Source of the DNA: Chlorobiota bacterium | GTDB lineage: Bacteria; Bacteroidota; Ignavibacteria; Kapaibacteriales; NICIL-2 | NCBI GenBank assembly: GCA_026415505.1 | Contig: JAOAGY010000039.1 | Coordinates: forward strand, 1 to 64,000 | DNA: 64,000 nt | Direction of reading: 5' to 3' | The notes under the pieces: model-generated | Told to the model about the DNA's origin: nothing | What the model saw: only the letters and a program-made list of their open reading frames with translations | Databases searched by the model: none | Shown here: piece by piece, positions 1 to 64,000 of the stretch | How the letters are laid out: each line of letters begins with the position of its first letter | How positions within the stretch are numbered: position 1 is the first letter of the stretch | Translations under genes and position numbers: made by a program

Positions 1-882
1 CGCGCCCAGAAAAAAGTTGAGGAGAACAACTTCGCCATCCGCAAGCGGCTGCTCGAATACGACAACGTCATGAACCAGCAGCGCGAGGTCATCTACGACC
101 GCCGCCGTCACGCCCTCCGCGGTGAACGCATGCGGAGCGAAATTTTCGCTGCACTCGAAGAACTCGCTGGCTACTGGTACGACGAAACCCACGGCGATTC
201 GGAAGAGACCGACAATCTCGAAGCGCTCAAAAACAACGTCCGCACGACGTTGCTCTGCGAGCTGCCGATCACACCGGAGCAATTCCGCACGATGAGCCGC
301 GACGAATGCATTCGCGCGATCGTCGAGGTCGCCGAGGAGTTCTACCGCCGCAAGGAAGAAATGCTCGGCGCCGACTTCATGGCACAACTGGAACGATACG
401 CTGTGCTCACCGCCATCGACGACAAGTGGCGCGAGCATCTGCGCATCATGGACGAGGTCAAGGAAGGAATCTACCTTCGTGCCTACGGACAGAAAGACCC
501 CCTGCTCGAATACAAGCGCGAAGCGTTCGCGCTGTTCCAGCAGCTTCTCATCGAAATCGCCAAGCAAACTGTCGAGACAGCCTTCAAGTTTTTCCCTGCC
601 GTTCAGCAGCCGATCGAACCGCAGCCGGTGTTGCCGCGTCGGGCGCGACGCTCGCGCAGTGCAGCGCTGTTGCAACCCGAATCGGTCGCGACCGAGGCGC
701 TCCAGTATTCGCGTCCCGACCTGACCGCACCGGCACAACCCGTCTATGCATCCGAGGGCGACGACGAGCGTCCGACGGTGCAGACCGTCCACCGCACCAC
801 GCCACGGGTCGGGCGCAACGATCCCTGCCCGTGCGGCAGCGGCAAAAAGTACAAACACTGCTGCGGGCGAAACGCCGTGTAG
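1..882 (+). CDS. secA: Preprotein translocase ATPase SecA, C-terminal part (5' end outside window)
   Basis: The reading frame is open from base 1, so the gene starts upstream; about 293 C-terminal residues are present. SecA is the cytosolic ATPase that pushes unfolded preproteins through SecYEG. The segment covers the end of the second nucleotide-binding domain ([11 protein letters not shown] is a very conserved SecA string), the helical wing and scaffold ([20 protein letters not shown]), a variable linker rich in Pro, Arg and Ala, and the terminal zinc-binding SEC-C motif [13 protein letters not shown], which binds SecB or ribosomes in well-studied homologues. Nothing is missing at the 3' end. 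The next gene lies on the opposite strand, so secA probably ends its transcription unit here, although I see no clear terminator. Confidence 0.97.
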
Positions 883-960
883 CATCGGTATGCCACGTGT
901 TGCTGCTCGAACCGACAGTCGGGCGTAACAGACGTGCCCGTGACGATAGTCTCGCAGTAC

Positions 961-1209
961 TCAGCCGACCGCTGCACGAACGATTCCAATCACCAGGAGC
1001 AGCACGCCGATACCGATGATGAAGATGACCCCACACGTCGGACGCGTCGTGCGGCTGTAGATGCGATTGTAGGCTGCGCGCCGAGGATTTGTCAGCCATC
1101 CCCATCCACGCGGCGCTTTCAGACCGAGCGAATGGCGGACGTAGCGCTTCCAGGAGGTTCGGGCAGCAATACGCTTGCGCAACGAAGGACGACGGAAACC
1201 GAATCGCAT
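961..1209 (-). CDS. Small conserved protein with basic N-terminus and C-terminal membrane segment
   Basis: About 82 residues if the ATG at 1209 is used; a GTG four codons upstream (1221) is also possible. The N-terminal half is strongly basic and carries a string (PSLRKRIAARTS, GLKAPRGWGWLTNPRRAAYN, RIYSRTT) that resembles small uncharacterised proteins I recall from many bacteria. The last 20 or so residues form one hydrophobic helix (GVIFIIGIGVLLLVIGIV), so the product is probably a tail-anchored membrane protein. It lies 25 bp after the Nramp-USP gene on the same strand and may be its last cistron. No Shine-Dalgarno sequence is visible. Function unknown. The motif conservation from memory is the main reason to accept it. 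Confidence 0.55.
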   Translation of the reverse strand: MRFGFRRPSLRKRIAARTSWKRYVRHSLGLKAPRGWGWLTNPRRAAYNRIYSRTTRPTCGVIFIIGIGVLLLVIGIVRAAVG

Positions 1210-1233
1210 ACCGACGCACACTCAGGGTGAAAC

Positions 1234-3126
1234 CTATACAACGACGACAGGAATGTCGAGCGAATGTCGGACAGGGGAAATCGTCGCGCCAAAGAGCACG
1301 TCCTTCAATCCACGATGACGGTGACCGCCCATGACGAGGATGTCCGCTCCGCACGCTCGAACCATACGGACAAGCTCGCGAGGAACATTGCCGTGCCCAA
1401 TGAGCGCACTACACTCGATCCCGCGCTGGCTGATCGCCTCGCACAGTGCCGCCAGATATTCCTCGTCGGCACGTGCTTCGGCGTCGTAGGCGCTCGCATA
1501 GACAGTGCCGACGGCTCCCTCGACGACATGGAGCAATACGATGCGGGCGCCATGCTGCTGCGCTAAGGATACCGCTTGCCCGACGACTTGCGGATCTTTG
1601 GCGTCGTGGGCGATCGCTGCTGCGACGACGCGATACTGCGTCGCCTGATCGAGAGTCGCTTCGACACTCTCGAGCACGGCACGCCACGACCGCACTGGCT
1701 CGCCTCGCCAACGACGGAGAATGGGCAGCAGAAACGTTGCTCCCAGGAGCAACGCCAATCCAGCAGCTACCACGACAACGAGCACCGTTACCACCGGCGA
1801 ACGACCGATCGCGATCCATTCGGCAACGGTCGTTGCTGCCAGCCGCACGTTGAGCACGACGATGATCGTCGCAGCTATCCAGCCGAGCGCACGCACCCAC
1901 AGCGGACTGACATGCTCGCCCATCAACCGACGGTTGGAAGTAAAATGCACCAGCGGGATAATTGCGAACGGCAATTGGACGCTCAGGATGACCTGGCTGA
2001 GAATCAGCAACCGATAGGTTCCCTGCTCGCCCATTGTCACCAGCACAGCAATCGCCGGCACGATGGCAATTCCCCGCGTCACCAATCGCCGTAGAAACGG
2101 ACGCATCCGAAATCGAACGAATCCTTCCATGACGATCTGCCCGGCGAGCGTTCCTGTCAGTGTCGAGCTTTGCCCGGCAGCAATGAGCGCTATAGCGAAC
2201 GCGGTGCTCGCCAGAGCCGTTCCCAACAGCGGTGTCAGCAATGCATGTGCTTGCTCCAGCTCCGTCACTTCGATGCCACGTGCATGGAAGACCGAGGCTG
2301 CCAAGACCAAAATCGCCGCATTGACGAAAAAGGCAGCATTGAGAGCAATGGCAGTGTCCACCAAATTGTACCGGCACGCTTGACGCTTGCCATCGGTGGT
2401 CTGTTCGTAGGCGCGGGTTTGCACCAATGCCGAATGGAGGTAGAGATTGTGCGGCATGACTGTAGCCCCGATGATACCGAGCGCCACATAGAGCGCACCA
2501 TCGGGCAGCGAGGGCACCAGACCAGTGACGACCTCTGCCGCGACTGGTTGCGCCAATGCCATCTCGATGACGAAGCACATGCCTACAACGAACACCAGCG
2601 ACAAGATGAATGCTTCGAACCGACGGACACCGAGATTTTGAATCGCCAGCAGCAACAGCGAATCGGCACCCGTGACGAGAACGCCCGCCAGTGTCGGTAT
2701 CCCGAACAGAAGGTGCAGACCGATCGCTGTACCGAGCAGTTCGGCAAGGTCGCATGCAGCAATGGCGATTTCTGCCAACACCCACAGTGCGTATGCCATC
2801 GGTCGAGGATAATGCTCACGGCACGCCTGTGCTAAATCGCGCCCGGTGGCGATACCGAGTCTCGCCGCCAGCGTTTGCACCAGCAGCGCGATGAGGTTCG
2901 ACAGCACCAACACCCACAGCAGACTATACCCGAACCGTGCACCGCCTTCGAGGTCGGTCGCCCAGTTGCCAGGGTCCATATAGCCCACACTGACCAGGTA
3001 CGCCGGACCCAAAAACGCGATCAACCGTTTCCACCCTCTGACGTCGGCGGTGATCGGTACACTGCGGTGCACTTCAGGAAGCGAAACGTACTGCTCTGTC
3101 GTGTGGCTTCCCGCCCGGTATTCCAT
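1234..3126 (-). CDS. Nramp-family divalent metal transporter fused to a C-terminal universal stress protein domain
   Basis: 630 residues, against about 410-450 for plain MntH. The first 460 residues hold about 11 hydrophobic segments and both Nramp signatures: DPGN at 51-54 in TM1 and MPHN at about 224-227 in TM6, whose D, N and M side chains bind Mn2+ or Fe2+ in known structures. After a linker, residues 490-630 form a UspA fold that ends in a nucleotide-loop pattern GGHRHRG...FGATISPVRH followed by VPVVVV, the typical Usp terminus. The transporter should import Mn2+/Fe2+ with protons at the inner membrane; the cytosolic Usp domain could gate it with ATP or AMP, which is inference. A TATTTTCG box sits 31 bp before the ATG. 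Confidence 0.92.
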   Translation of the reverse strand: MEYRAGSHTTEQYVSLPEVHRSVPITADVRGWKRLIAFLGPAYLVSVGYMDPGNWATDLEGGARFGYSLLWVLVLSNLIALLVQTLAARLGIATGRDLAQACREHYPRPMAYALWVLAEIAIAACDLAELLGTAIGLHLLFGIPTLAGVLVTGADSLLLLAIQNLGVRRFEAFILSLVFVVGMCFVIEMALAQPVAAEVVTGLVPSLPDGALYVALGIIGATVMPHNLYLHSALVQTRAYEQTTDGKRQACRYNLVDTAIALNAAFFVNAAILVLAASVFHARGIEVTELEQAHALLTPLLGTALASTAFAIALIAAGQSSTLTGTLAGQIVMEGFVRFRMRPFLRRLVTRGIAIVPAIAVLVTMGEQGTYRLLILSQVILSVQLPFAIIPLVHFTSNRRLMGEHVSPLWVRALGWIAATIIVVLNVRLAATTVAEWIAIGRSPVVTVLVVVVAAGLALLLGATFLLPILRRWRGEPVRSWRAVLESVEATLDQATQYRVVAAAIAHDAKDPQVVGQAVSLAQQHGARIVLLHVVEGAVGTVYASAYDAEARADEEYLAALCEAISQRGIECSALIGHGNVPRELVRMVRACGADILVMGGHRHRGLKDVLFGATISPVRHSLDIPVVVV

Positions 3127-3156
3127 CGGGAATGCTCATTGCTGGTTCGACCGCTA

Positions 3157-3164
3157 CGAAAATA
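3157..3164 (-). promoter_or_regulatory. Putative -7 promoter element TATTTTCG for the Nramp-USP gene
   Basis: On the minus strand the sequence reads TATTTTCG, one base off the Bacteroidota -7 box TAnnTTTG, 31 bp before the ATG at 3126. No convincing TTG lies about 20 bp upstream. The Nramp gene could also be read through from the DUF1501 gene. Confidence 0.4.
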
Positions 3165-3215
3165 GCGTCGCAACCGAAACGCTCGGCGTACCGATAGCTG
3201 CGGTGACCGATCCCG

Positions 3216-4808
3216 TCAGCGGCTGACGACGAAGGTCGCTTGCGCGGAGTACTCTCCAGCTCGGAGCAGAACCAAATAGCTCCCTGCTCGGAGTGGTGGC
3301 AGCGCCACACGACTGGTACCTTCCGGTAAGAGTCCCCTGAACAGCTCGCCGACGAACTGTCCTCGAATGTTGTAAAGCTCGACTGTTGCCGATGCCAGAC
3401 GTCGCAAGCGCACAACGACTTCGCCGCTTGTTGCGACCGGATTCGGCACGACGGTGACTGCATCGGTACTCGGTTCGATCGGCGATACACTGGATACCGA
3501 TCGCCGCTTTATCACGTTGAGCGGTGCGATGCGGTCGCCCAAGATTGCCGCGGTGTCGTCGGGCGTCGCGTCGAACCAGTTGAGCAGAATATCGGCGTAG
3601 AGCCGCCGGTAGTCGTTTTGGTAGATGAGATCGCCGTTGGAATCCAACTCCTGGAGGTTCGGCGCTGTCCCGAAGCGCGAGGAGCGAATACTCGATCCGT
3701 CCCCGAAGACGAACTGCACGCCAGCAGCTCCGTGGTCTGTACCGCGCGAACCGTTTTCGTAGGGACGGCGCCCGAACTCGGAGATCGTAATGCCGACGAC
3801 GCGCTGTGCGAACCCTTGCGCAATCGCATCGTCCATGAATTTGGCGACACCGGAAGCCAGTTGGGCAAGCAACGACGGATGCACACCTTTGGTCACATCG
3901 TCGGCTTCCTGTTGCTGTACGTGCGTGTCGAAGCCGCCCAGATAGCACAGGTACACTTTCGTTTTCAATCCGCCAGAAATCAAGCGGGCGATCATACCGA
4001 GCTGCGCCGGCAAACCGCTATTGCCGTAGTCAACGGTCGTTCGACCACGCGAGTAGGCATCGAGCACCGCTTGGGAGTAGCGATCCGCTTGCGCCGCGAC
4101 CGAGCGAATGTAGTTGAACTCGCGAGCATACGCATCCAACTCTGGCAATGGTTCTTCGTCAGGCGTGGCGCCGCGACCAAGTTCGAAAAATTTCTGTGGG
4201 TCGGTCAACGCGATGCCGACATCACCTTTTGCCGATTGGAACAAGAGCGACAGCGTTCCGCCGATCTGCACGCACAAGGGATGTTCCGGCAAGACCGCCG
4301 GGAAATCCGGCAATACTCGCGCGAAGAAACGCCCGATCCACCCTTCGTTCAATCGAACAAACGGATCCGACGAGTTGATGCCGGAGAGCCAAATATCCGT
4401 CGAACGGAAGTGCGATAGATTCGGGTTGTCGTAGCCGACATCCTGGACGATCGCCAATCGCCCTTGATCCATGAGTCCGCCGAATCCGCCGCCATAGATG
4501 CCGCTGCCCGCAAGCGCTGGGTGCAAATAGAGATCGGTTCCGCTCCAGCGCCACGCTTGATTTTTCGGGATCGCCAGTGTCGGACGGATGCGGTAGTACT
4601 CGTCGTTCTCGGCGGGGATAACGGTGTTGAGGGCATCGTTACCACCGAACAGTTGGATGATGATCAGCACGTTGTCGTTTTCCATCACCCCCGGCGGTAG
4701 CGACAATAGCGGTGAGCTGGCTCGCACGGGTAGTCCAGCGATGTGTGTTGCTGCGCTCGTTGTCGCCAGCGCGGCAGCGGTGCGGAGGAGAAAGTCTCGT
4801 CGTCGCAT
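3216..4808 (-). CDS. DUF1501 family secreted protein with Tat-like signal and T9SS type A sorting domain
   Basis: 530 residues. The N-terminus MRRRDFLLRTAAALATTSAA matches a twin-arginine signal (RRxFL followed by a weak hydrophobic stretch), as is common in DUF1501 proteins, which belong to the alkaline phosphatase/sulfatase superfamily. The core runs to about residue 440 (FGGNDALNTVIP, GFDTH, FGRRPYENGSRGTDHG). From about 453 to the end there is a classical T9SS type A C-terminal domain: VVPNP, VELYNIRGQFVGEL, then LRAGSYLVLLRAG and a basic end. The protein should thus be exported to the periplasm, then across the outer membrane and anchored or released there. It lies 18 bp downstream of its usual partner, a DUF1800 gene. 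Substrate unknown. Confidence 0.93.
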   Translation of the reverse strand: MRRRDFLLRTAAALATTSAATHIAGLPVRASSPLLSLPPGVMENDNVLIIIQLFGGNDALNTVIPAENDEYYRIRPTLAIPKNQAWRWSGTDLYLHPALAGSGIYGGGFGGLMDQGRLAIVQDVGYDNPNLSHFRSTDIWLSGINSSDPFVRLNEGWIGRFFARVLPDFPAVLPEHPLCVQIGGTLSLLFQSAKGDVGIALTDPQKFFELGRGATPDEEPLPELDAYAREFNYIRSVAAQADRYSQAVLDAYSRGRTTVDYGNSGLPAQLGMIARLISGGLKTKVYLCYLGGFDTHVQQQEADDVTKGVHPSLLAQLASGVAKFMDDAIAQGFAQRVVGITISEFGRRPYENGSRGTDHGAAGVQFVFGDGSSIRSSRFGTAPNLQELDSNGDLIYQNDYRRLYADILLNWFDATPDDTAAILGDRIAPLNVIKRRSVSSVSPIEPSTDAVTVVPNPVATSGEVVVRLRRLASATVELYNIRGQFVGELFRGLLPEGTSRVALPPLRAGSYLVLLRAGEYSAQATFVVSR

Positions 4809-4826
4809 CGGTCACTCCTTACAGTG

Positions 4827-6374
4827 TTAGCACAAATGGTAATCGGGAGCCTTCACGACCGCTCGTAGCAACGTCCGCAGCCGCGAACCAATCGCCTGCG
4901 AATCATTGACAATGGATGCCCACTCGTAGCTCGGCGCACCGGACAGAAGCATGTCGGTGTAGTATCGGAGACGATCGGCACTGAGCGGACGCGGCAGGAG
5001 AAGGCGGCACAGCTCTACCACGAACGTATCGGCTGATTGCCAGTTCGGTAGCGAGCGAACCAGTTGCTGTGCCTGTTGATCACTGAGCGTCGCGATGATT
5101 TGCTGTGCGTATTGCACTCGCTGCGGTATCGTTTTGGTGCTGATCCACGTTCGGTACCCCTTCCATCCCGATACGTCCGGTGGGTCCATCAAATCCTGTT
5201 CCATACGCGCTAGCGCGGCGGCAGCATTTGGTAGCTGGACGCCGAGCTGCCTTGCCAAGCCGACGACGTATTCGGCTGGCGTTTTGATCTGGACACCTCG
5301 ATTGGCGGGATCGAAAAAGTGCTCGCTGGTCAGTAACGTCCGCACCAACGGGCGCAGCTCGAAATCATTGGCGATGAAAACGTTCATGAGCGCTGCCAAA
5401 GCGTCGCTATCGGTTCCCTCTGGGTTGCTGTACACAAAAAAGCGGTAGAGTTTACCGACGATGAACCGAGCGATCGCTTCGGGGCGTTGCTGAAAGAGAA
5501 TCTCGATCATGCGGCGTACTTCCTGGGTCCGCACCAGGTACTCGGTATTGGTATCCTGATCGCGGGCGGGGATCGTATAGCCGAGATACTGTTTGGCGCC
5601 CGTGTCGTGGTCGCTCGGCTTGAACCACGTGTTGAAGATACCATTCGGCGCTGGGGCATCGCTATAGAGCGATGCCTTCCAGCCGGTCAGCACCCGTGCA
5701 GCTTCTTTGACGTCACCTTCGGTGTACCAGCCGATACCGGTCGAGTAAAGCTCCATCATCTCGCGGGCATAGTTTTCGTTCGGTTTGCCAGCGACGTTGA
5801 GCGTACCGCCGAGATATTCGAGCATGGCACAATCGAGCGTGACCTCCTCCAGAAACGCACGGAAGTTGGCAAGCCTCATCTGCCGCAACATCAGGTTCTG
5901 GCGGTAGAGCACTTGTGGCGGGATGTAGCCGAGATCGTAGGTGAATTCGGTCGTGAAATGCCCACTCCAGAACAGCACGAGCTTTTCGCGGGCGGGCAGC
6001 GTCTCGGTACGCATCAGGTCAATCCACCACTGCTGAAGCTGGGTGAAATTGTTTTGCCATGTCGCTTCGATCTGACCGCGAGTGACGATGTCCACACCGT
6101 CGGGGTCCTCTTGCGCTTGATTTACCCATGCACCGGGCGACGGAACCGGCGGTTCGCTGTTGGGATCGCCCAGCAGCATGTCCACTGCCTCTTCGGCACG
6201 TAAACCGGTGAGTTGTTCGACCAATACCGGTGTCGGACCCAGCGTCGCTCGGCGTAACAGGTGCAGTGCATCGTCGCGCGACAGAGGCTGTCGGTATGGC
6301 TCGATTGATGCAGTCGGTACAGCAGGACGCACCGGCGATCGGCGCTCCAATCCCAAAAAAGCTCGACGATTCAT
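4827..6374 (-). CDS. DUF1800 family protein
   Basis: 515 residues from the ATG at 6374, which has GAGG about 8 bp upstream; longer open frame upstream is rejected because the family begins with MNRRAFL. Conserved DUF1800 strings are present: LLRRATLGPT, KLVLFWSGHFTTE, NLMLRQMRLANFRAFL, NENYAREMMELYSTG and ARVLTGWKA. The family is almost always encoded next to DUF1501, as here, and its biochemical role is unknown. The start has the twin-arginine string RRAFLG but no hydrophobic stretch follows, so a free-standing signal peptide is doubtful; it may be cytosolic or exported with its partner. No sorting domain is seen. It heads a minus-strand unit DUF1800, DUF1501 and perhaps the Nramp gene. Confidence 0.92.
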   Translation of the reverse strand: MNRRAFLGLERRSPVRPAVPTASIEPYRQPLSRDDALHLLRRATLGPTPVLVEQLTGLRAEEAVDMLLGDPNSEPPVPSPGAWVNQAQEDPDGVDIVTRGQIEATWQNNFTQLQQWWIDLMRTETLPAREKLVLFWSGHFTTEFTYDLGYIPPQVLYRQNLMLRQMRLANFRAFLEEVTLDCAMLEYLGGTLNVAGKPNENYAREMMELYSTGIGWYTEGDVKEAARVLTGWKASLYSDAPAPNGIFNTWFKPSDHDTGAKQYLGYTIPARDQDTNTEYLVRTQEVRRMIEILFQQRPEAIARFIVGKLYRFFVYSNPEGTDSDALAALMNVFIANDFELRPLVRTLLTSEHFFDPANRGVQIKTPAEYVVGLARQLGVQLPNAAAALARMEQDLMDPPDVSGWKGYRTWISTKTIPQRVQYAQQIIATLSDQQAQQLVRSLPNWQSADTFVVELCRLLLPRPLSADRLRYYTDMLLSGAPSYEWASIVNDSQAIGSRLRTLLRAVVKAPDYHLC

Positions 6375-6527
6375 TGCATGCCTCGTACAAGTGATGGCGC
6401 ACGCCAAATTATTGCACGCAGCACTAACACCGCAGCGGCAACATAGTAACACACGCAAAAAACATTCCACCGATTCGCCAACACCGCACGATTTTTGCAA
6501 CCCTCTCACTGACTCCACGATTGCTCG

Positions 6528-7256
6528 ATGACACTCGACATCTTAGCTATCGGCGCCCACCCCGACGACGTCGAACTCGGCGCGGGTGGCACACTCGCAC
6601 AGCTCGTTGCCGAAGGGTATCGCGTCGGTATCGCCGACTGTACTCGCGGCGAATTCGGTACACGCGGCAATGCCGATCTGCGACTCCAAGAAGCACGGCG
6701 TGCTCAGGACGTACTCGGCGTCCATGTCCGCGATTTTCTCCACTTGCCCGACAGCATGATCGAACCGACCGAGGACGCAGTTCTCCACATTGTGCAACTG
6801 TTCCGTCGCTATCGCCCTCGCGTCGTGCTTTTTCCTCCTCCATTCGAGAGGCATCCCGACCATGAAGCAGTCCATCGCATCGTGCGCAGCGCGTACTTCA
6901 AAAGCGGCATGGGGAAGCTCCGCACATTCGACTCCGACGGCATCGAACAAGAACCGTATCGCCCGCGGCACTTGTTCTGCTACATCCAAGCCTATCACCA
7001 CGAGGCGGACTTCTACGTGGACATCACCGCAACATTCACCCAAAAAATGGAAGCCATCAAAGCCTACGCCTCGCAGGTGTACGTTCCCGACAAGTACAAG
7101 ACCGACGAACCCGACACCGTGCTGTCACGCCCGGAATTTTTGGAAACGATCGAATCCCGTGCTCGCTACTGGGGCAGCCTGATCGGTACGCGCTACGCGG
7201 AAGGATTTTTGACCATCGAACCGCTCGGCATTCGCTCGTTGAGCATTCTGCTTTGA
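6528..7256 (+). CDS. bshB1: Bacillithiol biosynthesis deacetylase BshB1
   Basis: 242 residues, the usual size. It is a PIG-L/LmbE zinc deacetylase with AHPDD at residues 10-14 (zinc ligands H and D plus the catalytic D) and the late ligand motif ERHPDHEAV near residue 110. RGEFGTRG, FKSGMGKLRTF and the C-terminal RYAEGF are typical of the BshB1 branch. It removes acetyl from GlcNAc-malate to give GlcN-malate, the second step of bacillithiol synthesis, in the cytosol. bshA and bshC are not in the window. It is divergent from the DUF1800 gene with a 153-bp spacer; a GATTTTTG box lies about 32 bp before the ATG. Its stop is 7 bp from the convergent peroxiredoxin stop. Confidence 0.95.
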   Translation: MTLDILAIGAHPDDVELGAGGTLAQLVAEGYRVGIADCTRGEFGTRGNADLRLQEARRAQDVLGVHVRDFLHLPDSMIEPTEDAVLHIVQLFRRYRPRVVLFPPPFERHPDHEAVHRIVRSAYFKSGMGKLRTFDSDGIEQEPYRPRHLFCYIQAYHHEADFYVDITATFTQKMEAIKAYASQVYVPDKYKTDEPDTVLSRPEFLETIESRARYWGSLIGTRYAEGFLTIEPLGIRSLSILL

Positions 7257-7263
7257 GCACAGG

Positions 7264-7767
7264 CTATTTGTTGTGCTCGGCGCGAAGCCGCTGGAGAATT
7301 TCGCGCACTTGGCGAGCGTGTTCGCCGGTGTCGACCTCCTCGACAATCGCACGCACGATACCACGCGGATCGATGATGAACGTCCGCCGTTTGGCAAAGC
7401 CGAGCATGCCTTTGACACCGTAGGCTTCGACGACGTGTTTGTCGCTATCGGCAACCAAGTCGAAGGGCAGCGAGTGCTCTTTCTTGAAGCGATGCTGCGT
7501 GTCCAGATCGTCGGTGCTGACCCCGACAACTGTTGCATCGAGCGCCCGCAAACTGTCGAAACCATCGCGCAGCGAACACGATTCCGCCGTACAGCCTGGC
7601 GTGAACGACTTGGGATAGAAATACAGCACGACCCACTTGCCACGCAAACTGCTCAGCGACAGTGTCCCCGCAGTCGAAGGTGCGGTGAAATCGGGAGCAG
7701 GCGAACCAAGAGTCGGCGAGCCACCGCCAGCCGCCACCATCAGCGTCACCAATACAGTCGGCACCAT
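7264..7767 (-). CDS. BCP/PrxQ-type peroxiredoxin with N-terminal hydrophobic segment
   Basis: 167 residues. The thioredoxin fold carries FTPGCTAESC: peroxidatic Cys59 and resolving Cys64 five residues later, the PrxQ arrangement. It should reduce peroxides with electrons from thioredoxin. The first 15 residues (MVPTVLVTLMVAAGG) are hydrophobic and precede the usual start of the domain (GSPAPDFTAP), so the protein may be exported or membrane-tethered rather than cytosolic; the h-region is short and lacks a positive n-region, so this is a tentative call. A TAATTTTG promoter-like box lies 38 bp before the ATG. Confidence 0.9.
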   Translation of the reverse strand: MVPTVLVTLMVAAGGGSPTLGSPAPDFTAPSTAGTLSLSSLRGKWVVLYFYPKSFTPGCTAESCSLRDGFDSLRALDATVVGVSTDDLDTQHRFKKEHSLPFDLVADSDKHVVEAYGVKGMLGFAKRRTFIIDPRGIVRAIVEEVDTGEHARQVREILQRLRAEHNK

Positions 7768-7804
7768 CGTCGGTCGAGGAGATATGGTACATGTCGCTCG
7801 TTCG

Positions 7805-7812
7805 CAAAATTA
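7805..7812 (-). promoter_or_regulatory. Putative -7 promoter element TAATTTTG for the peroxiredoxin gene
   Basis: Exact match to TAnnTTTG on the minus strand, 38 bp before the ATG at 7767. This position also argues that the peroxiredoxin starts at 7767 and not further upstream. Confidence 0.5.
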
Positions 7813-7838
7813 TCGCCCCTGCCGCACTAAGCACAGCG

Positions 7839-9011
7839 CTATGATTGTGGCGACGACTCCAGGGAAGGACTCTTGACGAGTGCAACCGCCACTGCACACA
7901 CGACCGCCACGACTGCACCGACGATGAACACCGTACTCAACCCACCGATACGCCAGACGACACCGAACGCAATCGGACCGAGCGTTTGCCCCACCAATGC
8001 TGCCATCCGGTTCAACGAAAGAACAGTCGCCGAGCGCATTGCCGGCGCGAGTGCTGCAACCAACGCTTGCACGACAGGTTGATTGAATGCTTGCGCCAGA
8101 CCGAATACGACGGTCGGTACAAAGAGAAGCTCGTAGCTGGGCATCACGACAAACAGCACCAAAGCCAGTCCATAGAGGACGCACGCTGTCTGAAGCATGC
8201 GGACGAGCATGACCCGACGCGCCAATCGCCCCACAAAAAGCGCTCCGAGCGTCGTCGCGACCGACATTGTCCCGATCATCGTGCCGATACGCTGATAGAG
8301 ATTCGGTGCTGCTGGATCGAGCCTTGCGATGCGCTCTTGGAGATAGTTCAGAAACGGACCGAACAGCAGCGCATAGGTGACCGCACTCACCACAAGCAGC
8401 ACACCGAGTGAACGCCACCGCACAGAACCACCGACACTTGCTGCCTCGTGCGCTCGTGCCGAGGCTGGCGGTACAAAGACGACTATCGCCATTGCGACGA
8501 GAATCCCTGCCGCTGGCAGAACGAACGGCAACCGCCACTCGAACGCTGCCAGTTGTCCACTGACAACCGGGAGAATCGCCGTACCGACCGACAACACGCT
8601 ATGATTGAAACCGAGCAACCGAACTCGCTGTTGCCCCTCGAAAAAATCGCTGATGAGCGCGACATTGAGCGCGCCCAGCGATGCCGCGCCGATGCCTTGC
8701 ACGAGCCGAACCACAACCAGGTGCTCGAACGTCTGTGCGGCGAGCGCCGCCAGCCCACCAACAGCGAAAACCACCAGCGACAACACGACAACGGCTCGTC
8801 TGCCGAGACGATCGGCAACGTAACCGAGAAGCGGCGTCAGGACAAGTCCCGGCAGCGTGAAAACCGACAGCAGCACACCGGAAGCATCCGGACCGATACC
8901 GAAGATTCGCTGCACAGCAGCCAATGCCGGCGGCATCGTCGAGGTACCGACACCGACCATAACGGTCAGCGAAAAGATCGTCGCGATCAAGTACCGCTGT
9001 GCTGCTGTCAT
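7839..9011 (-). CDS. MFS permease
   Basis: 390 residues with about 12 hydrophobic segments. The loop between TM2 and TM3 holds the MFS signature GYVADRLGRRAVVV at about residues 63-76, and RLVQGIGAASLGALNV in TM4 looks like motif C of drug/proton antiporters, so a drug or small-molecule exporter is the best guess. The substrate cannot be read from the sequence. It is divergent from the aminotransferase gene, with only 42 bp between the two starts, and lies 71 bp upstream of the peroxiredoxin start on the same strand. Confidence 0.85.
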   Translation of the reverse strand: MTAAQRYLIATIFSLTVMVGVGTSTMPPALAAVQRIFGIGPDASGVLLSVFTLPGLVLTPLLGYVADRLGRRAVVVLSLVVFAVGGLAALAAQTFEHLVVVRLVQGIGAASLGALNVALISDFFEGQQRVRLLGFNHSVLSVGTAILPVVSGQLAAFEWRLPFVLPAAGILVAMAIVVFVPPASARAHEAASVGGSVRWRSLGVLLVVSAVTYALLFGPFLNYLQERIARLDPAAPNLYQRIGTMIGTMSVATTLGALFVGRLARRVMLVRMLQTACVLYGLALVLFVVMPSYELLFVPTVVFGLAQAFNQPVVQALVAALAPAMRSATVLSLNRMAALVGQTLGPIAFGVVWRIGGLSTVFIVGAVVAVVCAVAVALVKSPSLESSPQS

Positions 9012-9053
9012 CGAACCATGCTCCGATTTTCGCGTATCAGTTCACACTGGCAA

Positions 9054-10142
9054 ATGATGCCGCTCATGCCACAGCCCGTTCGATTGTTTACACCCGGACC
9101 GGTCGCGGTACACCCGGCAGTCCTCCGCGCCGCCGCGCAGCAGCCGTTGTCGCACCACCATCGTGCGTTCGAAGAACTCCTCGATCGTACCGAACACCGA
9201 TTGCAGAAGGTGTTTCAGACTGCGTCGCCTGTGGCGATCCTGACGTGCTCAGCCACAGGCGGGCATGAAGCGATAGCACGCATGCTGCACTCGCCGGGTT
9301 CGACAGCCGTCGTGTGCAGCAATGGACGCTTCAGCCGGCGGTGGGCATCCATGCTCGAACGATTGGGCGTCTGCGTCCGACTCGTCGAATCGGCATGGGG
9401 CGAAAATATCGCACTCGATCGGCTGGAAGCTGCTCTCCAGCATTCTCCACCACCGCGCACGGTATGGGTCGTGCACTGCGAGACTTCTACAGGAGTGTTG
9501 ATTCCGCTCGAACAGATCGCAGCGCTCGTGCGCGCGCGAGCGCCACAGACGCTCATCTGCGCCGATGTGGTCAGCTCGCTCGGCATCGAACCGTTCGACA
9601 TGGACGGCTGGCAGCTCGACGTTGCTATCGCATCCTCTCAGAAAGGTCTCGGAGGTTTGCCCGGTTTAGCACTGATCGCCATCGGCGAGCGCGCGCGCAG
9701 AGCGTTCGTTGCCGATCCGGCGACGTTGTACTTCGACGTCTCGGCAGCATTGGATGCACTCCGTCATCGCACGACGCCGTACACACCAGCGATGACACTG
9801 ATCGCAGCGCTCGATGCAGCATTGGAACAGATCGAACGCGAAGGACTGCCCGCACGCTGGGAACGCTACCGACGCGATGCTGCGTACATCAAGACTCAGC
9901 TCCGAACCGCTGGCTACGAGCTGTTCGGCGAAAGCACCTCCAATGCCGTCACCGTCGTGACAGTTCCGCCATCGGTACCAGACATCGTCGAGCTTCTCGA
10001 ATCGCGGTACGGCTTCATCGTTGCACGGGGACAAGAACACCTGCGCGATCGAGTTTTTCGTATCGGTCACTGTGGATGGTACCGCCGCAGCGACCTGGTG
10101 GCGCTCGCCGGTGCACTTACCGAACTGATGAGCACCGGATAA
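9054..10142 (+). CDS. Class V pyridoxal-phosphate aminotransferase (serine/alanine-glyoxylate type)
   Basis: 362 residues from the ATG at 9054; ATGs at 9057 and 9066 are equally possible. The opening RLFTPGPVAVHPAVL with HHHRAFEELL is typical of the alanine-glyoxylate / serine-pyruvate aminotransferase branch. The PLP lysine is in ASSQKGLGGLPGLALI and the cofactor aspartate in ICADVVSSLG. The C-terminal half ends in FRIGHCGW, a family signature. It probably transaminates small amino acids with glyoxylate or pyruvate in the cytosol, perhaps in serine or glycine metabolism. It lies directly before the flagellar cluster but has no known tie to it. Confidence 0.9.
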   Translation: MMPLMPQPVRLFTPGPVAVHPAVLRAAAQQPLSHHHRAFEELLDRTEHRLQKVFQTASPVAILTCSATGGHEAIARMLHSPGSTAVVCSNGRFSRRWASMLERLGVCVRLVESAWGENIALDRLEAALQHSPPPRTVWVVHCETSTGVLIPLEQIAALVRARAPQTLICADVVSSLGIEPFDMDGWQLDVAIASSQKGLGGLPGLALIAIGERARRAFVADPATLYFDVSAALDALRHRTTPYTPAMTLIAALDAALEQIEREGLPARWERYRRDAAYIKTQLRTAGYELFGESTSNAVTVVTVPPSVPDIVELLESRYGFIVARGQEHLRDRVFRIGHCGWYRRSDLVALAGALTELMSTG

Positions 10143-10143
10143 T

Positions 10144-10159
10144 TGGCGCATTTGTTGCG
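10144..10159 (+). promoter_or_regulatory. Candidate sigma-54 promoter upstream of fliJ
   Basis: TGGCGCATTTGTTGCG fits the sigma-54 pattern TGGC...TTGC with exact -24/-12 spacing. It lies in the 101-bp gap between the aminotransferase stop and the fliJ start. An exact sigma-28 -10 string, GCCGATAA, occurs 30 bp further on (10189-10196), but no TAAA stands 15 bp before it. Single-site evidence only. Confidence 0.35.
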
Positions 10160-10243
10160 GGGACAGTGCTCAGGTTTGCCGCTCTGTTGCCGATAACCGA
10201 TGGCAGCACGCGGTGTGTCGCTTCACTGTCGTCCGGATGCGTC

Positions 10244-10681
10244 ATGTCACGATTTCACTTTCGGCTGCAGACGTTGCTTTCGTATCGTCAGCACATCGTC
10301 GAACAAGCCGAGCACGCGCTGGCGCAGATGTTGGCAGAAGAACGGGCACTGGCTGAGCAGATCGAGTCGTGCCAACGCGAATTGGATCGTTGCAGCCAAA
10401 CACCGACGACCAGAACTGCAAGCGATCTCCAAACGCGCGATGCCTACCGCCGGCAGTTGCTCGACCGCATCGCAGTGTTACAACGGCAACTGGCGATCGT
10501 CCGCACTGAGTGCGAGCGAAGTCGCCAAAAGCTCGTCGAACACATGCAAGAACGCGATGTGGTCGAAAAGCTTCGCCAGCGCCACTTGGACGAATACCTC
10601 CTCGCCGAGCGACGCAACGAGCAACGGCAACTCGACGACATCGCTGCCAGAAGTAGCCACAAGCGCACATCCACGCTGTAA
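10244..10681 (+). CDS. fliJ: Flagellar export chaperone FliJ
   Basis: 145 residues, mostly one long coiled coil, as expected for FliJ (about 147). The start MSRFHFRLQTLLSYRQHIVEQAEHAL is the conserved FliJ N-terminal pattern (F-x-F-x-L-x-x-L-L-x-x-R). FliJ sits in the stator ring of the flagellar type III export ATPase FliI and couples it to FlhA. Here it opens the flagellar cluster; fliI, which normally precedes it, is absent from the window and replaced upstream by an aminotransferase gene, so the cluster appears split. The ATG is chosen because upstream frame lacks the family pattern. Confidence 0.85.
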   Translation: MSRFHFRLQTLLSYRQHIVEQAEHALAQMLAEERALAEQIESCQRELDRCSQTPTTRTASDLQTRDAYRRQLLDRIAVLQRQLAIVRTECERSRQKLVEHMQERDVVEKLRQRHLDEYLLAERRNEQRQLDDIAARSSHKRTSTL

Positions 10682-10730
10682 CGCGCACCGCGTGCGGAGC
10701 GCTTCTACAACCAGACAGCAATAGCCACCG

Positions 10731-11288
10731 ATGACACCCAAGCAACTCCTGGCACTGGTGCTGACAAGCACAATCACGTTCCTGGCGATCGTTGCTGGAG
10801 GAGGTTATCTCTACCTGACTCGTCCCGACCTGCTGGGATTCGTATCGCCGTTCCGAACCGATACAGTGGTTACTCCACCGGCAATGTGGGAACTCGAACT
10901 CGATCGGCTGCAGAAAGACAACAACCATTTGCGGCACACGATCGAGTCGTTACGCGATTCGCTCGCCAGACTGAAAGCACACAACGAGCAGATGAGCAAC
11001 GAGTGCAGCCGTCTCCAACAACAGTTGACACAAGCACAGTACACGATAAACGAACTGAACCGCTCGACTCAGAAGGACTCCCTGCGGCTAAAGAATTTGC
11101 AGATGATAGCCGAAATGTACGATCGAGCCGATCCGGCAGAAGTAGCGAAAATTCTCGCCGGCGCCGAGAATTCGTATGCGGCGGCAGTGTTGCGACTGAT
11201 GAAACGTAAGACTGCTGCTCGTGTGATCGAGCAATTGCCCAAAGACAAAGCATTGGCGATCTCGGTGGCGGCGCTCGATCAGCATTGA
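10731..11288 (+). CDS. MotE/YlxF-like flagellar protein
   Basis: 185 residues. An N-terminal membrane anchor (about residues 6-29) is followed by a coiled coil (50-115) and a short helical MgtE-N-like domain (DPAEVAKILAGAENSYAAAVLRLM... ARVIEQLPKDKA, about 132-180). This layout matches MotE/YlxF, a periplasmic protein placed between fliJ and fliK in many flagellar operons and known in other bacteria to stabilise MotC or stator units. Position between fliJ and fliK supports this. Its stop overlaps the likely TTG start of fliK (TTGA), which suggests translational coupling. Confidence 0.75.
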   Translation: MTPKQLLALVLTSTITFLAIVAGGGYLYLTRPDLLGFVSPFRTDTVVTPPAMWELELDRLQKDNNHLRHTIESLRDSLARLKAHNEQMSNECSRLQQQLTQAQYTINELNRSTQKDSLRLKNLQMIAEMYDRADPAEVAKILAGAENSYAAAVLRLMKRKTAARVIEQLPKDKALAISVAALDQH

Positions 11289-12679
11289 ACCGAGGACTGC
11301 TGTTGTACGCTTGCAGGACGCACGACGTGAATGCTCTCCCGACAATCGCCCCGCAGCTTCCGACGACCGACATGCCCGGCATTGCCGGTTCCCCTCTTCG
11401 ATCCGCACTGCTCGGTTGCTCGATCGAAAACATGTTTGCCGCCCTGCTGGGCGCCGTCGAAAACACCGAATCGGCGGGTGCAGCGATCGTGCCAAAGTCG
11501 GGACCGCACCTCGCTGACGCTGAACCGCGTGATCGTACAGATGCATTGGATACGACCGCTCTGCTGATGCCTGAACTGCAGCCCGATCGAATTCTCCTAC
11601 TGGACCCGACGATTCTACTCGGTCCCGGTGCTTCGGCATACACGGGCGAGACACCGGTCGAGCCGTACTCATGTTCGCCGTGCGACAGCCGGCTACCGAT
11701 GCCCCTCGTGGCTGCATCCCGGCTCCGTCTGGCGATCGAAGAAGCGCTGCCTGGAACTGTCGTCGGCGTCGAGATCGAAAACACCCGCAGCGGCAATGAA
11801 GCGTTTCGACTCCAGGTGTCACTGGCTCCCGGAGGAGTTGGTAGCCTCGACGAATCGAGCTGGCTCGGACATCATACGCAGAGGATACACACACCGGCAC
11901 CGCTCGGCACTGCGGTACACCTTGCGCCGGCAGCACGCGTCACTGCTGAAATGAAACAAATTCGGACACAGTCAGCAGCAGAGCCCATTGGCATCACTGA
12001 TTCAGCCGCTACTTCCGACGAAGCGAGCATAGCCAGTACCACAGTAACTCCCTCCCGTCCGGTGTCGAGTAGCTCCTCGCCTTTCCACAAGCTCGGACAG
12101 GAGCAAACCGATGGCGATGCTCCGGATTCGTCACCGCACACTTTCGAATCGGCAGAGCTCGTTCGGTCGTTGCCTCATGTGTCATCGCCCGAGTCTCCGA
12201 CACAGCGAGCCGAGGGTTTTCCTTCTGGCGTCGCACCACACAAAATGCCGACCACCGACGGGCTGGGCGCGGTTTTGCGTGCAACGATCAGCACGATGTA
12301 CACGCACGGCGGCACTACAACTCGTCTGGTGCTCCATCCAGAATCGCTTGGCACGGTAGTTGTACACCTTTCGACCAGTGCCAGCGGTACAGCAGTCCAG
12401 ATCGTGGTGTCGTCGGCTGAAACACTCAAGCTCATCGAGCACACGATCGATGCACTGCATGCAGAACTGCGATCGGCAGGAGTACCGGCAGAAGCAATTG
12501 CTCTCCGGTTGCAGGATACATCACCACTCGACCGGCACTCGATGAATCTGCCAGCAGTCGCACCGATTGTGCAACCGATCGGCGACGACCGAAGCGATCA
12601 TCGTCGGCAACGGCAACGACACGACAAGCGCCGTCGGACCGAACACAACGAGCACACGCACTTTGAACATTTCATGTAG
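11285..12679 (+). CDS. fliK: Flagellar hook-length control protein FliK
   Basis: 464 residues from a TTG that overlaps the preceding stop as TTGA; a GTG at 11327 or ATG at 11372 are alternatives. The long middle part is low-complexity (rich in Ser, Thr, Pro), as in other FliK rulers. The C-terminal Flg_hook domain is recognisable: LVLHPESLGTVVVHL, VVSSAETLKLIEHTIDALHAEL, AIALRLQ. FliK is secreted during hook growth and switches export specificity from hook to filament proteins when the hook reaches full length. The tail after the domain is rich in His, Arg and Asp. Next gene flgD is 8 bp downstream after a strong AGGAGG. Confidence 0.8.
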   Translation: MNRGLLLYACRTHDVNALPTIAPQLPTTDMPGIAGSPLRSALLGCSIENMFAALLGAVENTESAGAAIVPKSGPHLADAEPRDRTDALDTTALLMPELQPDRILLLDPTILLGPGASAYTGETPVEPYSCSPCDSRLPMPLVAASRLRLAIEEALPGTVVGVEIENTRSGNEAFRLQVSLAPGGVGSLDESSWLGHHTQRIHTPAPLGTAVHLAPAARVTAEMKQIRTQSAAEPIGITDSAATSDEASIASTTVTPSRPVSSSSSPFHKLGQEQTDGDAPDSSPHTFESAELVRSLPHVSSPESPTQRAEGFPSGVAPHKMPTTDGLGAVLRATISTMYTHGGTTTRLVLHPESLGTVVVHLSTSASGTAVQIVVSSAETLKLIEHTIDALHAELRSAGVPAEAIALRLQDTSPLDRHSMNLPAVAPIVQPIGDDRSDHRRQRQRHDKRRRTEHNEHTHFEHFM

Positions 12680-12687
12680 GAGGCACC

Positions 12688-13392
12688 ATGCCAGGGACGG
12701 TCAGCACAGTCACGCAGCAACTCTTCGATCAGCTTGCCCCGCAGGCATCGTCGAAAGAGCCGACCAAACAGCTCGGTAAAGAGGATTTCCTCAAACTCCT
12801 GACATTGCAGCTTCGGTCGCAGAACCCGCTCAACCCAGCATCGAACCAGGAGATGGCAGCCCAGTTGGCGCAGTTCTCGGCGCTCGAGCAGATGCAGAAC
12901 ATCAGCGCTACACTCGAACAACTGCTCCAGAGCAACGCTTCGCTGGCGTTGAGCATCGCGCAGTACTCCGCACCAGCGCTCATCGGGCGGACAGCCACCG
13001 CAAGCGTAACCGATTCCAGCGGTGCGCGCGTGAGCTTCGATGGCAGCGTTCCTGTTCAACTCGGCTACGAGCTTGGAAGCACCGCAGCGAATGCAACGAT
13101 CGAGATTCGTTCATCCACTGGTGCGATCGTGCGAACGATCACTGTCCCCGCTTCCCAGTTGCAACAAGGTTCGCATACGATCGAGTGGGATGGACGCGAC
13201 GATCGTGGCAATGCGCTCCCGAGCGGAACGTATTCGTACGTCGTCCGTGCGACCGACGCCGACGGCAAAGCGCTCGCCGCATCGCCGTTGATAAGCGGAC
13301 GTATCACGGGCATTCGGTACACCAGCCAAGGACTGGTCGTCCTTCTCGGCTCGATCGAAGTGCCTATCGCAAACATCGTCGAGCTGAGCTGA
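12688..13392 (+). CDS. flgD: Flagellar hook assembly scaffold FlgD
   Basis: 234 residues, typical length. The N-terminal signature KEDFLKLLTLQLRSQNPLNP followed by MAAQLAQFSALEQM is diagnostic of FlgD. The C-terminal half holds the FlgD Ig-like/TUDOR region (HTIEWDGRDDRGNALPSGTYSYVV). FlgD caps the growing hook at the cell surface and helps insert FlgE subunits. An AGGAGG ribosome binding site stands 5-6 bp before the ATG. The order fliK-flgD-TIGR02530-flgE matches Firmicutes and spirochaetes more than enterobacteria. Confidence 0.97.
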   Translation: MPGTVSTVTQQLFDQLAPQASSKEPTKQLGKEDFLKLLTLQLRSQNPLNPASNQEMAAQLAQFSALEQMQNISATLEQLLQSNASLALSIAQYSAPALIGRTATASVTDSSGARVSFDGSVPVQLGYELGSTAANATIEIRSSTGAIVRTITVPASQLQQGSHTIEWDGRDDRGNALPSGTYSYVVRATDADGKALAASPLISGRITGIRYTSQGLVVLLGSIEVPIANIVELS

Positions 13393-13488
13393 TGCCGAGC
13401 TCATCGCACGTCGAAGCTCAAGTTTTCGTCGCCTGCGACGATATGTTTTGTCAGAACGTCGAACACCGTCGTATCGTCGCAGACCGCG

Positions 13489-13851
13489 ATGCAGATCGCA
13501 GAGCTACAACCACTCGCTGTACCCTTCGCACCGCTGCCGCTACCGCAGCCGGAGGCGGCAACGACAAGCGACTCGTTCGATGCTATTCTGCAGAGCGAGC
13601 AGCTCCGCTTTTCCGGTCACGCCCAAGCGCGGCTAACCAGTCGCGGGGTGAAGTTGTCCAGCGACGACATCGCTCGGCTGGAAGAGGCTGTTGCCAAAGC
13701 CGAGCGCAAGGGCGCACGCGATGCGCTCGTGATGCTGCGCGATATGGTGTTCATCGTCAGCATCAAAAATCGAACGGTGATCACGGCGCTCAAAGCCGAC
13801 CAGGCACACGAGAACGTGTTCACCAATATTGACGCGGCAGTTTTGGTGTAA
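13489..13851 (+). CDS. Flagellar operon protein, TIGR02530 family
   Basis: 120 residues. After a variable, proline-rich N-terminus, residues 40-120 match the TIGR02530 family (FSGHAQARLTSRGVKLSSDD, AVAKAERKGARDALVM, FIVSIKNRTVITAL, FTNIDAAVLV), which is nearly always found between flgD and flgE as here. The precise function is not established; it is thought to aid hook assembly. It contains no membrane segment and should be cytosolic. The 96-bp gap before it contains only overlapping out-of-frame ORFs. Confidence 0.88.
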   Translation: MQIAELQPLAVPFAPLPLPQPEAATTSDSFDAILQSEQLRFSGHAQARLTSRGVKLSSDDIARLEEAVAKAERKGARDALVMLRDMVFIVSIKNRTVITALKADQAHENVFTNIDAAVLV

Positions 13852-14002
13852 GCAGGAACACATACCGGGTTGGACCGTGCTCGAACAGCACGGAGACCCA
13901 CCACCAGCGCATCCGACCGACTGACGATGCGCAACCGCCACCGAGTCTTCCTGCCGACACCCGCCGCACGTTCGGTACACTCATTTTTCGGAGGATGAAT
14001 CT

Positions 14003-15313
14003 ATGGCTCTACTTCGGAGCTTGACCAGCGGTGTCAGCTCGCTGCGAGCGCACCAGCAGCGAATGGATATAATCTCGAACAACATTGCCAATGTCAACAC
14101 GATCGGTTTCAAAGCCAGCGAAGCGATTTTCGCCGAACAATTGGCGCAGACGCTGGCACCGGCGAGCGCACCGTCGAGTGTTTTCGGCGGACGTAATCCA
14201 GAACAGATCGGGCTTGGCGTACAGATTGGCGCTGTCCGCACTCTGCTGGCACAGGGCGCTCTCCGCACGACCAATCGCCCGCTCGATGTTGCACTCAACG
14301 GCGACGGATTTTTCATCTACCGCCTCAATGGTGCCGACTACTACTCGCGTGCCGGTGCGCTCAGCCTCGACCGCGACGGCAACATCGTCGATAGCACAAC
14401 AGGGGCAATCGTCCAGGGCTACAACGTGGTGCGCGACGCCAATGGACGCCCCCTCAAAGGTGCCAACGGCACAAATGTTCTTTCGCGCCAGCTCTCCGGT
14501 TTGCGCATCGATCCCGGTATTCGGTCGGCACCGCGACAAACTGAAAACGTGATGCTCGGCGGCAATCTGAGCGCCACGCTCGCCAACGGCGAAACGGTCC
14601 AAGCATCGGCAACGATATACGACAACGTCGGCAATGCGCACATTTTGCAATTGACGTTCACGAAGACCGCAACGGCAGGCGAGTTCACGCTCAGCGCCAC
14701 GCTCGACGGCAACGCGCTGACGCTACCGACAACGACTGTCCAATTCAATCCCGACGGCTCGCTCAATTCCCCGCTCGATTTGACGATCGCCGGTGCGGAT
14801 CTCAATACCGCGCTCGGTACGACCGGTTTGCCGTTCGACGACACCAAGTCGCTCGTGCTCACACTGGCGAAAGCTGGCGATCTGCTATCGGGTGTGACGC
14901 AATTTGCTTCAGCCAGCACCCTCACTGCAGTTCAGCAAGACGGATTCCCGCCGGGCGATTTGCAGAATTTGAGCGTCGATAGCACCGGCAAGATCATTGG
15001 CTTGTTCACCAATGGGCAGTCTGAAGTACTCGGTCAACTCGCGGTCGCTCGCTTTGCCAATGCCGGCGGACTCAGCCGCGACGGCAACGGCATGTTCACC
15101 GTCTCGCCCAACAGCGGACTGCCGATCATTGGCACAGCAGTTGAGATATTCCAGTCGACCTCGGTCGTCGGCGGGGCGCTCGAAGAGTCGAACGTCGATT
15201 TGACCGAGCAATTCGCCGACTTGATTTCGACGCAACGTGCATTCGAAGCAGCAGCACGAACGATCACCGTCAGCGATCAAATGCTGCAGGAAGTCAACAA
15301 CCTCAAGCGCTAA
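14003..15313 (+). CDS. flgE: Flagellar hook protein FlgE
   Basis: 436 residues, a normal length. The N-terminal rod/hook motif LRAHQQRMDIISNNIANVNTIGFK and C-terminal LTEQFADLISTQRAFEAAARTI are the two halves of the D0 coiled coil shared by axial flagellar proteins. The centre has the FlgE-specific RPLDVALNGDGFFIY and the D2 insertion. It polymerises into the extracellular hook. A GGAGG lies 8 bp before the ATG. It is the last flagellar gene in the window and is followed by a hairpin terminator. Confidence 0.97.
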   Translation: MALLRSLTSGVSSLRAHQQRMDIISNNIANVNTIGFKASEAIFAEQLAQTLAPASAPSSVFGGRNPEQIGLGVQIGAVRTLLAQGALRTTNRPLDVALNGDGFFIYRLNGADYYSRAGALSLDRDGNIVDSTTGAIVQGYNVVRDANGRPLKGANGTNVLSRQLSGLRIDPGIRSAPRQTENVMLGGNLSATLANGETVQASATIYDNVGNAHILQLTFTKTATAGEFTLSATLDGNALTLPTTTVQFNPDGSLNSPLDLTIAGADLNTALGTTGLPFDDTKSLVLTLAKAGDLLSGVTQFASASTLTAVQQDGFPPGDLQNLSVDSTGKIIGLFTNGQSEVLGQLAVARFANAGGLSRDGNGMFTVSPNSGLPIIGTAVEIFQSTSVVGGALEESNVDLTEQFADLISTQRAFEAAARTITVSDQMLQEVNNLKR

Positions 15314-15414
15314 TGCGACATCACGGATGATGCCGGCGTTTCGAACGGGCACGGACGCTGAAACGAAACGCCGCCGGTAGACAACGGATTGCCAGCACGA
15401 AGCGCTACCACGGG

Positions 15415-15477
15415 TCTGCTACTCAGGAGCTTTCGCGATCACGGACGATGCGGGGCTTGGATGAGTAGCAGATTTTT
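15415..15477 (+). terminator. Terminator-like hairpin after flgE
   Basis: An 11-bp perfect inverted repeat, TCTGCTACTCA (15415-15425) and TGAGTAGCAGA (15462-15472), is followed by TTTTT. The spacer is 36 bases, long for an intrinsic terminator. It overlaps the stop codon of the convergent DksA-like gene by a base. Confidence 0.55.
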
Positions 15478-16442
15478 CATTCGTTGCCGAGATCGGGACC
15501 GACGCGATCGATGCCGTCTTCGGGACACTTGCCCCGCAGTTTCCACGACGCCGACAGTGTCGTGATCGGCACGGCGCGGAGTCGCTCTTTCGCAATCAAG
15601 ATGCCGCACATCCGGCAGATGCCGTAGGTTTTGTCTTCGATGCGCTTGAGCGCTTCGTCGAGCTTGCGAAGGTAGTCGGTCATGCGTTGGATTTGCGCGT
15701 AGGTTTTCTCCCGCTCGTAGGCTTCCGAGCCTTGCTCTGCCATGTGCATCGAGTAGATGCCGGTTTCTTCGGAGGTTTCGTAGTTGGTCAAATCTTCCAA
15801 CCGCTCGCGGAGCATGCGAAGCTCGTCGAGCGTCTTTTGACGTTCCGCTTCGATGATCTGGCGGAACTCTTCGAGTTCTTCGTCGGAGTAGCGAACCGCT
15901 GGCTTCGGAGAAGGTGCTGCCGCCGTGGCTCGTGGCGATTGCGGCGGAGCACTCGGTGTGGGAGTCGCTGCGGTGCGTCGTTTGGTGGTTTTCGTCGAGG
16001 AAGATTTCATCGCTGCTTTCGTCGTTGCTTTTGCGGTAGTTTCTGCTTGCTTGCGTGCAGCGGTTTTCGTGGTTGCTTTCGTTGTCGCTGCTTTTTTGCT
16101 TGCGGCTTTTTTCGTCGTCGCGGTGGATTTCTTTGCCGTCGCAGTTGCCTTGCGCGTGGTCGTCTTGGCTGCCTTGGTCGCCGTCGATTTTTTCGCTACG
16201 GATTTGGCTGCCGTTCGGCGCGTGGTCGCAGCGGTGGTCTTGGCTGCGGTCGCTCGTTTGGCTTTCGTTGCGGTCGAGCGCGTGGTTTTTGCTGCAGCGG
16301 CACTTTTCTTTGCTGCTTTTTTGCTGCCGGACGCTGCTTTTTTCGCGCTGGATTTTTTTGTCGTTGTGGCTTTGGATGCCGATGCAGTTTTCCGCACCGC
16401 TCGTGCGGTGCTGCTGCGCGATGCCGATTTCCGCGTTGCCAT
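15477..16442 (-). CDS. Histone-H1-like Lys/Ala-rich tail fused to a DksA/TraR-like domain
   Basis: 321 residues. Residues 1-185 are almost only Lys, Ala, Thr, Ser and Arg, with many KKAA, TTKK and AAKK repeats as in bacterial H1-like proteins, so this half should bind DNA without sequence preference. Residues 190-321 resemble DksA/TraR: a coiled coil (EELEEFRQIIEAERQKTLDEL, then LRKLDEALKRIEDKTYGIC) and a zinc-finger start CRMC (276, 279) with RLRAVP. The second metal pair, normally TLCxxC, reads TLSASW, so Ser297 and Trp300 replace cysteines; one Cys remains at 306. Whether it acts on RNA polymerase is unknown; the acidic tip of DksA is not obvious. Confidence 0.85.
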   Translation of the reverse strand: MATRKSASRSSTARAVRKTASASKATTTKKSSAKKAASGSKKAAKKSAAAAKTTRSTATKAKRATAAKTTAATTRRTAAKSVAKKSTATKAAKTTTRKATATAKKSTATTKKAASKKAATTKATTKTAARKQAETTAKATTKAAMKSSSTKTTKRRTAATPTPSAPPQSPRATAAAPSPKPAVRYSDEELEEFRQIIEAERQKTLDELRMLRERLEDLTNYETSEETGIYSMHMAEQGSEAYEREKTYAQIQRMTDYLRKLDEALKRIEDKTYGICRMCGILIAKERLRAVPITTLSASWKLRGKCPEDGIDRVGPDLGNE

Positions 16443-16558
16443 AGGTCACCGTCGAGATATGTTCGACTTGCATGCCGCCGCTTTCATAGCGACGGCTCGA
16501 GGGCAGCGATAATAACACATCGGATGCCTACTTTGCAAACAGTTTTTTCGGCGCCGCT

Positions 16559-16566
16559 ATTTTTGC
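16559..16566 (+). promoter_or_regulatory. Putative -7 promoter element TATTTTTG for AMP nucleosidase
   Basis: Exact TAnnTTTG match with a TTG 23 bp upstream (16533-16535). It stands 30 bp before the GTG at 16596 and would lie inside the gene if the ATG at 16524 were used, so it supports the shorter start. Confidence 0.5.
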
Positions 16567-16595
16567 GCCCCCGGTTGGACAGTCGGCAATCGCTT

Positions 16596-17369
16596 GTGAA
16601 AACCAAGCTCGAAATCGCGCGAAACTGGCTTCCCCGCTACACGGGAACACCGATCGACGAGTTCGGCGATTACATTTTGTTGACGAACTTCCACGACTAC
16701 CTGGTGCGCTTTGCCGAACGCTTTCGGTGCGACATTCGCGGCGAAGGGAAACCGATGCAAACGGCGACCAACAGCGCCGGACTGACCATCGTCAACTTCG
16801 GCATGGGGTCAGCCAATGCAGCGACGATCATGGATTTGCTCGTTGCGCGAGCGCCGCGGGGAGTGCTTTTTTTGGGCAAGTGTGGCGGGCTGAAGACCTC
16901 GACCGAGATCGGGCACTTCATTTTGCCGATCGCTGCCATCAGAGGCGAAGGAACCAGCAACGACTATCTGCCGCCCGAAGTCCCTGCACTGCCGTCGTTC
17001 AAACTGCACAAGTTCGTCTCCGACAAAATCGTCGCGCACGGGCACGACTACCGCACCGGCGTGGTGTACACGACCAACCGCCGCGTCTGGGAATGGGACG
17101 ACGAATTCCGCGAGCGGCTGCGGAAGCTCTCGGTCATCGGCATCGACATGGAAACAGCGACCATCTTCATCGTCGGACACGCCAACGAAATCTCGCGCGG
17201 CGCGTTGTTGCTCGTCTCGGACATTCCGCTCATGCCCGAAGGCGTCAAAACCGCCGACTCCGACCGACACGTCACCGAAAAGTACGCCGATCTCCATCTC
17301 CAAATCGGCATCGAGGCGATGACGGAAATCGGCGAAAAGGGCGAACCGATCAAGCACTTTCGCTACTGA
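16596..17369 (+). CDS. amn: AMP nucleosidase (short, Bacteroidota type)
   Basis: 257 residues from the GTG at 16596, matching short AMP nucleosidases that begin VKTKxEIxxNWLPRYTG; an ATG at 16524 would add 24 residues that look unlike the family. The fold is a nucleoside phosphorylase: NFGMGSANAATIMDLL, FLGKCGGL, GEGTSNDYLPPEVPALP, and the late signature IDMETATIF where Glu contacts ribose and the SD motif (LLVSDIPLMPEG) contacts adenine. It splits AMP into adenine and ribose 5-phosphate in the cytosol, and so works upstream of the adenine deaminase encoded at 57928. Confidence 0.93.
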   Translation: MKTKLEIARNWLPRYTGTPIDEFGDYILLTNFHDYLVRFAERFRCDIRGEGKPMQTATNSAGLTIVNFGMGSANAATIMDLLVARAPRGVLFLGKCGGLKTSTEIGHFILPIAAIRGEGTSNDYLPPEVPALPSFKLHKFVSDKIVAHGHDYRTGVVYTTNRRVWEWDDEFRERLRKLSVIGIDMETATIFIVGHANEISRGALLLVSDIPLMPEGVKTADSDRHVTEKYADLHLQIGIEAMTEIGEKGEPIKHFRY

Positions 17370-17407
17370 CCGGAATCGGTGTTTTTACAAATTTTGGCGA
17401 TGCGTCG

Positions 17408-17415
17408 TATTTTCG
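17408..17415 (+). promoter_or_regulatory. Putative -7 promoter element TATTTTCG for the TonB-dependent receptor
   Basis: TATTTTCG lies 30 bp before the ATG at 17445, the same distance as in several other genes here. It would be inside the gene if the ATG at 17400 were used. Confidence 0.4.
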
Positions 17416-17444
17416 CAGTAGCATTTCGCTCCTGCAACGATACG

Positions 17445-19559
17445 ATGACGCCTAGCGCAATCGCCGTTGCGGTGCTCGCGTGTGCTGCCGTTGCGCAGAC
17501 CAGGCAAGCACCGTCCCGCGATACAGCCACCTACCACAGCCCAGCCATCGTCGTCACAGGCACACGCGCGGAAACGCCGATCGAGCGTGCACCGGTGCGC
17601 GTCGAGGTCATCGGCGGCGAGCAAGCGCAGGGAACGGCAATCTCGACCGTCGGCGAGCTGCTGCGCGAGCAGTCCGGCGTGCTGATCGCTCCCGGCAGCG
17701 TCCGCAGCGGCGTGCAACTGATGGGACTCGGTCCGGACTATACGCTCGTGCTGGTGGACGGTCAGCCGCTGACCGGTCGTGTCGGCGGCACGATCGACTT
17801 GCAACGCATCTCGGTCGGCAACATCGAACGCATCGAGGTCGTGCGCGGTCCGCTTTCGAGCCTCTATGGCGGCGATGCGCTCGCCGGCGTCATCAACATC
17901 ATCACGCGTCGTCCTGACGACGGCTGGCACGGGCGGGTGCTCGGACGTTACCTCTATCACGGTGCATCCGAACTGCAAGTCGAGCAACTCTACGGTTCCG
18001 AGCAGCTCGAAGCGAGCGTCTTCGGGACCATCCGTACGACGCCTGCTTTCGACGTCGCTGCCGATACCGACCGGTTTGCGTTTCCCACGACCGACGATTA
18101 CACGCTCAGCGGGCGGCTACGGTGGTCGCCATCGTCGAAGCTGCGCGCAACGTTCGCCGGTCGGCTTTTCGGCGGCACGACGCGCGGTGCGCTGCTCCAA
18201 GCACAGGCAGGCGAAATCACGACCGTCAACGGCACGCTCGCAATGCTCGACCGATCGCTGTCGAGCGGAATCGAGTGGTACAGCCCCATCGGGCGCTTCA
18301 CTGCGCAGCTCTACGGCACGGGCTACAGCGAAGGGTACTCGCTGACGACCGACGGCAACGGGCACACCGACAGCAACGATTCGTTCGAGCGACGCACCGC
18401 GCGAGCGTTCGTGCAGTACGATCGCATCGTTTCCGCGCGCAATCGTGCGATGGCGGGCGTGGAGTTCCTCTACGACGATGCCGGCGGCTCGCGCTATCCC
18501 GATCGCCCGTCGTACCGAACAGTAGCGGGCTTCGTCCAATGGGAAGGCAATCCGATCGAGCGACTTTCGTATGCGCTCTCTCTGCGAGCCGATTGGACGA
18601 GCGCATTCGGTTCGCCGCGTTCGGTGTTACTGGCATCGCTGCCGATCCTGCCGCGATTGTCGGTGCGGTATCTGCTCTCGCCGCACATCGCGCTTTCGGC
18701 AACGATCGGCGAAGGGTTCAAAGCACCGGACATGCGCCAGCTCTACATTCGCTTCAGCCCCGCAGGGGTCGGCTACCAACTGCTCGGTGCGCGTGTGCTC
18801 GGTCTCGACCTGCAACCCGAACAGTCGCTTTCGGCAATGACGGGAGTCACGCTGTCGTTCGATACGCTCGCGGTCGGTTCTCTTCGCCTGCAGCGGACGG
18901 TGTTCGATGTGCTGCTGTTCTACAACAGGCTGCGGAACATGATCGAGTATTTTGCCTACCAGCAATCGCCGCTGGTGTTCACTTATCGCAACGTCGCTGC
19001 GGTGCAGACGTACGGTGTGACGGCAATGCTGGCGACGTCGCTCGATGTCGGCACGTATCGTTTCGATGTGCGGGGGTCGTACCAGTGGCTCGCTGCATAC
19101 GACGAGCGCGTACTCGCTGCGATCGCTCGTGGGAGCGCTGGCTTCATGATTCCATCGACGGGGGAGTTCCGCCGTTTGACGCGCGCGGAGTATTACGGCT
19201 TGTGGTATCGCCCGTTCCATTCGGCGACGTTGCGGCTGGACTGGCGATACCAGCCGTGGCAGATAGCGCTGAACGTGCGCGCGCAGTACGTCGGCGCCTT
19301 CGGCGATCTGCAACGCGCGTCGAATCCGGACATCTACGACGGCACGCAGTATCTGGGACAACTGCTCGACAGCCCGGCAGAGCTTGTGCCCGGATATTGG
19401 ATGTTCAATTTCGGCATCGAAAAACGCATCGCGACGGTCGGCGGTACGACGCTCGTCGTCGCTGCTGGTGTGAACAACATGTTCGATGTCGTCATGCCGC
19501 GCTATGTGCCGACGGCGATCGGACGGCAAGGATTCTGCTCGATGCAACTGGAGTGGTAG
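17445..19559 (+). CDS. TonB-dependent outer-membrane receptor
   Basis: 704 residues from the ATG at 17445, which gives a clean signal peptide (MTPSAIAVAVLACAAVAQT); ATG 17400 is the alternative. The plug domain spans about residues 35-150 with VVTGTRAETPIERAPVRVEVI as a possible TonB box region, ISTVGELLREQSGV, and the strong signature IERIEVVRGPLSSLYGGDALAGVINIIT. The rest is a 22-strand barrel with ORF-end aromatic residues (FCSMQLEW). It resembles BtuB/FepA-type receptors; the ligand (cobalamin, siderophore or other) cannot be told. It ends in front of a double hairpin shared with a convergent receptor gene. Confidence 0.9.
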   Translation: MTPSAIAVAVLACAAVAQTRQAPSRDTATYHSPAIVVTGTRAETPIERAPVRVEVIGGEQAQGTAISTVGELLREQSGVLIAPGSVRSGVQLMGLGPDYTLVLVDGQPLTGRVGGTIDLQRISVGNIERIEVVRGPLSSLYGGDALAGVINIITRRPDDGWHGRVLGRYLYHGASELQVEQLYGSEQLEASVFGTIRTTPAFDVAADTDRFAFPTTDDYTLSGRLRWSPSSKLRATFAGRLFGGTTRGALLQAQAGEITTVNGTLAMLDRSLSSGIEWYSPIGRFTAQLYGTGYSEGYSLTTDGNGHTDSNDSFERRTARAFVQYDRIVSARNRAMAGVEFLYDDAGGSRYPDRPSYRTVAGFVQWEGNPIERLSYALSLRADWTSAFGSPRSVLLASLPILPRLSVRYLLSPHIALSATIGEGFKAPDMRQLYIRFSPAGVGYQLLGARVLGLDLQPEQSLSAMTGVTLSFDTLAVGSLRLQRTVFDVLLFYNRLRNMIEYFAYQQSPLVFTYRNVAAVQTYGVTAMLATSLDVGTYRFDVRGSYQWLAAYDERVLAAIARGSAGFMIPSTGEFRRLTRAEYYGLWYRPFHSATLRLDWRYQPWQIALNVRAQYVGAFGDLQRASNPDIYDGTQYLGQLLDSPAELVPGYWMFNFGIEKRIATVGGTTLVVAAGVNNMFDVVMPRYVPTAIGRQGFCSMQLEW

Positions 19560-19565
19560 TGCCGG

Positions 19566-19626
19566 CGCCACAAGGTATGCCGCGGTAGGGCACAGGGAGA
19601 CGAGGAGGAAAGCATACCTTGTGGCG
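19566..19626. repeat. 15-bp perfect inverted repeat with 31-bp spacer
   Basis: CGCCACAAGGTATGC (19566-19580) is followed after 31 bases by its exact complement GCATACCTTGTGGCG (19612-19626). It lies between the stops of two convergent receptor genes and just before a second hairpin. The spacer is long for a simple terminator. It could form a cruciform or an RNA stem on either strand. Confidence 0.8.
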
Positions 19627-19634
19627 ACAAACCA

Positions 19635-19667
19635 GCGCAGCCCCAGGAATTTGTCCTGGGGCTGCGC
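19635..19667. terminator. Bidirectional terminator hairpin between convergent TonB receptor genes
   Basis: A perfect 14-bp stem, GCGCAGCCCCAGGA and TCCTGGGGCTGCGC, with a 5-base loop. It is followed by ATTTGCTTT on the plus strand and by GGTTTGTCGCC on the minus strand, so the U-run is modest on both sides. The 135-bp gap between the two stop codons holds little else. Confidence 0.75.
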
Positions 19668-19693
19668 ATTTGCTTTCTGTCTCGGGCAGATCG

Positions 19694-22600
19694 TCAGTTG
19701 AACGTGTAGCGGATGCTCAGCTGCAAGCGATAGACATCGTTGATCGTCGCCGATTGCTGGAAGGTACGGTCGATGAGCTTGTCGCCGATGTTGCGGAGGC
19801 GATAGATCGCGCGTTCTTGGCTATCGGCGCCGCGTGCGATCGAGGGCTGCGTCGTGACAGGAATTTGCCCAACTCCCCAGTCTTTGTTGAGCAGGTTCGT
19901 AAAGTTCAGGATGTCCAAGCGAATTTGCAGCCCTTGCCGATTGCCGAAGAGATTACCGAAAATGTCCTGCGTTATGCTCAGATCAGCACGCCAGACCATC
20001 GGGAAAAACAGCGCACCGCGTTCGGCGTACTTGCCGCGATTCTTGCTCAAGTACGGGTCCTGCTGAATGAACGCTTCCCATGCATCGGCTTGCTGTGCAG
20101 CAGTGAAGGTGACCGTCTGCCCACTGACCGTCACTGAGTAGTCTTGGAAATTCATCTCGCTTTTGTCGCGCGGGATGTAAATGAGGTCGTTGCTGGTGCC
20201 ACCGTCGCCGTTGAGATCGCCGGCATAAACGTAGCTCGCGTTGCCGTTGGTACGTCCGTCGAGGAACAGTGAGATTGTTGTCGCACCAATGTCGAAATAC
20301 TCCAGGCGATACGATGCCGTCGCAAACGCGCGGTGTCCGAGCGAATTGACCGAAAAGCCTAAACCGGGGTTGTTCGGGTCGCCGGTGTGAGGATTGTTGT
20401 TCCACGAACCGAAAGCGATTGAGCCAGGATCGACCGTATTGCGCGTGATGCCGTAGCTGTAGCCGGCTTTGAAGTACCAGTTGTCTTGCCACGGACGCTC
20501 GAGCGAGAATGCGATGTTCCACGAGTACCCGACGTTTTGATTTTTGAGCACGACGGCACTGGTGACCATCGAGTTGATCCGATTGCCACTCGTCCAGCGT
20601 GGGCGATTGTCGACACCGACGAAGACCGTATCGGCGGGCTTGAGATTGGCGTTGATGTAGTAGATGCCGTTGACGTCTTGTGCATAGAGGAACTCCGCTG
20701 TTCCAACAAATCCGAACGGTAGCTGCTGATCGAAGCCAAGCGTCGAACGCCACACCTGCGGGAAACGGAACGTCGGTTCAGTCAAAGCAAGCTCATAGCT
20801 CCGCGCCGGCTGACCAGTGACAGTAGTCGGCTTGTAGTGATTCGGATCGGGATGGAACGGCCGCGCAGTTGTGTTATCGAGTTGCTCAAAACCTGTCAGC
20901 ACGCCGTTGTTGCCGATTTGGTTGGAAATCCATACATACGCCGGACGTCCCGTGAACAACCCTGTTCCACCACGCACAATCGTCGAACGATCACCGAACA
21001 CATCCCAGTTGAAGCCCAATCGCGGTGAAAAGAGCGGATTCGGATCAGGCATTTTGTCGGTGCGGTAGCGAACGGTATTGCCGTTTTCGTCGCGGAAGTT
21101 GAGTGTATCAACCTGCGGGTTGTGGTAACCGGTGTTTTCAAAAAAGGGCACATCAACACGCACGCCTGCGGTGAGCCGCAGTGTGGGCAGCAGGTTCCAC
21201 TCATCCTGGGCATAAACGCCAGTGTACCACACCTTCAGCGGCTGAATCGGTTTTTCCAGACCAGGGATGTTTGTCCAGCGCACTTGGAAGCGGCGCAGCG
21301 TGACCGGCGATGCTGTGCGATTGGGATTAGCCAAGTAGTCGAGTGCATCGGTGTAGAAATCTTGCAGCGAGTTGTACACATAGACGCTCTGCGAACCAGG
21401 GAAGAATACGTTCTCCGATTGGTAGCGTTCGACACTCAGCCCGAACGTCAACGTATGAGGGCCGGCATAGTACGTGAAGTTGTTCTGCAACTGGAGCGAC
21501 CAGTAGCGAAGCTCGTTGTTCGGTGTAAATGGCTCCGTGCCGAACGATGTGTAGGTGGTGCCGTTTTCCAAAATGTCAACGAACGGAAAGAGCGTCTTCG
21601 GCTGCTCACGGCTTTCGTCGTGATACGAATAGCCGACGATCAATTGGTTCGACATGTTGTCTGCCAAAATCGAATTCCATTCGCCGACGATCGAACGGAT
21701 GTTTTCCAGGATTGCATAGTTGGAGTTGGCAAAATTGAGCGCTTCGAGATTGGTGCGTCGGTTACCAAAGCCAAGCGACGAGGAATTCGACAGTAGCACA
21801 TCTGTTCGCGAATCGAGGTGCACATAGCGCAGCGTGATTTTGTTCTGTTCGTCGAGGTTGAAATCGGTGCGCAGCAGAAAGCGCAATGCTGGTGTTTCGA
21901 AATCGTAGCCTTCGTATGGTCCGGTGTCGTAGTTGAAACGCTCGCGCAGGAAGGTGCTGAGTGAATCGAGCGACGATGCACGCACGCGCGTGATCGTACC
22001 GCCGACCGGCTCACCACGATTGGCGCGGAATGTCGTTCCTGGCTGTGTCAAGCCTTCCGTCTCGATGTTGGTAAAAAAGAACCATTTGTTGCGGATGACT
22101 GGTCCGCCTAAGCGTGCGCCGATCATCGAGTAGCGAAACGTGCCGGGATCGATCGTCGCATCTTGTGCTTTTGTCCCGACAAAATCTTGGTTGCGGATGA
22201 AGTAGTACAGCGAGCCAATCCATTCGTTCGTTCCGCTGCGCGTGACGGTGTTGACACCAGCGCCGACGAAGTTTCCTTGGCGGACGTCGTAGGGAGCGAT
22301 GTTGATTTGGAGCTGCTCGATCGCATCGAGCGAAATTGGTGCGACACCAGTGCGATCGCCTGGCTGCCCAGCCAAACCGAACGAGTTGTTGAAGTATGCA
22401 CCGTCAACGGTGATATTGTTGAGTCGGTTGTCCTGACCGGCGAAGCTCATTCCTGGTCCCATTTGCGGCGTTAGTCGCGTGATGTCCTCGATGCGGCGTG
22501 TAATTGTTGGGAGCGTCATTGTCGTGCGTTGATCAATCGAGGTCGCTGCACCTGTTCGAGAGGCATTCAGGAGTGGATTTTGTTCAGCGACAACGAGGAC

Positions 22601-22951
22601 ATCTTTTGCCTGCACGTCCTGCGGGACTAAAACAAAGTCCTGCCGGAGACTTTGCGACAACTGCAAATAGATTCCACTCCGTTCCTGTTTTTGATAGCCG
22701 ACAAGCGAAACGCGTATCGTGTAAGGACCACCGACACGCAAACCTGGAAGGGTATACTCACCATTTTTCCGCGTGGTTGCACCATAGACTGTTCCGGACG
22801 GCTCATGCCGTGCAACAACAGTAGCGCCCGTTATGGGTTCGCCATCTTGTGACTGCACTTTCCCATAGATCGTGGCAGTCGTCACACCTTGTGCCGACGC
22901 AGCAATGGTACTAAGCACCAGCCAGAGCAAAACATGTCGCACAGGATGCAT
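19694..22951 (-). CDS. Oar-like TonB-dependent receptor with carboxypeptidase-regulatory-like domain
   Basis: 1085 residues from the ATG at 22951 (MHPVRHVLLWLVLSTIAASAQG is a good signal peptide; the open frame upstream is not coding). Residues 25-105 form the carboxypeptidase regulatory-like domain (GKVQSQDGEPITGATVVA, GEYTLPGLRVGGPYTIRVSLVGY). The plug follows (RRIEDITRLTPQMGPGMSFAGQDNRLNNITVDGA, IEQLQINIAPYDVRQGNFVGAGVNTVTRSGTN), then a large barrel ending LSIRYTFN. This domain order is that of Oar proteins of Myxococcus and Bacteroidota, implicated in adhesion and export of large factors. The ligand is unknown. Confidence 0.93.
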   Translation of the reverse strand: MHPVRHVLLWLVLSTIAASAQGVTTATIYGKVQSQDGEPITGATVVARHEPSGTVYGATTRKNGEYTLPGLRVGGPYTIRVSLVGYQKQERSGIYLQLSQSLRQDFVLVPQDVQAKDVLVVAEQNPLLNASRTGAATSIDQRTTMTLPTITRRIEDITRLTPQMGPGMSFAGQDNRLNNITVDGAYFNNSFGLAGQPGDRTGVAPISLDAIEQLQINIAPYDVRQGNFVGAGVNTVTRSGTNEWIGSLYYFIRNQDFVGTKAQDATIDPGTFRYSMIGARLGGPVIRNKWFFFTNIETEGLTQPGTTFRANRGEPVGGTITRVRASSLDSLSTFLRERFNYDTGPYEGYDFETPALRFLLRTDFNLDEQNKITLRYVHLDSRTDVLLSNSSSLGFGNRRTNLEALNFANSNYAILENIRSIVGEWNSILADNMSNQLIVGYSYHDESREQPKTLFPFVDILENGTTYTSFGTEPFTPNNELRYWSLQLQNNFTYYAGPHTLTFGLSVERYQSENVFFPGSQSVYVYNSLQDFYTDALDYLANPNRTASPVTLRRFQVRWTNIPGLEKPIQPLKVWYTGVYAQDEWNLLPTLRLTAGVRVDVPFFENTGYHNPQVDTLNFRDENGNTVRYRTDKMPDPNPLFSPRLGFNWDVFGDRSTIVRGGTGLFTGRPAYVWISNQIGNNGVLTGFEQLDNTTARPFHPDPNHYKPTTVTGQPARSYELALTEPTFRFPQVWRSTLGFDQQLPFGFVGTAEFLYAQDVNGIYYINANLKPADTVFVGVDNRPRWTSGNRINSMVTSAVVLKNQNVGYSWNIAFSLERPWQDNWYFKAGYSYGITRNTVDPGSIAFGSWNNNPHTGDPNNPGLGFSVNSLGHRAFATASYRLEYFDIGATTISLFLDGRTNGNASYVYAGDLNGDGGTSNDLIYIPRDKSEMNFQDYSVTVSGQTVTFTAAQQADAWEAFIQQDPYLSKNRGKYAERGALFFPMVWRADLSITQDIFGNLFGNRQGLQIRLDILNFTNLLNKDWGVGQIPVTTQPSIARGADSQERAIYRLRNIGDKLIDRTFQQSATINDVYRLQLSIRYTFN

Positions 22952-23078
22952 AGAACACGTGAGGATAGTGGAACAAACATCAGCCCGCACAATGGTGCAG
23001 GGCGCTTTCAGCCGAATGTGATGCAGGAGAGAGTACGTCGGTTGTGGGGTGAGAGTCGAGCAGTACACTCGACGGCTG

Positions 23079-23086
23079 CAAAAATA
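23079..23086 (-). promoter_or_regulatory. Putative -7 promoter element TATTTTTG upstream of the Oar-like gene
   Basis: Exact TAnnTTTG match on the minus strand, 128 bp before the ATG at 22951. The implied leader of about 120 bases is longer than for other genes in the window and shows no recognisable riboswitch. Confidence 0.35.
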
Positions 23087-23120
23087 GTTGCAGCATGTAC
23101 TCACTCTCCGTATCGTAGGC

Positions 23121-23148
23121 AAAAATCTCGTCCCGACGTTATCGGGAT
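23121..23148 (-). terminator. Terminator candidate after the plsC operon
   Basis: On the minus strand a 6-bp stem TCCCGA/TCGGGA (23131-23136 with 23142-23147) is followed by CGAGATTTTTG. It starts 3 bases after the plsC stop codon. The stem is short, so the call is moderate. Confidence 0.45.
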
Positions 23149-23149
23149 G

Positions 23150-23899
23150 TTATCTGTGTCCGAAGCGGTGGTGCTCGAGGGCTGCAACGATCCGCTGGCG
23201 AAACGATTCGATCCACTGGCGTTGGTGGTCGCGTGTCGGCAGCTTTGGTGGCTCGACCGGATCGAGGAATTCGACGTGGACCGTTCCCCCTGAAAAGCGC
23301 AGCGTGTCGGGCGGGAGTATTGCGTGCGTTCCGGCGATCGCTACCGGAACGAGCCGCCGGCTACTGGCTAAAGCGATCGCGAACGCGCCGCGACGAAACT
23401 GCCCCACTTCGCCATTCCGAGTGCGTGTCCCTTCCGGAAACACCAGCAGTGCAGCACTGTCGCGGTCGAGCGTCGCAAGCGTCTGTTGCACCGTTTTTCC
23501 GGCTGTCTGCGGACGTTCGCGTTCGACCGGAATGAACGTCGAAGCGCGCAGTGCCCATCCCAAAAACGGCACGCGTTGGAGCTGCCGTTTGTAGAGAATG
23601 CGAATCGGCACCGGCGAGGCGACCAGCAACACGGGAATGTCGAACAGCGACGCGTGATTGGCGATGAAGATGTAGCGTTCGCTCGGGTCGAGTCGCTCGG
23701 CGCCACGCACGCGAAGCTCGATGCCCGCCGAACGCAGCACTGCACGCGCCCATCGCGGGAAAATGCGGTAGCTCAGCGACGGCGGAGCGCCCAACAGCCG
23801 CCGTATCAAAAACAGCGTTCCGTATCCCACGGTCGCCACGACGATCCCGACGGCGCGCAGAGCGAACTCCCACCACCGATAACGCCGCACTCGACTCAT
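23150..23899 (-). CDS. plsC: 1-acyl-sn-glycerol-3-phosphate acyltransferase
   Basis: 249 residues from the ATG at 23899, which overlaps the upstream stop as ATGA. One or two membrane helices come first (about 10-35). The acyltransferase motifs are intact: NHASLFD (NHx4D, the catalytic pair), FIPVER, FPEGTRTRNGEVGQFRRGAFAIA and VPVAIAGTHAILP. It adds the second acyl chain to lysophosphatidate to give phosphatidate at the inner membrane. It is the last gene of the minus-strand unit dcd - lipoprotein - plsC. Confidence 0.93.
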   Translation of the reverse strand: MSRVRRYRWWEFALRAVGIVVATVGYGTLFLIRRLLGAPPSLSYRIFPRWARAVLRSAGIELRVRGAERLDPSERYIFIANHASLFDIPVLLVASPVPIRILYKRQLQRVPFLGWALRASTFIPVERERPQTAGKTVQQTLATLDRDSAALLVFPEGTRTRNGEVGQFRRGAFAIALASSRRLVPVAIAGTHAILPPDTLRFSGGTVHVEFLDPVEPPKLPTRDHQRQWIESFRQRIVAALEHHRFGHR

Positions 23900-24495
23900 G
23901 GCACGCGGACGATGCGCAGAAAAAACCGAAATACACTGTCGAGATGTCGCTCGTCGGCGCTGCGGTCGAGCGTCAGTTCGATCGGCACGAGCGCCAGTTC
24001 GTACACCGTGCCGGCAGCAGTGGGAATGACAGCCACACGCGTCCGCTTCTGGTAGGCGGTATCGCTGCGCCGCTGTTCGACGAACTCGTACATGCCGAAG
24101 CGAAGCGAGTCGCGCCCGACGACGCCGAAATCGCTCATCGCTCGAATCGTGTTGCCCGTTCGCTGCAAACGCCGCTCGAAGCACGCGCGCGCGAGCGTTC
24201 GCGCATCGGTGGCTGACTGCATCGCAGCCGTCGTCGGAATGCGCTGTAACACCAGCGCCATCGTCAGCGCGGAATCGAGCAACAGCCCGACGGTGCCTTC
24301 GGCAAGCTCCGGCGAGGGCGGCAGCAACGTCCATTGTTCCGGCAGCGGGACGACCACGTCCCCGAGCGGGGAGCGGAGTTCGTCCTCGCTGGCGTAGTCC
24401 AGAGAGGAAAGCGCCAGATCGAGTCGCTCCGGTGGTGGTGGCGGCGGAGGCATGCACGCCGACAGCACCACGAGGACCACCAGCACACGCCTCAT
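23896..24495 (-). CDS. Small lipoprotein of unknown function
   Basis: 199 residues from the ATG at 24495. The start MRRVLVVLVVLSACMPPPPPPP is a lipoprotein signal with lipobox LSAC (Cys14) and a polyproline stretch right after it. The body (residues 30-199) has no domain I recognise; it reads like a soluble periplasmic beta-rich protein with one pair of charged ends (PLPEQWTLLPPSPELAEGTVGLLL, VGRDSLRFGMYEFVEQRR). It overlaps dcd upstream and plsC downstream, each by 4 bp (ATGA), so the three genes are certainly translated from one message. The functional link between dCTP deaminase, lipoprotein and PlsC is unclear. Confidence 0.8.
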   Translation of the reverse strand: MRRVLVVLVVLSACMPPPPPPPERLDLALSSLDYASEDELRSPLGDVVVPLPEQWTLLPPSPELAEGTVGLLLDSALTMALVLQRIPTTAAMQSATDARTLARACFERRLQRTGNTIRAMSDFGVVGRDSLRFGMYEFVEQRRSDTAYQKRTRVAVIPTAAGTVYELALVPIELTLDRSADERHLDSVFRFFLRIVRVP

Positions 24496-25040
24496 CGTTC
24501 GTCGGGCGGGAAGTTGCGCCACATCATGGATTCGACCGGCAGCGGTGTGCGCTGGCAGTACTTGGCGCTCTGCTTGCGGTTGTACGGTGTGGCGATCTCG
24601 CCGCACACTTCGAAGTAGATCAATTGACCGATCGGCATGCCCGCATAGACACGCACCGGCTGCTTGACCGAAATTTCGAGCGTCCAGTGATTGCAAAAGC
24701 CGACGTCGCCTTTGCCGGCGGTCGCGTGAATATCTATGCCCAGCCGTCCGACCGACGATTTGCCTTCCAAAAACGGCACGTGCAGATGCGTCTCGGTGTA
24801 CTCTTCGGTGACACCCAAGTAGAAACGGTTCGGTTGCAAGACGTAGCCTTCGTCGGGAATTTCGATGTACTCGATGCGGTTGTGTCGTCGCGCATCGAGA
24901 ACCTCATCGGTGTACACTGCCAGTGTTTTGCCCAAGTGGACGTCGTAGCTGTTCGTGCCCAGGCACTCCGGACGAAACGGCTCGATGACAATCGTGCCTT
25001 GTCGGATGTGGCGCAAAATTTCCGTGTCGGACAAAATCAT
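24492..25040 (-). CDS. dcd: dCTP deaminase
   Basis: 182 residues. The trimeric dUTPase-like fold is clear: MILSDTEILRHI, LGTNSYDVHLG, LQPNRFYLGVTEEY, EGKSSVGRLGIDIHATAGKGDVGF and WTLEIS with the catalytic glutamate. It deaminates dCTP to dUTP to feed dTMP synthesis. This branch (IDIHATAGKGDVGFCNHW) is the form common in Bacteroidota and Chlorobi; whether it also has dUTPase activity cannot be decided here. Its stop overlaps the lipoprotein start by 4 bp. Confidence 0.95.
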   Translation of the reverse strand: MILSDTEILRHIRQGTIVIEPFRPECLGTNSYDVHLGKTLAVYTDEVLDARRHNRIEYIEIPDEGYVLQPNRFYLGVTEEYTETHLHVPFLEGKSSVGRLGIDIHATAGKGDVGFCNHWTLEISVKQPVRVYAGMPIGQLIYFEVCGEIATPYNRKQSAKYCQRTPLPVESMMWRNFPPDER

Positions 25041-25114
25041 GGTCGTCAGTCGGTGAAAATCGAAACAGTCGCTTCACGGCAGCGAGCGTGCCAGCGGAGA
25101 TGGACTCTGGCTGC

Positions 25115-26515
25115 TCACAGTTGTTTGACGCGTTCGAGAACGGCTTCCATCATCGCTTTGGCATCGCCGAAGAGCATCGAGGTGTTCGGCATGTAGAACA
25201 GCTCGTTGTCCACGCCGGCGTAGCCGGGATTCATGCTGCGTTTGATGACGATGACGTTTCGCGCACGGTCCGCATCAATGATCGGCATGCCCCAGAGCGG
25301 GCTGCTCGGATCGGTGCGCGCCGCAGGATTGACCACGTCGTTGGCACCGACGACGAGCACGACGTCCACATTCGGCATGTCGGGGTTGATGTCGTCCATC
25401 TCGACCAGTTGCTCGTAGGGTACGTTCGCTTCCGCCAGCAGCACGTTCATGTGACCCGGCATGCGACCGGCGACGGGGTGAATCGCATACCGAACGCGGA
25501 CGCCGTTGCGCTCCAGTTCGGAGGCGAGTTTGACCAGCGCGTGTTGCCCTTGGGCGACCGCCAAACCGTAGCCGGGTACGATGACCACGTCGCGTGCATA
25601 GCGGAGCAGCACCGCCGCATCGTCCGGCGTGATCGAACGCATCGTCCGATGCGCCGTCGTTCCACTCGGTGCTGCAGTTTCGCCGAAGTGCGAAAAGAGC
25701 ACGTTCAGCACCGACCGATTCATCGCACGCGCCATCAAGAGCGTCAGCAACATGCCGGCAGCACCGACGACGATGCCACCGGTGAGCATGACGTGATTGC
25801 CGTAATACAGACCGCCGAATGCTGCGGCGACGCCGGTACAGGAGTTGAGAAACGAAATCACCACCGGCATGTCCGCGCCGCCGATCGGCACGACGAACGC
25901 GATGCCGTAGAGCAACGCCGTCGCGATCATCGTCGCAAACAGGAGCGGGTCGTTCCGCTGCATCACGACGATCGCCGTGCCGATACCGAGCGCTATCAGC
26001 AGCACGAGTGTATTGGCGACGTTTTGCCCACGAAAGCGCAGCGAGCGCTCGACAATACCCTGCAGTTTGGCGAATGCCACGAGCGAGCCGCTCAGCGAGA
26101 CGCTGCCGATGATCGCGCTGGCGACGATCATGCTCGATGCCGTCGGCGCAAGCACCGATGCGCTTTCTGTGGCGTGCACCATTTCGAGCATCGCGATCGC
26201 TGCGGCACAGCCCCCGCCCATGCCGTTGAACAGCGACACCATCTGCGGCATTGCGGTCATCGGAACTCGGCGAGCAGCGACCCAACCGATCGCCGTGCCG
26301 ATCGCCATCGCCAGCACGATGAGGAGAATGTTGCCGAGAGGTTTGCCGTTCGATGTGTGGAGTGCCATCGTCGCGACGATCGCCAGCGCCATTCCCACAG
26401 CAGCGACGAGATTGCCGCGCCGTGCAGTGCGCGGATGCGACAGTTGCTTGAGCCCGACGATAAACGTCACCGACGCGACGACGTACACGATCGCCAAAAT
26501 GTGTTCCGACTGCAT
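25115..26515 (-). CDS. pntB: NAD(P) transhydrogenase subunit beta
   Basis: 466 residues from the ATG at 26515 (E. coli PntB has 462). Eight or nine membrane helices fill residues 1-270 (MPQMVSLFNGMGGGCAAAIA is a signature), and the C-terminal third is the NADP(H)-binding dIII domain with VPGYGLAVAQGQHAL, GRMPGHMNVLLAEANVPYEQL, DDINPDMPNVDVVLVVGANDVVNPAA and KRSMNPGYAGVDN. Together with PntA it couples proton flow to hydride transfer from NADH to NADP+. No pntA is in the window and none flanks it: dcd lies downstream and tRNA-Ser upstream. The likely promoter box is in the loop of the tRNA terminator. Confidence 0.95.
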   Translation of the reverse strand: MQSEHILAIVYVVASVTFIVGLKQLSHPRTARRGNLVAAVGMALAIVATMALHTSNGKPLGNILLIVLAMAIGTAIGWVAARRVPMTAMPQMVSLFNGMGGGCAAAIAMLEMVHATESASVLAPTASSMIVASAIIGSVSLSGSLVAFAKLQGIVERSLRFRGQNVANTLVLLIALGIGTAIVVMQRNDPLLFATMIATALLYGIAFVVPIGGADMPVVISFLNSCTGVAAAFGGLYYGNHVMLTGGIVVGAAGMLLTLLMARAMNRSVLNVLFSHFGETAAPSGTTAHRTMRSITPDDAAVLLRYARDVVIVPGYGLAVAQGQHALVKLASELERNGVRVRYAIHPVAGRMPGHMNVLLAEANVPYEQLVEMDDINPDMPNVDVVLVVGANDVVNPAARTDPSSPLWGMPIIDADRARNVIVIKRSMNPGYAGVDNELFYMPNTSMLFGDAKAMMEAVLERVKQL

Positions 26516-26531
26516 AGCACCCAGAGGCAAC

Positions 26532-26561
26532 AAAAAACTGGCGCCGAAAATACGGCGCCAG
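26532..26561 (-). terminator. Intrinsic terminator of tRNA-Ser
   Basis: On the minus strand, CTGGCGCCG and CGGCGCCAG form a perfect 9-bp GC-rich stem with a short TATTTT loop region, followed directly by TTTTTTTG. This is the strongest intrinsic terminator in the window and stands 12 bp after the tRNA 3' end. Confidence 0.85.
26545..26552 (-). promoter_or_regulatory. Putative -7 promoter element TATTTTCG for pntB, inside the tRNA terminator loop
   Basis: The loop of the tRNA-Ser terminator reads TATTTTCG on the minus strand, 30 bp before the pntB ATG at 26515. This is the same sequence and distance as at 3157 and 17408. Confidence 0.4.
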
Positions 26562-26573
26562 CTCATCGCCTGC

Positions 26574-26663
26574 GGAGAGGGCGGGATTCGAACCCGCGGT
26601 AGCGGTTTATACCACTACGACGGTTTAGCAAACCGTTGGTTTCAGCCACTCACCCACCTCTCC
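26574..26663 (-). tRNA. tRNA-Ser (anticodon GCU)
   Basis: A 90-nt minus-strand sequence with acceptor stem GGAGAGG/CCTCTCC, D-arm GAGTGGCTGAAACC, anticodon arm ACGGT-TTGCTAA-ACCGT with anticodon GCT, a long class II variable arm typical of serine tRNA, and the T-arm GGGTTCGAATCCC. The 3' CCA is not encoded. It reads serine AGC and AGU codons. It has its own TATTTTTG box upstream and a strong terminator downstream. Confidence 0.96.
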
Positions 26664-26684
26664 GAGCAGCCTCTTGTGCCGGTG

Positions 26685-26692
26685 CAAAAATA
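26685..26692 (-). promoter_or_regulatory. Putative -7 promoter element TATTTTTG for tRNA-Ser
   Basis: Exact TAnnTTTG match on the minus strand, 22 bp before the tRNA 5' end. It implies transcription start about 15 bases upstream of the mature tRNA. Confidence 0.55.
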
Positions 26693-26992
26693 CACACCGG
26701 CAGCGATACTCCGTCGGTGATGCAAAAGCACAGCGTCGGCACGTTCTGGCTTTGCGTTTGGGTTTTTCGTTTCGTCTCGGTCTTGTTTCGTCATGCTGAA
26801 CTTGGTTCAGCATCTCATCGCGTCCCCTGCCCGTCATGCCGAACTCGTTTCGGCATCTCACCGAAAGACCCTGAAACAAGTTCAGGGTGACATGCTTTTG
26901 CCTGTGCGCTCTGCCCGTCATGCCGAACTCGTTTCGGCATCTCACCAAATGACCCTGAAACAAGTTCAGGGTGACAGGGTGGAGAAGAATGA

Positions 26993-27070
26993 GACCCTGA
27001 GACAAGCTCAGGGTGACGGTGCGTGTGTTCAGAGTGACGGGCGCTTGCGAGTGTCCACTGCTTGTCATGC
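26993..27070 (+). repeat. 78-bp direct repeat, copy 1
   Basis: Identical over 78 bases to 27181-27258. It spans one inverted palindromic unit, a 45-bp unique-looking linker and the first bases of the next unit, so a block of the island was duplicated. Confidence 0.9.
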
Positions 27071-27180
27071 TGAACTTGTTTCAGCATCTCACCGCATCCC
27101 TGCCCGTCATGCCGAACTTGTTTCGGCATCTCACTGCACCTCCGCCCGTCATGCCGAACTTGTTTCGGCATCTCGAATCA

Positions 27181-27258
27181 GACCCTGAGACAAGCTCAGG
27201 GTGACGGTGCGTGTGTTCAGAGTGACGGGCGCTTGCGAGTGTCCACTGCTTGTCATGC
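27181..27258 (+). repeat. 78-bp direct repeat, copy 2
   Basis: Second copy, offset by 188 bp from the first with no mismatch seen. The lack of divergence suggests a recent duplication or gene conversion. Confidence 0.9.
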
Positions 27259-27442
27259 CGAACTCGTTTCGGCATCTCACCAAAAGACCCTGAAACAAGT
27301 TCAGGGTGACTGTGGAGAGAGAATGAGACCCCGAAACAAGTTCGGGGTGACATTGAGAAGGAGCGACGTGACCCTGAAACAAGTTCAGGGTGACGCGCAT
27401 TGCGTTTCGGGGTATGCGCATCGAGGAGGTCGAGTGCACCAC

Positions 27443-29209
27443 TCATGGCGACACTGCCGGCGATGTCCCCGTCGTTTCCTGCGGCACAGTAGAAGGACTG
27501 GCTGCATCGAGACGCTGCTGAACGTCGGGTGGCACCGGCAGACCGCGCCGACGCATGCGTTCCGCCTGACGTCGAGCATCGCCGAGACGTCCTGTGTCGA
27601 GATAGAGCAGCAGCAGGTTGTGATTGGCTTGCGCATCGTCGGGCGAAAGCACGAGCTGCCGTTCGAGAAGGATGCGTGCCGAATCGAGCTTCTTTTCCTC
27701 GAATGCAATGCGTGCCAAGCGGAAGTAAAGTTCGGGCCACGAGGGAATCTTCGCCAGCTCGCGCTCGTAGTGGATTTTCGCACGCGCAAAATCCTCGCGG
27801 TCCCAGTAGAGGTTGCCGATGTAGTAGTTGATGTACTTCTGCGTGCTGTCCATTCTGTACGCTTCCCAGAGCAGGCGTTCGCCGTCGGCTTTGCGCGGAC
27901 GGACTTTGTCGAGATAGTACCGCGCACCGAGCATCATCCGTGCATACGCCGAATGAGGCGATGTTCGCACTGCTTCTTCCCAGAACACGATGCGGTCGCG
28001 GAACGACTCGGTGCGCTGCCAGGCGATCGCGGCGAAAGCGAGCACAACCGCGGCACCTGTTGCCATGACCCGATCGAGCCGAAAACGCACGACCGACCGT
28101 CCGACGAGCCACAACACACCGACGATCGGCACATAGAGGCGATGTTCGTATGCTTCCTGGTTGATCTCGCGCGGCACCACCAGCGCCGGCAGCAAAAACA
28201 GCAGATACCACACCGCCGCCGCTGCAACGACTCGCCACGCCTGCTTCGGCATGCCGCGCCAGACGAGCAACGCAACGAGCGCCAATGCAACGATGCCCGG
28301 AACGAGCGAGGTATCTTCCATGCGCGGAAACACCGACAGCTCGACCGGCACGATCGCTTTGCCGAGATACTGGACGTAAAGCGGCAGTCGCTCCCAGAGA
28401 ATCGTTGCCAACTGTACCGGATCGGTCGGCAGCGGCTCGACCGTTGCACCCGCGCGCAAGAGCGCCCATACGATGCTCGCCGCAAGCCATGCTCCGAGCG
28501 GTAGCACGAGCGCGCGGAACGTACGGCTGCCTTCCCATCGCCACAGCGCAAGCGCGGCGAGCACCGTCGGTCCGACGAGGAGTGCGGTTTCCTTCGTCAG
28601 CATTGCGACGACGAGCAATGCCAATTGCAACGCGATCAGCCACCACCGCTGTCGCTCGATCCATGCGATCGCTGCCAGCGTGTACGACAACGCGACGATG
28701 CCGAGCATCGAATCGTTGCGACCGGGAATCCACGCGACCGCTTGCACCAATGCCGGATGCACCGCAAATACCATCGCCGCCAGCCACGCGATCGCATCGT
28801 GCTGGAGCAGCCGCCGCATGACGGCGAACACCAAAAGTGTCGCGACAATGTGCAGCAGCAGATTTGTCGTGCGATACGTGCGCAGACTGTCGCGTGGCGA
28901 CCCCTCGGCATGGAGCTGTTGAGCAATGCGTCCCTCGCGGTGACGATCGGCGATGAACGTCCACAGCAGCAACGGGCGGTAGTACGTGTCACCCGAATCG
29001 GCAAAAACACCTCGACTCAGCGATCGCCAGAGATTCGCCGCATCGCGATTGAACGACTCGCGTTCGCGAACGAAAATCAGATCGTCCAAATCGGTGTAGC
29101 CGTAGTCGAGCGTGTGCCAGTACAGAACAACGCCTGCTGCGACGATCGCGCCACAGGCTCCGATCAGTTGCCACAGCGAAAACCGAGTCACGGCGTTTGC
29201 ACGTTTCAT
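27443..29209 (-). CDS. Polytopic membrane protein with C-terminal TPRs, GT-C/TMTC-like glycosyltransferase candidate
   Basis: 588 residues. About 11 hydrophobic helices fill residues 15-400, and the first loop carries YGYTDLDDLIFV, an acidic pair where GT-C glycosyltransferases have their catalytic DD or DxD motif. The C-terminal 180 residues form tetratricopeptide repeats (YARMMLGARYYLDKVRPRKA, YINYYIGNLYWDREDFARAK, WPELYFRLARIAFEEKKLDSA). This layout matches the TMTC/O-mannosyltransferase-like and related bacterial proteins, which use lipid-linked sugars on the periplasmic side. The acceptor is unknown. It has its own TACTTTTG promoter box and lies next to the repeat island. Confidence 0.72.
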   Translation of the reverse strand: MKRANAVTRFSLWQLIGACGAIVAAGVVLYWHTLDYGYTDLDDLIFVRERESFNRDAANLWRSLSRGVFADSGDTYYRPLLLWTFIADRHREGRIAQQLHAEGSPRDSLRTYRTTNLLLHIVATLLVFAVMRRLLQHDAIAWLAAMVFAVHPALVQAVAWIPGRNDSMLGIVALSYTLAAIAWIERQRWWLIALQLALLVVAMLTKETALLVGPTVLAALALWRWEGSRTFRALVLPLGAWLAASIVWALLRAGATVEPLPTDPVQLATILWERLPLYVQYLGKAIVPVELSVFPRMEDTSLVPGIVALALVALLVWRGMPKQAWRVVAAAAVWYLLFLLPALVVPREINQEAYEHRLYVPIVGVLWLVGRSVVRFRLDRVMATGAAVVLAFAAIAWQRTESFRDRIVFWEEAVRTSPHSAYARMMLGARYYLDKVRPRKADGERLLWEAYRMDSTQKYINYYIGNLYWDREDFARAKIHYERELAKIPSWPELYFRLARIAFEEKKLDSARILLERQLVLSPDDAQANHNLLLLYLDTGRLGDARRQAERMRRRGLPVPPDVQQRLDAASPSTVPQETTGTSPAVSP

Positions 29210-29235
29210 GTCAGGGGCATTCTATCGTCGGGCGG

Positions 29236-29243
29236 CAAAAGTA
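29236..29243 (-). promoter_or_regulatory. Putative -7 promoter element TACTTTTG with TTG at N20
   Basis: Exact TAnnTTTG match on the minus strand, 27 bp before the ATG at 29209. A TTG lies 20 bp upstream, the expected -33 position, and is part of the T-run of the upstream gene's terminator. Confidence 0.55.
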
Positions 29244-29261
29244 CACGAGCGGCACACGCAA

Positions 29262-29293
29262 CACAAAAGGGCGTACACAGATGTGTACGCCCC
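29262..29293 (-). terminator. Terminator of the PD40 lipoprotein operon
   Basis: A perfect 10-bp stem GGGCGTACAC/GTGTACGCCC (29269-29278 with 29283-29292) with a 4-base loop, followed on the minus strand by TTTTGTGTTG. It lies 50 bp after the stop codon of the operon's last gene. Confidence 0.7.
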
Positions 29294-29342
29294 GCGCGTC
29301 GTCGCTGCGCAGCGCTCGTGTGTCGTGGTAGCGTGTGGGATG

Positions 29343-32198
29343 TCAACGTTCCGAGCAACCGCACTGCGGACGCCGCAGCACACCGCCGCTGTACGAGACA
29401 CGGTGGATCGTCACGTCCACGCGGCGGACGTTGTCGTACTCGAAGTAATCGCGCGATCGCTGACTGCGGACCGATTCCGGATCGCTTCCGCGCAAAAGCT
29501 GCAGCGCGGTATATGCCGGCGTCGCTGCGATGACGCTGGTGTCGGCATAGCGCCCTTCGACCAGCACGACGATTTTGCTCTGCCGCAGCCGCGACTCGAA
29601 TTCCTCGCGCGAGCGAACGTCGGTCGGCAGCAACACCTGCCCGCGTCGCTCGAATTCGACAAAGAGCGGACATTGTCGCAGTCGGTCCAACAGCTCGGCG
29701 TAGCCGTAGTATGCCCGCAGTTTCGAGAGCGTGTCGTTATCGGTGCCGACAAGCGACGCACCCTGGCGCACGACAACGGATCGCTGCGAGGGGTATTCCA
29801 CCGCAAAGCGCGCTGTGTCGAACCACGCAGCGAAGTACTCGATCGGCTTGCCCAGATAGACACCCCGCCGAATCGGACGTGCGTCGCTGTAGGCGACGAC
29901 GCTGACGATGAGCTTTTCATCGGCGCCACTATTGCCGATGCGTGCGAGCAAGTCGGCAAAGCCCGGCAGAAGCGTATCGCAAATGCTCCGCTCGATGAGG
30001 GCGTAGTTGCGGTCCACGTACTGCGCGTACTTTCGATACTGCTCGATTCGTTCGGCGAAGAGCCGCTCTCGCCGTGCTTTCGTGGCTGCGTCCGACACAT
30101 AATCGGGTCCCCAGTACTGATTGCGCCGATGCAACTCGATGAAGCCGGCATCGCCGAACGCCGCAGTGCGGAACCGTTGCAGGTGCTCGCTCAAGCCACG
30201 CCGCGTGTTGACTTCCCAGAACGTCGTCTGGAAATACGGCACGTTCCGAACAAATTGCGTATCGCGCACGAACTCCCGCTGACACGGCGGAAAGACGTAG
30301 TACTGCGGCTCGACGTAGATCGTGTCGAACAGCTCCACATCGTGCTGCAGTGGATCGCTCGGATTGCACGCAGGGAAGGCACCGCGTTTGCTCAGTTCCG
30401 ACAGCGCCAGCTCGCGTCGCAAGGGCACGAGGGCAGTGTCGTACTGCGCAATGGCGATAGCGACCGTTTCGCGAACCGTGCGCCGAAGCGTGTCGGGCTT
30501 GGTGCGCGGTCGTGCAAAAAGCGCGTCCATGATCGTCGCCGAGCGCCGACGGATGCCGACGAATTCTTCGTCCGGGCGAATCGCAAACGACAGTCGTGCC
30601 AGTGCTTCGAAGGCGCTGGTGTCGAATTCAGTGCTCTTCTGCAGATGCGCGGGGATGAGCATCGGGCGGCGCACGGTGTCGTGCGTGCGGACGATCTCGA
30701 TGGTGCGCTCGATCGTGCGGTAACTCGTGCGCGGCTCCAGTTCGACGATACGGCGCTGGACGTAGTGGCTGAGCACGCGATCGCTGGCAGCATCGCACAC
30801 GACCGAATCGTAGAGACTGCCGCCGCGCGTGCGATACGTCGTGCCGCACGTCAGCTCGAAGCGTGCCGTCACCGAGCGGCGCTCGATACGCTCGCCGTCG
30901 CTCGATTCGAGCACGATGATCGGCTCGCGCACGGGGCGCGATGGCTGCTCACGGTCGAGCACCGTGACCGTGTAGAACACACGCGGCGGACGGCACGAGG
31001 TTTCGATCGGCACCGCATAGAGGTCGAAACCACCGCGACTGCGGATCGTGCTGCCGTCGCGGGTGCGCAGAGCCAATCGTGCCGGCGACCAATGCCGCAG
31101 CGAATCGTCGCGGTCGCTGGCAAAGTAGAGCATCGCCGTACCGCTGGGTGTCAGATGCGGCTGCGGCACGTAGGGAAACATCTCGTGGTGCGTCGCGGTG
31201 TTGATCGTGTCCTCGCCGATGGGCAGCCGCTCGAGCTTGCGGACGACGATTTGCTGCCGCCCGTAATCGACCGACAGGTGTGCCATCCACAGATTGAGCG
31301 TCGAATCGAGCGTCGTGTCGGTCGGTGCTGCACCCGCACGCCGATCGCTGGCGAAAAAGAGCACCGGCTCGCGTTCGATGCAGAACAAAAACGGCGAGTA
31401 CTCGTTGCCGCGCGAATTGACCTGCTCGCCGAGCGCGTCGTTGAGATTGACCACGCGCGACCACTGCCCATTGGGCAGCATGAACGCTGCGTAGAGATCG
31501 GCATTGCCCATCACCGTGTCGCGACCGTCGAACGAACGCTGATTGCGGAACGGCGCACTCAAGCCGCGCGTGCGATCGCTGGGATCGCGTCGCGCCGGTC
31601 GGTCCGACGAGAACACCAGCAGCACCGTATCGCCACGCTCGGCAAGCGTCGGGTGAGCATCCCAGTAGAAGCTGTTGAGCGGTCGCAGATTCTGCACTGT
31701 GATTTTGCCGTCGGTGCCAATCCAGAATCGAAACAGGTCCGTGCCACCGACCAAGCCACCGACGAGCACGTTGATGCGTCGTGCATAGCTTTCCTCGAAG
31801 GGATGACCCGATGCGAAAAATCCTTCGCGTGCCGATCGAAACGCGATGTTGCCTTCGTTGTTGGCGAGCACCGATAGCATGCGTGCAAGCGGCGAACCGC
31901 GCAGCCGTGCAGTGTCGTAGCGATGCGCACCGATCGGACGTGCAACGGCGAAATCTTGGTCGGCGACCAGGCAACCGTTTTGGAGCGTGCCTTTGGTCGA
32001 ATCGTGTAAACCGTCGCTGGTGAAGTACAGCAAACCATCGGCGGGATCGACGAACGGCGCGATGTCGTCGCCGGCAGTGTTGACCGCACCGAGGTTGTGC
32101 GCAGGCAATGTCGTCGGTTGTTGTGCCGGTGGTGGCGGCGTCGCGCAACCGACCAACAGTGTCACGAGTGCAGCGAGTGTGTATCGTGCTCGTTTCAT
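29343..32198 (-). CDS. Large PD40-repeat lipoprotein, unknown function
   Basis: 951 residues from the ATG at 32198, preceded by a strong AGGGAGG. MKRARYTLAALVTLLVGC gives a lipoprotein signal with Cys18, followed by PPPP. At least three PD40-like beta-propeller strings follow (DDIAPFVDPADGLLYFTSDG near residue 40, EYSPFLFCIEREPVLFFASDRR, FPYVPQPHLTPSGTAMLYFASDRDD). The middle has a Ser/Arg-rich stretch with strands, then a charged helical region, and a C-terminal part with SVVAYSDARPIRRGVYLGKP that recalls an OmpA-like core but lacks its usual NRRV end. Probably a periplasmic or surface protein anchored to the outer membrane. It is last in a three-gene operon with two barrel proteins. Confidence 0.82.
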   Translation of the reverse strand: MKRARYTLAALVTLLVGCATPPPPAQQPTTLPAHNLGAVNTAGDDIAPFVDPADGLLYFTSDGLHDSTKGTLQNGCLVADQDFAVARPIGAHRYDTARLRGSPLARMLSVLANNEGNIAFRSAREGFFASGHPFEESYARRINVLVGGLVGGTDLFRFWIGTDGKITVQNLRPLNSFYWDAHPTLAERGDTVLLVFSSDRPARRDPSDRTRGLSAPFRNQRSFDGRDTVMGNADLYAAFMLPNGQWSRVVNLNDALGEQVNSRGNEYSPFLFCIEREPVLFFASDRRAGAAPTDTTLDSTLNLWMAHLSVDYGRQQIVVRKLERLPIGEDTINTATHHEMFPYVPQPHLTPSGTAMLYFASDRDDSLRHWSPARLALRTRDGSTIRSRGGFDLYAVPIETSCRPPRVFYTVTVLDREQPSRPVREPIIVLESSDGERIERRSVTARFELTCGTTYRTRGGSLYDSVVCDAASDRVLSHYVQRRIVELEPRTSYRTIERTIEIVRTHDTVRRPMLIPAHLQKSTEFDTSAFEALARLSFAIRPDEEFVGIRRRSATIMDALFARPRTKPDTLRRTVRETVAIAIAQYDTALVPLRRELALSELSKRGAFPACNPSDPLQHDVELFDTIYVEPQYYVFPPCQREFVRDTQFVRNVPYFQTTFWEVNTRRGLSEHLQRFRTAAFGDAGFIELHRRNQYWGPDYVSDAATKARRERLFAERIEQYRKYAQYVDRNYALIERSICDTLLPGFADLLARIGNSGADEKLIVSVVAYSDARPIRRGVYLGKPIEYFAAWFDTARFAVEYPSQRSVVVRQGASLVGTDNDTLSKLRAYYGYAELLDRLRQCPLFVEFERRGQVLLPTDVRSREEFESRLRQSKIVVLVEGRYADTSVIAATPAYTALQLLRGSDPESVRSQRSRDYFEYDNVRRVDVTIHRVSYSGGVLRRPQCGCSER

Positions 32199-32209
32199 TG
32201 TCGCCTCCC

Positions 32210-33475
32210 TCAGAACGTCAACCCGACACGCAAACGCCACAGCCCGATGCGCCGCCCTTGCGGAATAGCGGTGCCATCGTAGATCAACTCGTCGCCGATG
32301 CCGAGCGAGCGATAGCCGATGTCGATGCCCAAATCAGCCCACGAGCCGAGCGGAAGCTCGACGCCAGCACCGATGCCGAACGTCAGCGGGGGAGCCGAGG
32401 CGTTCATCCGCAACGAGTAGTTCGGCACGACGAGATTGAGTCCCGGAATCTGCAGTCCGCAATCGGCGATGATCGAATCGAGCTCTGCGACACGGCGTTC
32501 CTTGTCCTGATCGAGGCTCAGCGAGAAGCGCCACAGGTTCATCGTCAGCCGATCGATCGCGGTGCCGAGCTGCGCATAGACGAACGGACGCATGCACGCC
32601 AGCGTGCGATCGAAGTTGTAGCGCACGTGCAATGCCAGCGTGGGGCGGTTGTAGTCTTGGGGCGGTGTGGCGGCGAACATGTTGTACGCTCGCGTGCCGG
32701 TCGTGAACGCCAAGCCGATGCCCCAGCGGTAACAGTAGTCGGTGCGGAGTGCCAGCGCGGTTTCTTCTTCGAGCGTCGGCTCGTTGTCACAGGGTTTGGC
32801 TCCTTCGCGGCGGAGCATGTTGGCGGTGACGCCGAAGCGAAAGCCAGCGGCAATTTCTGCGGCGAAAGTGCTGCGCTCTTCGGCAGTGGAACGATCGCGC
32901 CAGTCTGTGTACGTGAACAAGCCGGGAATAGCGCGCAGTTCGACAAAATACCACGAACACGAACGCTCCGGACAGCTCAGCCGCCACGAGGGAAGCTGCA
33001 GCGCGACATCCAGCCGATCGCAGTCGCAGCCTGCCGTTCGGACCGGGACGTCGCGGATTTCCGGGATACCGGTGACAGTGTTGTAGGAGCGGACGCGGTT
33101 TTTGTTGTCGTACTGATTGCGCACCATCGCACGCTCGCGGGCAGGAAGCACGACATCGCCGACAGGAATCAGCTCGATGCACTCGCGCCGCTGGGCAGCG
33201 CACCGCGACAGGAACACGAAAAACGTGTCTTGTCGCATTGTGCCGCTGGTATCCCGTTGTGAGCGGATGAGCATTTCGAGCACCGTTCCGCGCAGCGTGC
33301 GTCCGTCGCGACGGTTCGTGCCGGTTTCGTCGCAGATGCACGGTGCGGTTTCGTAGTGGAACTGCCGGTCCGGTCGAATATCGAGCGCATCGTCGAAGCG
33401 TTGGAGCGGTTGCGTCGAGCCGCATCCCCACAGGAGCGCAGCAACAGCAGCACTGATCAGCAAACCTCGTTTCAT
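32210..33475 (-). CDS. Cysteine-rich lipoprotein with predicted outer-membrane beta-barrel
   Basis: 421 residues. The signal LISAAVAALLWGC has lipobox LWGC (Cys18). Residues 35-190 contain paired cysteines (CIC, then CAAQRREC, CDC, SCPERSCSW) that probably form disulfides in the periplasm. From about residue 200 the sequence alternates as membrane strands (AAEIAAGFRFGVTA, CYRWGIGLAFTTG, PTLALHVRYNF, FGIGAGVELPLG) and ends IGLWRLRVGLTF, a standard barrel end. It overlaps the upstream gene by 4 bp (ATGA) and lies 11 bp before the PD40 lipoprotein. I do not recognise the family. Confidence 0.78.
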   Translation of the reverse strand: MKRGLLISAAVAALLWGCGSTQPLQRFDDALDIRPDRQFHYETAPCICDETGTNRRDGRTLRGTVLEMLIRSQRDTSGTMRQDTFFVFLSRCAAQRRECIELIPVGDVVLPARERAMVRNQYDNKNRVRSYNTVTGIPEIRDVPVRTAGCDCDRLDVALQLPSWRLSCPERSCSWYFVELRAIPGLFTYTDWRDRSTAEERSTFAAEIAAGFRFGVTANMLRREGAKPCDNEPTLEEETALALRTDYCYRWGIGLAFTTGTRAYNMFAATPPQDYNRPTLALHVRYNFDRTLACMRPFVYAQLGTAIDRLTMNLWRFSLSLDQDKERRVAELDSIIADCGLQIPGLNLVVPNYSLRMNASAPPLTFGIGAGVELPLGSWADLGIDIGYRSLGIGDELIYDGTAIPQGRRIGLWRLRVGLTF

Positions 33476-34047
33476 TGCCCACCTCCGAGTGCAAGGTTGA
33501 ACGTAACGATTGCTTGGAAGGAGCTCAAAAACGGTCGGTACTTGCTGCGGATCAGGGCGTTCGGTGCATGATACCGCAGTGCGACGTCAACAAACCAGCC
33601 GCAGCACGGCGAGTCGTAGAAGATCACACCGCCGACACCGATGCTGTAGCCGAAGCCTGTGCTGCTGCCGGCGCGGCGCGAGGGAAAGTCGTATGGCGGT
33701 GTCGTCGCGATCGTGCTCAAACCGAGCGCCAGCGAGGCGTAGAGCGGCACCTGGGTCGGCTCCCACGGCCACCACCGCAGCTCGCCCGCGAGGAAACCGC
33801 CGTCGGTGTAGCCATGACGCTGGGGCGGAAGCGAATCCAGTGGCGCCAGCGGCGAATACTCCATGCGCACGCCGTACCACCAGTGGCAGTACTGCCGCGA
33901 CATGAGCAGGAGCGTTCCGCCCAGCGCCGGACGGTTCACGCTTCTGTAGTCGGGATTTTCGGGGCGGTGGTAGGTCGCTCCTGCCCCGACGAACCACTGC
34001 GCTGTTGCCAGTACCGGCAGCGCGAGAAACAGAATCAATCGCCACAT
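33472..34047 (-). CDS. Small outer-membrane beta-barrel protein
   Basis: 191 residues from the ATG at 34047; MWRLILFLALPVLATAQ is a clear signal peptide ending at AQ. The mature protein begins WFVGAGATYHRP and alternates hydrophobic and polar residues with many Gly, Tyr and Trp, ending SSFQAIVTFNLALGGGQ; eight strands are plausible. It is the first gene of the operon with the two lipoproteins and overlaps the second by ATGA. No family recognised. It may be a partner or pore for the downstream lipoproteins, which is inference from the operon alone. Confidence 0.75.
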   Translation of the reverse strand: MWRLILFLALPVLATAQWFVGAGATYHRPENPDYRSVNRPALGGTLLLMSRQYCHWWYGVRMEYSPLAPLDSLPPQRHGYTDGGFLAGELRWWPWEPTQVPLYASLALGLSTIATTPPYDFPSRRAGSSTGFGYSIGVGGVIFYDSPCCGWFVDVALRYHAPNALIRSKYRPFLSSFQAIVTFNLALGGGQ

Positions 34048-34204
34048 ACGCAAGCTCCACGAGGGTGAGACATTCCACACACGGTCTTCCACGCCGAGAC
34101 CCGAAGCGAGCGACGAACATCATTGTTGTGACGTGCGTAATGAGAAAGTTCTCGGAGAAACACAATGTCCCGCTGCCCTCGCTACGCCCCTTTACCTGCT
34201 CGTG

Positions 34205-35608
34205 CTACTTGACAACCATCGCGTATGCCCCGATGCATACCGATACAGCGATCGCGGTTTTCGCCCAAAGCATGCCCTGCTGAGGTAGCACTGACGCCGC
34301 GATCGCGACGATGGCGCACATTACCGCTGCTACAACGATGCTTCCCCACGGATACGATACCGCCAGCACGCCTCGCGACAGTCGAGCTGCGACGATTGCA
34401 CCGACGACATAGGCGCCCAGCGTCGCCCATGCTGCGCCGAGATAATCCGCAAGCGGAATGAGCGCGAGATTGAGCACGATATTGGCAATGGCGGCGCTGC
34501 CGTGTACCAGCGGCAACAGCGAGGTGCGCTTGGCGATCTGAATGCTGGCTACCATGGCGGTCGTCACACCGAGCGCGATGTAGCCAGCCATGACGATCGG
34601 GACGACACCGAGACCGCGCCAATACTCGGCTCCGATCAGGTGACCCCGACCGATCGGAATCGCAACGATGTCGCCGACGAGCAGCGTCACGACCGAAAAG
34701 AGCGCCACAGCTACCGCCAAGAAATACCGCATCGCGCGCGCCAGCAACGTGCCGATGTTCGGATCGTCGGCGTGCTGCAAGTAGAGCGGGCGCCACGCCG
34801 TCTCGAACACCGACACCGCGAGCATCATCGGAATAGCGAGCCGATAGTTGGCGTTGTAGATGCCGACGGCATCGCTGCCAGCCAGCCAGCCGAGTAGCGG
34901 ACGATCGGCGACCTGGACGACCATCGCAGCAAGTGCCGCCGGCACCGTCGGCGCGCCGAACCGCAGCAGCGCACCGAACAATGCACCATCGAATTGCCAC
35001 CGCAGTCGCGGCAGCACGATCGGCACTGCAGCGAGTGCGCCGAGAAGCGACGACGATACCGCTGCGATCATCACGCCCTCGACTCCCCACCCCCGCGAGG
35101 CGACGAGCAGGACGTTCAACGCGACATTGACCGCCACGACCGCCACGCGCAGCGCTGCGAACAGCACCGCACGGCGTTCCATCCGCAGCATCGCAAAGGG
35201 AATCGTTGCGACGGCATCGAACGCGACGACGAAAAGCGCCATCTGCACCCACCCAGCAGCCCCCGTGCCAGCCAGCGAAAGCACAGACGCAAGCGCCGGT
35301 GCTGCGACGATTCCGATACCAGCCATCGCCGACGCGATCGCAACGACACCAGCCATCGCATGCGTCAGGACGGCTTCCGGCGGACGTTTTTCGACCCAAT
35401 AGCGCATGAACGCTTGCTCGAAGCCGAACGTGGCGACGACGCTCGCCAGCGCCATCAGCGCGTAGAGCTGCGCCACGTCCCCGAGCTGTGCCGGTGCCAA
35501 AACGTTCGTGTAGAGCGGCGTCAGCAGGAACGTCAGCAGCCGCTGAACGACGGTGCTCAAGCCGTAAATGACCGAATCGCGTGCGAGCTGCCGAAAGGGA
35601 CTACTCAT
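34205..35608 (-). CDS. Wzx-like polysaccharide flippase (MOP superfamily)
   Basis: 467 residues from the ATG at 35608; the longer open frame upstream is fbp in another frame. It has about 14 hydrophobic helices. The N-terminus LARDSVIYGLSTVVQRLLTFLLTPLYTNVL is the typical start of O-antigen/teichoic-acid flippases, and FGAPTVPAALAAMVVQVADRPLLGWLAG is the second-half repeat. It should flip undecaprenyl-linked oligosaccharides across the inner membrane. No other polysaccharide gene adjoins it; it overlaps the fbp 3' end by 8 bp, so both are co-translated. Confidence 0.88.
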   Translation of the reverse strand: MSSPFRQLARDSVIYGLSTVVQRLLTFLLTPLYTNVLAPAQLGDVAQLYALMALASVVATFGFEQAFMRYWVEKRPPEAVLTHAMAGVVAIASAMAGIGIVAAPALASVLSLAGTGAAGWVQMALFVVAFDAVATIPFAMLRMERRAVLFAALRVAVVAVNVALNVLLVASRGWGVEGVMIAAVSSSLLGALAAVPIVLPRLRWQFDGALFGALLRFGAPTVPAALAAMVVQVADRPLLGWLAGSDAVGIYNANYRLAIPMMLAVSVFETAWRPLYLQHADDPNIGTLLARAMRYFLAVAVALFSVVTLLVGDIVAIPIGRGHLIGAEYWRGLGVVPIVMAGYIALGVTTAMVASIQIAKRTSLLPLVHGSAAIANIVLNLALIPLADYLGAAWATLGAYVVGAIVAARLSRGVLAVSYPWGSIVVAAVMCAIVAIAASVLPQQGMLWAKTAIAVSVCIGAYAMVVK

Positions 35609-36632
35609 GAGCACGTTGGGTGGGATGCTCCCCGCGCAGGAATTGCTCCAGCTCGGTGACGTCCTCGCTGCTGCCCATGAACACCGGCGTGCGCTGGTGG
35701 ATGTCGGTCGGCTCGATGCGCAAGACGTCGCAACATCCGTTGGAGGCACGTCCGCCGGCTTCGGTGACGATTTTCGCCAGCGGATTGACTTCGTAAATCA
35801 AGCGGAGCTTGCCTTCGGGATTTTTTCGATTGCCCGGATACATGAAGATGCCGCCGTAAAACAGCGTCCGATGAACGTCGGCGACAGCGGTTCCGACGTA
35901 GCGCAGCGAGTACGGGCGCCGTCCGTCGGTTGAGGGCGTCTTGAGGTACTCGACGTACTGCTGCAAGCGCTCCTCCCAGAGCGAGAAACTGCCTTCGTTG
36001 ACGCTGTAGATCGAACCGTGCGGTGGAATGCGCACCTGCGGATGCGACAGCAAAAACTCGCCGATCGTCGGATCGAACGTGAACACGTCCACACCCATGC
36101 CGGTCGTGTACACCAGTTGTGTGCTGCTGCCATAGACAGCGTAGCCAGCGCAGACCTGTTTGTAGCCGGGCTGCAAAATGTCTTCGAGCGTACCGGGAGT
36201 GTCGAGCGATTCGTCGAGCCGGCGGTAGATCGAAAAAATCGTCCCGATGGTGATGTTGGCATCGATGTTCGACGAGCCGTCGAGCGGATCGAACACCATC
36301 ACGTACTTGCCGCGGCGGTAGTTCGAGGGAATGTGGATCAGACCTTCGGCTTCTTCCGATGCCATCACGCACAAGTGTCCGCCGTGATCCATGGCGCGGA
36401 AGATGACGTCGTGCGCCAGTTCGTCGAGTTTGCGGACTTCCTCGCCGTGGACGTTGACAACGCGCGTCGAGCCGAGCAGATCGGTCAAGCCGGCTCGTCG
36501 TACGTCGCGCGCGATGATGCGAAGCGCCAGCGTCAGATCGCGAAGGATGCGGGAGAATTCCCCTGTCGCTTGCGGAAATTGCTGCTGCTGTTCGGCGATG
36601 TGCCGCTCGATGGTGATCAGTTTTTGCTGCAT
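35601..36632 (-). CDS. fbp: Fructose-1,6-bisphosphatase, class 1
   Basis: 343 residues from the ATG at 36632, close to the usual 332-340. The metal and phosphate signature is present: EEAEGLIHIPSNYRRGKYVMVFDPLDGSSNID, with the EDPLDGSSN core shown as FDPLDGSSN, and the C-terminal RLIYEVNPLAKIVTEAGGRAS. It hydrolyses fructose 1,6-bisphosphate to fructose 6-phosphate, the key step of gluconeogenesis. A TATCTTTG box lies 27 bp before the start. The longer open frame to 36713 is not supported. Confidence 0.96.
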   Translation of the reverse strand: MQQKLITIERHIAEQQQQFPQATGEFSRILRDLTLALRIIARDVRRAGLTDLLGSTRVVNVHGEEVRKLDELAHDVIFRAMDHGGHLCVMASEEAEGLIHIPSNYRRGKYVMVFDPLDGSSNIDANITIGTIFSIYRRLDESLDTPGTLEDILQPGYKQVCAGYAVYGSSTQLVYTTGMGVDVFTFDPTIGEFLLSHPQVRIPPHGSIYSVNEGSFSLWEERLQQYVEYLKTPSTDGRRPYSLRYVGTAVADVHRTLFYGGIFMYPGNRKNPEGKLRLIYEVNPLAKIVTEAGGRASNGCCDVLRIEPTDIHQRTPVFMGSSEDVTELEQFLRGEHPTQRAHE

Positions 36633-36658
36633 CGTCGGTCCAAAGTCATTGCGCAGCG

Positions 36659-36666
36659 CAAAGATA
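36659..36666 (-). promoter_or_regulatory. Putative -7 promoter element TATCTTTG for fbp
   Basis: Exact TAnnTTTG match on the minus strand, 27 bp before the ATG at 36632. It sets the shorter fbp start. Confidence 0.5.
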
Positions 36667-36801
36667 GCGTGCTGCCGGCAACGCCGATGCAGGGCTCTAT
36701 CCCAGAGCCGCAAGCGGCATGCTCCACCGGTAGTGCGATCACACCAGCGACATGCTCGATCCGTCTTTGTGGTCGGTCAACTCGGTTCATTGGCGACACG
36801 T

Positions 36802-37455
36802 ATGCGAGCACTCGTCAGTTTGAGCGGAACACTACCGACCAGCACCGAACTCGGCAAGCTTCGCTACGACACCGTCATCGCTGCCGACGGATCGGCGTGG
36901 CAATTGCTCGAACGCGGTGTCGTTCCGCACGCCATTGTCGGCGACCTCGATTCGTTCCACCGGATACCGCACGCGGAATCGGCATTCCCGGGCTGCCACA
37001 TCGTCCACATGCCCGATCAAGATGCAAACGATTTCGAGAAAGCTCTGCGGTTCGGCGTGGCGTGGGGCGCCGATGAGTTCGTCGTCGTCGGCATGAACGG
37101 CGGCGAGTTGGAACACACGCTCAATAACTGGAGCGTGTTCATGCGATACAGCCGTCGCCTCCCGCTGTGCGTGTACGATGCGGGTCGGATCGGTCGCGCT
37201 GTGTACGAGACACTGACCCTACCGAGTCAGCCGGGAGAGATTATTTCGATCATCCCGCAGCCGCGCGCAGTGCTGACAGCCCGTGGCGTCGTGTGGGGAC
37301 TCGACGGCGAGTTGCTCGAACTCGGCACACGCGAAGGCGCACGCAATCAATCGTGCGCCGATGTCGTCGAAATTACCGTCCACGAAGGCAGCGTTCTGGT
37401 GTTCTACGATGCTTTCGCTCCCTGGCGCCGGGACGGCACTTCGGTCGTACAATAG
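36802..37455 (+). CDS. Thiamine pyrophosphokinase
   Basis: 217 residues. VIAADGSAWQLLERGVVPHAIVGDLDSF carries the nucleotide-binding GDLDS motif, followed by DQDANDFEKAL (the QDxxDFxK signature) and GMNGGELEHTLNN. The C-terminal half matches the thiamine-binding domain (GRAVYETLTLPSQPGEIISIIPQP, GVVWGLDGELLELG, NQSCADVVEITVHEGSVLVFY). It converts thiamine plus ATP to thiamine diphosphate and AMP. The ATG is chosen as the first Met before the family start. No TPP riboswitch is visible in the 170-bp divergent region shared with fbp. Confidence 0.93.
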   Translation: MRALVSLSGTLPTSTELGKLRYDTVIAADGSAWQLLERGVVPHAIVGDLDSFHRIPHAESAFPGCHIVHMPDQDANDFEKALRFGVAWGADEFVVVGMNGGELEHTLNNWSVFMRYSRRLPLCVYDAGRIGRAVYETLTLPSQPGEIISIIPQPRAVLTARGVVWGLDGELLELGTREGARNQSCADVVEITVHEGSVLVFYDAFAPWRRDGTSVVQ

Positions 37456-37545
37456 TTGCGTTCGGCTCCCGTTTTCCCTCTCCGCACTATTTTCGCGCCC
37501 ATTTTCGATACCGACACGCAGGTTTCACACTCGATCGGAGGTGCG

Positions 37546-37788
37546 ATGTTCTGGACCTTGGAACTGGCAAAGTACTTAGAGGACGCACCCTGGCCAGCGA
37601 CGAAAGAAGAGCTGCTCGACTACGCCAACCGCACCGGGGCACCGCAACAAGTCCTCGACAACTTGATGGAGCTGGAAGATAGCGACATTCTCTACGAAAG
37701 CATCGAGGACATCTGGCCCGAGTACGACAGCGAATCGTACTACTTCAGCGACGAAGACGAAGACGAAAGCCCCGACATCTTCACCTGA
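37546..37788 (+). CDS. DUF2795 family small acidic protein
   Basis: 80 residues. FWTLELAKYLEDAPWPATKEELLDYANRTGAPQQVLDNL matches DUF2795, a short winged-helix-like domain, followed by an acidic tail rich in Glu and Asp (SDEDEDESPD). A GGAGG lies 5 bp before the ATG. Members in other phyla are often called DNA-binding by similarity, but the function is unknown, and the acidic tail makes free DNA binding doubtful. Homologues in Chlorobi-related genomes have the same short length as far as I recall. Confidence 0.8.
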   Translation: MFWTLELAKYLEDAPWPATKEELLDYANRTGAPQQVLDNLMELEDSDILYESIEDIWPEYDSESYYFSDEDEDESPDIFT

Positions 37789-37878
37789 TGCGAACCGAAT
37801 CGTCACGCGGGGCACGCGAGCGCATCGTCGCATGCCGGGCGGTGCCAAAACCTGTGCAGCACCTGATCCGAACGGCGC

Positions 37879-38787
37879 GTGGATAGCGTAGCGCTCATCG
37901 GACTCGTCGGAGCAGGGATCGCCTGGCGCCGGATTGCGCGTTTGCCCTCGGCGGAGGTGGTGCGCCGCAGTGTGTCGTCGCTGGTGTTCTACGTTCTGCT
38001 GCCGGCGCTGACGTTTCGTTCGATGCTGCATGCACCGCTGGGGGACGTCCTGTGGAAGGTGCCGCTGGCAGCCAGCGTGGGGATTGTCGTTGCATCGGCG
38101 ATAGCGCTGGTCGTAACTCGAAAGCAGATTCTGCCGCATCGGGCGGCTGCAGCGGCATTGGCTGCCGGCTGGGGCAACGTGACCTATTTGGGAATCCCCG
38201 TGTTGTCTGCGGCTTTCGGCAACGAGGCGACGTTCGTCGCGGTGCTCTACGATTTTGCCGCCTCGACGCCGCTGCTGTGGACGCTCGGTGTCGCGCTGGC
38301 TGTTCGGAACGTTCACGATCGCAGCCAGGTGGAATCTCCCTGGCGTCGTGTATCGGCTGTCCCGCCGCTGTGGGCAGCGGTCGCGGGAATTCTCGGCAAT
38401 GCGATTGCGCTGGAGATTCCGCCCCTTGCCGATCGCATGCTGTGGCTTCTGGGGAGCGCTGTCGTGCCGCTAATGATGTTCGTGCTCGGGCTATCGCTCC
38501 GTTGGGAGTATCTTCGCCGCTGGCGCGAGCTTGTGCCGGTCGCTGCGCTCAAATTGACGCTTGCGCCGCTCGTCGTGCTCGGCGTCGGCATTGCTATCGG
38601 GTTGCAGGGAACGATCCTGCGCGCGGTCTTGCTGGAAGCAGCCATGCCGACGATGATGCTCACGCTCGTCGTCGCCGAGCGCTATCGGCTCGATGTCGAG
38701 TACATCGCCGCTGCCATTGCGCTGACGACCGTCGCCAGCGCAGCGACGCTGCCGCTGTGGTGGTGGTTGGGTTCAATGCTCGGCTGA
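37879..38787 (+). CDS. AEC family transporter (auxin efflux carrier-like)
   Basis: 302 residues from a GTG start, with about 10 hydrophobic helices in two inverted halves, the size and layout of the AEC family. Signatures include VFYVLLPALTFRSML near residue 36 and GWGNVTYLGIPVLSAAFG near residue 96, where the conserved Asn breaks the helix. Family members export or import organic acids or malonate in bacteria; the substrate here is unknown. It is followed 38 bp later by the DUF3108 gene on the same strand. Confidence 0.87.
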   Translation: MDSVALIGLVGAGIAWRRIARLPSAEVVRRSVSSLVFYVLLPALTFRSMLHAPLGDVLWKVPLAASVGIVVASAIALVVTRKQILPHRAAAAALAAGWGNVTYLGIPVLSAAFGNEATFVAVLYDFAASTPLLWTLGVALAVRNVHDRSQVESPWRRVSAVPPLWAAVAGILGNAIALEIPPLADRMLWLLGSAVVPLMMFVLGLSLRWEYLRRWRELVPVAALKLTLAPLVVLGVGIAIGLQGTILRAVLLEAAMPTMMLTLVVAERYRLDVEYIAAAIALTTVASAATLPLWWWLGSMLG

Positions 38788-38825
38788 GCGGTGCGTCTTT
38801 GCCAATGTTCACTGTGGCTCGTACC

Positions 38826-39623
38826 ATGAAACGATTTTTCGTCTGCACTGCTGCTCTGGCGCTTGCGACGTTGCCCTCGCCATCGGGCGACGACCTTCGC
38901 TATGTGCCCAACGAGGCGTTCGGATTCGGCGAGCGGCTCGAATTTCGCATCGGCTACAAGTTCATCACTGCCGGGCGCGCATACTTCCAGATCGCGCCGG
39001 AGCCGATCTATCGCGAGGGTCGGCCGTGCTACGACATCTGGTTCGAGGTACGTTCGCTCGAATCGCTCGACTGGCTCTACCGCGTCCGCGACCGCTACCG
39101 AACGGTGCTCGACGTCGCCGGCATTTTCCCGTGGGAGTTCGAACAGCACATTCGCGAAGGCAACTTCCGCCGCGACTTCAGCGCACGCTTCGATCAGCGC
39201 AACCGCAAAGCGATCACCACCGAGGGCACCTTCGACGTACCGCAATACGTCCACGACATCGTCTCGGCGTTCTACTACGTTCGCACGCTCGATTTGCGCT
39301 CGTATTCCAAAGGCGCGATCGTCCAATTGCAGAATTTCTTCGACCGACAAACGCACGACTTGGGCGTGAAAATTTGGGGTCGCCAAACCGTCGAGGTCGA
39401 AGCGGGAACATTCCGCTGCATCGTCGTCGAGCCGCTCATCCGCGAAGGTGGATTGTTCAAAAGCGAGGGGCGAATTCTGATCTGGCTCAGCGACGACGAT
39501 CGCAAAATCCCGGTCAAGGTCAGCACAAAAATTCCCATCGGTTCGATCGATGCCGAACTGACCGGCTACAGCGGACTGCGAGGACCGCTTACGGCACGAA
39601 TAGCCTCGCCCAACGACCGCTGA
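38826..39623 (+). CDS. DUF3108 family secreted protein
   Basis: 265 residues. MKRFFVCTAALALATLPSPSG is a signal peptide. The mature part matches DUF3108: GERLEFRIGYKFITAGRAYFQI, YDIWFEVRSLESLDWLYRVRDRY, EGTFDVPQYVHDIVSAFYYVRTLDL, KIWGRQTVEVEAGTFRCIVVEPL and ILIWLSDDDRKIPVKVSTKIPIGSI. The fold is beta-rich and periplasmic; the role is unknown, and family members sometimes occur with lipoprotein or cell-envelope genes. It precedes a bitopic protein gene by 7 bp. Confidence 0.88.
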   Translation: MKRFFVCTAALALATLPSPSGDDLRYVPNEAFGFGERLEFRIGYKFITAGRAYFQIAPEPIYREGRPCYDIWFEVRSLESLDWLYRVRDRYRTVLDVAGIFPWEFEQHIREGNFRRDFSARFDQRNRKAITTEGTFDVPQYVHDIVSAFYYVRTLDLRSYSKGAIVQLQNFFDRQTHDLGVKIWGRQTVEVEAGTFRCIVVEPLIREGGLFKSEGRILIWLSDDDRKIPVKVSTKIPIGSIDAELTGYSGLRGPLTARIASPNDR

Positions 39624-39630
39624 GCCAGAG

Positions 39631-40173
39631 ATGGGCTGCACAACGTCGGTCGGCGCGGTACTTGTCGCAGCAGCGGTGCTCTGCAGCGGGCAGGTGCGGA
39701 CGAACTTTTCGCTGCTCGATTCGATGGTCGCACGTGCAGTGAGCGATCTGCCGTGTGGCGGGTGCGATTCTGCCGTCGTCCTACCGTATCAGTCCGCGGC
39801 GCGGTGGCTCGTTGTCGAAAAGTGGATAGCATCGGGGAAAACCACTACCGAAAATGCTCGCTGCACACTGGCGATCGCCGATTGCGCGGTGCGATATGCC
39901 CTGCATCCGACCGAGCGTGATTCTGTGATCAGAACCGTTACCGTTGACGTGCGGCTGATGACGCCGGACACCACTTGCCGTTCGATGAGTCAGTATGCCG
40001 ACACGCTCGCGCGAGAGGACATCGTCGCTGTCGAACTACCACGCTCGGAGCTGACGTCGAGCCCGGTGCCCCCGCCACCGCGCTCATTGTGGGACGATTT
40101 GCTCGAACCGGTGGTCATCGTCGCGTCGGTCGCCACGACGCTTTTGCTGCTGTTTACAGCCCGCTCGCGGTAG
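39631..40173 (+). CDS. Bitopic exported protein, unknown
   Basis: 180 residues. An N-terminal signal (MGCTTSVGAVLVAAAVLCSG) and a C-terminal hydrophobic helix (EPVVIVASVATTLLLLF, about residues 155-173) flank a soluble part with five cysteines (CGGC at 42-45, one at 78, one at 86, one at 116), so it is likely a periplasmic domain anchored at its C-terminus. The spacing CGGC is not a redox CxxC of thioredoxin type, but it could bind metal. The gene is 7 bp after the DUF3108 gene and 50 bp before fabF. No family recognised. Confidence 0.65.
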   Translation: MGCTTSVGAVLVAAAVLCSGQVRTNFSLLDSMVARAVSDLPCGGCDSAVVLPYQSAARWLVVEKWIASGKTTTENARCTLAIADCAVRYALHPTERDSVIRTVTVDVRLMTPDTTCRSMSQYADTLAREDIVAVELPRSELTSSPVPPPPRSLWDDLLEPVVIVASVATTLLLLFTARSR

Positions 40174-40222
40174 CTTTGCACGTTTTGTATTCTTGCGCTT
40201 GTTTCACCGAACGCGAACGACT

Positions 40223-41470
40223 ATGCGTCGAGTGGTCATCACTGGTCTGGGGGCACTGACTCCCATCGGCAATTCCGTCCCGGAGTATTGGGAAGGGCTG
40301 CGCACCGGCAGAAGCGGTGCCGGTCCGATCACGCGTTTCGATGCATCGAAATTCCGCACACGCTTTGCGTGCGAGGTCAAGGGGTTCGATCCGCTCACGG
40401 TGATGGACAAACGCGAAGTGGGGCGAACCGATCCGTTCTGCCAATACGCACTGGCGGCAGCGCAGGAGTGCATCGCCGATGCAGCGCTCGATCTCGAACG
40501 CACCGATCGCGATCGCGTCGGCGTGATTTGGTCGTCCGGCATCGGCGGCTTGGTCACGCTCGAAGAGCAGATCGGCGGCTACTATCGCGGCGACGGCTCG
40601 CCGCGCTTCAGTCCGCTGTTCATCCCGAAAATGATCAGCGACATGGCTGCCGGTTTGATCTCGATTCGTTACGGTTTCCGGGGTCCGAACTTCTGCGCAG
40701 TATCGGCGTGTGCATCCTCGTCGCACAGCATCATCGAGGCGTTCAACTACATTCGGCTCGGCAAAGCCGATGCGATCGTCGCCGGCGGTTCGGAAGCATC
40801 GGTGACGCCATCGGCGATCGGGGGATTCGGTGCGATGAAAGCGCTCTCGGAGCGGAACGATTCGCCACAGACCGCATCGCGTCCGTTCGATCGCGATCGT
40901 GACGGATTCGTGTTGGGCGAAGGCGCCGGTGCATTGTTGCTCGAAGAACTCGACCATGCTCGCCGACGCGGCGCGCGCATCTACGCCGAGATCGTCGGTG
41001 CAGGTGCGACCGCCGATGCCTACCACATCACCGCGGGGCATCCCGAAGGACTCGGCATCAAGTTGGCGCTCGCCGAATGCTTGCGGGAAGCCGGCGTGCA
41101 GCCGACCGAGGTCGATTACATCAACCTGCACGCGACCTCGACGCCCGTCGGCGATCCAGCCGAAGCACGTGCGATCGTGGATTTTTTCGGCGACCACGTC
41201 GAACGACTCAGCGTGAGCGCGACGAAATCCATGACTGGACACTTGCTCGGCGCTGCCGGCGCCATCGAAGCGATCGCGACAGTGCTGGCGATCGTCCATC
41301 AAACCGTTCCGCCGACGATCAACATCGCCGAGCGCGATCCGGAAATCGATCCGCGGCTCGACTTGACCGAACACGGACCGCGCCAGCGCCGCATCGACGT
41401 CGCGCTCAGCAATACGTTCGGTTTCGGCGGTCACAATGCGATCATCGCGTTCCGTCGCTATGTCGAGTAG
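40223..41470 (+). CDS. fabF: 3-oxoacyl-[acyl-carrier-protein] synthase II
   Basis: 415 residues from the ATG at 40223. MRRVVITGLGALTPIGNSV is the KAS II start. The catalytic Cys is in NFCAVSACASSSHSI (about residue 168), and the two His are in INLHATSTPVGD and KSMTGHLLGAAGA, so the triad is intact. It elongates acyl-ACP with malonyl-ACP in fatty-acid synthesis. No ACP gene is near. Its stop overlaps the start of the next gene by 11 bp. Confidence 0.96.
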   Translation: MRRVVITGLGALTPIGNSVPEYWEGLRTGRSGAGPITRFDASKFRTRFACEVKGFDPLTVMDKREVGRTDPFCQYALAAAQECIADAALDLERTDRDRVGVIWSSGIGGLVTLEEQIGGYYRGDGSPRFSPLFIPKMISDMAAGLISIRYGFRGPNFCAVSACASSSHSIIEAFNYIRLGKADAIVAGGSEASVTPSAIGGFGAMKALSERNDSPQTASRPFDRDRDGFVLGEGAGALLLEELDHARRRGARIYAEIVGAGATADAYHITAGHPEGLGIKLALAECLREAGVQPTEVDYINLHATSTPVGDPAEARAIVDFFGDHVERLSVSATKSMTGHLLGAAGAIEAIATVLAIVHQTVPPTINIAERDPEIDPRLDLTEHGPRQRRIDVALSNTFGFGGHNAIIAFRRYVE

Positions 41471-43112
41471 TCGGCTGGTGCTCGTGGCAGCGGTGCTCGT
41501 GGCGTTCGGTTCTGCTGCCTATGGGCAAAATGCCGACATGACCGCCGAGCCGACCAGCGGCGATCTGCTGCTGCTCCAAGCTCTCCGCGGCGAACGGTCG
41601 GTCGGGAGCACCAGTGTACTGCCGCCGCGGCTGTCCGATCTTCTCCGTCCGGCGACGGTTCTCGATACGTTTCGGCGATACCTTGTCGTGTACTACGCTC
41701 CGCTCGGCGACACGGTGCAATCGCGCTGGAGCATGTTTTCGCCGCGCGACGGTCGTTTTGCCGTTGCAACGATGCGCGACAGCATCGCTACGCTGCGCGT
41801 GGATGCATCGGGTTATGTTCGCGGGGGCACTCTTCACTGGAACGCAAACGACCCCATCGGTGCCGGAAGACTCAGCGTGCGTGCTATCGGGCAGATCGCT
41901 CGCAATTGGAGTTTCGTGCTCGATTTGGCAAACGGCGTGCTCTTCCGTGGCGAGCCGGAGCGCATCGCCGTCAGCGATCCCGAGATGTGGCGCGCTGCTC
42001 GACTGTTCACCGATCAACGGTCGTTCTACGATCGCGCGATCGGTGCGGTGCAGTACGAAGGTTCGCTCGGGCGCATTCGAATCGGTCGGGACGCTGTCGG
42101 CTGGGGCTACTCGCCGCTCGGGGGGCTGCTGCTTTCGGTCGCCGAACCACTCTTCGATCATCTGCTGGCGGACGTTCAGTATGCCGGCGTGCGTTTCAGC
42201 TACGTGCACGGTGCGGTCATCGGCAGCGATTCGGCGGGCAACGACGTTCCGACGAAATTCATCGCTGCGCACCGGCTTCAGTTCGATCCGAGCGATCGGC
42301 TTTCGATCGCCGTTTCCGATGCGGTCGTGTATTCCGGACGCGGACTCGACGTGGGGTATCTCAACCCGCTCGGTTTCTACGTGTCGTCAGGATTGGCAAG
42401 TTCCGAGCGAAACGAGCGCGACAACTCGCTTTTGGCACTCGAGGCTGCTTGGCGACCGCTCGACGGCACACTCGTGTACGGCTCGCTGCTGGCAGACGAC
42501 ATTTCGTTCGGCACGCTGTCCGATACGAGCTGGCGCGGCAACAACAACAAGTACGCCTGGCAGCTCGGACTGGCGCAGTCGGTAGGTACGCTCGCTCTGC
42601 CGGCACTCGTCGTCGGAGAGTACGTCCGCATCAATCCGTTCGTGTACTCGCATCGAACGATCGTCAATGCGTGGACATCACAGGGCGAAATTCTCGGCGC
42701 ACTGCAACAACCGAACAGCGACCGTTGGACGTTGGCAGCGACGGTGTGGCTGGCGCCGCGCCTGCGCTTCAATCTTCGCGCCGACTACATTCGCTGGGGC
42801 GAAAACTGGCTCGACAGCACTGGACGGATCGCAACGGCAGTCGTGCCCGGCACGACGATCGCAGTGCCGGTCGGCAATGTCGGTGGCGATGCCAGCCGCG
42901 GCGATGGCGACGTTCTGCCCGAGCCACTGGCGGTGGGCAATCGCTTCTTACGCGGCAATGTCAGCCATACACGACGCGTGCAGGCACAGGTGTCGCTCGA
43001 ACCGCTCGTGAACGTGTTCGTGGACATTCGTGCCGAGTACGTCCATCGCACCGGTGGCAATGCACCGATGGAGCGATGGTGGTGGTGGGTACAACTTCGC
43101 GTGGGGTACTGA
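41460..43112 (+). CDS. Wzi-like outer-membrane barrel (capsule assembly family)
   Basis: 550 residues from the ATG at 41460, which gives MSSSRLVLVAAVLVAFGSAAYGQ as a signal. The mature protein alternates as barrel strands, with an N-terminal helical part (TSGDLLLLQALR), and conserved RIRIGRDAVGWGYSPLGGLLLS and FYVSSGLASSERNERDNSLLALEAAWRP, which fit the capsule-assembly Wzi family found in Bacteroidota. The C-terminus MERWWWWVQLRVGY is a typical barrel end. It may bind a surface polysaccharide. It overlaps fabF and, by one base, the next methyltransferase (TGATG). Confidence 0.68.
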   Translation: MSSSRLVLVAAVLVAFGSAAYGQNADMTAEPTSGDLLLLQALRGERSVGSTSVLPPRLSDLLRPATVLDTFRRYLVVYYAPLGDTVQSRWSMFSPRDGRFAVATMRDSIATLRVDASGYVRGGTLHWNANDPIGAGRLSVRAIGQIARNWSFVLDLANGVLFRGEPERIAVSDPEMWRAARLFTDQRSFYDRAIGAVQYEGSLGRIRIGRDAVGWGYSPLGGLLLSVAEPLFDHLLADVQYAGVRFSYVHGAVIGSDSAGNDVPTKFIAAHRLQFDPSDRLSIAVSDAVVYSGRGLDVGYLNPLGFYVSSGLASSERNERDNSLLALEAAWRPLDGTLVYGSLLADDISFGTLSDTSWRGNNNKYAWQLGLAQSVGTLALPALVVGEYVRINPFVYSHRTIVNAWTSQGEILGALQQPNSDRWTLAATVWLAPRLRFNLRADYIRWGENWLDSTGRIATAVVPGTTIAVPVGNVGGDASRGDGDVLPEPLAVGNRFLRGNVSHTRRVQAQVSLEPLVNVFVDIRAEYVHRTGGNAPMERWWWWVQLRVGY

Positions 43113-43978
43113 TGCGTTGGCATGGACATCCGCTCGCCGATCGCTTGCGGCATCCGGACACACATGAGCAGCTCGTGTGGGATGCCAACGGCTTGCTCCG
43201 CACCGCCAGCGGCGACCCCGTCGAAATCGAAGGCGAGATTCCCATCCTCTTGCCGCGACGCGTCAATCAGGTCGAGCGTCATTTCGCCGAGCATTACCAG
43301 CGCGACGCGGAACTGTTCGACTACTGGGAAGAACGCGATCCGGCGACCGAGCACGACGAACGCCGATTGCGCGAGGCGATCGTTCGCCGCATCCCACGCA
43401 CTGCCCGGCTCGTTCTCGACGTCGGTTGCGGCAAAGGATGGCTCTCGCGCGAGCTGGTGCGGCGCGGTGTGGCTGTGTGCTCGCTCGATGTCGGCACAGT
43501 CAATCTACGCCGCGCACTCGAGCAAACGCCCGATCGGTTGCATACAGCAGTCGTCGCCAGCGCCGAGCATTTGCCGTTTGCCGATGCGACGTTCGACTGC
43601 GTCGTCGCATCCGAAGTCATCGAGCACTTGCCGGAACCGGAGCGAGCAATCGCGGAAATGTATCGCGTCGTTCGTCCGGGCGGTCGCGTGATCGTCTCGA
43701 CGCCGTACCGCGAGCGCATCCGCTACGTGCTCTGCATTCACTGCAATCGCCCGACGCCGATTCACGCGCATTTGAACAGCTTCGACGAGCATCGTTTGCG
43801 GCAATACCTACCGGCGGCGCATTTCGACTACGACGTATTCGGCAACAAAGCGCTCACGCTGCTTCGAACGCACGTGGTCTTGGGAGTACTGCCGCATCGC
43901 GTCTGGCGTGCGATAGACTGGCTCGCCAATCGCCTGGTGCGAAAGCCTGCGCATATCGTGGCGTGGTGGGAGGGCTGA
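43112..43978 (+). CDS. SAM-dependent methyltransferase with N-terminal Trm112-like segment
   Basis: 288 residues. Residues 1-50 (LRHPDTHEQLVWDANGLLR... EIEGEIPILLP) resemble a Trm112/YbaR domain but lack its zinc cysteines. The class I methyltransferase core follows: LVLDVGCGKGWLSREL (motif I), VCSLDVG (II), HLPFADATFDCVVASEVIEHLPEPERAIAEMYRVVRPGGRVIVST. The C-terminal part resembles lipid or quinone-type methyltransferases. The substrate is unknown; a lipid, sugar or aromatic target is possible. It starts within the Wzi stop codon (TGATG) and ends 8 bp before convergent mutY. Confidence 0.85.
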   Translation: MRWHGHPLADRLRHPDTHEQLVWDANGLLRTASGDPVEIEGEIPILLPRRVNQVERHFAEHYQRDAELFDYWEERDPATEHDERRLREAIVRRIPRTARLVLDVGCGKGWLSRELVRRGVAVCSLDVGTVNLRRALEQTPDRLHTAVVASAEHLPFADATFDCVVASEVIEHLPEPERAIAEMYRVVRPGGRVIVSTPYRERIRYVLCIHCNRPTPIHAHLNSFDEHRLRQYLPAAHFDYDVFGNKALTLLRTHVVLGVLPHRVWRAIDWLANRLVRKPAHIVAWWEG

Positions 43979-43986
43979 TAGCGGCT

Positions 43987-44874
43987 TTACTTGGGCAAGT
44001 CGAGCCGACCGTCGGCGGTCGAGACAATGACTCCTTCTCGCTGGAGCTGAGCAACGACACTCTCCAGCCACGCAACGTGGCGGCGACTGGCAGACCCGAA
44101 CAGCAATTGCGCACAGCTTGCCACCGAGATCATGGAGTGGCGGCGAAGGAGCTCCACAAGACGTCCGCGCCAGAGCCGACGAGGCACGCCACAATAGGTA
44201 GGTTCACGCTTCGGTGGCGACACAGATGGTGCCATCCGCCCCGCCGATGCACAGCGGCGCGCAAGTGGGCAGTCCGTGCACTTCGGAGCCCGGCGCCGGC
44301 AATACAGCGAGCCAATATCCATCAGTGCTTCGTTCCACCATCGCCCGCCGCCGCGCGGTAGAACAGACTCGGCAATTTCCCGAACGGTAGGCAGCGGCAG
44401 CAGATCGGTTTCCGTCGGCTGCACAGCGAAGAACCGACTGAGGACACGACGCACGTTGACATCAACGACGGCGACATCGCGCTTGTATGCGAACGCCGCG
44501 ATCGCTCGTGCGGTGTAATCGCCGATGCCGGGCAACCGCCGCAGCAGGGCGTAATCGTCCGGAACAATGCCGCCATGGTCGCTGACGATCGCTTGTGCGC
44601 AGCGATGGAGATGAACAGCGCGGCGATTGTATCCCAGTCCCTGCCAGGCAGCGATGACCTCGGCTCTCGATGCGCCAGCGAGAGCATCGAGCGTGGGGAA
44701 TCGCTCTAAAAATCGCGGCAGAATCGCTTCGACGCGTTCGACTTGCGTCTGTTGGAGCATCGTTTCGGCGACGAGCACGATGTACGGTTCGCGCGGTTCC
44801 CGCCGCCAAAGCAATGCTCGCTGGTTGCGATCGAACCACCGGCGCAGTTGCCGACGCATCCAGCCAAAATGCAT
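43987..44874 (-). CDS. mutY: A/G-specific adenine DNA glycosylase, short form
   Basis: 295 residues from the ATG at 44874, or 310 from the ATG at 44919. The DNA-glycosylase core is complete: LVAETMLQQTQVERVEAILPRFLERFP with the catalytic Glu, LRRLPGIGDYTARAIAAFAY (helix-hairpin-helix), VVDVNVRRVLSRFF with the catalytic Asp, and the 4Fe-4S ligands CRRRAPKCTDCPLARRC. It removes adenine paired with 8-oxoguanine. The C-terminal 8-oxoG-sensing domain (NUDIX-like) is absent or replaced by a short winged-helix-like tail, giving about 295 residues against 350 in E. coli. It is convergent with the methyltransferase and head-to-head with a small barrel gene. Confidence 0.9.
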   Translation of the reverse strand: MHFGWMRRQLRRWFDRNQRALLWRREPREPYIVLVAETMLQQTQVERVEAILPRFLERFPTLDALAGASRAEVIAAWQGLGYNRRAVHLHRCAQAIVSDHGGIVPDDYALLRRLPGIGDYTARAIAAFAYKRDVAVVDVNVRRVLSRFFAVQPTETDLLPLPTVREIAESVLPRGGGRWWNEALMDIGSLYCRRRAPKCTDCPLARRCASAGRMAPSVSPPKREPTYCGVPRRLWRGRLVELLRRHSMISVASCAQLLFGSASRRHVAWLESVVAQLQREGVIVSTADGRLDLPK

Positions 44875-44879
44875 GCGTG

Positions 44880-44887
44880 TATATTTG
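44880..44887 (+). promoter_or_regulatory. Putative -7 promoter element TATATTTG for the small barrel gene
   Basis: Exact TAnnTTTG match on the plus strand, 31 bp before the ATG at 44918. If mutY starts at 44919 on the other strand this box would lie within mutY; it fits the shorter mutY start. Confidence 0.45.
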
Positions 44888-44917
44888 TGGCGTTTGTCGA
44901 ACGATGCTTTTGGTGTC

Positions 44918-45463
44918 ATGAGTTACGCGTTGCGGTATGCTGCTTTTGCACTGGGTGCGATACTGACCGTGGTAGCAAGCGGGCAAATTCCGCAGCAAAC
45001 GCTCCGCCCAGCGGACACGACTGTTCAGCGACCAGTCGTCAATCTCGACGAAGCGCCGTATTACGGCGTCGGATTTCAGCTCGGTTTCGCTACCGGCGTC
45101 GGTTTTTCGTTCCGCTACACGTCGCCTCGGCGCTTTGCACTCGAGCTGAACGCTGGCTACATCACTGCCGGCAAAAATCGCGCGTGGTACTCGGTCGGCG
45201 CTGAAGTGCAGTACCAATTCGACAATTCGCTCGATTCGCGATTCTACGGGTTTGCAGGTCTGGGTTACTATGCCGACGACAAAGACTCCGTCGGCAACGT
45301 GCTTTCGTATCCGACACGGCTCGGGCTTGGTGTCGGCTACGAGTGGTTCATCTCGCGAGCGGCGGCATTGTCGCTGGAAGCACCGTTGACGTTCTTCATC
45401 GGCGAACCTGGGGTGCAGGTCTTTCCCACACCACAGTTCGGAATCGTGTACTATTTCCGCTGA
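44918..45463 (+). CDS. Small outer-membrane barrel protein
   Basis: 181 residues from the ATG at 44918. The signal is MSYALRYAAFALGAILTVVASGQ. The mature part alternates strands (YYGVGFQLGFATGVGFSFRYTS, FALELNAGYITAG, AWYSVGAEVQYQFDN, FYGFAGLGYYADD, RLGLGVGYEWF, FGIVYYF) and ends in Phe-Arg; eight strands are likely, as in the OmpX/OmpW class. No specific family recognised. It overlaps purK by one base (TGATG). Confidence 0.78.
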   Translation: MSYALRYAAFALGAILTVVASGQIPQQTLRPADTTVQRPVVNLDEAPYYGVGFQLGFATGVGFSFRYTSPRRFALELNAGYITAGKNRAWYSVGAEVQYQFDNSLDSRFYGFAGLGYYADDKDSVGNVLSYPTRLGLGVGYEWFISRAAALSLEAPLTFFIGEPGVQVFPTPQFGIVYYFR

Positions 45464-46626
45464 TGCTCCCGTCGCCCTACGACCCATCGCGCGTTCTGAC
45501 ACTCGGCATCATCGGCGGCGGACAGCTCGCGAAGATGACCGCCATGGCAGCCTACCGGCTGGGTATGCGCGTTGCGATCATCGAGCATGCCAGCGACTCG
45601 CCGGCGGGCGTCATGACCAAGCTCGACTTTTCAGGCGGCTGGACCGATAGCAACGAACTGGAACGCTTCATCGCCGTCAGCGACATCGTTACGCTCGAAA
45701 ACGAATTCGTCGCGCCGGAACTCCTCGAACGCATCGCCGAGCGACGGCTTGTGCTGCCATCGCCGGCGACTGTCTCGCTGGTGCGCGACAAGCTCGTTCA
45801 AAAGCAGACGATGCGCGCTGCCGGCATTCCGACGCCGGCATTTGCTGCTGCCGATTCGCCGGAGGCGATCGTTGCCTTTGCCACTGAGCACGGCTATCCG
45901 GTCGTCGTCAAAACACGCACGTTCGGCTACGATGGCTACGGCAACGCTTTTGTCCACTCCGAGCGCGATGCTGCCGCGGTGTGGGAGCGGTTCGCTGGCG
46001 GCGAGCATCCCCGCCAACTGATGGTCGAATCGTTGGTTCGCTTCCGCAAAGAACTCGCCACGATCGTCGCACGCAACAGGCGCGGAGAGTGTGTCGTCTA
46101 TCCCTGCGTCGAAACGATCCAGGAGAACCACATCTGCCGAGCCGTACTTGCTCCTGCGCCGATCGAACGTGCAATTGCCGAGCGTGCCTGCCGCATTGCC
46201 CAACACGCTGTCGAGGCGATCGGCGGCGTCGGTGTGTTCGGCGTCGAAATGTTCCTGAGCGAGGACGGATCGGTGCTGTTCAACGAAATCGCCCCGCGCC
46301 CGCACAACAGCGGACACTACACCATCGAAGCGTGCCAGACATCGCAGTTCGAAAACTGCGTGCGTGCAGTGTGCAATCTCCCGCTCGGTTCGCCCGAGAT
46401 GATCGTCCCTGCAGCAGCGATGATCAACCTGCTCGGCGAACGCAGCGGCAGCGGCATTCCCGACAGTCCCATCGATGCGCTCCGACATGGGCAAGCGTGG
46501 TTGCATCTTTACGGCAAGAAAGACTCCCGGCGTGGTCGCAAAATGGGGCATATCACTGCCGTCGGTGCCAGCATCGAAGAAGCTCTCGCCAAAGCACGCG
46601 CTGCTGCCGAGGGATTCGTCTGGTAA
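45463..46626 (+). CDS. purK: 5-(carboxyamino)imidazole ribonucleotide synthase
   Basis: 387 residues, an ATP-grasp enzyme. TLGIIGGGQLAKMTAMAAYRLGMRV is the PurK start; the ATP site carries KTRTFGYDGYGNA, and the metal ligands lie in VEMFLSEDGSVLFNEIAPRPHNSGHYTIEAC. It carboxylates AIR with ATP and bicarbonate to give N5-CAIR in purine synthesis. purE, usually its neighbour, is not in the window. The start overlaps the barrel gene stop (TGATG). Confidence 0.96.
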   Translation: MLPSPYDPSRVLTLGIIGGGQLAKMTAMAAYRLGMRVAIIEHASDSPAGVMTKLDFSGGWTDSNELERFIAVSDIVTLENEFVAPELLERIAERRLVLPSPATVSLVRDKLVQKQTMRAAGIPTPAFAAADSPEAIVAFATEHGYPVVVKTRTFGYDGYGNAFVHSERDAAAVWERFAGGEHPRQLMVESLVRFRKELATIVARNRRGECVVYPCVETIQENHICRAVLAPAPIERAIAERACRIAQHAVEAIGGVGVFGVEMFLSEDGSVLFNEIAPRPHNSGHYTIEACQTSQFENCVRAVCNLPLGSPEMIVPAAAMINLLGERSGSGIPDSPIDALRHGQAWLHLYGKKDSRRGRKMGHITAVGASIEEALAKARAAAEGFVW

Positions 46627-46674
46627 GCAGCATACCCAACTCACCTCAGAGGGCAGCATCGGTTCTGCCGGTCG

Positions 46675-46682
46675 TAATTTCG
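46675..46682 (+). promoter_or_regulatory. Putative -7 promoter element TAATTTCG for the fatty-acid hydroxylase gene
   Basis: One base off TAnnTTTG, on the plus strand, 35 bp before the ATG at 46717. It stands in the 90-bp gap after purK. Confidence 0.35.
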
Positions 46683-46716
46683 CGCCAGCCGATGTTCCAC
46701 CATCGCAGTCGGTGAA

Positions 46717-47358
46717 ATGGCGCTCTACGTCTCGAACAAGGACGAAACCGTCCGCCTGTTCAAAAACCCCGTGCTCGAATACTTCTCGCACATTCATCCG
46801 GCAACACCGGTGGTGGTGTACGTTCCCGTTGTGCTCTGGATGCTGTATCGCGCGGCGCAGTCGCTGGTGTGGTACGAGGTCGTCGCCATCGCAGCAGCCG
46901 GCGTCGTCGGTTGGACGCTGTTCGAGTACGTCTTCCATCGGTTCGTCTTCCATTACGAGCCGAAAAGCGAGCTGGGCAAAAAGCTCCACTTCCTGGTGCA
47001 CGGCGTCCATCACGACTATCCGCGCGATCGCACACGACTGGTGATGCCGCTGCTGGTGAGCGTTCCGCTGGCGACATTGCTCTACGTGCTCTACGGTCTG
47101 GTGCTGCCGGCTGGCTGGCACGAAGGCTTTTTCGCCGGTTTCGTCGCCGGATACGTCGCCTACGATTCGATTCACTACATGACGCACCACTGGCAAATGC
47201 GTGGACGCATCGGGCATTTTCTCAAAGCCTACCACATGAAGCACCACTACGTCGATCCCAAGTCCGCCTTCGGCGTGAGCAATCCGCTGTGGGATTACAT
47301 TTTCGGCACGACACCGAAACAGAAACGACCCATCGGGACAGCCAGCGATGCCAACTAA
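46717..47358 (+). CDS. Fatty-acid hydroxylase superfamily membrane protein
   Basis: 213 residues with four hydrophobic helices. The di-iron histidine clusters of the sterol desaturase/fatty-acid 2-hydroxylase superfamily are all present: HRFVFH, HGVHHDYP, HYMTHHW and YHMKHHY. WTLFEYVFHRFVFHYEPKSELGK is close to fatty-acid 2-hydroxylases. It likely adds a hydroxyl to a fatty acyl chain of a sphingolipid-like or lipid A-type lipid in the inner membrane, but the substrate is not fixed. The next gene overlaps by 11 bp. Confidence 0.88.
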   Translation: MALYVSNKDETVRLFKNPVLEYFSHIHPATPVVVYVPVVLWMLYRAAQSLVWYEVVAIAAAGVVGWTLFEYVFHRFVFHYEPKSELGKKLHFLVHGVHHDYPRDRTRLVMPLLVSVPLATLLYVLYGLVLPAGWHEGFFAGFVAGYVAYDSIHYMTHHWQMRGRIGHFLKAYHMKHHYVDPKSAFGVSNPLWDYIFGTTPKQKRPIGTASDAN

Positions 47359-48436
47359 TCCACAGCGCTGGCGACTCGACAGACTTCGCGCGGTCATGCG
47401 GTCGGCAACGCTCGATGCGGCGTTGATCGTGCATCTGCCGACGGTACGGTATCTGACGCGCTTTTCCGGCTCGAACGGAACGCTGCTGGTGCTGCGCCGC
47501 AGCGTTCATTTTTTCACCGACGATCGCTACGCCGAGCAAGTCAAAACCGAGCTGGCACGGCTGCCGAACATGCGCGTCCATATCACGCGCGACACCTTCG
47601 GAGAAATCGCCGTCGAGTGCATGCGTGCTGGCGCCGAGCGTCTGGGGATCGAAGAGCACGCGATGACGCTGAGCCAACACCGGCAGCTCCGCCAGTTGTT
47701 GCCGCAAGTCGCTACCGAGGCTCTTGGCTCGCTCGATGATCTTCGCATGGTAAAATTTCCCGATGAACTCGACGCGATGCGGCGGGCAGCGCGTATCGCC
47801 AGCAAGGTGTACCGCCAGATGCTCGAGTGGGTCCGTCCGGGCATGCGTGAGCGCGACGTCGCAGCCGAATTGTCGTATCGCGCGCGACTGGCTGGATCGG
47901 AGAGCGATGCGTTCGAAATCATCGTCGTCGCCGGCGAGCATGGCGCCTTCGTTCACGGTCGCGCTTCCGATCGTCGGTTGCGCAAAGGCGACGTGGTCAC
48001 CGTGGACTTCGGCTGTCGCGTCGAGGGATTCCACAGCGATATGACGCGCACGTTCGTCATCGGCAAGCCGTCCGCAGAAGTGCAGCGTGCGTGGGATGCC
48101 GTGCAGACCGCACACGCGCGAGCGCTCGAGGTGCTCTGCGCCGGTGTTCGCGCTGCCGATGTGGACCGCGCTGCCCGCGAGGTGATCGAACGTGCCGGCT
48201 ACGGCGAATTCTTCCGCCACTCGCTCGGACACGGGCTGGGAGTGGAAGTTCACGAACCACCGGCTCTGTCGTCGCGCAACACCGACGGCATCGTTCCGGC
48301 TGACTGTGTCGTGACCGTCGAGCCGGGCATCTACATTCCCGGTCGCTTCGGGATGCGGCTGGAAGACGACGTGTACGTCGGCAGAGACGGCAACGAAATC
48401 CTCACGACTGCGCCGCGTCGGTTGGCGGTGATCTAA
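47348..48436 (+). CDS. M24 family Xaa-Pro aminopeptidase
   Basis: 362 residues. The creatinase-like N-terminal domain (VRYLTRFSGSNGTLLVLRRSVHFFTDDRY) is followed by the pita-bread domain with all five metal ligands: VTVDFG, HSDMTRT, HSLGHGLG, VEPG and MRLEDD. It removes N-terminal residues before proline in the cytosol. It overlaps the hydroxylase gene by 11 bp and the convergent TonB receptor by 4 bp at its stop. Confidence 0.93.
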   Translation: MPTNPQRWRLDRLRAVMRSATLDAALIVHLPTVRYLTRFSGSNGTLLVLRRSVHFFTDDRYAEQVKTELARLPNMRVHITRDTFGEIAVECMRAGAERLGIEEHAMTLSQHRQLRQLLPQVATEALGSLDDLRMVKFPDELDAMRRAARIASKVYRQMLEWVRPGMRERDVAAELSYRARLAGSESDAFEIIVVAGEHGAFVHGRASDRRLRKGDVVTVDFGCRVEGFHSDMTRTFVIGKPSAEVQRAWDAVQTAHARALEVLCAGVRAADVDRAAREVIERAGYGEFFRHSLGHGLGVEVHEPPALSSRNTDGIVPADCVVTVEPGIYIPGRFGMRLEDDVYVGRDGNEILTTAPRRLAVI

Positions 48437-51408
48437 GACCCCCGGAATGCCCGCAAAAAGTACGTCACGCTCAGCAGCGCATACCGACGGAGCACGACCG
48501 TTTGTGTGTCCTCGACGTATCCGCTGCCGATGTTCCGATTGATCGAGTTGTTGCGGTCGAGCAGATCGAAGACCGACAGCCGCACCTCGCCGCGCCCGTC
48601 GAGAAAGCGTTTGCCGATGCCGACGTTGAGCAGCGGTACCGCTACGTTGTAGCCTGCCGCCAGTCCGTTGGTCGCCACGTAGTTGAACTCGACGTTGAAC
48701 ACCCACCCATCGAGCAGCGCCGAGGAATCGCTGGTGATGTAGGTCGCCCGCCCCAAAAGCGTCGTCGTCGTGAAGCGTTGATCGAGCTGACGCTGGAGCG
48801 TGTTCTGCACGGTGTTCCACGCAACGCGTCCGCTGACGGTGAAATCGAGGTTCTCGCTGATGTTGCTCGTCAGGCTCACGCCCGGAGTGACGGTGAACGA
48901 GTTGGCGATGTTCTCGGCGCCGTTGATCAGACTCGGATCGCGCGAGTAGCTCAGACCGAGCGAGCCGCTGGCATTGAGCTTGACACCAAAAGGTGCGATC
49001 GGGCGACTGTAGAGCACAAAGCCCGTCGCGTTCCAATAGCCGTCGAGATTGGTCGGGCGTACGAGCTGCGTTCCGGCAGGCAGCACTTGCTGAATGCTGC
49101 CGCTGGCTACATCGAGCGTCACGGTCGTATCGCGCGTGGCGATTGTTGTGGCGTTCGCGATGCGTTGCTCGGTGAGACTCGTGCCGACCGAAACGAAAAA
49201 CGACGACGCAGTCGCCAGTTCGAACGTACCGTAGGTGAGCCAGAGCGAATGAGTGTACTCCTGCGCCAAGCGTGCATTGCCGATCGAAAGTTGGAGCGGG
49301 TTGGTGTTGTCGAGTGCTTCTTGCAGTTGCGACGGTGAGGGCAGGTTCGTCCGCGTCGAGTACCACGCGCGGAAAAAGCTCGTCATCGTCGGGCGTGTGG
49401 TGACCGACAGCGTAGGCAGCACGTTGTGGAAGTTCCGCCGAAGTGCGAAGGTGTCGGAGGTGGTCGTCGAGCCGATCGCGATCGCGCTGTGCTGATCCAC
49501 ATCGAAGCCGAGCAGTTGATAATCGGCGCCCAACTCGACATTCCACACGCCGACTCCGCCCGGTTGCATCATGCGGCGCATACCGCGCGGCGCGAAGCTG
49601 CCCATGATACCTTCCATCATGCGCGTGGCACTCGATGTGTCGGGCGAGCCGAGGATGAGTTTGTAGCGCACACCTGGACGATGCTCCAACGCGGCGCTGG
49701 TCGTGTGCCAGGCAGCTTCGATGGCGTCGGTGCCGACCGGCTGCGTCCAGTCACGGTCGTATTGCGTCGTCGTGCTCGTGACGGTGTAGCCGAGCTGCAG
49801 TTGGTGACGTTCGGCAAGCGGTTCGGTGTAGAGGAGATTCGCACTGAGCGTGCGTTGGCGACCGTTCTGCGGTTGCTGTGTCCGGATCGAATCGTCACGC
49901 TGCGAGCCGTTGTCGTAGTACTGGTTGAACGAGTTGGTCGTTGGCATGTTGTCGGATGTTTGCTCGTTCCACTGCAGGCGCGCCGAGAGCGTTCGTCCCT
50001 CGGTGGCAAATCGTCGGCGGTAGAGCAGCTCGGAATTGCTCGAAAATCCGCTGGCGTCGGTCGTCGTTTGTGTGGTCAGTCTGTTGAGCGGTCGGTCTTG
50101 CGAGAGCGTCGCTGTTTCCACCAGCGATGTTCTGTTGCTCGTTTGCCAGCTCAAGCGTGGCGAAAGGAGAATCGAGTTCATCGAATCGAGCGTAACATCG
50201 GCGCGAATGTTGATGCGGTGATTGAGATTGTCCGTCGTGGCGGTGCTGCGCTGCTGGTTGCGTTGACCGAGGCTGTCGCCGAGAAAGAACTGCCGATCGA
50301 GCGACTGATCGGCGTCGGTCGTCGAAGAGTTGACGAAATAGCTCGCCGTCAGATCGAGCCACGATCCGATTTCGTTGGAGTAGTTGAGTGCGGCAGCATG
50401 GCTGCGGGTGATTCCATCGCTCGGCGTCACCATGAAGTTGGTGATGAATCCCGGACCGTCGCCGCCGGGACGTCCCGACGAGCGCACGCTTTGACGCATT
50501 GCACCGAATGCGCTGCCCATCATGCGCATGAAGGGATTGCCGCCGCCGAACATGCCGACGATGTCTTCGATGGCGAAGTTCTGCTGGTTGATGTTGTTGC
50601 TCATCGCCAGCACCGAGACGCGTTGCTCGCCGCCCCAGTAGTTGACGTTCGCACCAGCAGTGTAGCGGCTGTTTTCACCGTAGCCGCCGTAGAGCTTGCC
50701 GAATTGCCCGTTGCGGCGGTCGGCACGCGTGACGAGATTGATCGTTTTGATGCGCTCGCCGTCGTCGAAGCGGGTGAACTGCGCTTGGTCGCTCATTTGG
50801 TCGTAAACCTGGACGCGCTCGATGATCTCTGCCGGCAGCGAGCGAAGCGTCGCCATGGGGTCCTGACCGAAAAACGGCTTGCCGTCAACGAGTACGCGCT
50901 GGACTGTTTGCCCTTGTGCGCGCACCTGTCCACCCTCGACTTCGACGCCGGGGAGTTTGGCGACAAGCTTGTCGGCATCGGCGTTGCGCTCGGTTTTGAA
51001 TTGGCTGGCGTTGTATTCGAGCGTGTCGCCCTTGACCTCGATGCGCGGCGCCGATTCTTCGACGACGACGTCGCGGGCTTGGACGCTCGACGGACGCAGC
51101 CGCACTGTGCCGAGTCGAATCGTATCCTGTCCACGCACACGCAGCGGGCGAGAAAGGCTGTCGTAGCCGATCGAACGAACGTGCAGGCGATAGAAACCTT
51201 CGGCGAGATGCAGCGCGAAGCCGCCGATTCGGTCGGTCACAGCGCCAGCAGCGATGCTGCCATCGGGACGATGCGCCGTCACTGTCGCACCGATGATCGG
51301 CGAGCCATTGCTGCTATCGGCGACCGTGCCGACGACGACTTGTGCCGACGCTGCGAGCGAAACGACCACGAACACGAGTGCGGTGCGCACAATCGAGCCA
51401 AAAGACAT
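48433..51408 (-). CDS. TonB-dependent receptor-like outer-membrane protein (OMP_b-brl family)
   Basis: 991 residues from the ATG at 51408; MSFGSIVRTALVFVVVSLAASAQ is the signal. Residues 25-105 are a carboxypeptidase regulatory-like domain (GTVADSSNGSPIIGATVTAH, GFYRLHVRSIGY). The plug-like part has GDTLEYNASQFKTERNADADKLVAKLPGVEVEGGQV and VQRVLVDGKPFFGQDPMATLRSLPAEIIERVQVYDQMSDQAQFTRFDDGERIKTINLVTR, which is the family with a barrel of the OMP_b-brl_3 type, common in Bacteroidota. An insert rich in Gly, Met and Phe lies near residue 290. Substrate unknown; the family lacks a clear TonB box. Confidence 0.88.
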   Translation of the reverse strand: MSFGSIVRTALVFVVVSLAASAQVVVGTVADSSNGSPIIGATVTAHRPDGSIAAGAVTDRIGGFALHLAEGFYRLHVRSIGYDSLSRPLRVRGQDTIRLGTVRLRPSSVQARDVVVEESAPRIEVKGDTLEYNASQFKTERNADADKLVAKLPGVEVEGGQVRAQGQTVQRVLVDGKPFFGQDPMATLRSLPAEIIERVQVYDQMSDQAQFTRFDDGERIKTINLVTRADRRNGQFGKLYGGYGENSRYTAGANVNYWGGEQRVSVLAMSNNINQQNFAIEDIVGMFGGGNPFMRMMGSAFGAMRQSVRSSGRPGGDGPGFITNFMVTPSDGITRSHAAALNYSNEIGSWLDLTASYFVNSSTTDADQSLDRQFFLGDSLGQRNQQRSTATTDNLNHRINIRADVTLDSMNSILLSPRLSWQTSNRTSLVETATLSQDRPLNRLTTQTTTDASGFSSNSELLYRRRFATEGRTLSARLQWNEQTSDNMPTTNSFNQYYDNGSQRDDSIRTQQPQNGRQRTLSANLLYTEPLAERHQLQLGYTVTSTTTQYDRDWTQPVGTDAIEAAWHTTSAALEHRPGVRYKLILGSPDTSSATRMMEGIMGSFAPRGMRRMMQPGGVGVWNVELGADYQLLGFDVDQHSAIAIGSTTTSDTFALRRNFHNVLPTLSVTTRPTMTSFFRAWYSTRTNLPSPSQLQEALDNTNPLQLSIGNARLAQEYTHSLWLTYGTFELATASSFFVSVGTSLTEQRIANATTIATRDTTVTLDVASGSIQQVLPAGTQLVRPTNLDGYWNATGFVLYSRPIAPFGVKLNASGSLGLSYSRDPSLINGAENIANSFTVTPGVSLTSNISENLDFTVSGRVAWNTVQNTLQRQLDQRFTTTTLLGRATYITSDSSALLDGWVFNVEFNYVATNGLAAGYNVAVPLLNVGIGKRFLDGRGEVRLSVFDLLDRNNSINRNIGSGYVEDTQTVVLRRYALLSVTYFLRAFRGS

Positions 51409-51564
51409 AGACCACTGGGTGCAGGTGAAACAGTTGCCGTGGTGCCATTGGACGACGGCTGGGCTAAAAACGTTGAACGCAGGCGATTGTTTCACCGAAC
51501 TGCGTGCACGCACACGGCGCAGCATTCGTCTTTGTCGCCAGTGTCACAACTTTCGAGTACAACC

Positions 51565-51894
51565 ATGCCATCGCTTGCCGAAATGATCGCCGGTCCGAAG
51601 CCGGTGCTCGTCGATTTTTCCGCCGAGTGGTGCGGTCCGTGCCGTATGCTCCAACCCGAACTCAAGACGCTCGCCAAGATGATGCGCGATCGGCTCACGA
51701 TTGTGACAGTGGACGTGGACAACCCCAAGAACCAGACGTTTGCCCAGTCGCAGGGTGTGCGGAGTGTGCCGACGTTGGTGCTTTTCCATCGTGGCGCGCC
51801 GGTATGGCGTTCGTCTGGATACCGATCGGCGGAACAGTTAGCACGGGAGATTGAACCACTGCTGGAGCCAGTCGGCGCTGACGCTCAGCAATAG
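51565..51894 (+). CDS. Thioredoxin
   Basis: 109 residues. The active site is VDFSAEWCGPCRMLQPEL with WCGPC, and VRSVPTLVLF carries the cis-proline. It is a normal cytosolic thioredoxin and could serve the peroxiredoxin at 7264. It is divergent from the TonB receptor (156-bp spacer) and its stop overlaps the convergent glycosyltransferase-like gene by 10 bp. Confidence 0.95.
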   Translation: MPSLAEMIAGPKPVLVDFSAEWCGPCRMLQPELKTLAKMMRDRLTIVTVDVDNPKNQTFAQSQGVRSVPTLVLFHRGAPVWRSSGYRSAEQLAREIEPLLEPVGADAQQ

Positions 51895-52727
51895 TCGCGC
51901 TCGATTGTCGCCGCAACGGACGCCCAATCCACACCGGGTGCCAGTGCCGTGCTTTCCAGATGCGTCGCCATCGAGGGAAGCGGCACCCACAGCGTGTAAC
52001 GCTTGCCGAAGAGAATCTCTCGCCAGCCGTAGAACCAGGCTTTCGCGACGATAGCGGCTTCGAGCCGGCTGTGGAATGCTGCGCGGGCGGCACCGAGCGG
52101 CGATCGCACCGTGCGTTTGGTCAGTGCCAGCCACATGCTCGCGTCGAAATTCCCTCGCCGGTAGGTGCGAAAAATTCTGGCTGTGCGGTGGAGGATCGAG
52201 CGTCGCGCAAGAAACGTCAAACACGTCGAACCGGCGCTGCGCCAGTGGTAGCCGCTGTGAAAGCAAATCTCGTAGCGACCGCGATGCAGGGGAAGCGTGT
52301 AGTAGTCGGGGTAATCGTAGGGCGCCACAAAATGCACATCCGGCGCCGACGTCGCGAAATCCACCAACGCGCCGAACGTGCCCGGACGGTAGAGGTAGTC
52401 GTCCTCGGCGAAATAGACCAACTCGGCGCGCGCTTGCTCGAGCAACAGTTGCAGTTGGAGCAGAAACGTGCCAGCATTGCCGATCCGATCGAGCCGAAGC
52501 ACGCGTGTATGCTCGGCGGGAAAGTAGCGCAGAACGAGCGCCTCGTAGTCGTCGGGACAGCCGTCGAGCAAGGCGAACATTTGCACGCGGAGATCGTCGC
52601 CGAGCGCTGCCCGCAGCGAACGAAGCCCCAATTCGACCAAGCGGAATTTGTCGTCCGGGTACAATGCCGGTCGCTTGGAAATGCCCGGATACACCCGGTA
52701 GGCAATCGCAAGATCGTAGGTCGTCAT
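51885..52727 (-). CDS. Glycosyltransferase-like protein
   Basis: 280 residues without membrane helices. It has a Rossmann-like start (YDLAIAYRVYPG), a middle LYFAEDDYLY-type string (ELVYFAEDDYLYRPGTF) that resembles the DxD metal motif of GT-A enzymes, then VAPYDYPDYYTLPLHRGRYEICFHSGYHWRSAGSTCLTFLARR. This looks like a family 2-related transferase whose usual acceptor is unknown. It converges on thioredoxin with a 10-bp overlap and lies 17 bp downstream of the menA stop-side neighbour's region; order menA is downstream on the same strand. Activity is inferred. Confidence 0.68.
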   Translation of the reverse strand: MTTYDLAIAYRVYPGISKRPALYPDDKFRLVELGLRSLRAALGDDLRVQMFALLDGCPDDYEALVLRYFPAEHTRVLRLDRIGNAGTFLLQLQLLLEQARAELVYFAEDDYLYRPGTFGALVDFATSAPDVHFVAPYDYPDYYTLPLHRGRYEICFHSGYHWRSAGSTCLTFLARRSILHRTARIFRTYRRGNFDASMWLALTKRTVRSPLGAARAAFHSRLEAAIVAKAWFYGWREILFGKRYTLWVPLPSMATHLESTALAPGVDWASVAATIERDYC

Positions 52728-52744
52728 GACTCACAGGAAAACGG

Positions 52745-53611
52745 TCACACCAGAATCGCGACGATGAGCACGCTGCTATAGGCAGCAGCAGCCAATGTCG
52801 TTCGTGCCAGCAAACGGTTGTACGCTCGCCCTTCCGCTCGCGGTAGCTCCATGGCGACCGACCACGCGATGGGCAACGTCACGAGCGTGCTGCTGATGGC
52901 GGGATGTTCGATGCTTTGGAATGCTGCGACAAGGTACGGCACTGCCAGCAATGCTTGCACCAGGCGCGTCGCGTTGCGACGTCCGATGCGCACTGCGAGC
53001 GTTCGTTTGCCGGCACGTCGGTCGAGCGGAATATCGCGCAGGTTGTTGATGCCGAGCACCGCTGCTGCCAATGCACCGAATGCAATACCGCTGGCGAGCG
53101 GCTCGGCAGCGACCGTCGAACGCTCGATCGCATACGCCCCGAGCGACGGCACCGGACCGAAAAAAACCAACGCGACCGCTTCTCCCAGCCCGATGTACGC
53201 CAGCGGTCGCCAGCCGCTCGTGTAGAGCCACGCCAGCGCCAGTGCCGACACTCCCACGACGAGCAGCCACCAGCCGACACGCGCGACCAACACCAGTCCC
53301 AACGCCAGTATCACCGCGGAAAGAACGATCACCGCTCGGCGCATCGCACGCGGCGAAATCGCACCGGCTGCCACAGCACGCGGCGGACCGAGTCGCTCGG
53401 GCGTATCGGCGCCGCGCTCGTAATCGCCGAGTTCGTTGACGTAGTTCGCCAGAATTTGCAACAGCACTGCACAGACGAGCGTCAGCACTGCACGAGCGGG
53501 ATCGAAACTGCCCTCGCCGGCTGCCCACGCGATACCGGCTGCTGTGGGAAAGGCGCTCAGCACGAGCGTTTTCGGTCTGGTTGCTGCAAGCCACCAGCGC
53601 ACGCGCGTCAT
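52745..53611 (-). CDS. menA: 1,4-dihydroxy-2-naphthoate polyprenyltransferase
   Basis: 288 residues from the ATG at 53611 (MTRVRWWLAATRPKTL is the usual start; an ATG at 53638 adds nine residues). UbiA-family motifs are present: NYVNELGDYERGADTPERLGPPRAVAAGAIS (Asp-rich site 1) and LGINNLRDIPLDRRAGKRTLAVRIG (site 2), with about eight helices. It attaches the polyprenyl chain to DHNA in menaquinone synthesis. A TAGTTTCG box stands 36-43 bp before this start, overlapping the divergent TamA-like promoter. Confidence 0.93.
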   Translation of the reverse strand: MTRVRWWLAATRPKTLVLSAFPTAAGIAWAAGEGSFDPARAVLTLVCAVLLQILANYVNELGDYERGADTPERLGPPRAVAAGAISPRAMRRAVIVLSAVILALGLVLVARVGWWLLVVGVSALALAWLYTSGWRPLAYIGLGEAVALVFFGPVPSLGAYAIERSTVAAEPLASGIAFGALAAAVLGINNLRDIPLDRRAGKRTLAVRIGRRNATRLVQALLAVPYLVAAFQSIEHPAISSTLVTLPIAWSVAMELPRAEGRAYNRLLARTTLAAAAYSSVLIVAILV

Positions 53612-53646
53612 CGGAGATGTCGGTTCGGAGCGTGTCATTGCGGTCG

Positions 53647-53654
53647 CGAAACTA
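53647..53654 (-). promoter_or_regulatory. Putative -7 promoter element TAGTTTCG for menA
   Basis: Minus-strand TAGTTTCG with TTG 17 bp upstream. It supports the menA start at 53611, since the alternative ATG at 53638 would be only 9 bp away. Confidence 0.4.
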
Positions 53655-53660
53655 CGGGCG

Positions 53661-53668
53661 TAACTTTG
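53661..53668 (+). promoter_or_regulatory. Promoter TTG-N20-TAACTTTG of the BamA/TamA-like gene
   Basis: Best promoter match in the window: TTG at 53638-53640, 20 bases, TAACTTTG at 53661-53668, then 29 bp to the ATG at 53697. It fits the Bacteroidota -33/-7 pattern. Confidence 0.6.
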
Positions 53669-53696
53669 CAGCAAGGTCCCACCGAATCGGTAGCCG

Positions 53697-55988
53697 ATGC
53701 TCCTTCGAGTGTGCGCGGCGCTTGTGCTGGCAGTACTGGTCGCGATGGCACAAACTGCCGGCGAGCGTCCGCAAGTAGCCAAACGCTACGTCATCCACCG
53801 ACTGATCGTGACGCTCGTGCCCGATAGCGGAGAGACGGATATTCCGCTGACGCAGCAACAATTGCTCGGTGTGCTTTCGCTTCAGGCGACGCAACTATCG
53901 CTGCCCAGCCGCATCCTGCGCGAGATCACCTACAACGGACTGGACGTGCCGGATTTTCCCCGTCCGATCACGATGATTTTCGCCCGGGCATACGTCGAAG
54001 CAGTCGAGCACGACTTGCGTTACTTCGACCGCAGCGCTGCCGATTACGACGTTCTGCGGCTCGAAGATTACCTCAACCAATACGGCTACCACGATGCACG
54101 GGTGCGATATGTGTTTCGCATCCGCGACCGAGCGCGCGACAACGAGCTGGAGTACATCGTGCGCTTGGGCAAACGCTATCGGCTCGATACGGTGGTTGTG
54201 CGCGGACTCGACGCCCTGCCCGACGACGTTCGTGCGAGTGTCGAGCGTATCCTCGCTTCGATCGAGCTACCGCAGCCGTACCGCGAAGACCTCGTTCGCA
54301 CGACGATCGAAACGGTGCTCGACACACTCCGCAATCGTGGCTACGTGCGTGCCGGCTACGCGCGACAGCGCGACTCGGCGGGCACTGCGACACAACTGCT
54401 ACCGGTCGTCGTCAGCGATACGGTTGCCAAGCGAGACAGCGTCACGGTCTTTCTCGACCCGGGCGAGCGGTATCGTCTGGGGACGATCGCGATGGTGGAC
54501 AGCACGCGGGGCAATCCGATTGTCGGCTTCGAACTCCAACGCCGTCAACTGGCGATCGCCGAGGGGCAGTGGTACAGCCCGCGCTTGGTCGAGCGCAGCA
54601 TCGGCAATTTGATGGCACTCGGCACGTTCGACCGAATTTGGGCAGACACCACGGTTACGGAAGATCGGCTCATCAATGTTCGGCTGCATCTTTACTACCG
54701 CCGCGTCTGGGAAGCCAGCATCGGCTGGTTTTTCAACTCGACCTTCCCGGACAACTTCAACAACACGGGCGTGGACGTCTCGTACGTGCATCGAAACCTG
54801 TTCAACGCTGCGCAAGCAGTGACGATGTACTTTCGCCCGACACTACGCAACACGTCCTACTTTGCGCAGATTCTGCCCGATTCGGGATTGGGACGATCGT
54901 TTGCGATCATCGACAAAGACCTCGAAGCAGGAATGCTCTTTACACAGCCGGATTGGTTCCGGCTCAGCGATCGGCTCCGTGTGGATGCGAACGCACAGCT
55001 TGGGGCATCGTATCGGTTCGTCGTCGATCCATTCAAGCTGCTTTCGCTTTCGTTGCGCGCTGGCGTGACACTGCCACTGCAAGGCTACGACGAACGCATA
55101 CAGCTCGATGTCATCGTCGAAGCACAGCGCCCGGAGCGATTCACCGAAGCACTCCAACGCGCCGTCGAGATCAATCCGACCATCGACAGCATGCTCATTC
55201 GCGAGACACTCGAACAGTATCGCTTGCTCAACTCGTACACCGGCGGACAGCTCAAATGGACGTCGGCAATCGCCGCGCTGCGCTACTACCGCGATTTCCG
55301 TAACGATCTGTTCTATCCGTCGCGCGGCAATACACTGACGATGTTCGTCGAAACGACCGTTGCACGATTGCTGTCTGGCTACACGCAAGCACAGATAACC
55401 TACACGACGTACCATCCGGCAGGCAGCGGGGTGGCGGCGTTCAAATTCCGCGGTGGATGGATTTGGTGGCACGATCCAGCGACGACCATCGTTCCGTTCG
55501 ACCGGCACTACTTTGCCGGTGGTGCTATCAGCATTCGCGGATATGCCAGCAGGCAGTTGGTGGACCTGCGATCGGGAGGAGCGAATCCGTCGGAAGTCGG
55601 CACGCTGACGAACTACATCGGAAGCGGCACGATCATCGAGTTGAGCGCCGAGTTGCGCTACTCTCTGCAGTACTACGAGTCGCTCGGCGACTTTTTAGCC
55701 TCGCAGGTCAGTCGTTTAGGAGTGGTGTTTTTCGCCGATGCCGGCAATGCGTTCAATCGCCTCACGCGCGAATCGTACGGCACTGCCACGCTGCGGGACG
55801 TCCTCGATCCGTCGCGCTGGGCATTCGTTGTGGGGACCGGCATTCGGTATGCTTTGCCGGCGGGACCGGCGCGGTTGGATTTCGGGCTGCGCTTGTACGA
55901 CCCGATGCAGCCCGATCGGCGATGGATCACGCAGCGGCGTGTGCTCGGTTCGATCGAGTGGCAGATCGGTATCGGGCATGCGTTCTAA
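53697..55988 (+). CDS. BamA/TamA family outer-membrane assembly protein
   Basis: 763 residues. Signal MLLRVCAALVLAVLVAMAQ. Residues 30-320 hold POTRA-like repeats (AYVEAVEHDLRYFDRSAADYDVLRLEDYLNQYGYHDARV, VVRGLDALPDDVRASVERILASIELPQPYREDLVRTTIETVLDTLRNRGYVRAGY, YSPRLVERSIGNLMALGTFDRIW). The barrel (about 330-763) has FYPSRGN, the conserved ISIRGYASRQL (the VRGF/Y loop motif) and a closing SIEWQIGIGHAF. It inserts or exports outer-membrane proteins, and may be TamA-like rather than the essential BamA. It is convergent with the next gene. Confidence 0.88.
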   Translation: MLLRVCAALVLAVLVAMAQTAGERPQVAKRYVIHRLIVTLVPDSGETDIPLTQQQLLGVLSLQATQLSLPSRILREITYNGLDVPDFPRPITMIFARAYVEAVEHDLRYFDRSAADYDVLRLEDYLNQYGYHDARVRYVFRIRDRARDNELEYIVRLGKRYRLDTVVVRGLDALPDDVRASVERILASIELPQPYREDLVRTTIETVLDTLRNRGYVRAGYARQRDSAGTATQLLPVVVSDTVAKRDSVTVFLDPGERYRLGTIAMVDSTRGNPIVGFELQRRQLAIAEGQWYSPRLVERSIGNLMALGTFDRIWADTTVTEDRLINVRLHLYYRRVWEASIGWFFNSTFPDNFNNTGVDVSYVHRNLFNAAQAVTMYFRPTLRNTSYFAQILPDSGLGRSFAIIDKDLEAGMLFTQPDWFRLSDRLRVDANAQLGASYRFVVDPFKLLSLSLRAGVTLPLQGYDERIQLDVIVEAQRPERFTEALQRAVEINPTIDSMLIRETLEQYRLLNSYTGGQLKWTSAIAALRYYRDFRNDLFYPSRGNTLTMFVETTVARLLSGYTQAQITYTTYHPAGSGVAAFKFRGGWIWWHDPATTIVPFDRHYFAGGAISIRGYASRQLVDLRSGGANPSEVGTLTNYIGSGTIIELSAELRYSLQYYESLGDFLASQVSRLGVVFFADAGNAFNRLTRESYGTATLRDVLDPSRWAFVVGTGIRYALPAGPARLDFGLRLYDPMQPDRRWITQRRVLGSIEWQIGIGHAF

Positions 55989-56003
55989 ATGCGGCTCCCT
56001 TTT

Positions 56004-56597
56004 TCAGCGGAGAAACGGCGCAAGCTGTTCGGCACTGCGTAAATGAACGAGCACTTTATCCTCGACCAATAGCCGCACAGCGTCTTTGACCTCGTCCACT
56101 GGAATGTGATGGCGATAGGCAAAGTGCCAAATATCGGTCGCACCGCCGAGCGCCAGCTCCGCAACGAGCAATTGTTCGGTGGTCAACTTCTCTCCTGCCA
56201 GTAGCCGCCCGCGTACTGCCTCGGTGTAATCGCGTGCTTCCGGTGTCCATTCGAGCATCGCGGGGAAAAAGTAGTAGTTGTCCGTACTCATCAAATCGCA
56301 GATGGGGAAACCGCACCGATCATCGAGCAACGATTCCAAAAAAGCCACCGACACAACATACGGCTCCTCGGCATCGCCCCAGAGGTCTTGCCAAACGAGA
56401 GGATCGGCGGTACGAAGCCACTCGAAAAACCGTCGTTCGCGGTCGGGGAGGCGGATGAGTCCATAGCTGCCATGGCGTTCGACGACGCCACGAGCCACTT
56501 CGGGGGTCATCGCGCCAAAGATTTCATCGGGGATCGTTAGCGGAATGTCTCGAACAAGCCGACCCTCGAACCAGGAAAGAATAGCGTCGCGCTCCAT
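56004..56597 (-). CDS. Conserved hypothetical protein, soluble and acidic
   Basis: 197 residues from the ATG at 56597. No signal, no membrane segment. The sequence is rich in Trp, Phe, Asp and Glu (ERRFFEWLRTADPLVWQDLWGDAEEPYVVSVAFLESLLDDRCGFPICDLMSTDNYYFFPAML). It has many aromatic and acidic residues and a C-terminal helix (VDEVKDAVRLLVEDKVLVHLRSAEQLAPFL) but no motif I know. A CATTTTTG box lies about 25-33 bp upstream, a near match to the local promoter box. Longer open frame upstream is not coding. Confidence 0.72.
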   Translation of the reverse strand: MERDAILSWFEGRLVRDIPLTIPDEIFGAMTPEVARGVVERHGSYGLIRLPDRERRFFEWLRTADPLVWQDLWGDAEEPYVVSVAFLESLLDDRCGFPICDLMSTDNYYFFPAMLEWTPEARDYTEAVRGRLLAGEKLTTEQLLVAELALGGATDIWHFAYRHHIPVDEVKDAVRLLVEDKVLVHLRSAEQLAPFLR

Positions 56598-56641
56598 TGT
56601 ATGCTCCGTCGTATTCGGCAATGCAAAAATGCATCGTCTCC

Positions 56642-57799
56642 TCAACCAGCAGACATCCGACCGACCGATAGCCAGACGACAGCGCCGATTGCTTGAAGCA
56701 ACGCTGACGCTGCACCCATCGCAATCGGATCGAGGCGGTATAGGACACCCAACAGAGCAGTGCCCGCAAACCAACTGATACCGTAGCATGCGCTGAAAAT
56801 ACCGAACGCCCTGCCTCGCTGCGATGGTGGAACCAGTGCGGCGACGCTGGCGCGGAGGATGGATTCGTGCGCACCCATTCCGATTCCCCACATCACGATA
56901 CCGACGGCAAATCCGGCGCTGCCGACACCGACGACCGCCAGCGCTGCCGATGCACCGATTGCGCCGCTGGCTGCCAGCACCGGCATACCCCAACGATCGA
57001 ACAATCGCCCGAGAACGAGTGCTGCTGCCGCATCCACTGCCATCGCTCCCGCGTAAAGCGACGGAATGAATGCTTCGCCGACACCGTGTATGTGGAGATG
57101 GTATGCCAGCAACGGAAAATCGGCAAATCCCGCCGCAGCAAGACACGATGCAACCAGAAAGCGACGATATGCTGGTGGCATTTCACTCGATGGCGCCAGC
57201 GACGCGGCGCTCGGCACCGTATCGGGTACTCGGCGCTGGAGAAGTGCCAACACCGATAGAGCGATGCTTGCCGGTATGAGCAGCATGCCCAGCGACAGAC
57301 GATAGCCGACTCCGCTGCGCAGCGCTACTGCGATCAGGAGCGGACCGACAATAGCACCGATCTGATCGAGTGCCTCGTGAAGACCGAACCCCTTGCCATG
57401 TCCCATATGGACGGTCGCACTCGCGAGCACTGCATCCCGCGCCGGTGTCCGAATTGCCTTCCCCAATCGTTCGACGATCACAAGGAGAGCAACCAACTCC
57501 CATCGTCCCACCATGGCAAGCATCGGCACCGCGAGTAGATTCATTGTGTAACCGACCCACACGAGCAACCAATATCGCTGCGTGCGATCGGCGATCCATC
57601 CGCTGACGACTCTCATGCTGTACCCGACCAGTTCTCCGCTACCAGCAGCAATGCTGATGGCAGCAGCACCGGCACCCAGCAGCGCCATGTACTGCCCGAT
57701 CACACTCCGAGCCGATTCGTACGTGAGATCGGCAAGGAGACTGACGATGCCGAAGAGGACGACTGTTCGATAGGCACTGTGCTGTTCTGAATCTCTCAT
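56642..57799 (-). CDS. MFS permease
   Basis: 385 residues from the ATG at 57799 with about 12 hydrophobic helices. The start LADLTYESARSVIGQYMALLGAGAAAISIAAGSGELVGYSMRVVSGWIADRTQRYWLLVW and RLGKAIRTPARDAVLASA are characteristic of a distinct MFS branch found in Bacteroidota and Proteobacteria; substrate unknown. It is divergent from adenine deaminase and the upstream TAATTTCG box lies 28 bp before the ATG. Confidence 0.86.
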   Translation of the reverse strand: MRDSEQHSAYRTVVLFGIVSLLADLTYESARSVIGQYMALLGAGAAAISIAAGSGELVGYSMRVVSGWIADRTQRYWLLVWVGYTMNLLAVPMLAMVGRWELVALLVIVERLGKAIRTPARDAVLASATVHMGHGKGFGLHEALDQIGAIVGPLLIAVALRSGVGYRLSLGMLLIPASIALSVLALLQRRVPDTVPSAASLAPSSEMPPAYRRFLVASCLAAAGFADFPLLAYHLHIHGVGEAFIPSLYAGAMAVDAAAALVLGRLFDRWGMPVLAASGAIGASAALAVVGVGSAGFAVGIVMWGIGMGAHESILRASVAALVPPSQRGRAFGIFSACYGISWFAGTALLGVLYRLDPIAMGAASALLQAIGAVVWLSVGRMSAG

Positions 57800-57826
57800 G
57801 CTCGCTCTGCATGGTTGGGGGCTGAA

Positions 57827-57834
57827 CGAAATTA
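57827..57834 (-). promoter_or_regulatory. Putative -7 promoter element TAATTTCG for the MFS permease
   Basis: One base off TAnnTTTG on the minus strand, 28 bp before the ATG at 57799. Confidence 0.35.
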
Positions 57835-57927
57835 TGCCGACTTCCCGTTTCGGTGCCACGCAGTCGCGTCGTATATTCGATTTGTGGTCAAACACTGGTA
57901 CCCGCACAGGTACGGACACCAGCAGCG

Positions 57928-59556
57928 ATGATTTACAGAGGTACTGTCGTGGACATTCACGCGCGACGTTTGTTCTGGGGCGAGGTCGTCGTCACGGGTG
58001 ATCGCATCACGCGAATCCACCGCATCGAGTGGGGCGATGGCGGTCCGCCGTACATCATGCCGGGATTCGTTGATGCACACGTCCACGTCGAAAGTTCGAT
58101 GCTCCCGCCGCGCGAGTTCAGCCGATGGGCAGCACTACATGGTACCGTCGCGACGGTGAGCGATCCCCACGAGATCGCCAACGTACTCGGCATCGAAGGC
58201 GTTCACTGGATGCTCGACAACGCCGCACGCGCAGCGTTTCCCATCTTGTTCGGCGCACCTTCCTGTGTACCGGCAACGATGTTCGAGACCGCCGGCGCTG
58301 TACTCGGTGCCGACGAGGTCGCTGCGCTGCTCGCCCATGAGCGTATCGGGTACTTGTCGGAAGTGATGAATTATCCCGCCGTGCTTGCTGGACAACCGGA
58401 AGTGATGGCAAAAATCGCTGCTGCCCGGTCGCTCGGTAAGCCCGTGGACGGTCATGCTCCCGGAGTTCGCGGTGCCGACGCAATCGCCTATGCTGCCGCG
58501 GGAATCACGACCGACCATGAGTGTGTCGCGCTCGAGGAAGCGCTCGACAAAATCGCCGCCGGTATGCACATCCTCATCCGCGAAGGTTCGGCAGCGAGAA
58601 ACTTTGCCGCCCTCCATCCGCTGATCGGCAGCCATCCCGACCGCGTGATGTTCTGCACCGACGATCTTCATCCCGACTCGTTGGTGGTCGGTCACATCAA
58701 CCGTATCGCGGCAAATGCGGTGCAAGCTGGATACGACCTTTTCGACGTTCTGCGCGCTGCGTCGCTCAATCCGGTTCACCACTATCGCTTGCCGGTAGGC
58801 TTGCTTGGCGAAGGCGACCGCGCCGATTTCATCACGGTCGAATCGCTGCGAACCTTCGATGTCATCGAAACGATCGTTGCCGGTAATTGCGTTGCCCGCG
58901 AAGGGAAGGTATTGCTCGACTACGAGCACTGCTCCACACCGAATCGGTGGGCTGCACAGCCGGTCGGAGCTGATGCATTCCGCATACCAGCCCGTGAAAA
59001 ACGCATTCGCGCGATCGGCGTGCTCGATGGGCAACTCATCACCGAGCACCGCATCGTCGAGGCGAGTATCCGCGATGGCTACTACGCTCCTGACCCCGAG
59101 CGCGACCTGTTGCTCATCGCTGTCGTCAATCGGTACACTGCCGCCGCACCAGCAGTCGGTTTTGTGACGGGGTTTGGACTGACCCGCGGAGCGCTCGCAT
59201 CGAGCGTCGCTCACGACTCTCACAACATCGTCGCTGTCGGCGCCAGCTACGACGAGCTTGCGGCAGCGATCAATGCCGTGGTCGAGTGCGGCGGAGGAAT
59301 CGGTCTTTGCGATGGGCAGCAGTGCCGGACACTTCCTCTGCCGATCGCGGGACTGATGAGCGATGCCGATGGTAGTACTGTTGCATCACGCTATGCAGCG
59401 CTCGACCGACTCGCCAAAGAACTGGGATCACCGCTGCGTGCGCCGTTCATGACGCTCTCGTTTATGGCACTGTTAGTAATTCCGGCGCTCAAGATCAGCG
59501 ACAAGGGACTGTTCGACGCAGAGCGATTCGCATTGGTCGAACTCGAAGCTCAGTAA
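57928..59556 (+). CDS. ade: Adenine deaminase
   Basis: 542 residues from the ATG at 57928. The amidohydrolase signatures are complete: PGFVDAHVHVESSM (metal HxH), DPHEIANVLGIEGVHWML, SEVMNYPAVL, GHAPGVRGADAIAYAAAGITTDHECVALEEAL, MFCTDDLHPDSLV. It converts adenine to hypoxanthine and thus completes adenine salvage started by AMP nucleosidase at 16596. It is divergent from the MFS permease, which has no proven link, and overlaps the porin stop by 7 bp. Confidence 0.95.
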   Translation: MIYRGTVVDIHARRLFWGEVVVTGDRITRIHRIEWGDGGPPYIMPGFVDAHVHVESSMLPPREFSRWAALHGTVATVSDPHEIANVLGIEGVHWMLDNAARAAFPILFGAPSCVPATMFETAGAVLGADEVAALLAHERIGYLSEVMNYPAVLAGQPEVMAKIAAARSLGKPVDGHAPGVRGADAIAYAAAGITTDHECVALEEALDKIAAGMHILIREGSAARNFAALHPLIGSHPDRVMFCTDDLHPDSLVVGHINRIAANAVQAGYDLFDVLRAASLNPVHHYRLPVGLLGEGDRADFITVESLRTFDVIETIVAGNCVAREGKVLLDYEHCSTPNRWAAQPVGADAFRIPAREKRIRAIGVLDGQLITEHRIVEASIRDGYYAPDPERDLLLIAVVNRYTAAAPAVGFVTGFGLTRGALASSVAHDSHNIVAVGASYDELAAAINAVVECGGGIGLCDGQQCRTLPLPIAGLMSDADGSTVASRYAALDRLAKELGSPLRAPFMTLSFMALLVIPALKISDKGLFDAERFALVELEAQ

Positions 59557-60686
59557 TTGACCTGCAACTGGAGCCAAACCGAACGCAACTGCTGGTGGCT
59601 CGTACCAGCGGTGTCGAGGATGTGACGATCGCTGTCTATGTACTCGACCGTCAATTCGAGTGCCGAGCTGATGTGCCATTCGATCCCGGCTTCCGATTGC
59701 ACCAGGTCGGTCATCGGCGCGTTGGTTTGGGACTTGATACCGCCGTGGAGGGATTGCCATCGTACAAATGGGAAGACAGCGTACCCGGCGATATTTGTTT
59801 TTGCATACATGGTGATGAAACCACCTTCGATGCGCCCGGCTCGAACGTAGCCGCCACCACCATTGGATGGTGGTTGGTAGCGTGGCGCGTGCCCCCATGC
59901 GTATTCCGCCAAGACTCCGAGCGGCGACGGCGACACAGCCAGCGAGACACTATATCGCTCATCGCGGACGTTGCTTCCCGACTCGACGGTTGAGCTGACC
60001 GTCGGCGTGAAGCGCCCCACAAACGCCTGCACCGCTGGTTCGACAACTGCATCGCCGATCGCAAGGGGATACGTGGCACGAGCGCTCGCATAGGGAGTAT
60101 GGTTGAGCTTGGGGCGATTGATGCCCTGTCCATTGTAAAGACCGATGCTGATACAGCCGTAGTCACCGGAGCCTTTTTGACCGTTGCGGGTAAGCCGAGC
60201 GTAGATTTCACGCGCTGCTGCCGGTGCCCACATGGCAAAGACGCCGATGTCGCGCTCGCCTGGTACCGATGCCGTATTGAGTACCTCCGCGCGCTCCATC
60301 GGTAGCCGCAGCGAACTCGATTGCATGTTCTCGTAACCGAAAGGCACTTTGCTCTGACCGATGCGAAGCCGCATTGTGCGGAGTGAATCGAGGAACACGT
60401 CGAAGTACGCGTCGCGGAGCTGCATAACGTTCAACGAAGACCCCATCGTCGCCGCAAAATCGGGCTGGATGTAGAGAAAAACATTGTCTGTAGCAAACCC
60501 CGACAGGATCAAGCGTCCGCGACGAATCGAGAAACCTCCGCTCGTCCACGGTGCAGAGGCCGATACATCCTGCACTTCCGCATACCGAATTTGCGTATAG
60601 CCACGCAGCGAGATTCGCTCCCACCAGTGCGTCTGCGCCGACATCGCAACGGTGCCGAGCAAGAGCATTGCCGACAGCATTCTCAT
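59550..60686 (-). CDS. Phosphate-selective porin O/P-like outer-membrane protein
   Basis: 378 residues from the ATG at 60686; MRMLSAMLLLGTVAMSAQ is the signal. The barrel carries ISLRGYTQIRYAEVQDVS, FSIRRGRLILSGFATDNVFLYIQPDFA, LRDAYFDVFLDSLRTMRLRIGQSKVPFGYENMQSSSLRLPMERAEVL and DIGVFAMW, matching OprP/OprO-like porins of Bacteroidota. It ends QLQVNY. It passes anions or small solutes through the outer membrane. A TAGTTTCG box is 36 bp before the start. It converges on ade with a 7-bp overlap. Confidence 0.82.
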   Translation of the reverse strand: MRMLSAMLLLGTVAMSAQTHWWERISLRGYTQIRYAEVQDVSASAPWTSGGFSIRRGRLILSGFATDNVFLYIQPDFAATMGSSLNVMQLRDAYFDVFLDSLRTMRLRIGQSKVPFGYENMQSSSLRLPMERAEVLNTASVPGERDIGVFAMWAPAAAREIYARLTRNGQKGSGDYGCISIGLYNGQGINRPKLNHTPYASARATYPLAIGDAVVEPAVQAFVGRFTPTVSSTVESGSNVRDERYSVSLAVSPSPLGVLAEYAWGHAPRYQPPSNGGGGYVRAGRIEGGFITMYAKTNIAGYAVFPFVRWQSLHGGIKSQTNAPMTDLVQSEAGIEWHISSALELTVEYIDSDRHILDTAGTSHQQLRSVWLQLQVNY

Positions 60687-60721
60687 CGCCAAGAGGAAAG
60701 AGAACCACACATCACACGATG

Positions 60722-60729
60722 CGAAACTA
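60722..60729 (-). promoter_or_regulatory. Putative -7 promoter element TAGTTTCG for the porin gene
   Basis: One base off TAnnTTTG on the minus strand, 36 bp before the ATG at 60686, in the 83-bp gap behind the OmpA-like gene. Confidence 0.35.
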
Positions 60730-60769
60730 CCCTGTTCGATGAGGTCGCTGACGTTAAGGTTCGGTAACA

Positions 60770-62749
60770 CTACCTGGTCGGTTTGTGATCGCCGATGGGC
60801 GTTTCGACCAAGATGGTAACCGTACGGCAGTAGTATCGTCCTTCGGGGGTCGCATTGTCGAAGAGGAGCTGGGAGGAGCCGATACCGCGTGCTTCCTCGA
60901 TTCGAGCTGTCGGGATGATCTGCTGGATGTATCGCCGAGCTTCATCGGCACGTGCTTGCGACAGTTGGAGATTGTACAATGCCTCGCCGAGCCGATCGGT
61001 CGAGCCGACGATGCGAATACGCGACGAAGGCTTGACCGCATCGAGCACGAAGCGCTGCACCAACTGACGATTGATCGGGGATAGATCGGCGCGGTCGAAA
61101 TCGAATACGACCAAACTGAGACGACTCCGCTCGAACTTGCTCTGAGTTCGCTCGATAGGAACCGCTGCCGTCGCCGAAAGCACGGTGCCATCGCCCGTCT
61201 CCGCTTGGAGCAGGCATTCGAGAGAATCGCTCGCTGACAGTTGCGATGCAACCGCCACCAAGCCAGTACTGTCGAGATCGAGCGCAAGTACGGTCGGCAT
61301 CATGCCTTCGCCTGTGCGGCGAGCAAGTTCCGTCGAGCGATAGCGTGCGACCAGCTCCCACCGAACGATCGGCACAGGTGGTGGCACAGAATGAACGACA
61401 ATGCGACGACGCTGCACGATGTACTCGCGGAAGCGCTCGTGAACGATCGGGGCAAAAAGCGTCGGCGACGCACTCGACAGCTCCACACGGCGATTTTCCA
61501 CGATGCCTTCGGGATAGGCAGGGTTGGACGGGATACTCGGTGTCGAACTGGTAGCGACGACGAGTTGCGAGGGGCGCACCTTCCAAGTACTGCGCAGATA
61601 TGCGGCAATCGCCTCGGCGCGAGCACGGGCGAGCGCTGGCTGTTGCGACGGCGGAACTTCGTAGCCGTCGGTCGTTCCTGTTACTGTAAGCACCGCGCTG
61701 GTATCATTGGCGAGTCGCTTGCCGAGAATGTGCAGCAGGTGGTAGTAAATCTCCAACGTCGAGTGCGGCAGTGCTGTATCGGTGAACGTCGCCGTCTCGA
61801 TCAAGGGCAAATATCGAATCGGCAGTGCGCTCGATGCACTGTCGAAAAACACATAGGGCAACAGTGGGAACGTTTCCGTCATGATCGCTTCCTGAATCTG
61901 CGGTGGCTCTGGGGTCGCCACAGACAGTGCCAACACTGGCGGCGACGGTGGTGGCGGTGGCGGAGGAGGAGAAGGCGGAGGTTCGACAACCGGCGACGGT
62001 GACAAATCGAACCGTACACCGAGTGTAACGAACACAGCATGGACAATCCACCGCTGCGTAGAACGCAGCGAATTCAGCCCGTACCGAATGCCGACTTCAG
62101 GCAAGAGTTCAAGCCGGTCGCGTAGCGGAAGCGTCGCACCCAGTGTCGCCAGCGCACCGAAGGTCGTTGCTGGGTCGGCAACCGGACCAGCGGCGATTGT
62201 GTGGCGTCGCGTTCCATCGGGGAAAAGCAACGTGCGCGGCTGAACGATTTCTTCGGTTTGCTCGTAGTTGGCGCCGAACGCTGGATACGAGACGTCGCCA
62301 CCGAAGCGGAGCCACAGCGGCAGTGAGATTCCCGCCAGCCGAAGCGGATAGAATCGTCCGCTCGCCTCGATTCCGATGTACCACATCTGCGCAGTCCAGA
62401 CATGACGGCGTATGAAGGGGACATACTGGTTGCGTTCGGGATCGTAGGCTTCCAAACCGTTATCGGTAACCAGTTCCAGTTGCGCTGGACGATGCCACAG
62501 CGTCGCCCGTGCTGCCAGTTCCAACCAATCGAAAAAACGACGGTCGTAACTGATGCCAGCAAGCAGTCCACTGGAACGTCCGGCAGTGAAGCTGCCACAT
62601 TCTGGTTGTCCGTCGTACACGGGCATCTCGGCACGATGGTCGAGCAACGACCAGCCGACAAAGACACCCCACCGCTGCGGTTCGCCCTCGTGGGCTGACA
62701 GCGAGAACGTACCGAGCAGCAAGCAAATCACGACGTAGCGCACAGGCAT
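60770..62749 (-). CDS. Outer-membrane protein with N-terminal barrel and two OmpA-like domains
   Basis: 659 residues from the ATG at 62749. Signal MPVRYVVICLLLGTFSLSA. Residues 30-260 look like a barrel (WGVFVGWSLLDH, AARATLWHRPAQLE, VGIRYGLNSL). Then a linker with PPPSPPPPPPPPSPP. A first OmpA-like domain (about residues 335-430) has TGTTDG...QQPALARARAEAIAAYLRS and ENRRVELS. A second (about 555-655) has VVFDFDRADLSPINRQLVQRFVL, VGSTDRLGEALYNLQLSQARADEARRYIQ and a less typical end. OmpA domains bind peptidoglycan. Having two with about 120 residues between them is unusual. GGAGG lies directly against the ATG. Confidence 0.82.
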   Translation of the reverse strand: MPVRYVVICLLLGTFSLSAHEGEPQRWGVFVGWSLLDHRAEMPVYDGQPECGSFTAGRSSGLLAGISYDRRFFDWLELAARATLWHRPAQLELVTDNGLEAYDPERNQYVPFIRRHVWTAQMWYIGIEASGRFYPLRLAGISLPLWLRFGGDVSYPAFGANYEQTEEIVQPRTLLFPDGTRRHTIAAGPVADPATTFGALATLGATLPLRDRLELLPEVGIRYGLNSLRSTQRWIVHAVFVTLGVRFDLSPSPVVEPPPSPPPPPPPPSPPVLALSVATPEPPQIQEAIMTETFPLLPYVFFDSASSALPIRYLPLIETATFTDTALPHSTLEIYYHLLHILGKRLANDTSAVLTVTGTTDGYEVPPSQQPALARARAEAIAAYLRSTWKVRPSQLVVATSSTPSIPSNPAYPEGIVENRRVELSSASPTLFAPIVHERFREYIVQRRRIVVHSVPPPVPIVRWELVARYRSTELARRTGEGMMPTVLALDLDSTGLVAVASQLSASDSLECLLQAETGDGTVLSATAAVPIERTQSKFERSRLSLVVFDFDRADLSPINRQLVQRFVLDAVKPSSRIRIVGSTDRLGEALYNLQLSQARADEARRYIQQIIPTARIEEARGIGSSQLLFDNATPEGRYYCRTVTILVETPIGDHKPTR

Positions 62750-62821
62750 CCTCCTACCATCTGATCGGTTCGACAACGCAACAAGCGCGCCAAATAACAC
62801 GGTCGGTATTGAAACGTTGCA

Positions 62822-62829
62822 CAAAGCTA
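62822..62829 (-). promoter_or_regulatory. Putative -7 promoter element TAGCTTTG upstream of the OmpA-like gene
   Basis: Exact TAnnTTTG match on the minus strand, 73 bp before the ATG at 62749. The leader would be about 65 bases. Confidence 0.35.
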
Positions 62830-62893
62830 CGGTAGCCTTTATGCCGAAATTCGCCGTAGTAGCTCGATGTATTCCATTGCGGAGAACGCAGCA

Positions 62894-63808
62894 ATGCGCT
62901 CACTGACACTCTGGATGCTGGCGTGGACTCTTTCGGTGTCGTTGGCACAACGCTTCCCTGACCGCTGGATCACGATTCTTCCGCTGATCGACACAACACA
63001 TCCTGTACCGGAGGGAACTGCCAGTCCGATTCATTCGAGTGCTGGGTGGGCTGAATTCGGCGGCTACCCCATTGACGACAGTATCCACGCATGGATACAA
63101 CGGCTCGGCGCAGTTATCGAGCTTGTCCGCATCGGTAGCGGTTGGAGCATCGCCTTTGCAACAGACATTGAATTCATCGCCGACCCCAACAACGACATCC
63201 GCTTCAATCCACGTGCGGTATTCTGGCAGGAAGGGCTTCTGCTGACTAACCGAATAGGCAACGGCTACTGGCAGCTCGGGTATTACCACCGCTGCAAACA
63301 TGATGTGGACAACCTCTCGATCGGCACCGAACGTTCGCTCATCTACGGGAGTGTGACGGGCAAGTACGCAATACCTCTTGCACTCCCACGGACGACATAC
63401 AGCGGCGCAGCAGTCATACGTGGCGACATTTATACGATTCGCCAAGACGATCGCACCGGAGCATCCACCGACGATGGAATGCCCGATGTGCGACGTCTGC
63501 TCGCCACACTCGGCGGCAGTCTGCACTTACGCAGCACTGCGGTCGGTTCGTGGCTGGGACTTTATACCACGCTGTGGGCAACGATGAATTTCTATAGCCA
63601 TCGAGCCGCTGCGTCCATATTCAGCGGTGTCCGTTCGGTCACTGCTCATGGTGGAATCGCCGCCGGTATCGCCATTACTGGTACAGCTCACTTTCGCATC
63701 GGCATCGCGTACGAATACCTGGCAGACACGGGCATCAATCCCTTGCCGCAGCCTGCACACTTGGTGTCGGTGACTATGTCGCTATTCGACCCGTCGGCGA
63801 TGTGGTAG
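62894..63808 (+). CDS. Outer-membrane protein of unknown family
   Basis: 304 residues from the ATG at 62894, with GGAG 9 bp upstream; MRSLTLWMLAWTLSVSLAQ is the signal. The mature part alternates barrel-like strands (WSIAFATDIEFIAD, YWQLGYYHRCKHDVDNL, VGSWLGLYTTLWATMNFY, AHFRIGIAYEYLAD) and ends with a short hydrophobic strand. YYHRCKHDVDN at about residue 140 is the most distinctive string. I do not recognise the family. It is divergent from the OmpA-like gene with a 144-bp spacer and converges on the T9SS cargo at the right edge. Confidence 0.7.
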   Translation: MRSLTLWMLAWTLSVSLAQRFPDRWITILPLIDTTHPVPEGTASPIHSSAGWAEFGGYPIDDSIHAWIQRLGAVIELVRIGSGWSIAFATDIEFIADPNNDIRFNPRAVFWQEGLLLTNRIGNGYWQLGYYHRCKHDVDNLSIGTERSLIYGSVTGKYAIPLALPRTTYSGAAVIRGDIYTIRQDDRTGASTDDGMPDVRRLLATLGGSLHLRSTAVGSWLGLYTTLWATMNFYSHRAAASIFSGVRSVTAHGGIAAGIAITGTAHFRIGIAYEYLADTGINPLPQPAHLVSVTMSLFDPSAMW

Positions 63809-63832
63809 GCGAGCATACCTCATCTTGTCGTT

Positions 63833-64000
63833 CTACTTGATCAGTTGCATTTGCTTGGTCGCTACGACTCGACCATCGAAGACCAAGCTGTACTCGTACC
63901 TGCCGGAAGCGAGAAAGTGCAGTCGCACTGTCACTGCCGACCACTGGTCGCGTGCAGGCAATTCGTGCGCTTGTATGGTGCGACCGCTCGCATCGCTGAT
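63833..64000 (-). CDS. C-terminal end of a T9SS cargo protein (5' part outside window)
   Basis: The last 55 codons of a minus-strand gene; the frame is open to the edge. The end reads ISDASGRTIQAHEL, then a middle part, LASGRYEYSLVFDGRVVATKQMQLIK. This matches the type A C-terminal sorting domain used by T9SS: strand, D-x-x-GR, ...L-x-x-G-x-Y..., and a basic C-terminus. The cargo's main domain is not in the window. It converges on the outer-membrane gene with a 24-bp gap. Confidence 0.75.
   Translation of the reverse strand: MSDASGRTIQAHELPARDQWSAVTVRLHFLASGRYEYSLVFDGRVVATKQMQLIK

Follow-up and report, generated by a model that had tools for sequence, protein, structure and literature searches.

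According to reviews of the T9SS, its cargo enters unfolded by Sec, and the system itself transports proteins in folded form (PMC9127263, PMC9251779). Type A cargo (TIGR04183/PF18962), e.g., the gingipains and enzymes of F. johnsoniae, carries a C-terminal sorting domain (CTD) that forms a seven-strand beta-sandwich (PMC9127263). On the side of Tat, low hydrophobicity and a positively charged c-region are documented traits of the signals, and the signal of the Tat substrate SufI is quoted as SRRQFIQASGIALCAGAVPLKASA (PMC5539426). A two-step route for folded cargo has been described as Tat-then-T2SS secretion, where Tat acts at the inner membrane and a second machine accepting folded proteins follows (PMC9127263). 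Proteins of the family DUF1501 (PF07394) are themselves predicted to be Tat-exported in a study on bacteria with chitin synthase genes, in which they share an operon with DUF1800 (PF08811) (PMC5122149), and for PVC bacteria it was suggested that proteins of DUF1501 clusters are Sec-targeted (PMC4452313).

The window, i.e., the whole stretch of 64,000 nucleotides of DNA analysed here, contains on its minus strand a DUF1501 gene (3216..4808), whose product of 530 amino acids carries a twin-arginine signal and a T9SS type A CTD. The protein resembles type A cargo in its C-terminal beta-sandwich domain, and its host possesses SprA and tens of CTD proteins; unlike this cargo, described as Sec-entering (PMC9127263, PMC9251779), the DUF1501 family has a twin-arginine signal. 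With Tat substrates such as SufI it shares RRxF[LI], a weakly hydrophobic core and often a basic c-region, but it bears an additional C-terminal signal for outer-membrane export by the T9SS. The DUF1501/DUF1800 pair is the same as beside the bacterial chitin synthases; those pairs, however, have been described mainly for Proteobacteria, and the excerpt of PMC5122149 mentions no T9SS tail. Passage of folded cargo through Tat and then through a further machine would parallel the Tat-then-T2SS route, with the difference that the second machine proposed here is the T9SS with its C-terminal sorting domain. Known before were thus the Tat prediction for DUF1501 and the Sec entry of T9SS cargo, whereas the link between a Tat signal and a T9SS tail appears to be new. 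This novelty is provisional, since the literature covered on T9SS with Tat consists of open-licence papers, among which no Tat-dependent T9SS cargo is reported.

Two export signals in the DUF1501 family

The open reading frame starts with ATG, with AAGGAG a few bases upstream, and its product matches PF07394 with 58.7 bits (gathering score 27). Homologues were collected from 80 relatives and a 296-genome sample of the phylum (Bacteroidota), which gave 116 sequences; the alignment A1 comprises 93 non-redundant homologues across Bacteroidota, all of which match PF07394 as well. Named relatives, at 82-87% identity, are metagenome assemblies of Candidatus Kapabacteria/Kapaibacterium, which places the window in this lineage. 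Two further DUF1501 paralogues with twin-arginine signals are encoded in the window's own genome, and their T9SS tail is clear in one (L092, G000:C15) and sub-threshold in the other (L093, G000:C21).

The window protein has a signal peptide with Tat features, predicted to span residues 1-31 (4716..4808, minus strand) with probable cleavage near VRA-SS; it combines the conserved RRxF[LI], a core of low hydrophobicity and a basic residue in the c-region. Its N-terminus, MRRRDFLLRTAAALATTSAATHIAGLPVRASS, indeed holds the twin-arginine start of the MRRRDFLL type claimed in the earlier note, and RRDFL (residues 3-7; 4788..4802, minus strand) satisfies the TatP default pattern RR.[FGAVML][LITMVF]. 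Taken by itself, this pattern wrongly flags about 7% of the Sec proteins of Gram-negative bacteria (PMC1182353). An R[RK]xF-like motif was present in 116/116 homologues, with none discarded. Within A1, the first Arg is found in 93/93 sequences, the second position is Arg in 88/93 and Lys in 5/93, and Phe at +2 is kept in 90/93. One sequence per 60%-identity cluster was also retained on its own; across the resulting 53 clusters the entropy is 0 at R3, 0.14 at R4 and 0.23 bits at F6, compared with 2-3.4 bits at most other signal positions. The motif RRxF[LI] is kept about as strictly as residues of an active site, whereas the signal around it varies, and since R3, R4 and F6 stay constant or nearly so while their neighbours drift, this is not the behaviour expected of a plain basic n-region. 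Even homologues with 20-35 extra residues ahead of the motif, e.g., SLEHGQAHEKDHQSWTRRSFL, retain it. Loss of the RR pair in close relatives, which the earlier note had named as an argument against a Tat signal, did not occur in any of the five congeners; elsewhere in the phylum the pair is likewise kept, save for the five RK sequences. RK in place of RR is poorly tolerated by Tat.

Curated Tat models match part of the family at loose E-values (PF10518, TAT_signal, 46/93 at E<=1; TIGR01409, 18/93 at E<=0.01), and one homologue (L231) exceeds the curated cut-off of TIGR01409 as well as that of TIGR04183. The window protein is in neither set of matches. No Tat HMM exceeded its cut-off on the window protein, nor did any PF10518 match in its own genome.

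At the other end of the protein, the earlier note had seen a clear T9SS type A domain (residues 454-528; 3225..3449, minus strand). For the window protein this wording is generous, because TIGR04183 is barely above its curated cut-off (24.4 bits; cut-off 23) and PF18962 lies below (16.7 bits; cut-off 27). Weak as the score is in this single member, it is strong across the family: 85/93 homologues are recognised by the NCBIfam and Pfam models for the T9SS type A domain (TIGR04183 at E<=0.01), in which the PNP start motif and the late G and Y positions are kept. The AlphaFold2 model calculated with A1 (mean pLDDT 89.7) places seven strands between residues 451 and 528, where the pLDDT is mostly above 90. 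The pairing of both signals in one protein is therefore real, albeit not special to the window protein, as it is common among Bacteroidota DUF1501 proteins; to judge from the aligned homologues, the dual-signal architecture is widespread and conserved in the phylum.

Export machinery and other T9SS cargo

Both tatA and tatC, the presence of which had been raised as a point to check, are found in the genome, which encodes two adjacent TatA/B genes. TatC was detected in the own genome and in 79/80 genomes searched, and the positions equivalent to F94 and E103, the twin-arginine site of E. coli TatC (PMC5539426), are kept in 6/6 TatC proteins checked. Furthermore, a QrcB-like molybdopterin-type subunit of the own genome (L293, G000:C7:14527) bears the Tat-type signal SRRSFMAMLSAAMAVTAAACRRP (SRRSFMAMLSAAMAVTAAAC), which makes it at least one other likely Tat client. 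SprA is likewise present in the own genome and in 79/80 genomes searched, and SprA_N in 228/296 phylum genomes. Co-occurrence of TatC and DUF1501 was dropped as evidence, since TatC occurs in 295/296 phylum genomes and the comparison is therefore uninformative.

In the own genome, 67 places match TIGR04183, 47 of them over the cut-off. The CTD set was assembled from the family search and fetched stretches, with frames obtained for 60 places, among which Tat-type signals appear in two, both of them DUF1501 proteins (L135 and L156). The hydrophobicity of the h-region, scored as the mean of the best 12-residue Kyte-Doolittle value, averages 1.55 (0.98-2.18) for DUF1501 proteins (n=93) versus 2.71 (2.01-3.56) for non-DUF1501 CTD proteins from the own genome (n=49), the latter being credible starts selected at a hydrophobicity threshold of 1.9, a choice that exaggerates the difference. 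Nine proteins were left out of this set; four gave equally hydrophobic starts on further search, and the remaining five are contig-truncated or have no credible start. With their strongly hydrophobic signals, the other T9SS cargo of this genome looks Sec-type, and the weakly hydrophobic h-region of DUF1501 bears out the earlier suggestion that its Tat-like signal is plausible. Moderate evidence for Tat comes from the c-region, in which a stricter count gave a basic residue in 46/93 DUF1501 signals versus 16/49 other CTD proteins.

Possible export routes

Tat export of the folded DUF1501 protein, followed by T9SS export via the CTD, appears to us the best reading of these sequences and a likely one. 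It draws directly on the two signals and how well they are conserved, on the finding that the genome encodes both machines, on the difference from other cargo and on the predicted folds. The protein would fold in the cytoplasm, probably with metal ions, and its RRDFL signal would be recognised by TatC, whereupon the Tat translocase would move it in folded form to the periplasm. There, the signal peptide would be cut at the predicted site, and the folded C-terminal beta-sandwich would hand the protein to the T9SS (PorV/SprA), which would export it to the cell surface or the medium and remove the CTD. Set against this route are the RK variants (5/93), the sub-threshold Tat HMMs on the window protein and the occurrence of CTD-less DUF1501 proteins in T9SS-bearing genomes.

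According to the main rival explanation, the RR pair is merely part of a basic n-region, and the DUF1501 protein passes Sec unfolded like other T9SS cargo before it reaches the T9SS. Sec tolerates RR signals, and some proteins that fit the twin-arginine pattern are Sec proteins (PMC5539426, PMC1182353); in the putative Tat set of B. subtilis, only PhoD and YwbN are Tat-dependent, and RR signals can be Sec-routed (PMC1182353). A plain n-region would, however, not hold R3 in 93/93 and Phe at +2 in 90/93 sequences while the neighbouring positions drift. The RK sequences fit Sec entry, as does a CTD protein of the own genome (L151) that has RRILF and a Sec-like core of strong hydrophobicity, yet core hydrophobicity is far lower in DUF1501 signals than in the 49 other cargo proteins, and their common basic c-region residues are a moderate point in the same direction. 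Taken together, we regard entry by Sec as unlikely.

Even less probable in our view is Tat export of a protein whose CTD does not route it via the T9SS, so that its site of action is the periplasm or the inner membrane. Retention of the CTD in 85/93 divergent homologues, along with its conserved PNP, G and Y positions, argues against this option, as does the confident seven-strand sandwich, which is the fold of T9SS CTDs (PMC9127263). What speaks for it is the weak CTD score of the window protein, the score below cut-off in paralogue L093, and the existence, in both T9SS-bearing and T9SS-less genomes, of DUF1501 proteins that share the RR signal but lack the CTD, from which it follows that the core function does not require a surface location. 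A DUF1501 match at E<1e-40 was obtained in 119/296 phylum genomes, and the only two SprA-less ones among them (G081 and G328) have frames of 400-405 amino acids that lack the CTD and keep KRREFL/KRKEFL. This joint absence also counts against a periplasmic end point, although as weak evidence, since CTD-less forms occur in several SprA-positive genomes, too. Loss of the CTD tracking loss of the T9SS was considered as a broader pattern and is not leaned on, as the two SprA-less genomes fit and many CTD-less forms in T9SS-bearing genomes do not.

Transport by Tat and then by the T9SS was put forward in the earlier note as a widening of the accepted export route. This holds insofar as reviews name Sec only, and less so for the folded state: folded cargo is already accepted for the T9SS (PMC9251779), so that entry by Tat would be compatible with the way it works. 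From a family that carries both signals and is conserved across the phylum, it would follow that the T9SS also takes proteins folded in the cytoplasm and perhaps loaded with metal, as the T2SS does. In this context, DUF1501 proteins could serve as a natural test of whether folding of T9SS cargo precedes its contact with the translocon, and they offer a possible means to present enzymes that are folded in the cytoplasm or carry cofactors at the surface of Bacteroidota.

The DUF1501 body and the DUF1800 partner gene

A reason for the use of Tat could lie in the DUF1501 body (residues ~46-440; 3489..4673, minus strand), if it were a metal hydrolase that loads its metal in the cytoplasm. A fold search with the DUF1501 model gave the alkaline phosphatase superfamily as nearest neighbours (phosphodiesterase 8yk5, sulfatases and alkaline phosphatase 1alk), with a best match at E 2e-7 and TM-scores of only about 0.3, and a sequence search of the PDB with DUF1501 returned no match. 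N57, D58, S132, H133, D294, H296, E344, D358 and H359 are invariant (93/93), and we tentatively take them to resemble the Asp/His ligands and the Ser nucleophile of this superfamily. The model thus points to an alkaline phosphatase superfamily fold, and this predicted fold would allow metal binding, in keeping with the cofactor thought possible in the earlier note.

Directly upstream of the DUF1501 gene, separated by an 18-nt gap, lies the DUF1800 partner gene (4827..6374, minus strand), encoding 515 amino acids that begin with MNRRAFLG and lack a hydrophobic core and a C-terminal sorting domain. Its start is fixed by the relatives L038, L040, L042 and L050, which have in-frame stops 1-3 codons ahead of it; a longer version from GTG at 6518, which would include a hydrophobic stretch, was ruled out because these stops directly precede MNRR. 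DUF1800 is located just upstream on the same strand at nearly all DUF1501 loci with enough flank, including 20/20 sampled outside the order. The adjacency is not universal, as L021, L030, L191 and L192, four loci that all belong to the family f7, contain no DUF1800 within 1.5 kb upstream. An N-terminal M-x-RR motif is present in 17/17 DUF1800 sequences of the order and in 5/20 elsewhere (loci L035-L053 and L246-L265); in neither group is the motif followed by a hydrophobic core, and no CTD was found in these sequences. The AlphaFold2 model of DUF1800 is confident and mostly helical with a poorly ordered N-terminus, and gave no significant match in a PDB fold search.

Hitchhiking through Tat is known for hydrogenase subunits (PMC10924467), and by analogy DUF1800 may be a Tat hitchhiker with DUF1501; alternatively, it may be a cytoplasmic partner or maturation factor. 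More specifically, DUF1800 could bind folded DUF1501 in the cytoplasm and pass through Tat with it, the T9SS then carrying the complex via the single CTD of DUF1501, and the RR of the Kapabacteria DUF1800 being a relic of, or a helper to, Tat targeting; we hold this full scenario to be doubtful.

Elsewhere in the window, 1234-3126 on the minus strand encodes a fusion of an Nramp-type metal transporter with a universal stress protein (Usp) domain, and 27064-27394 contains two short tandem arrays, the units of which measure 42 and 41 bp.
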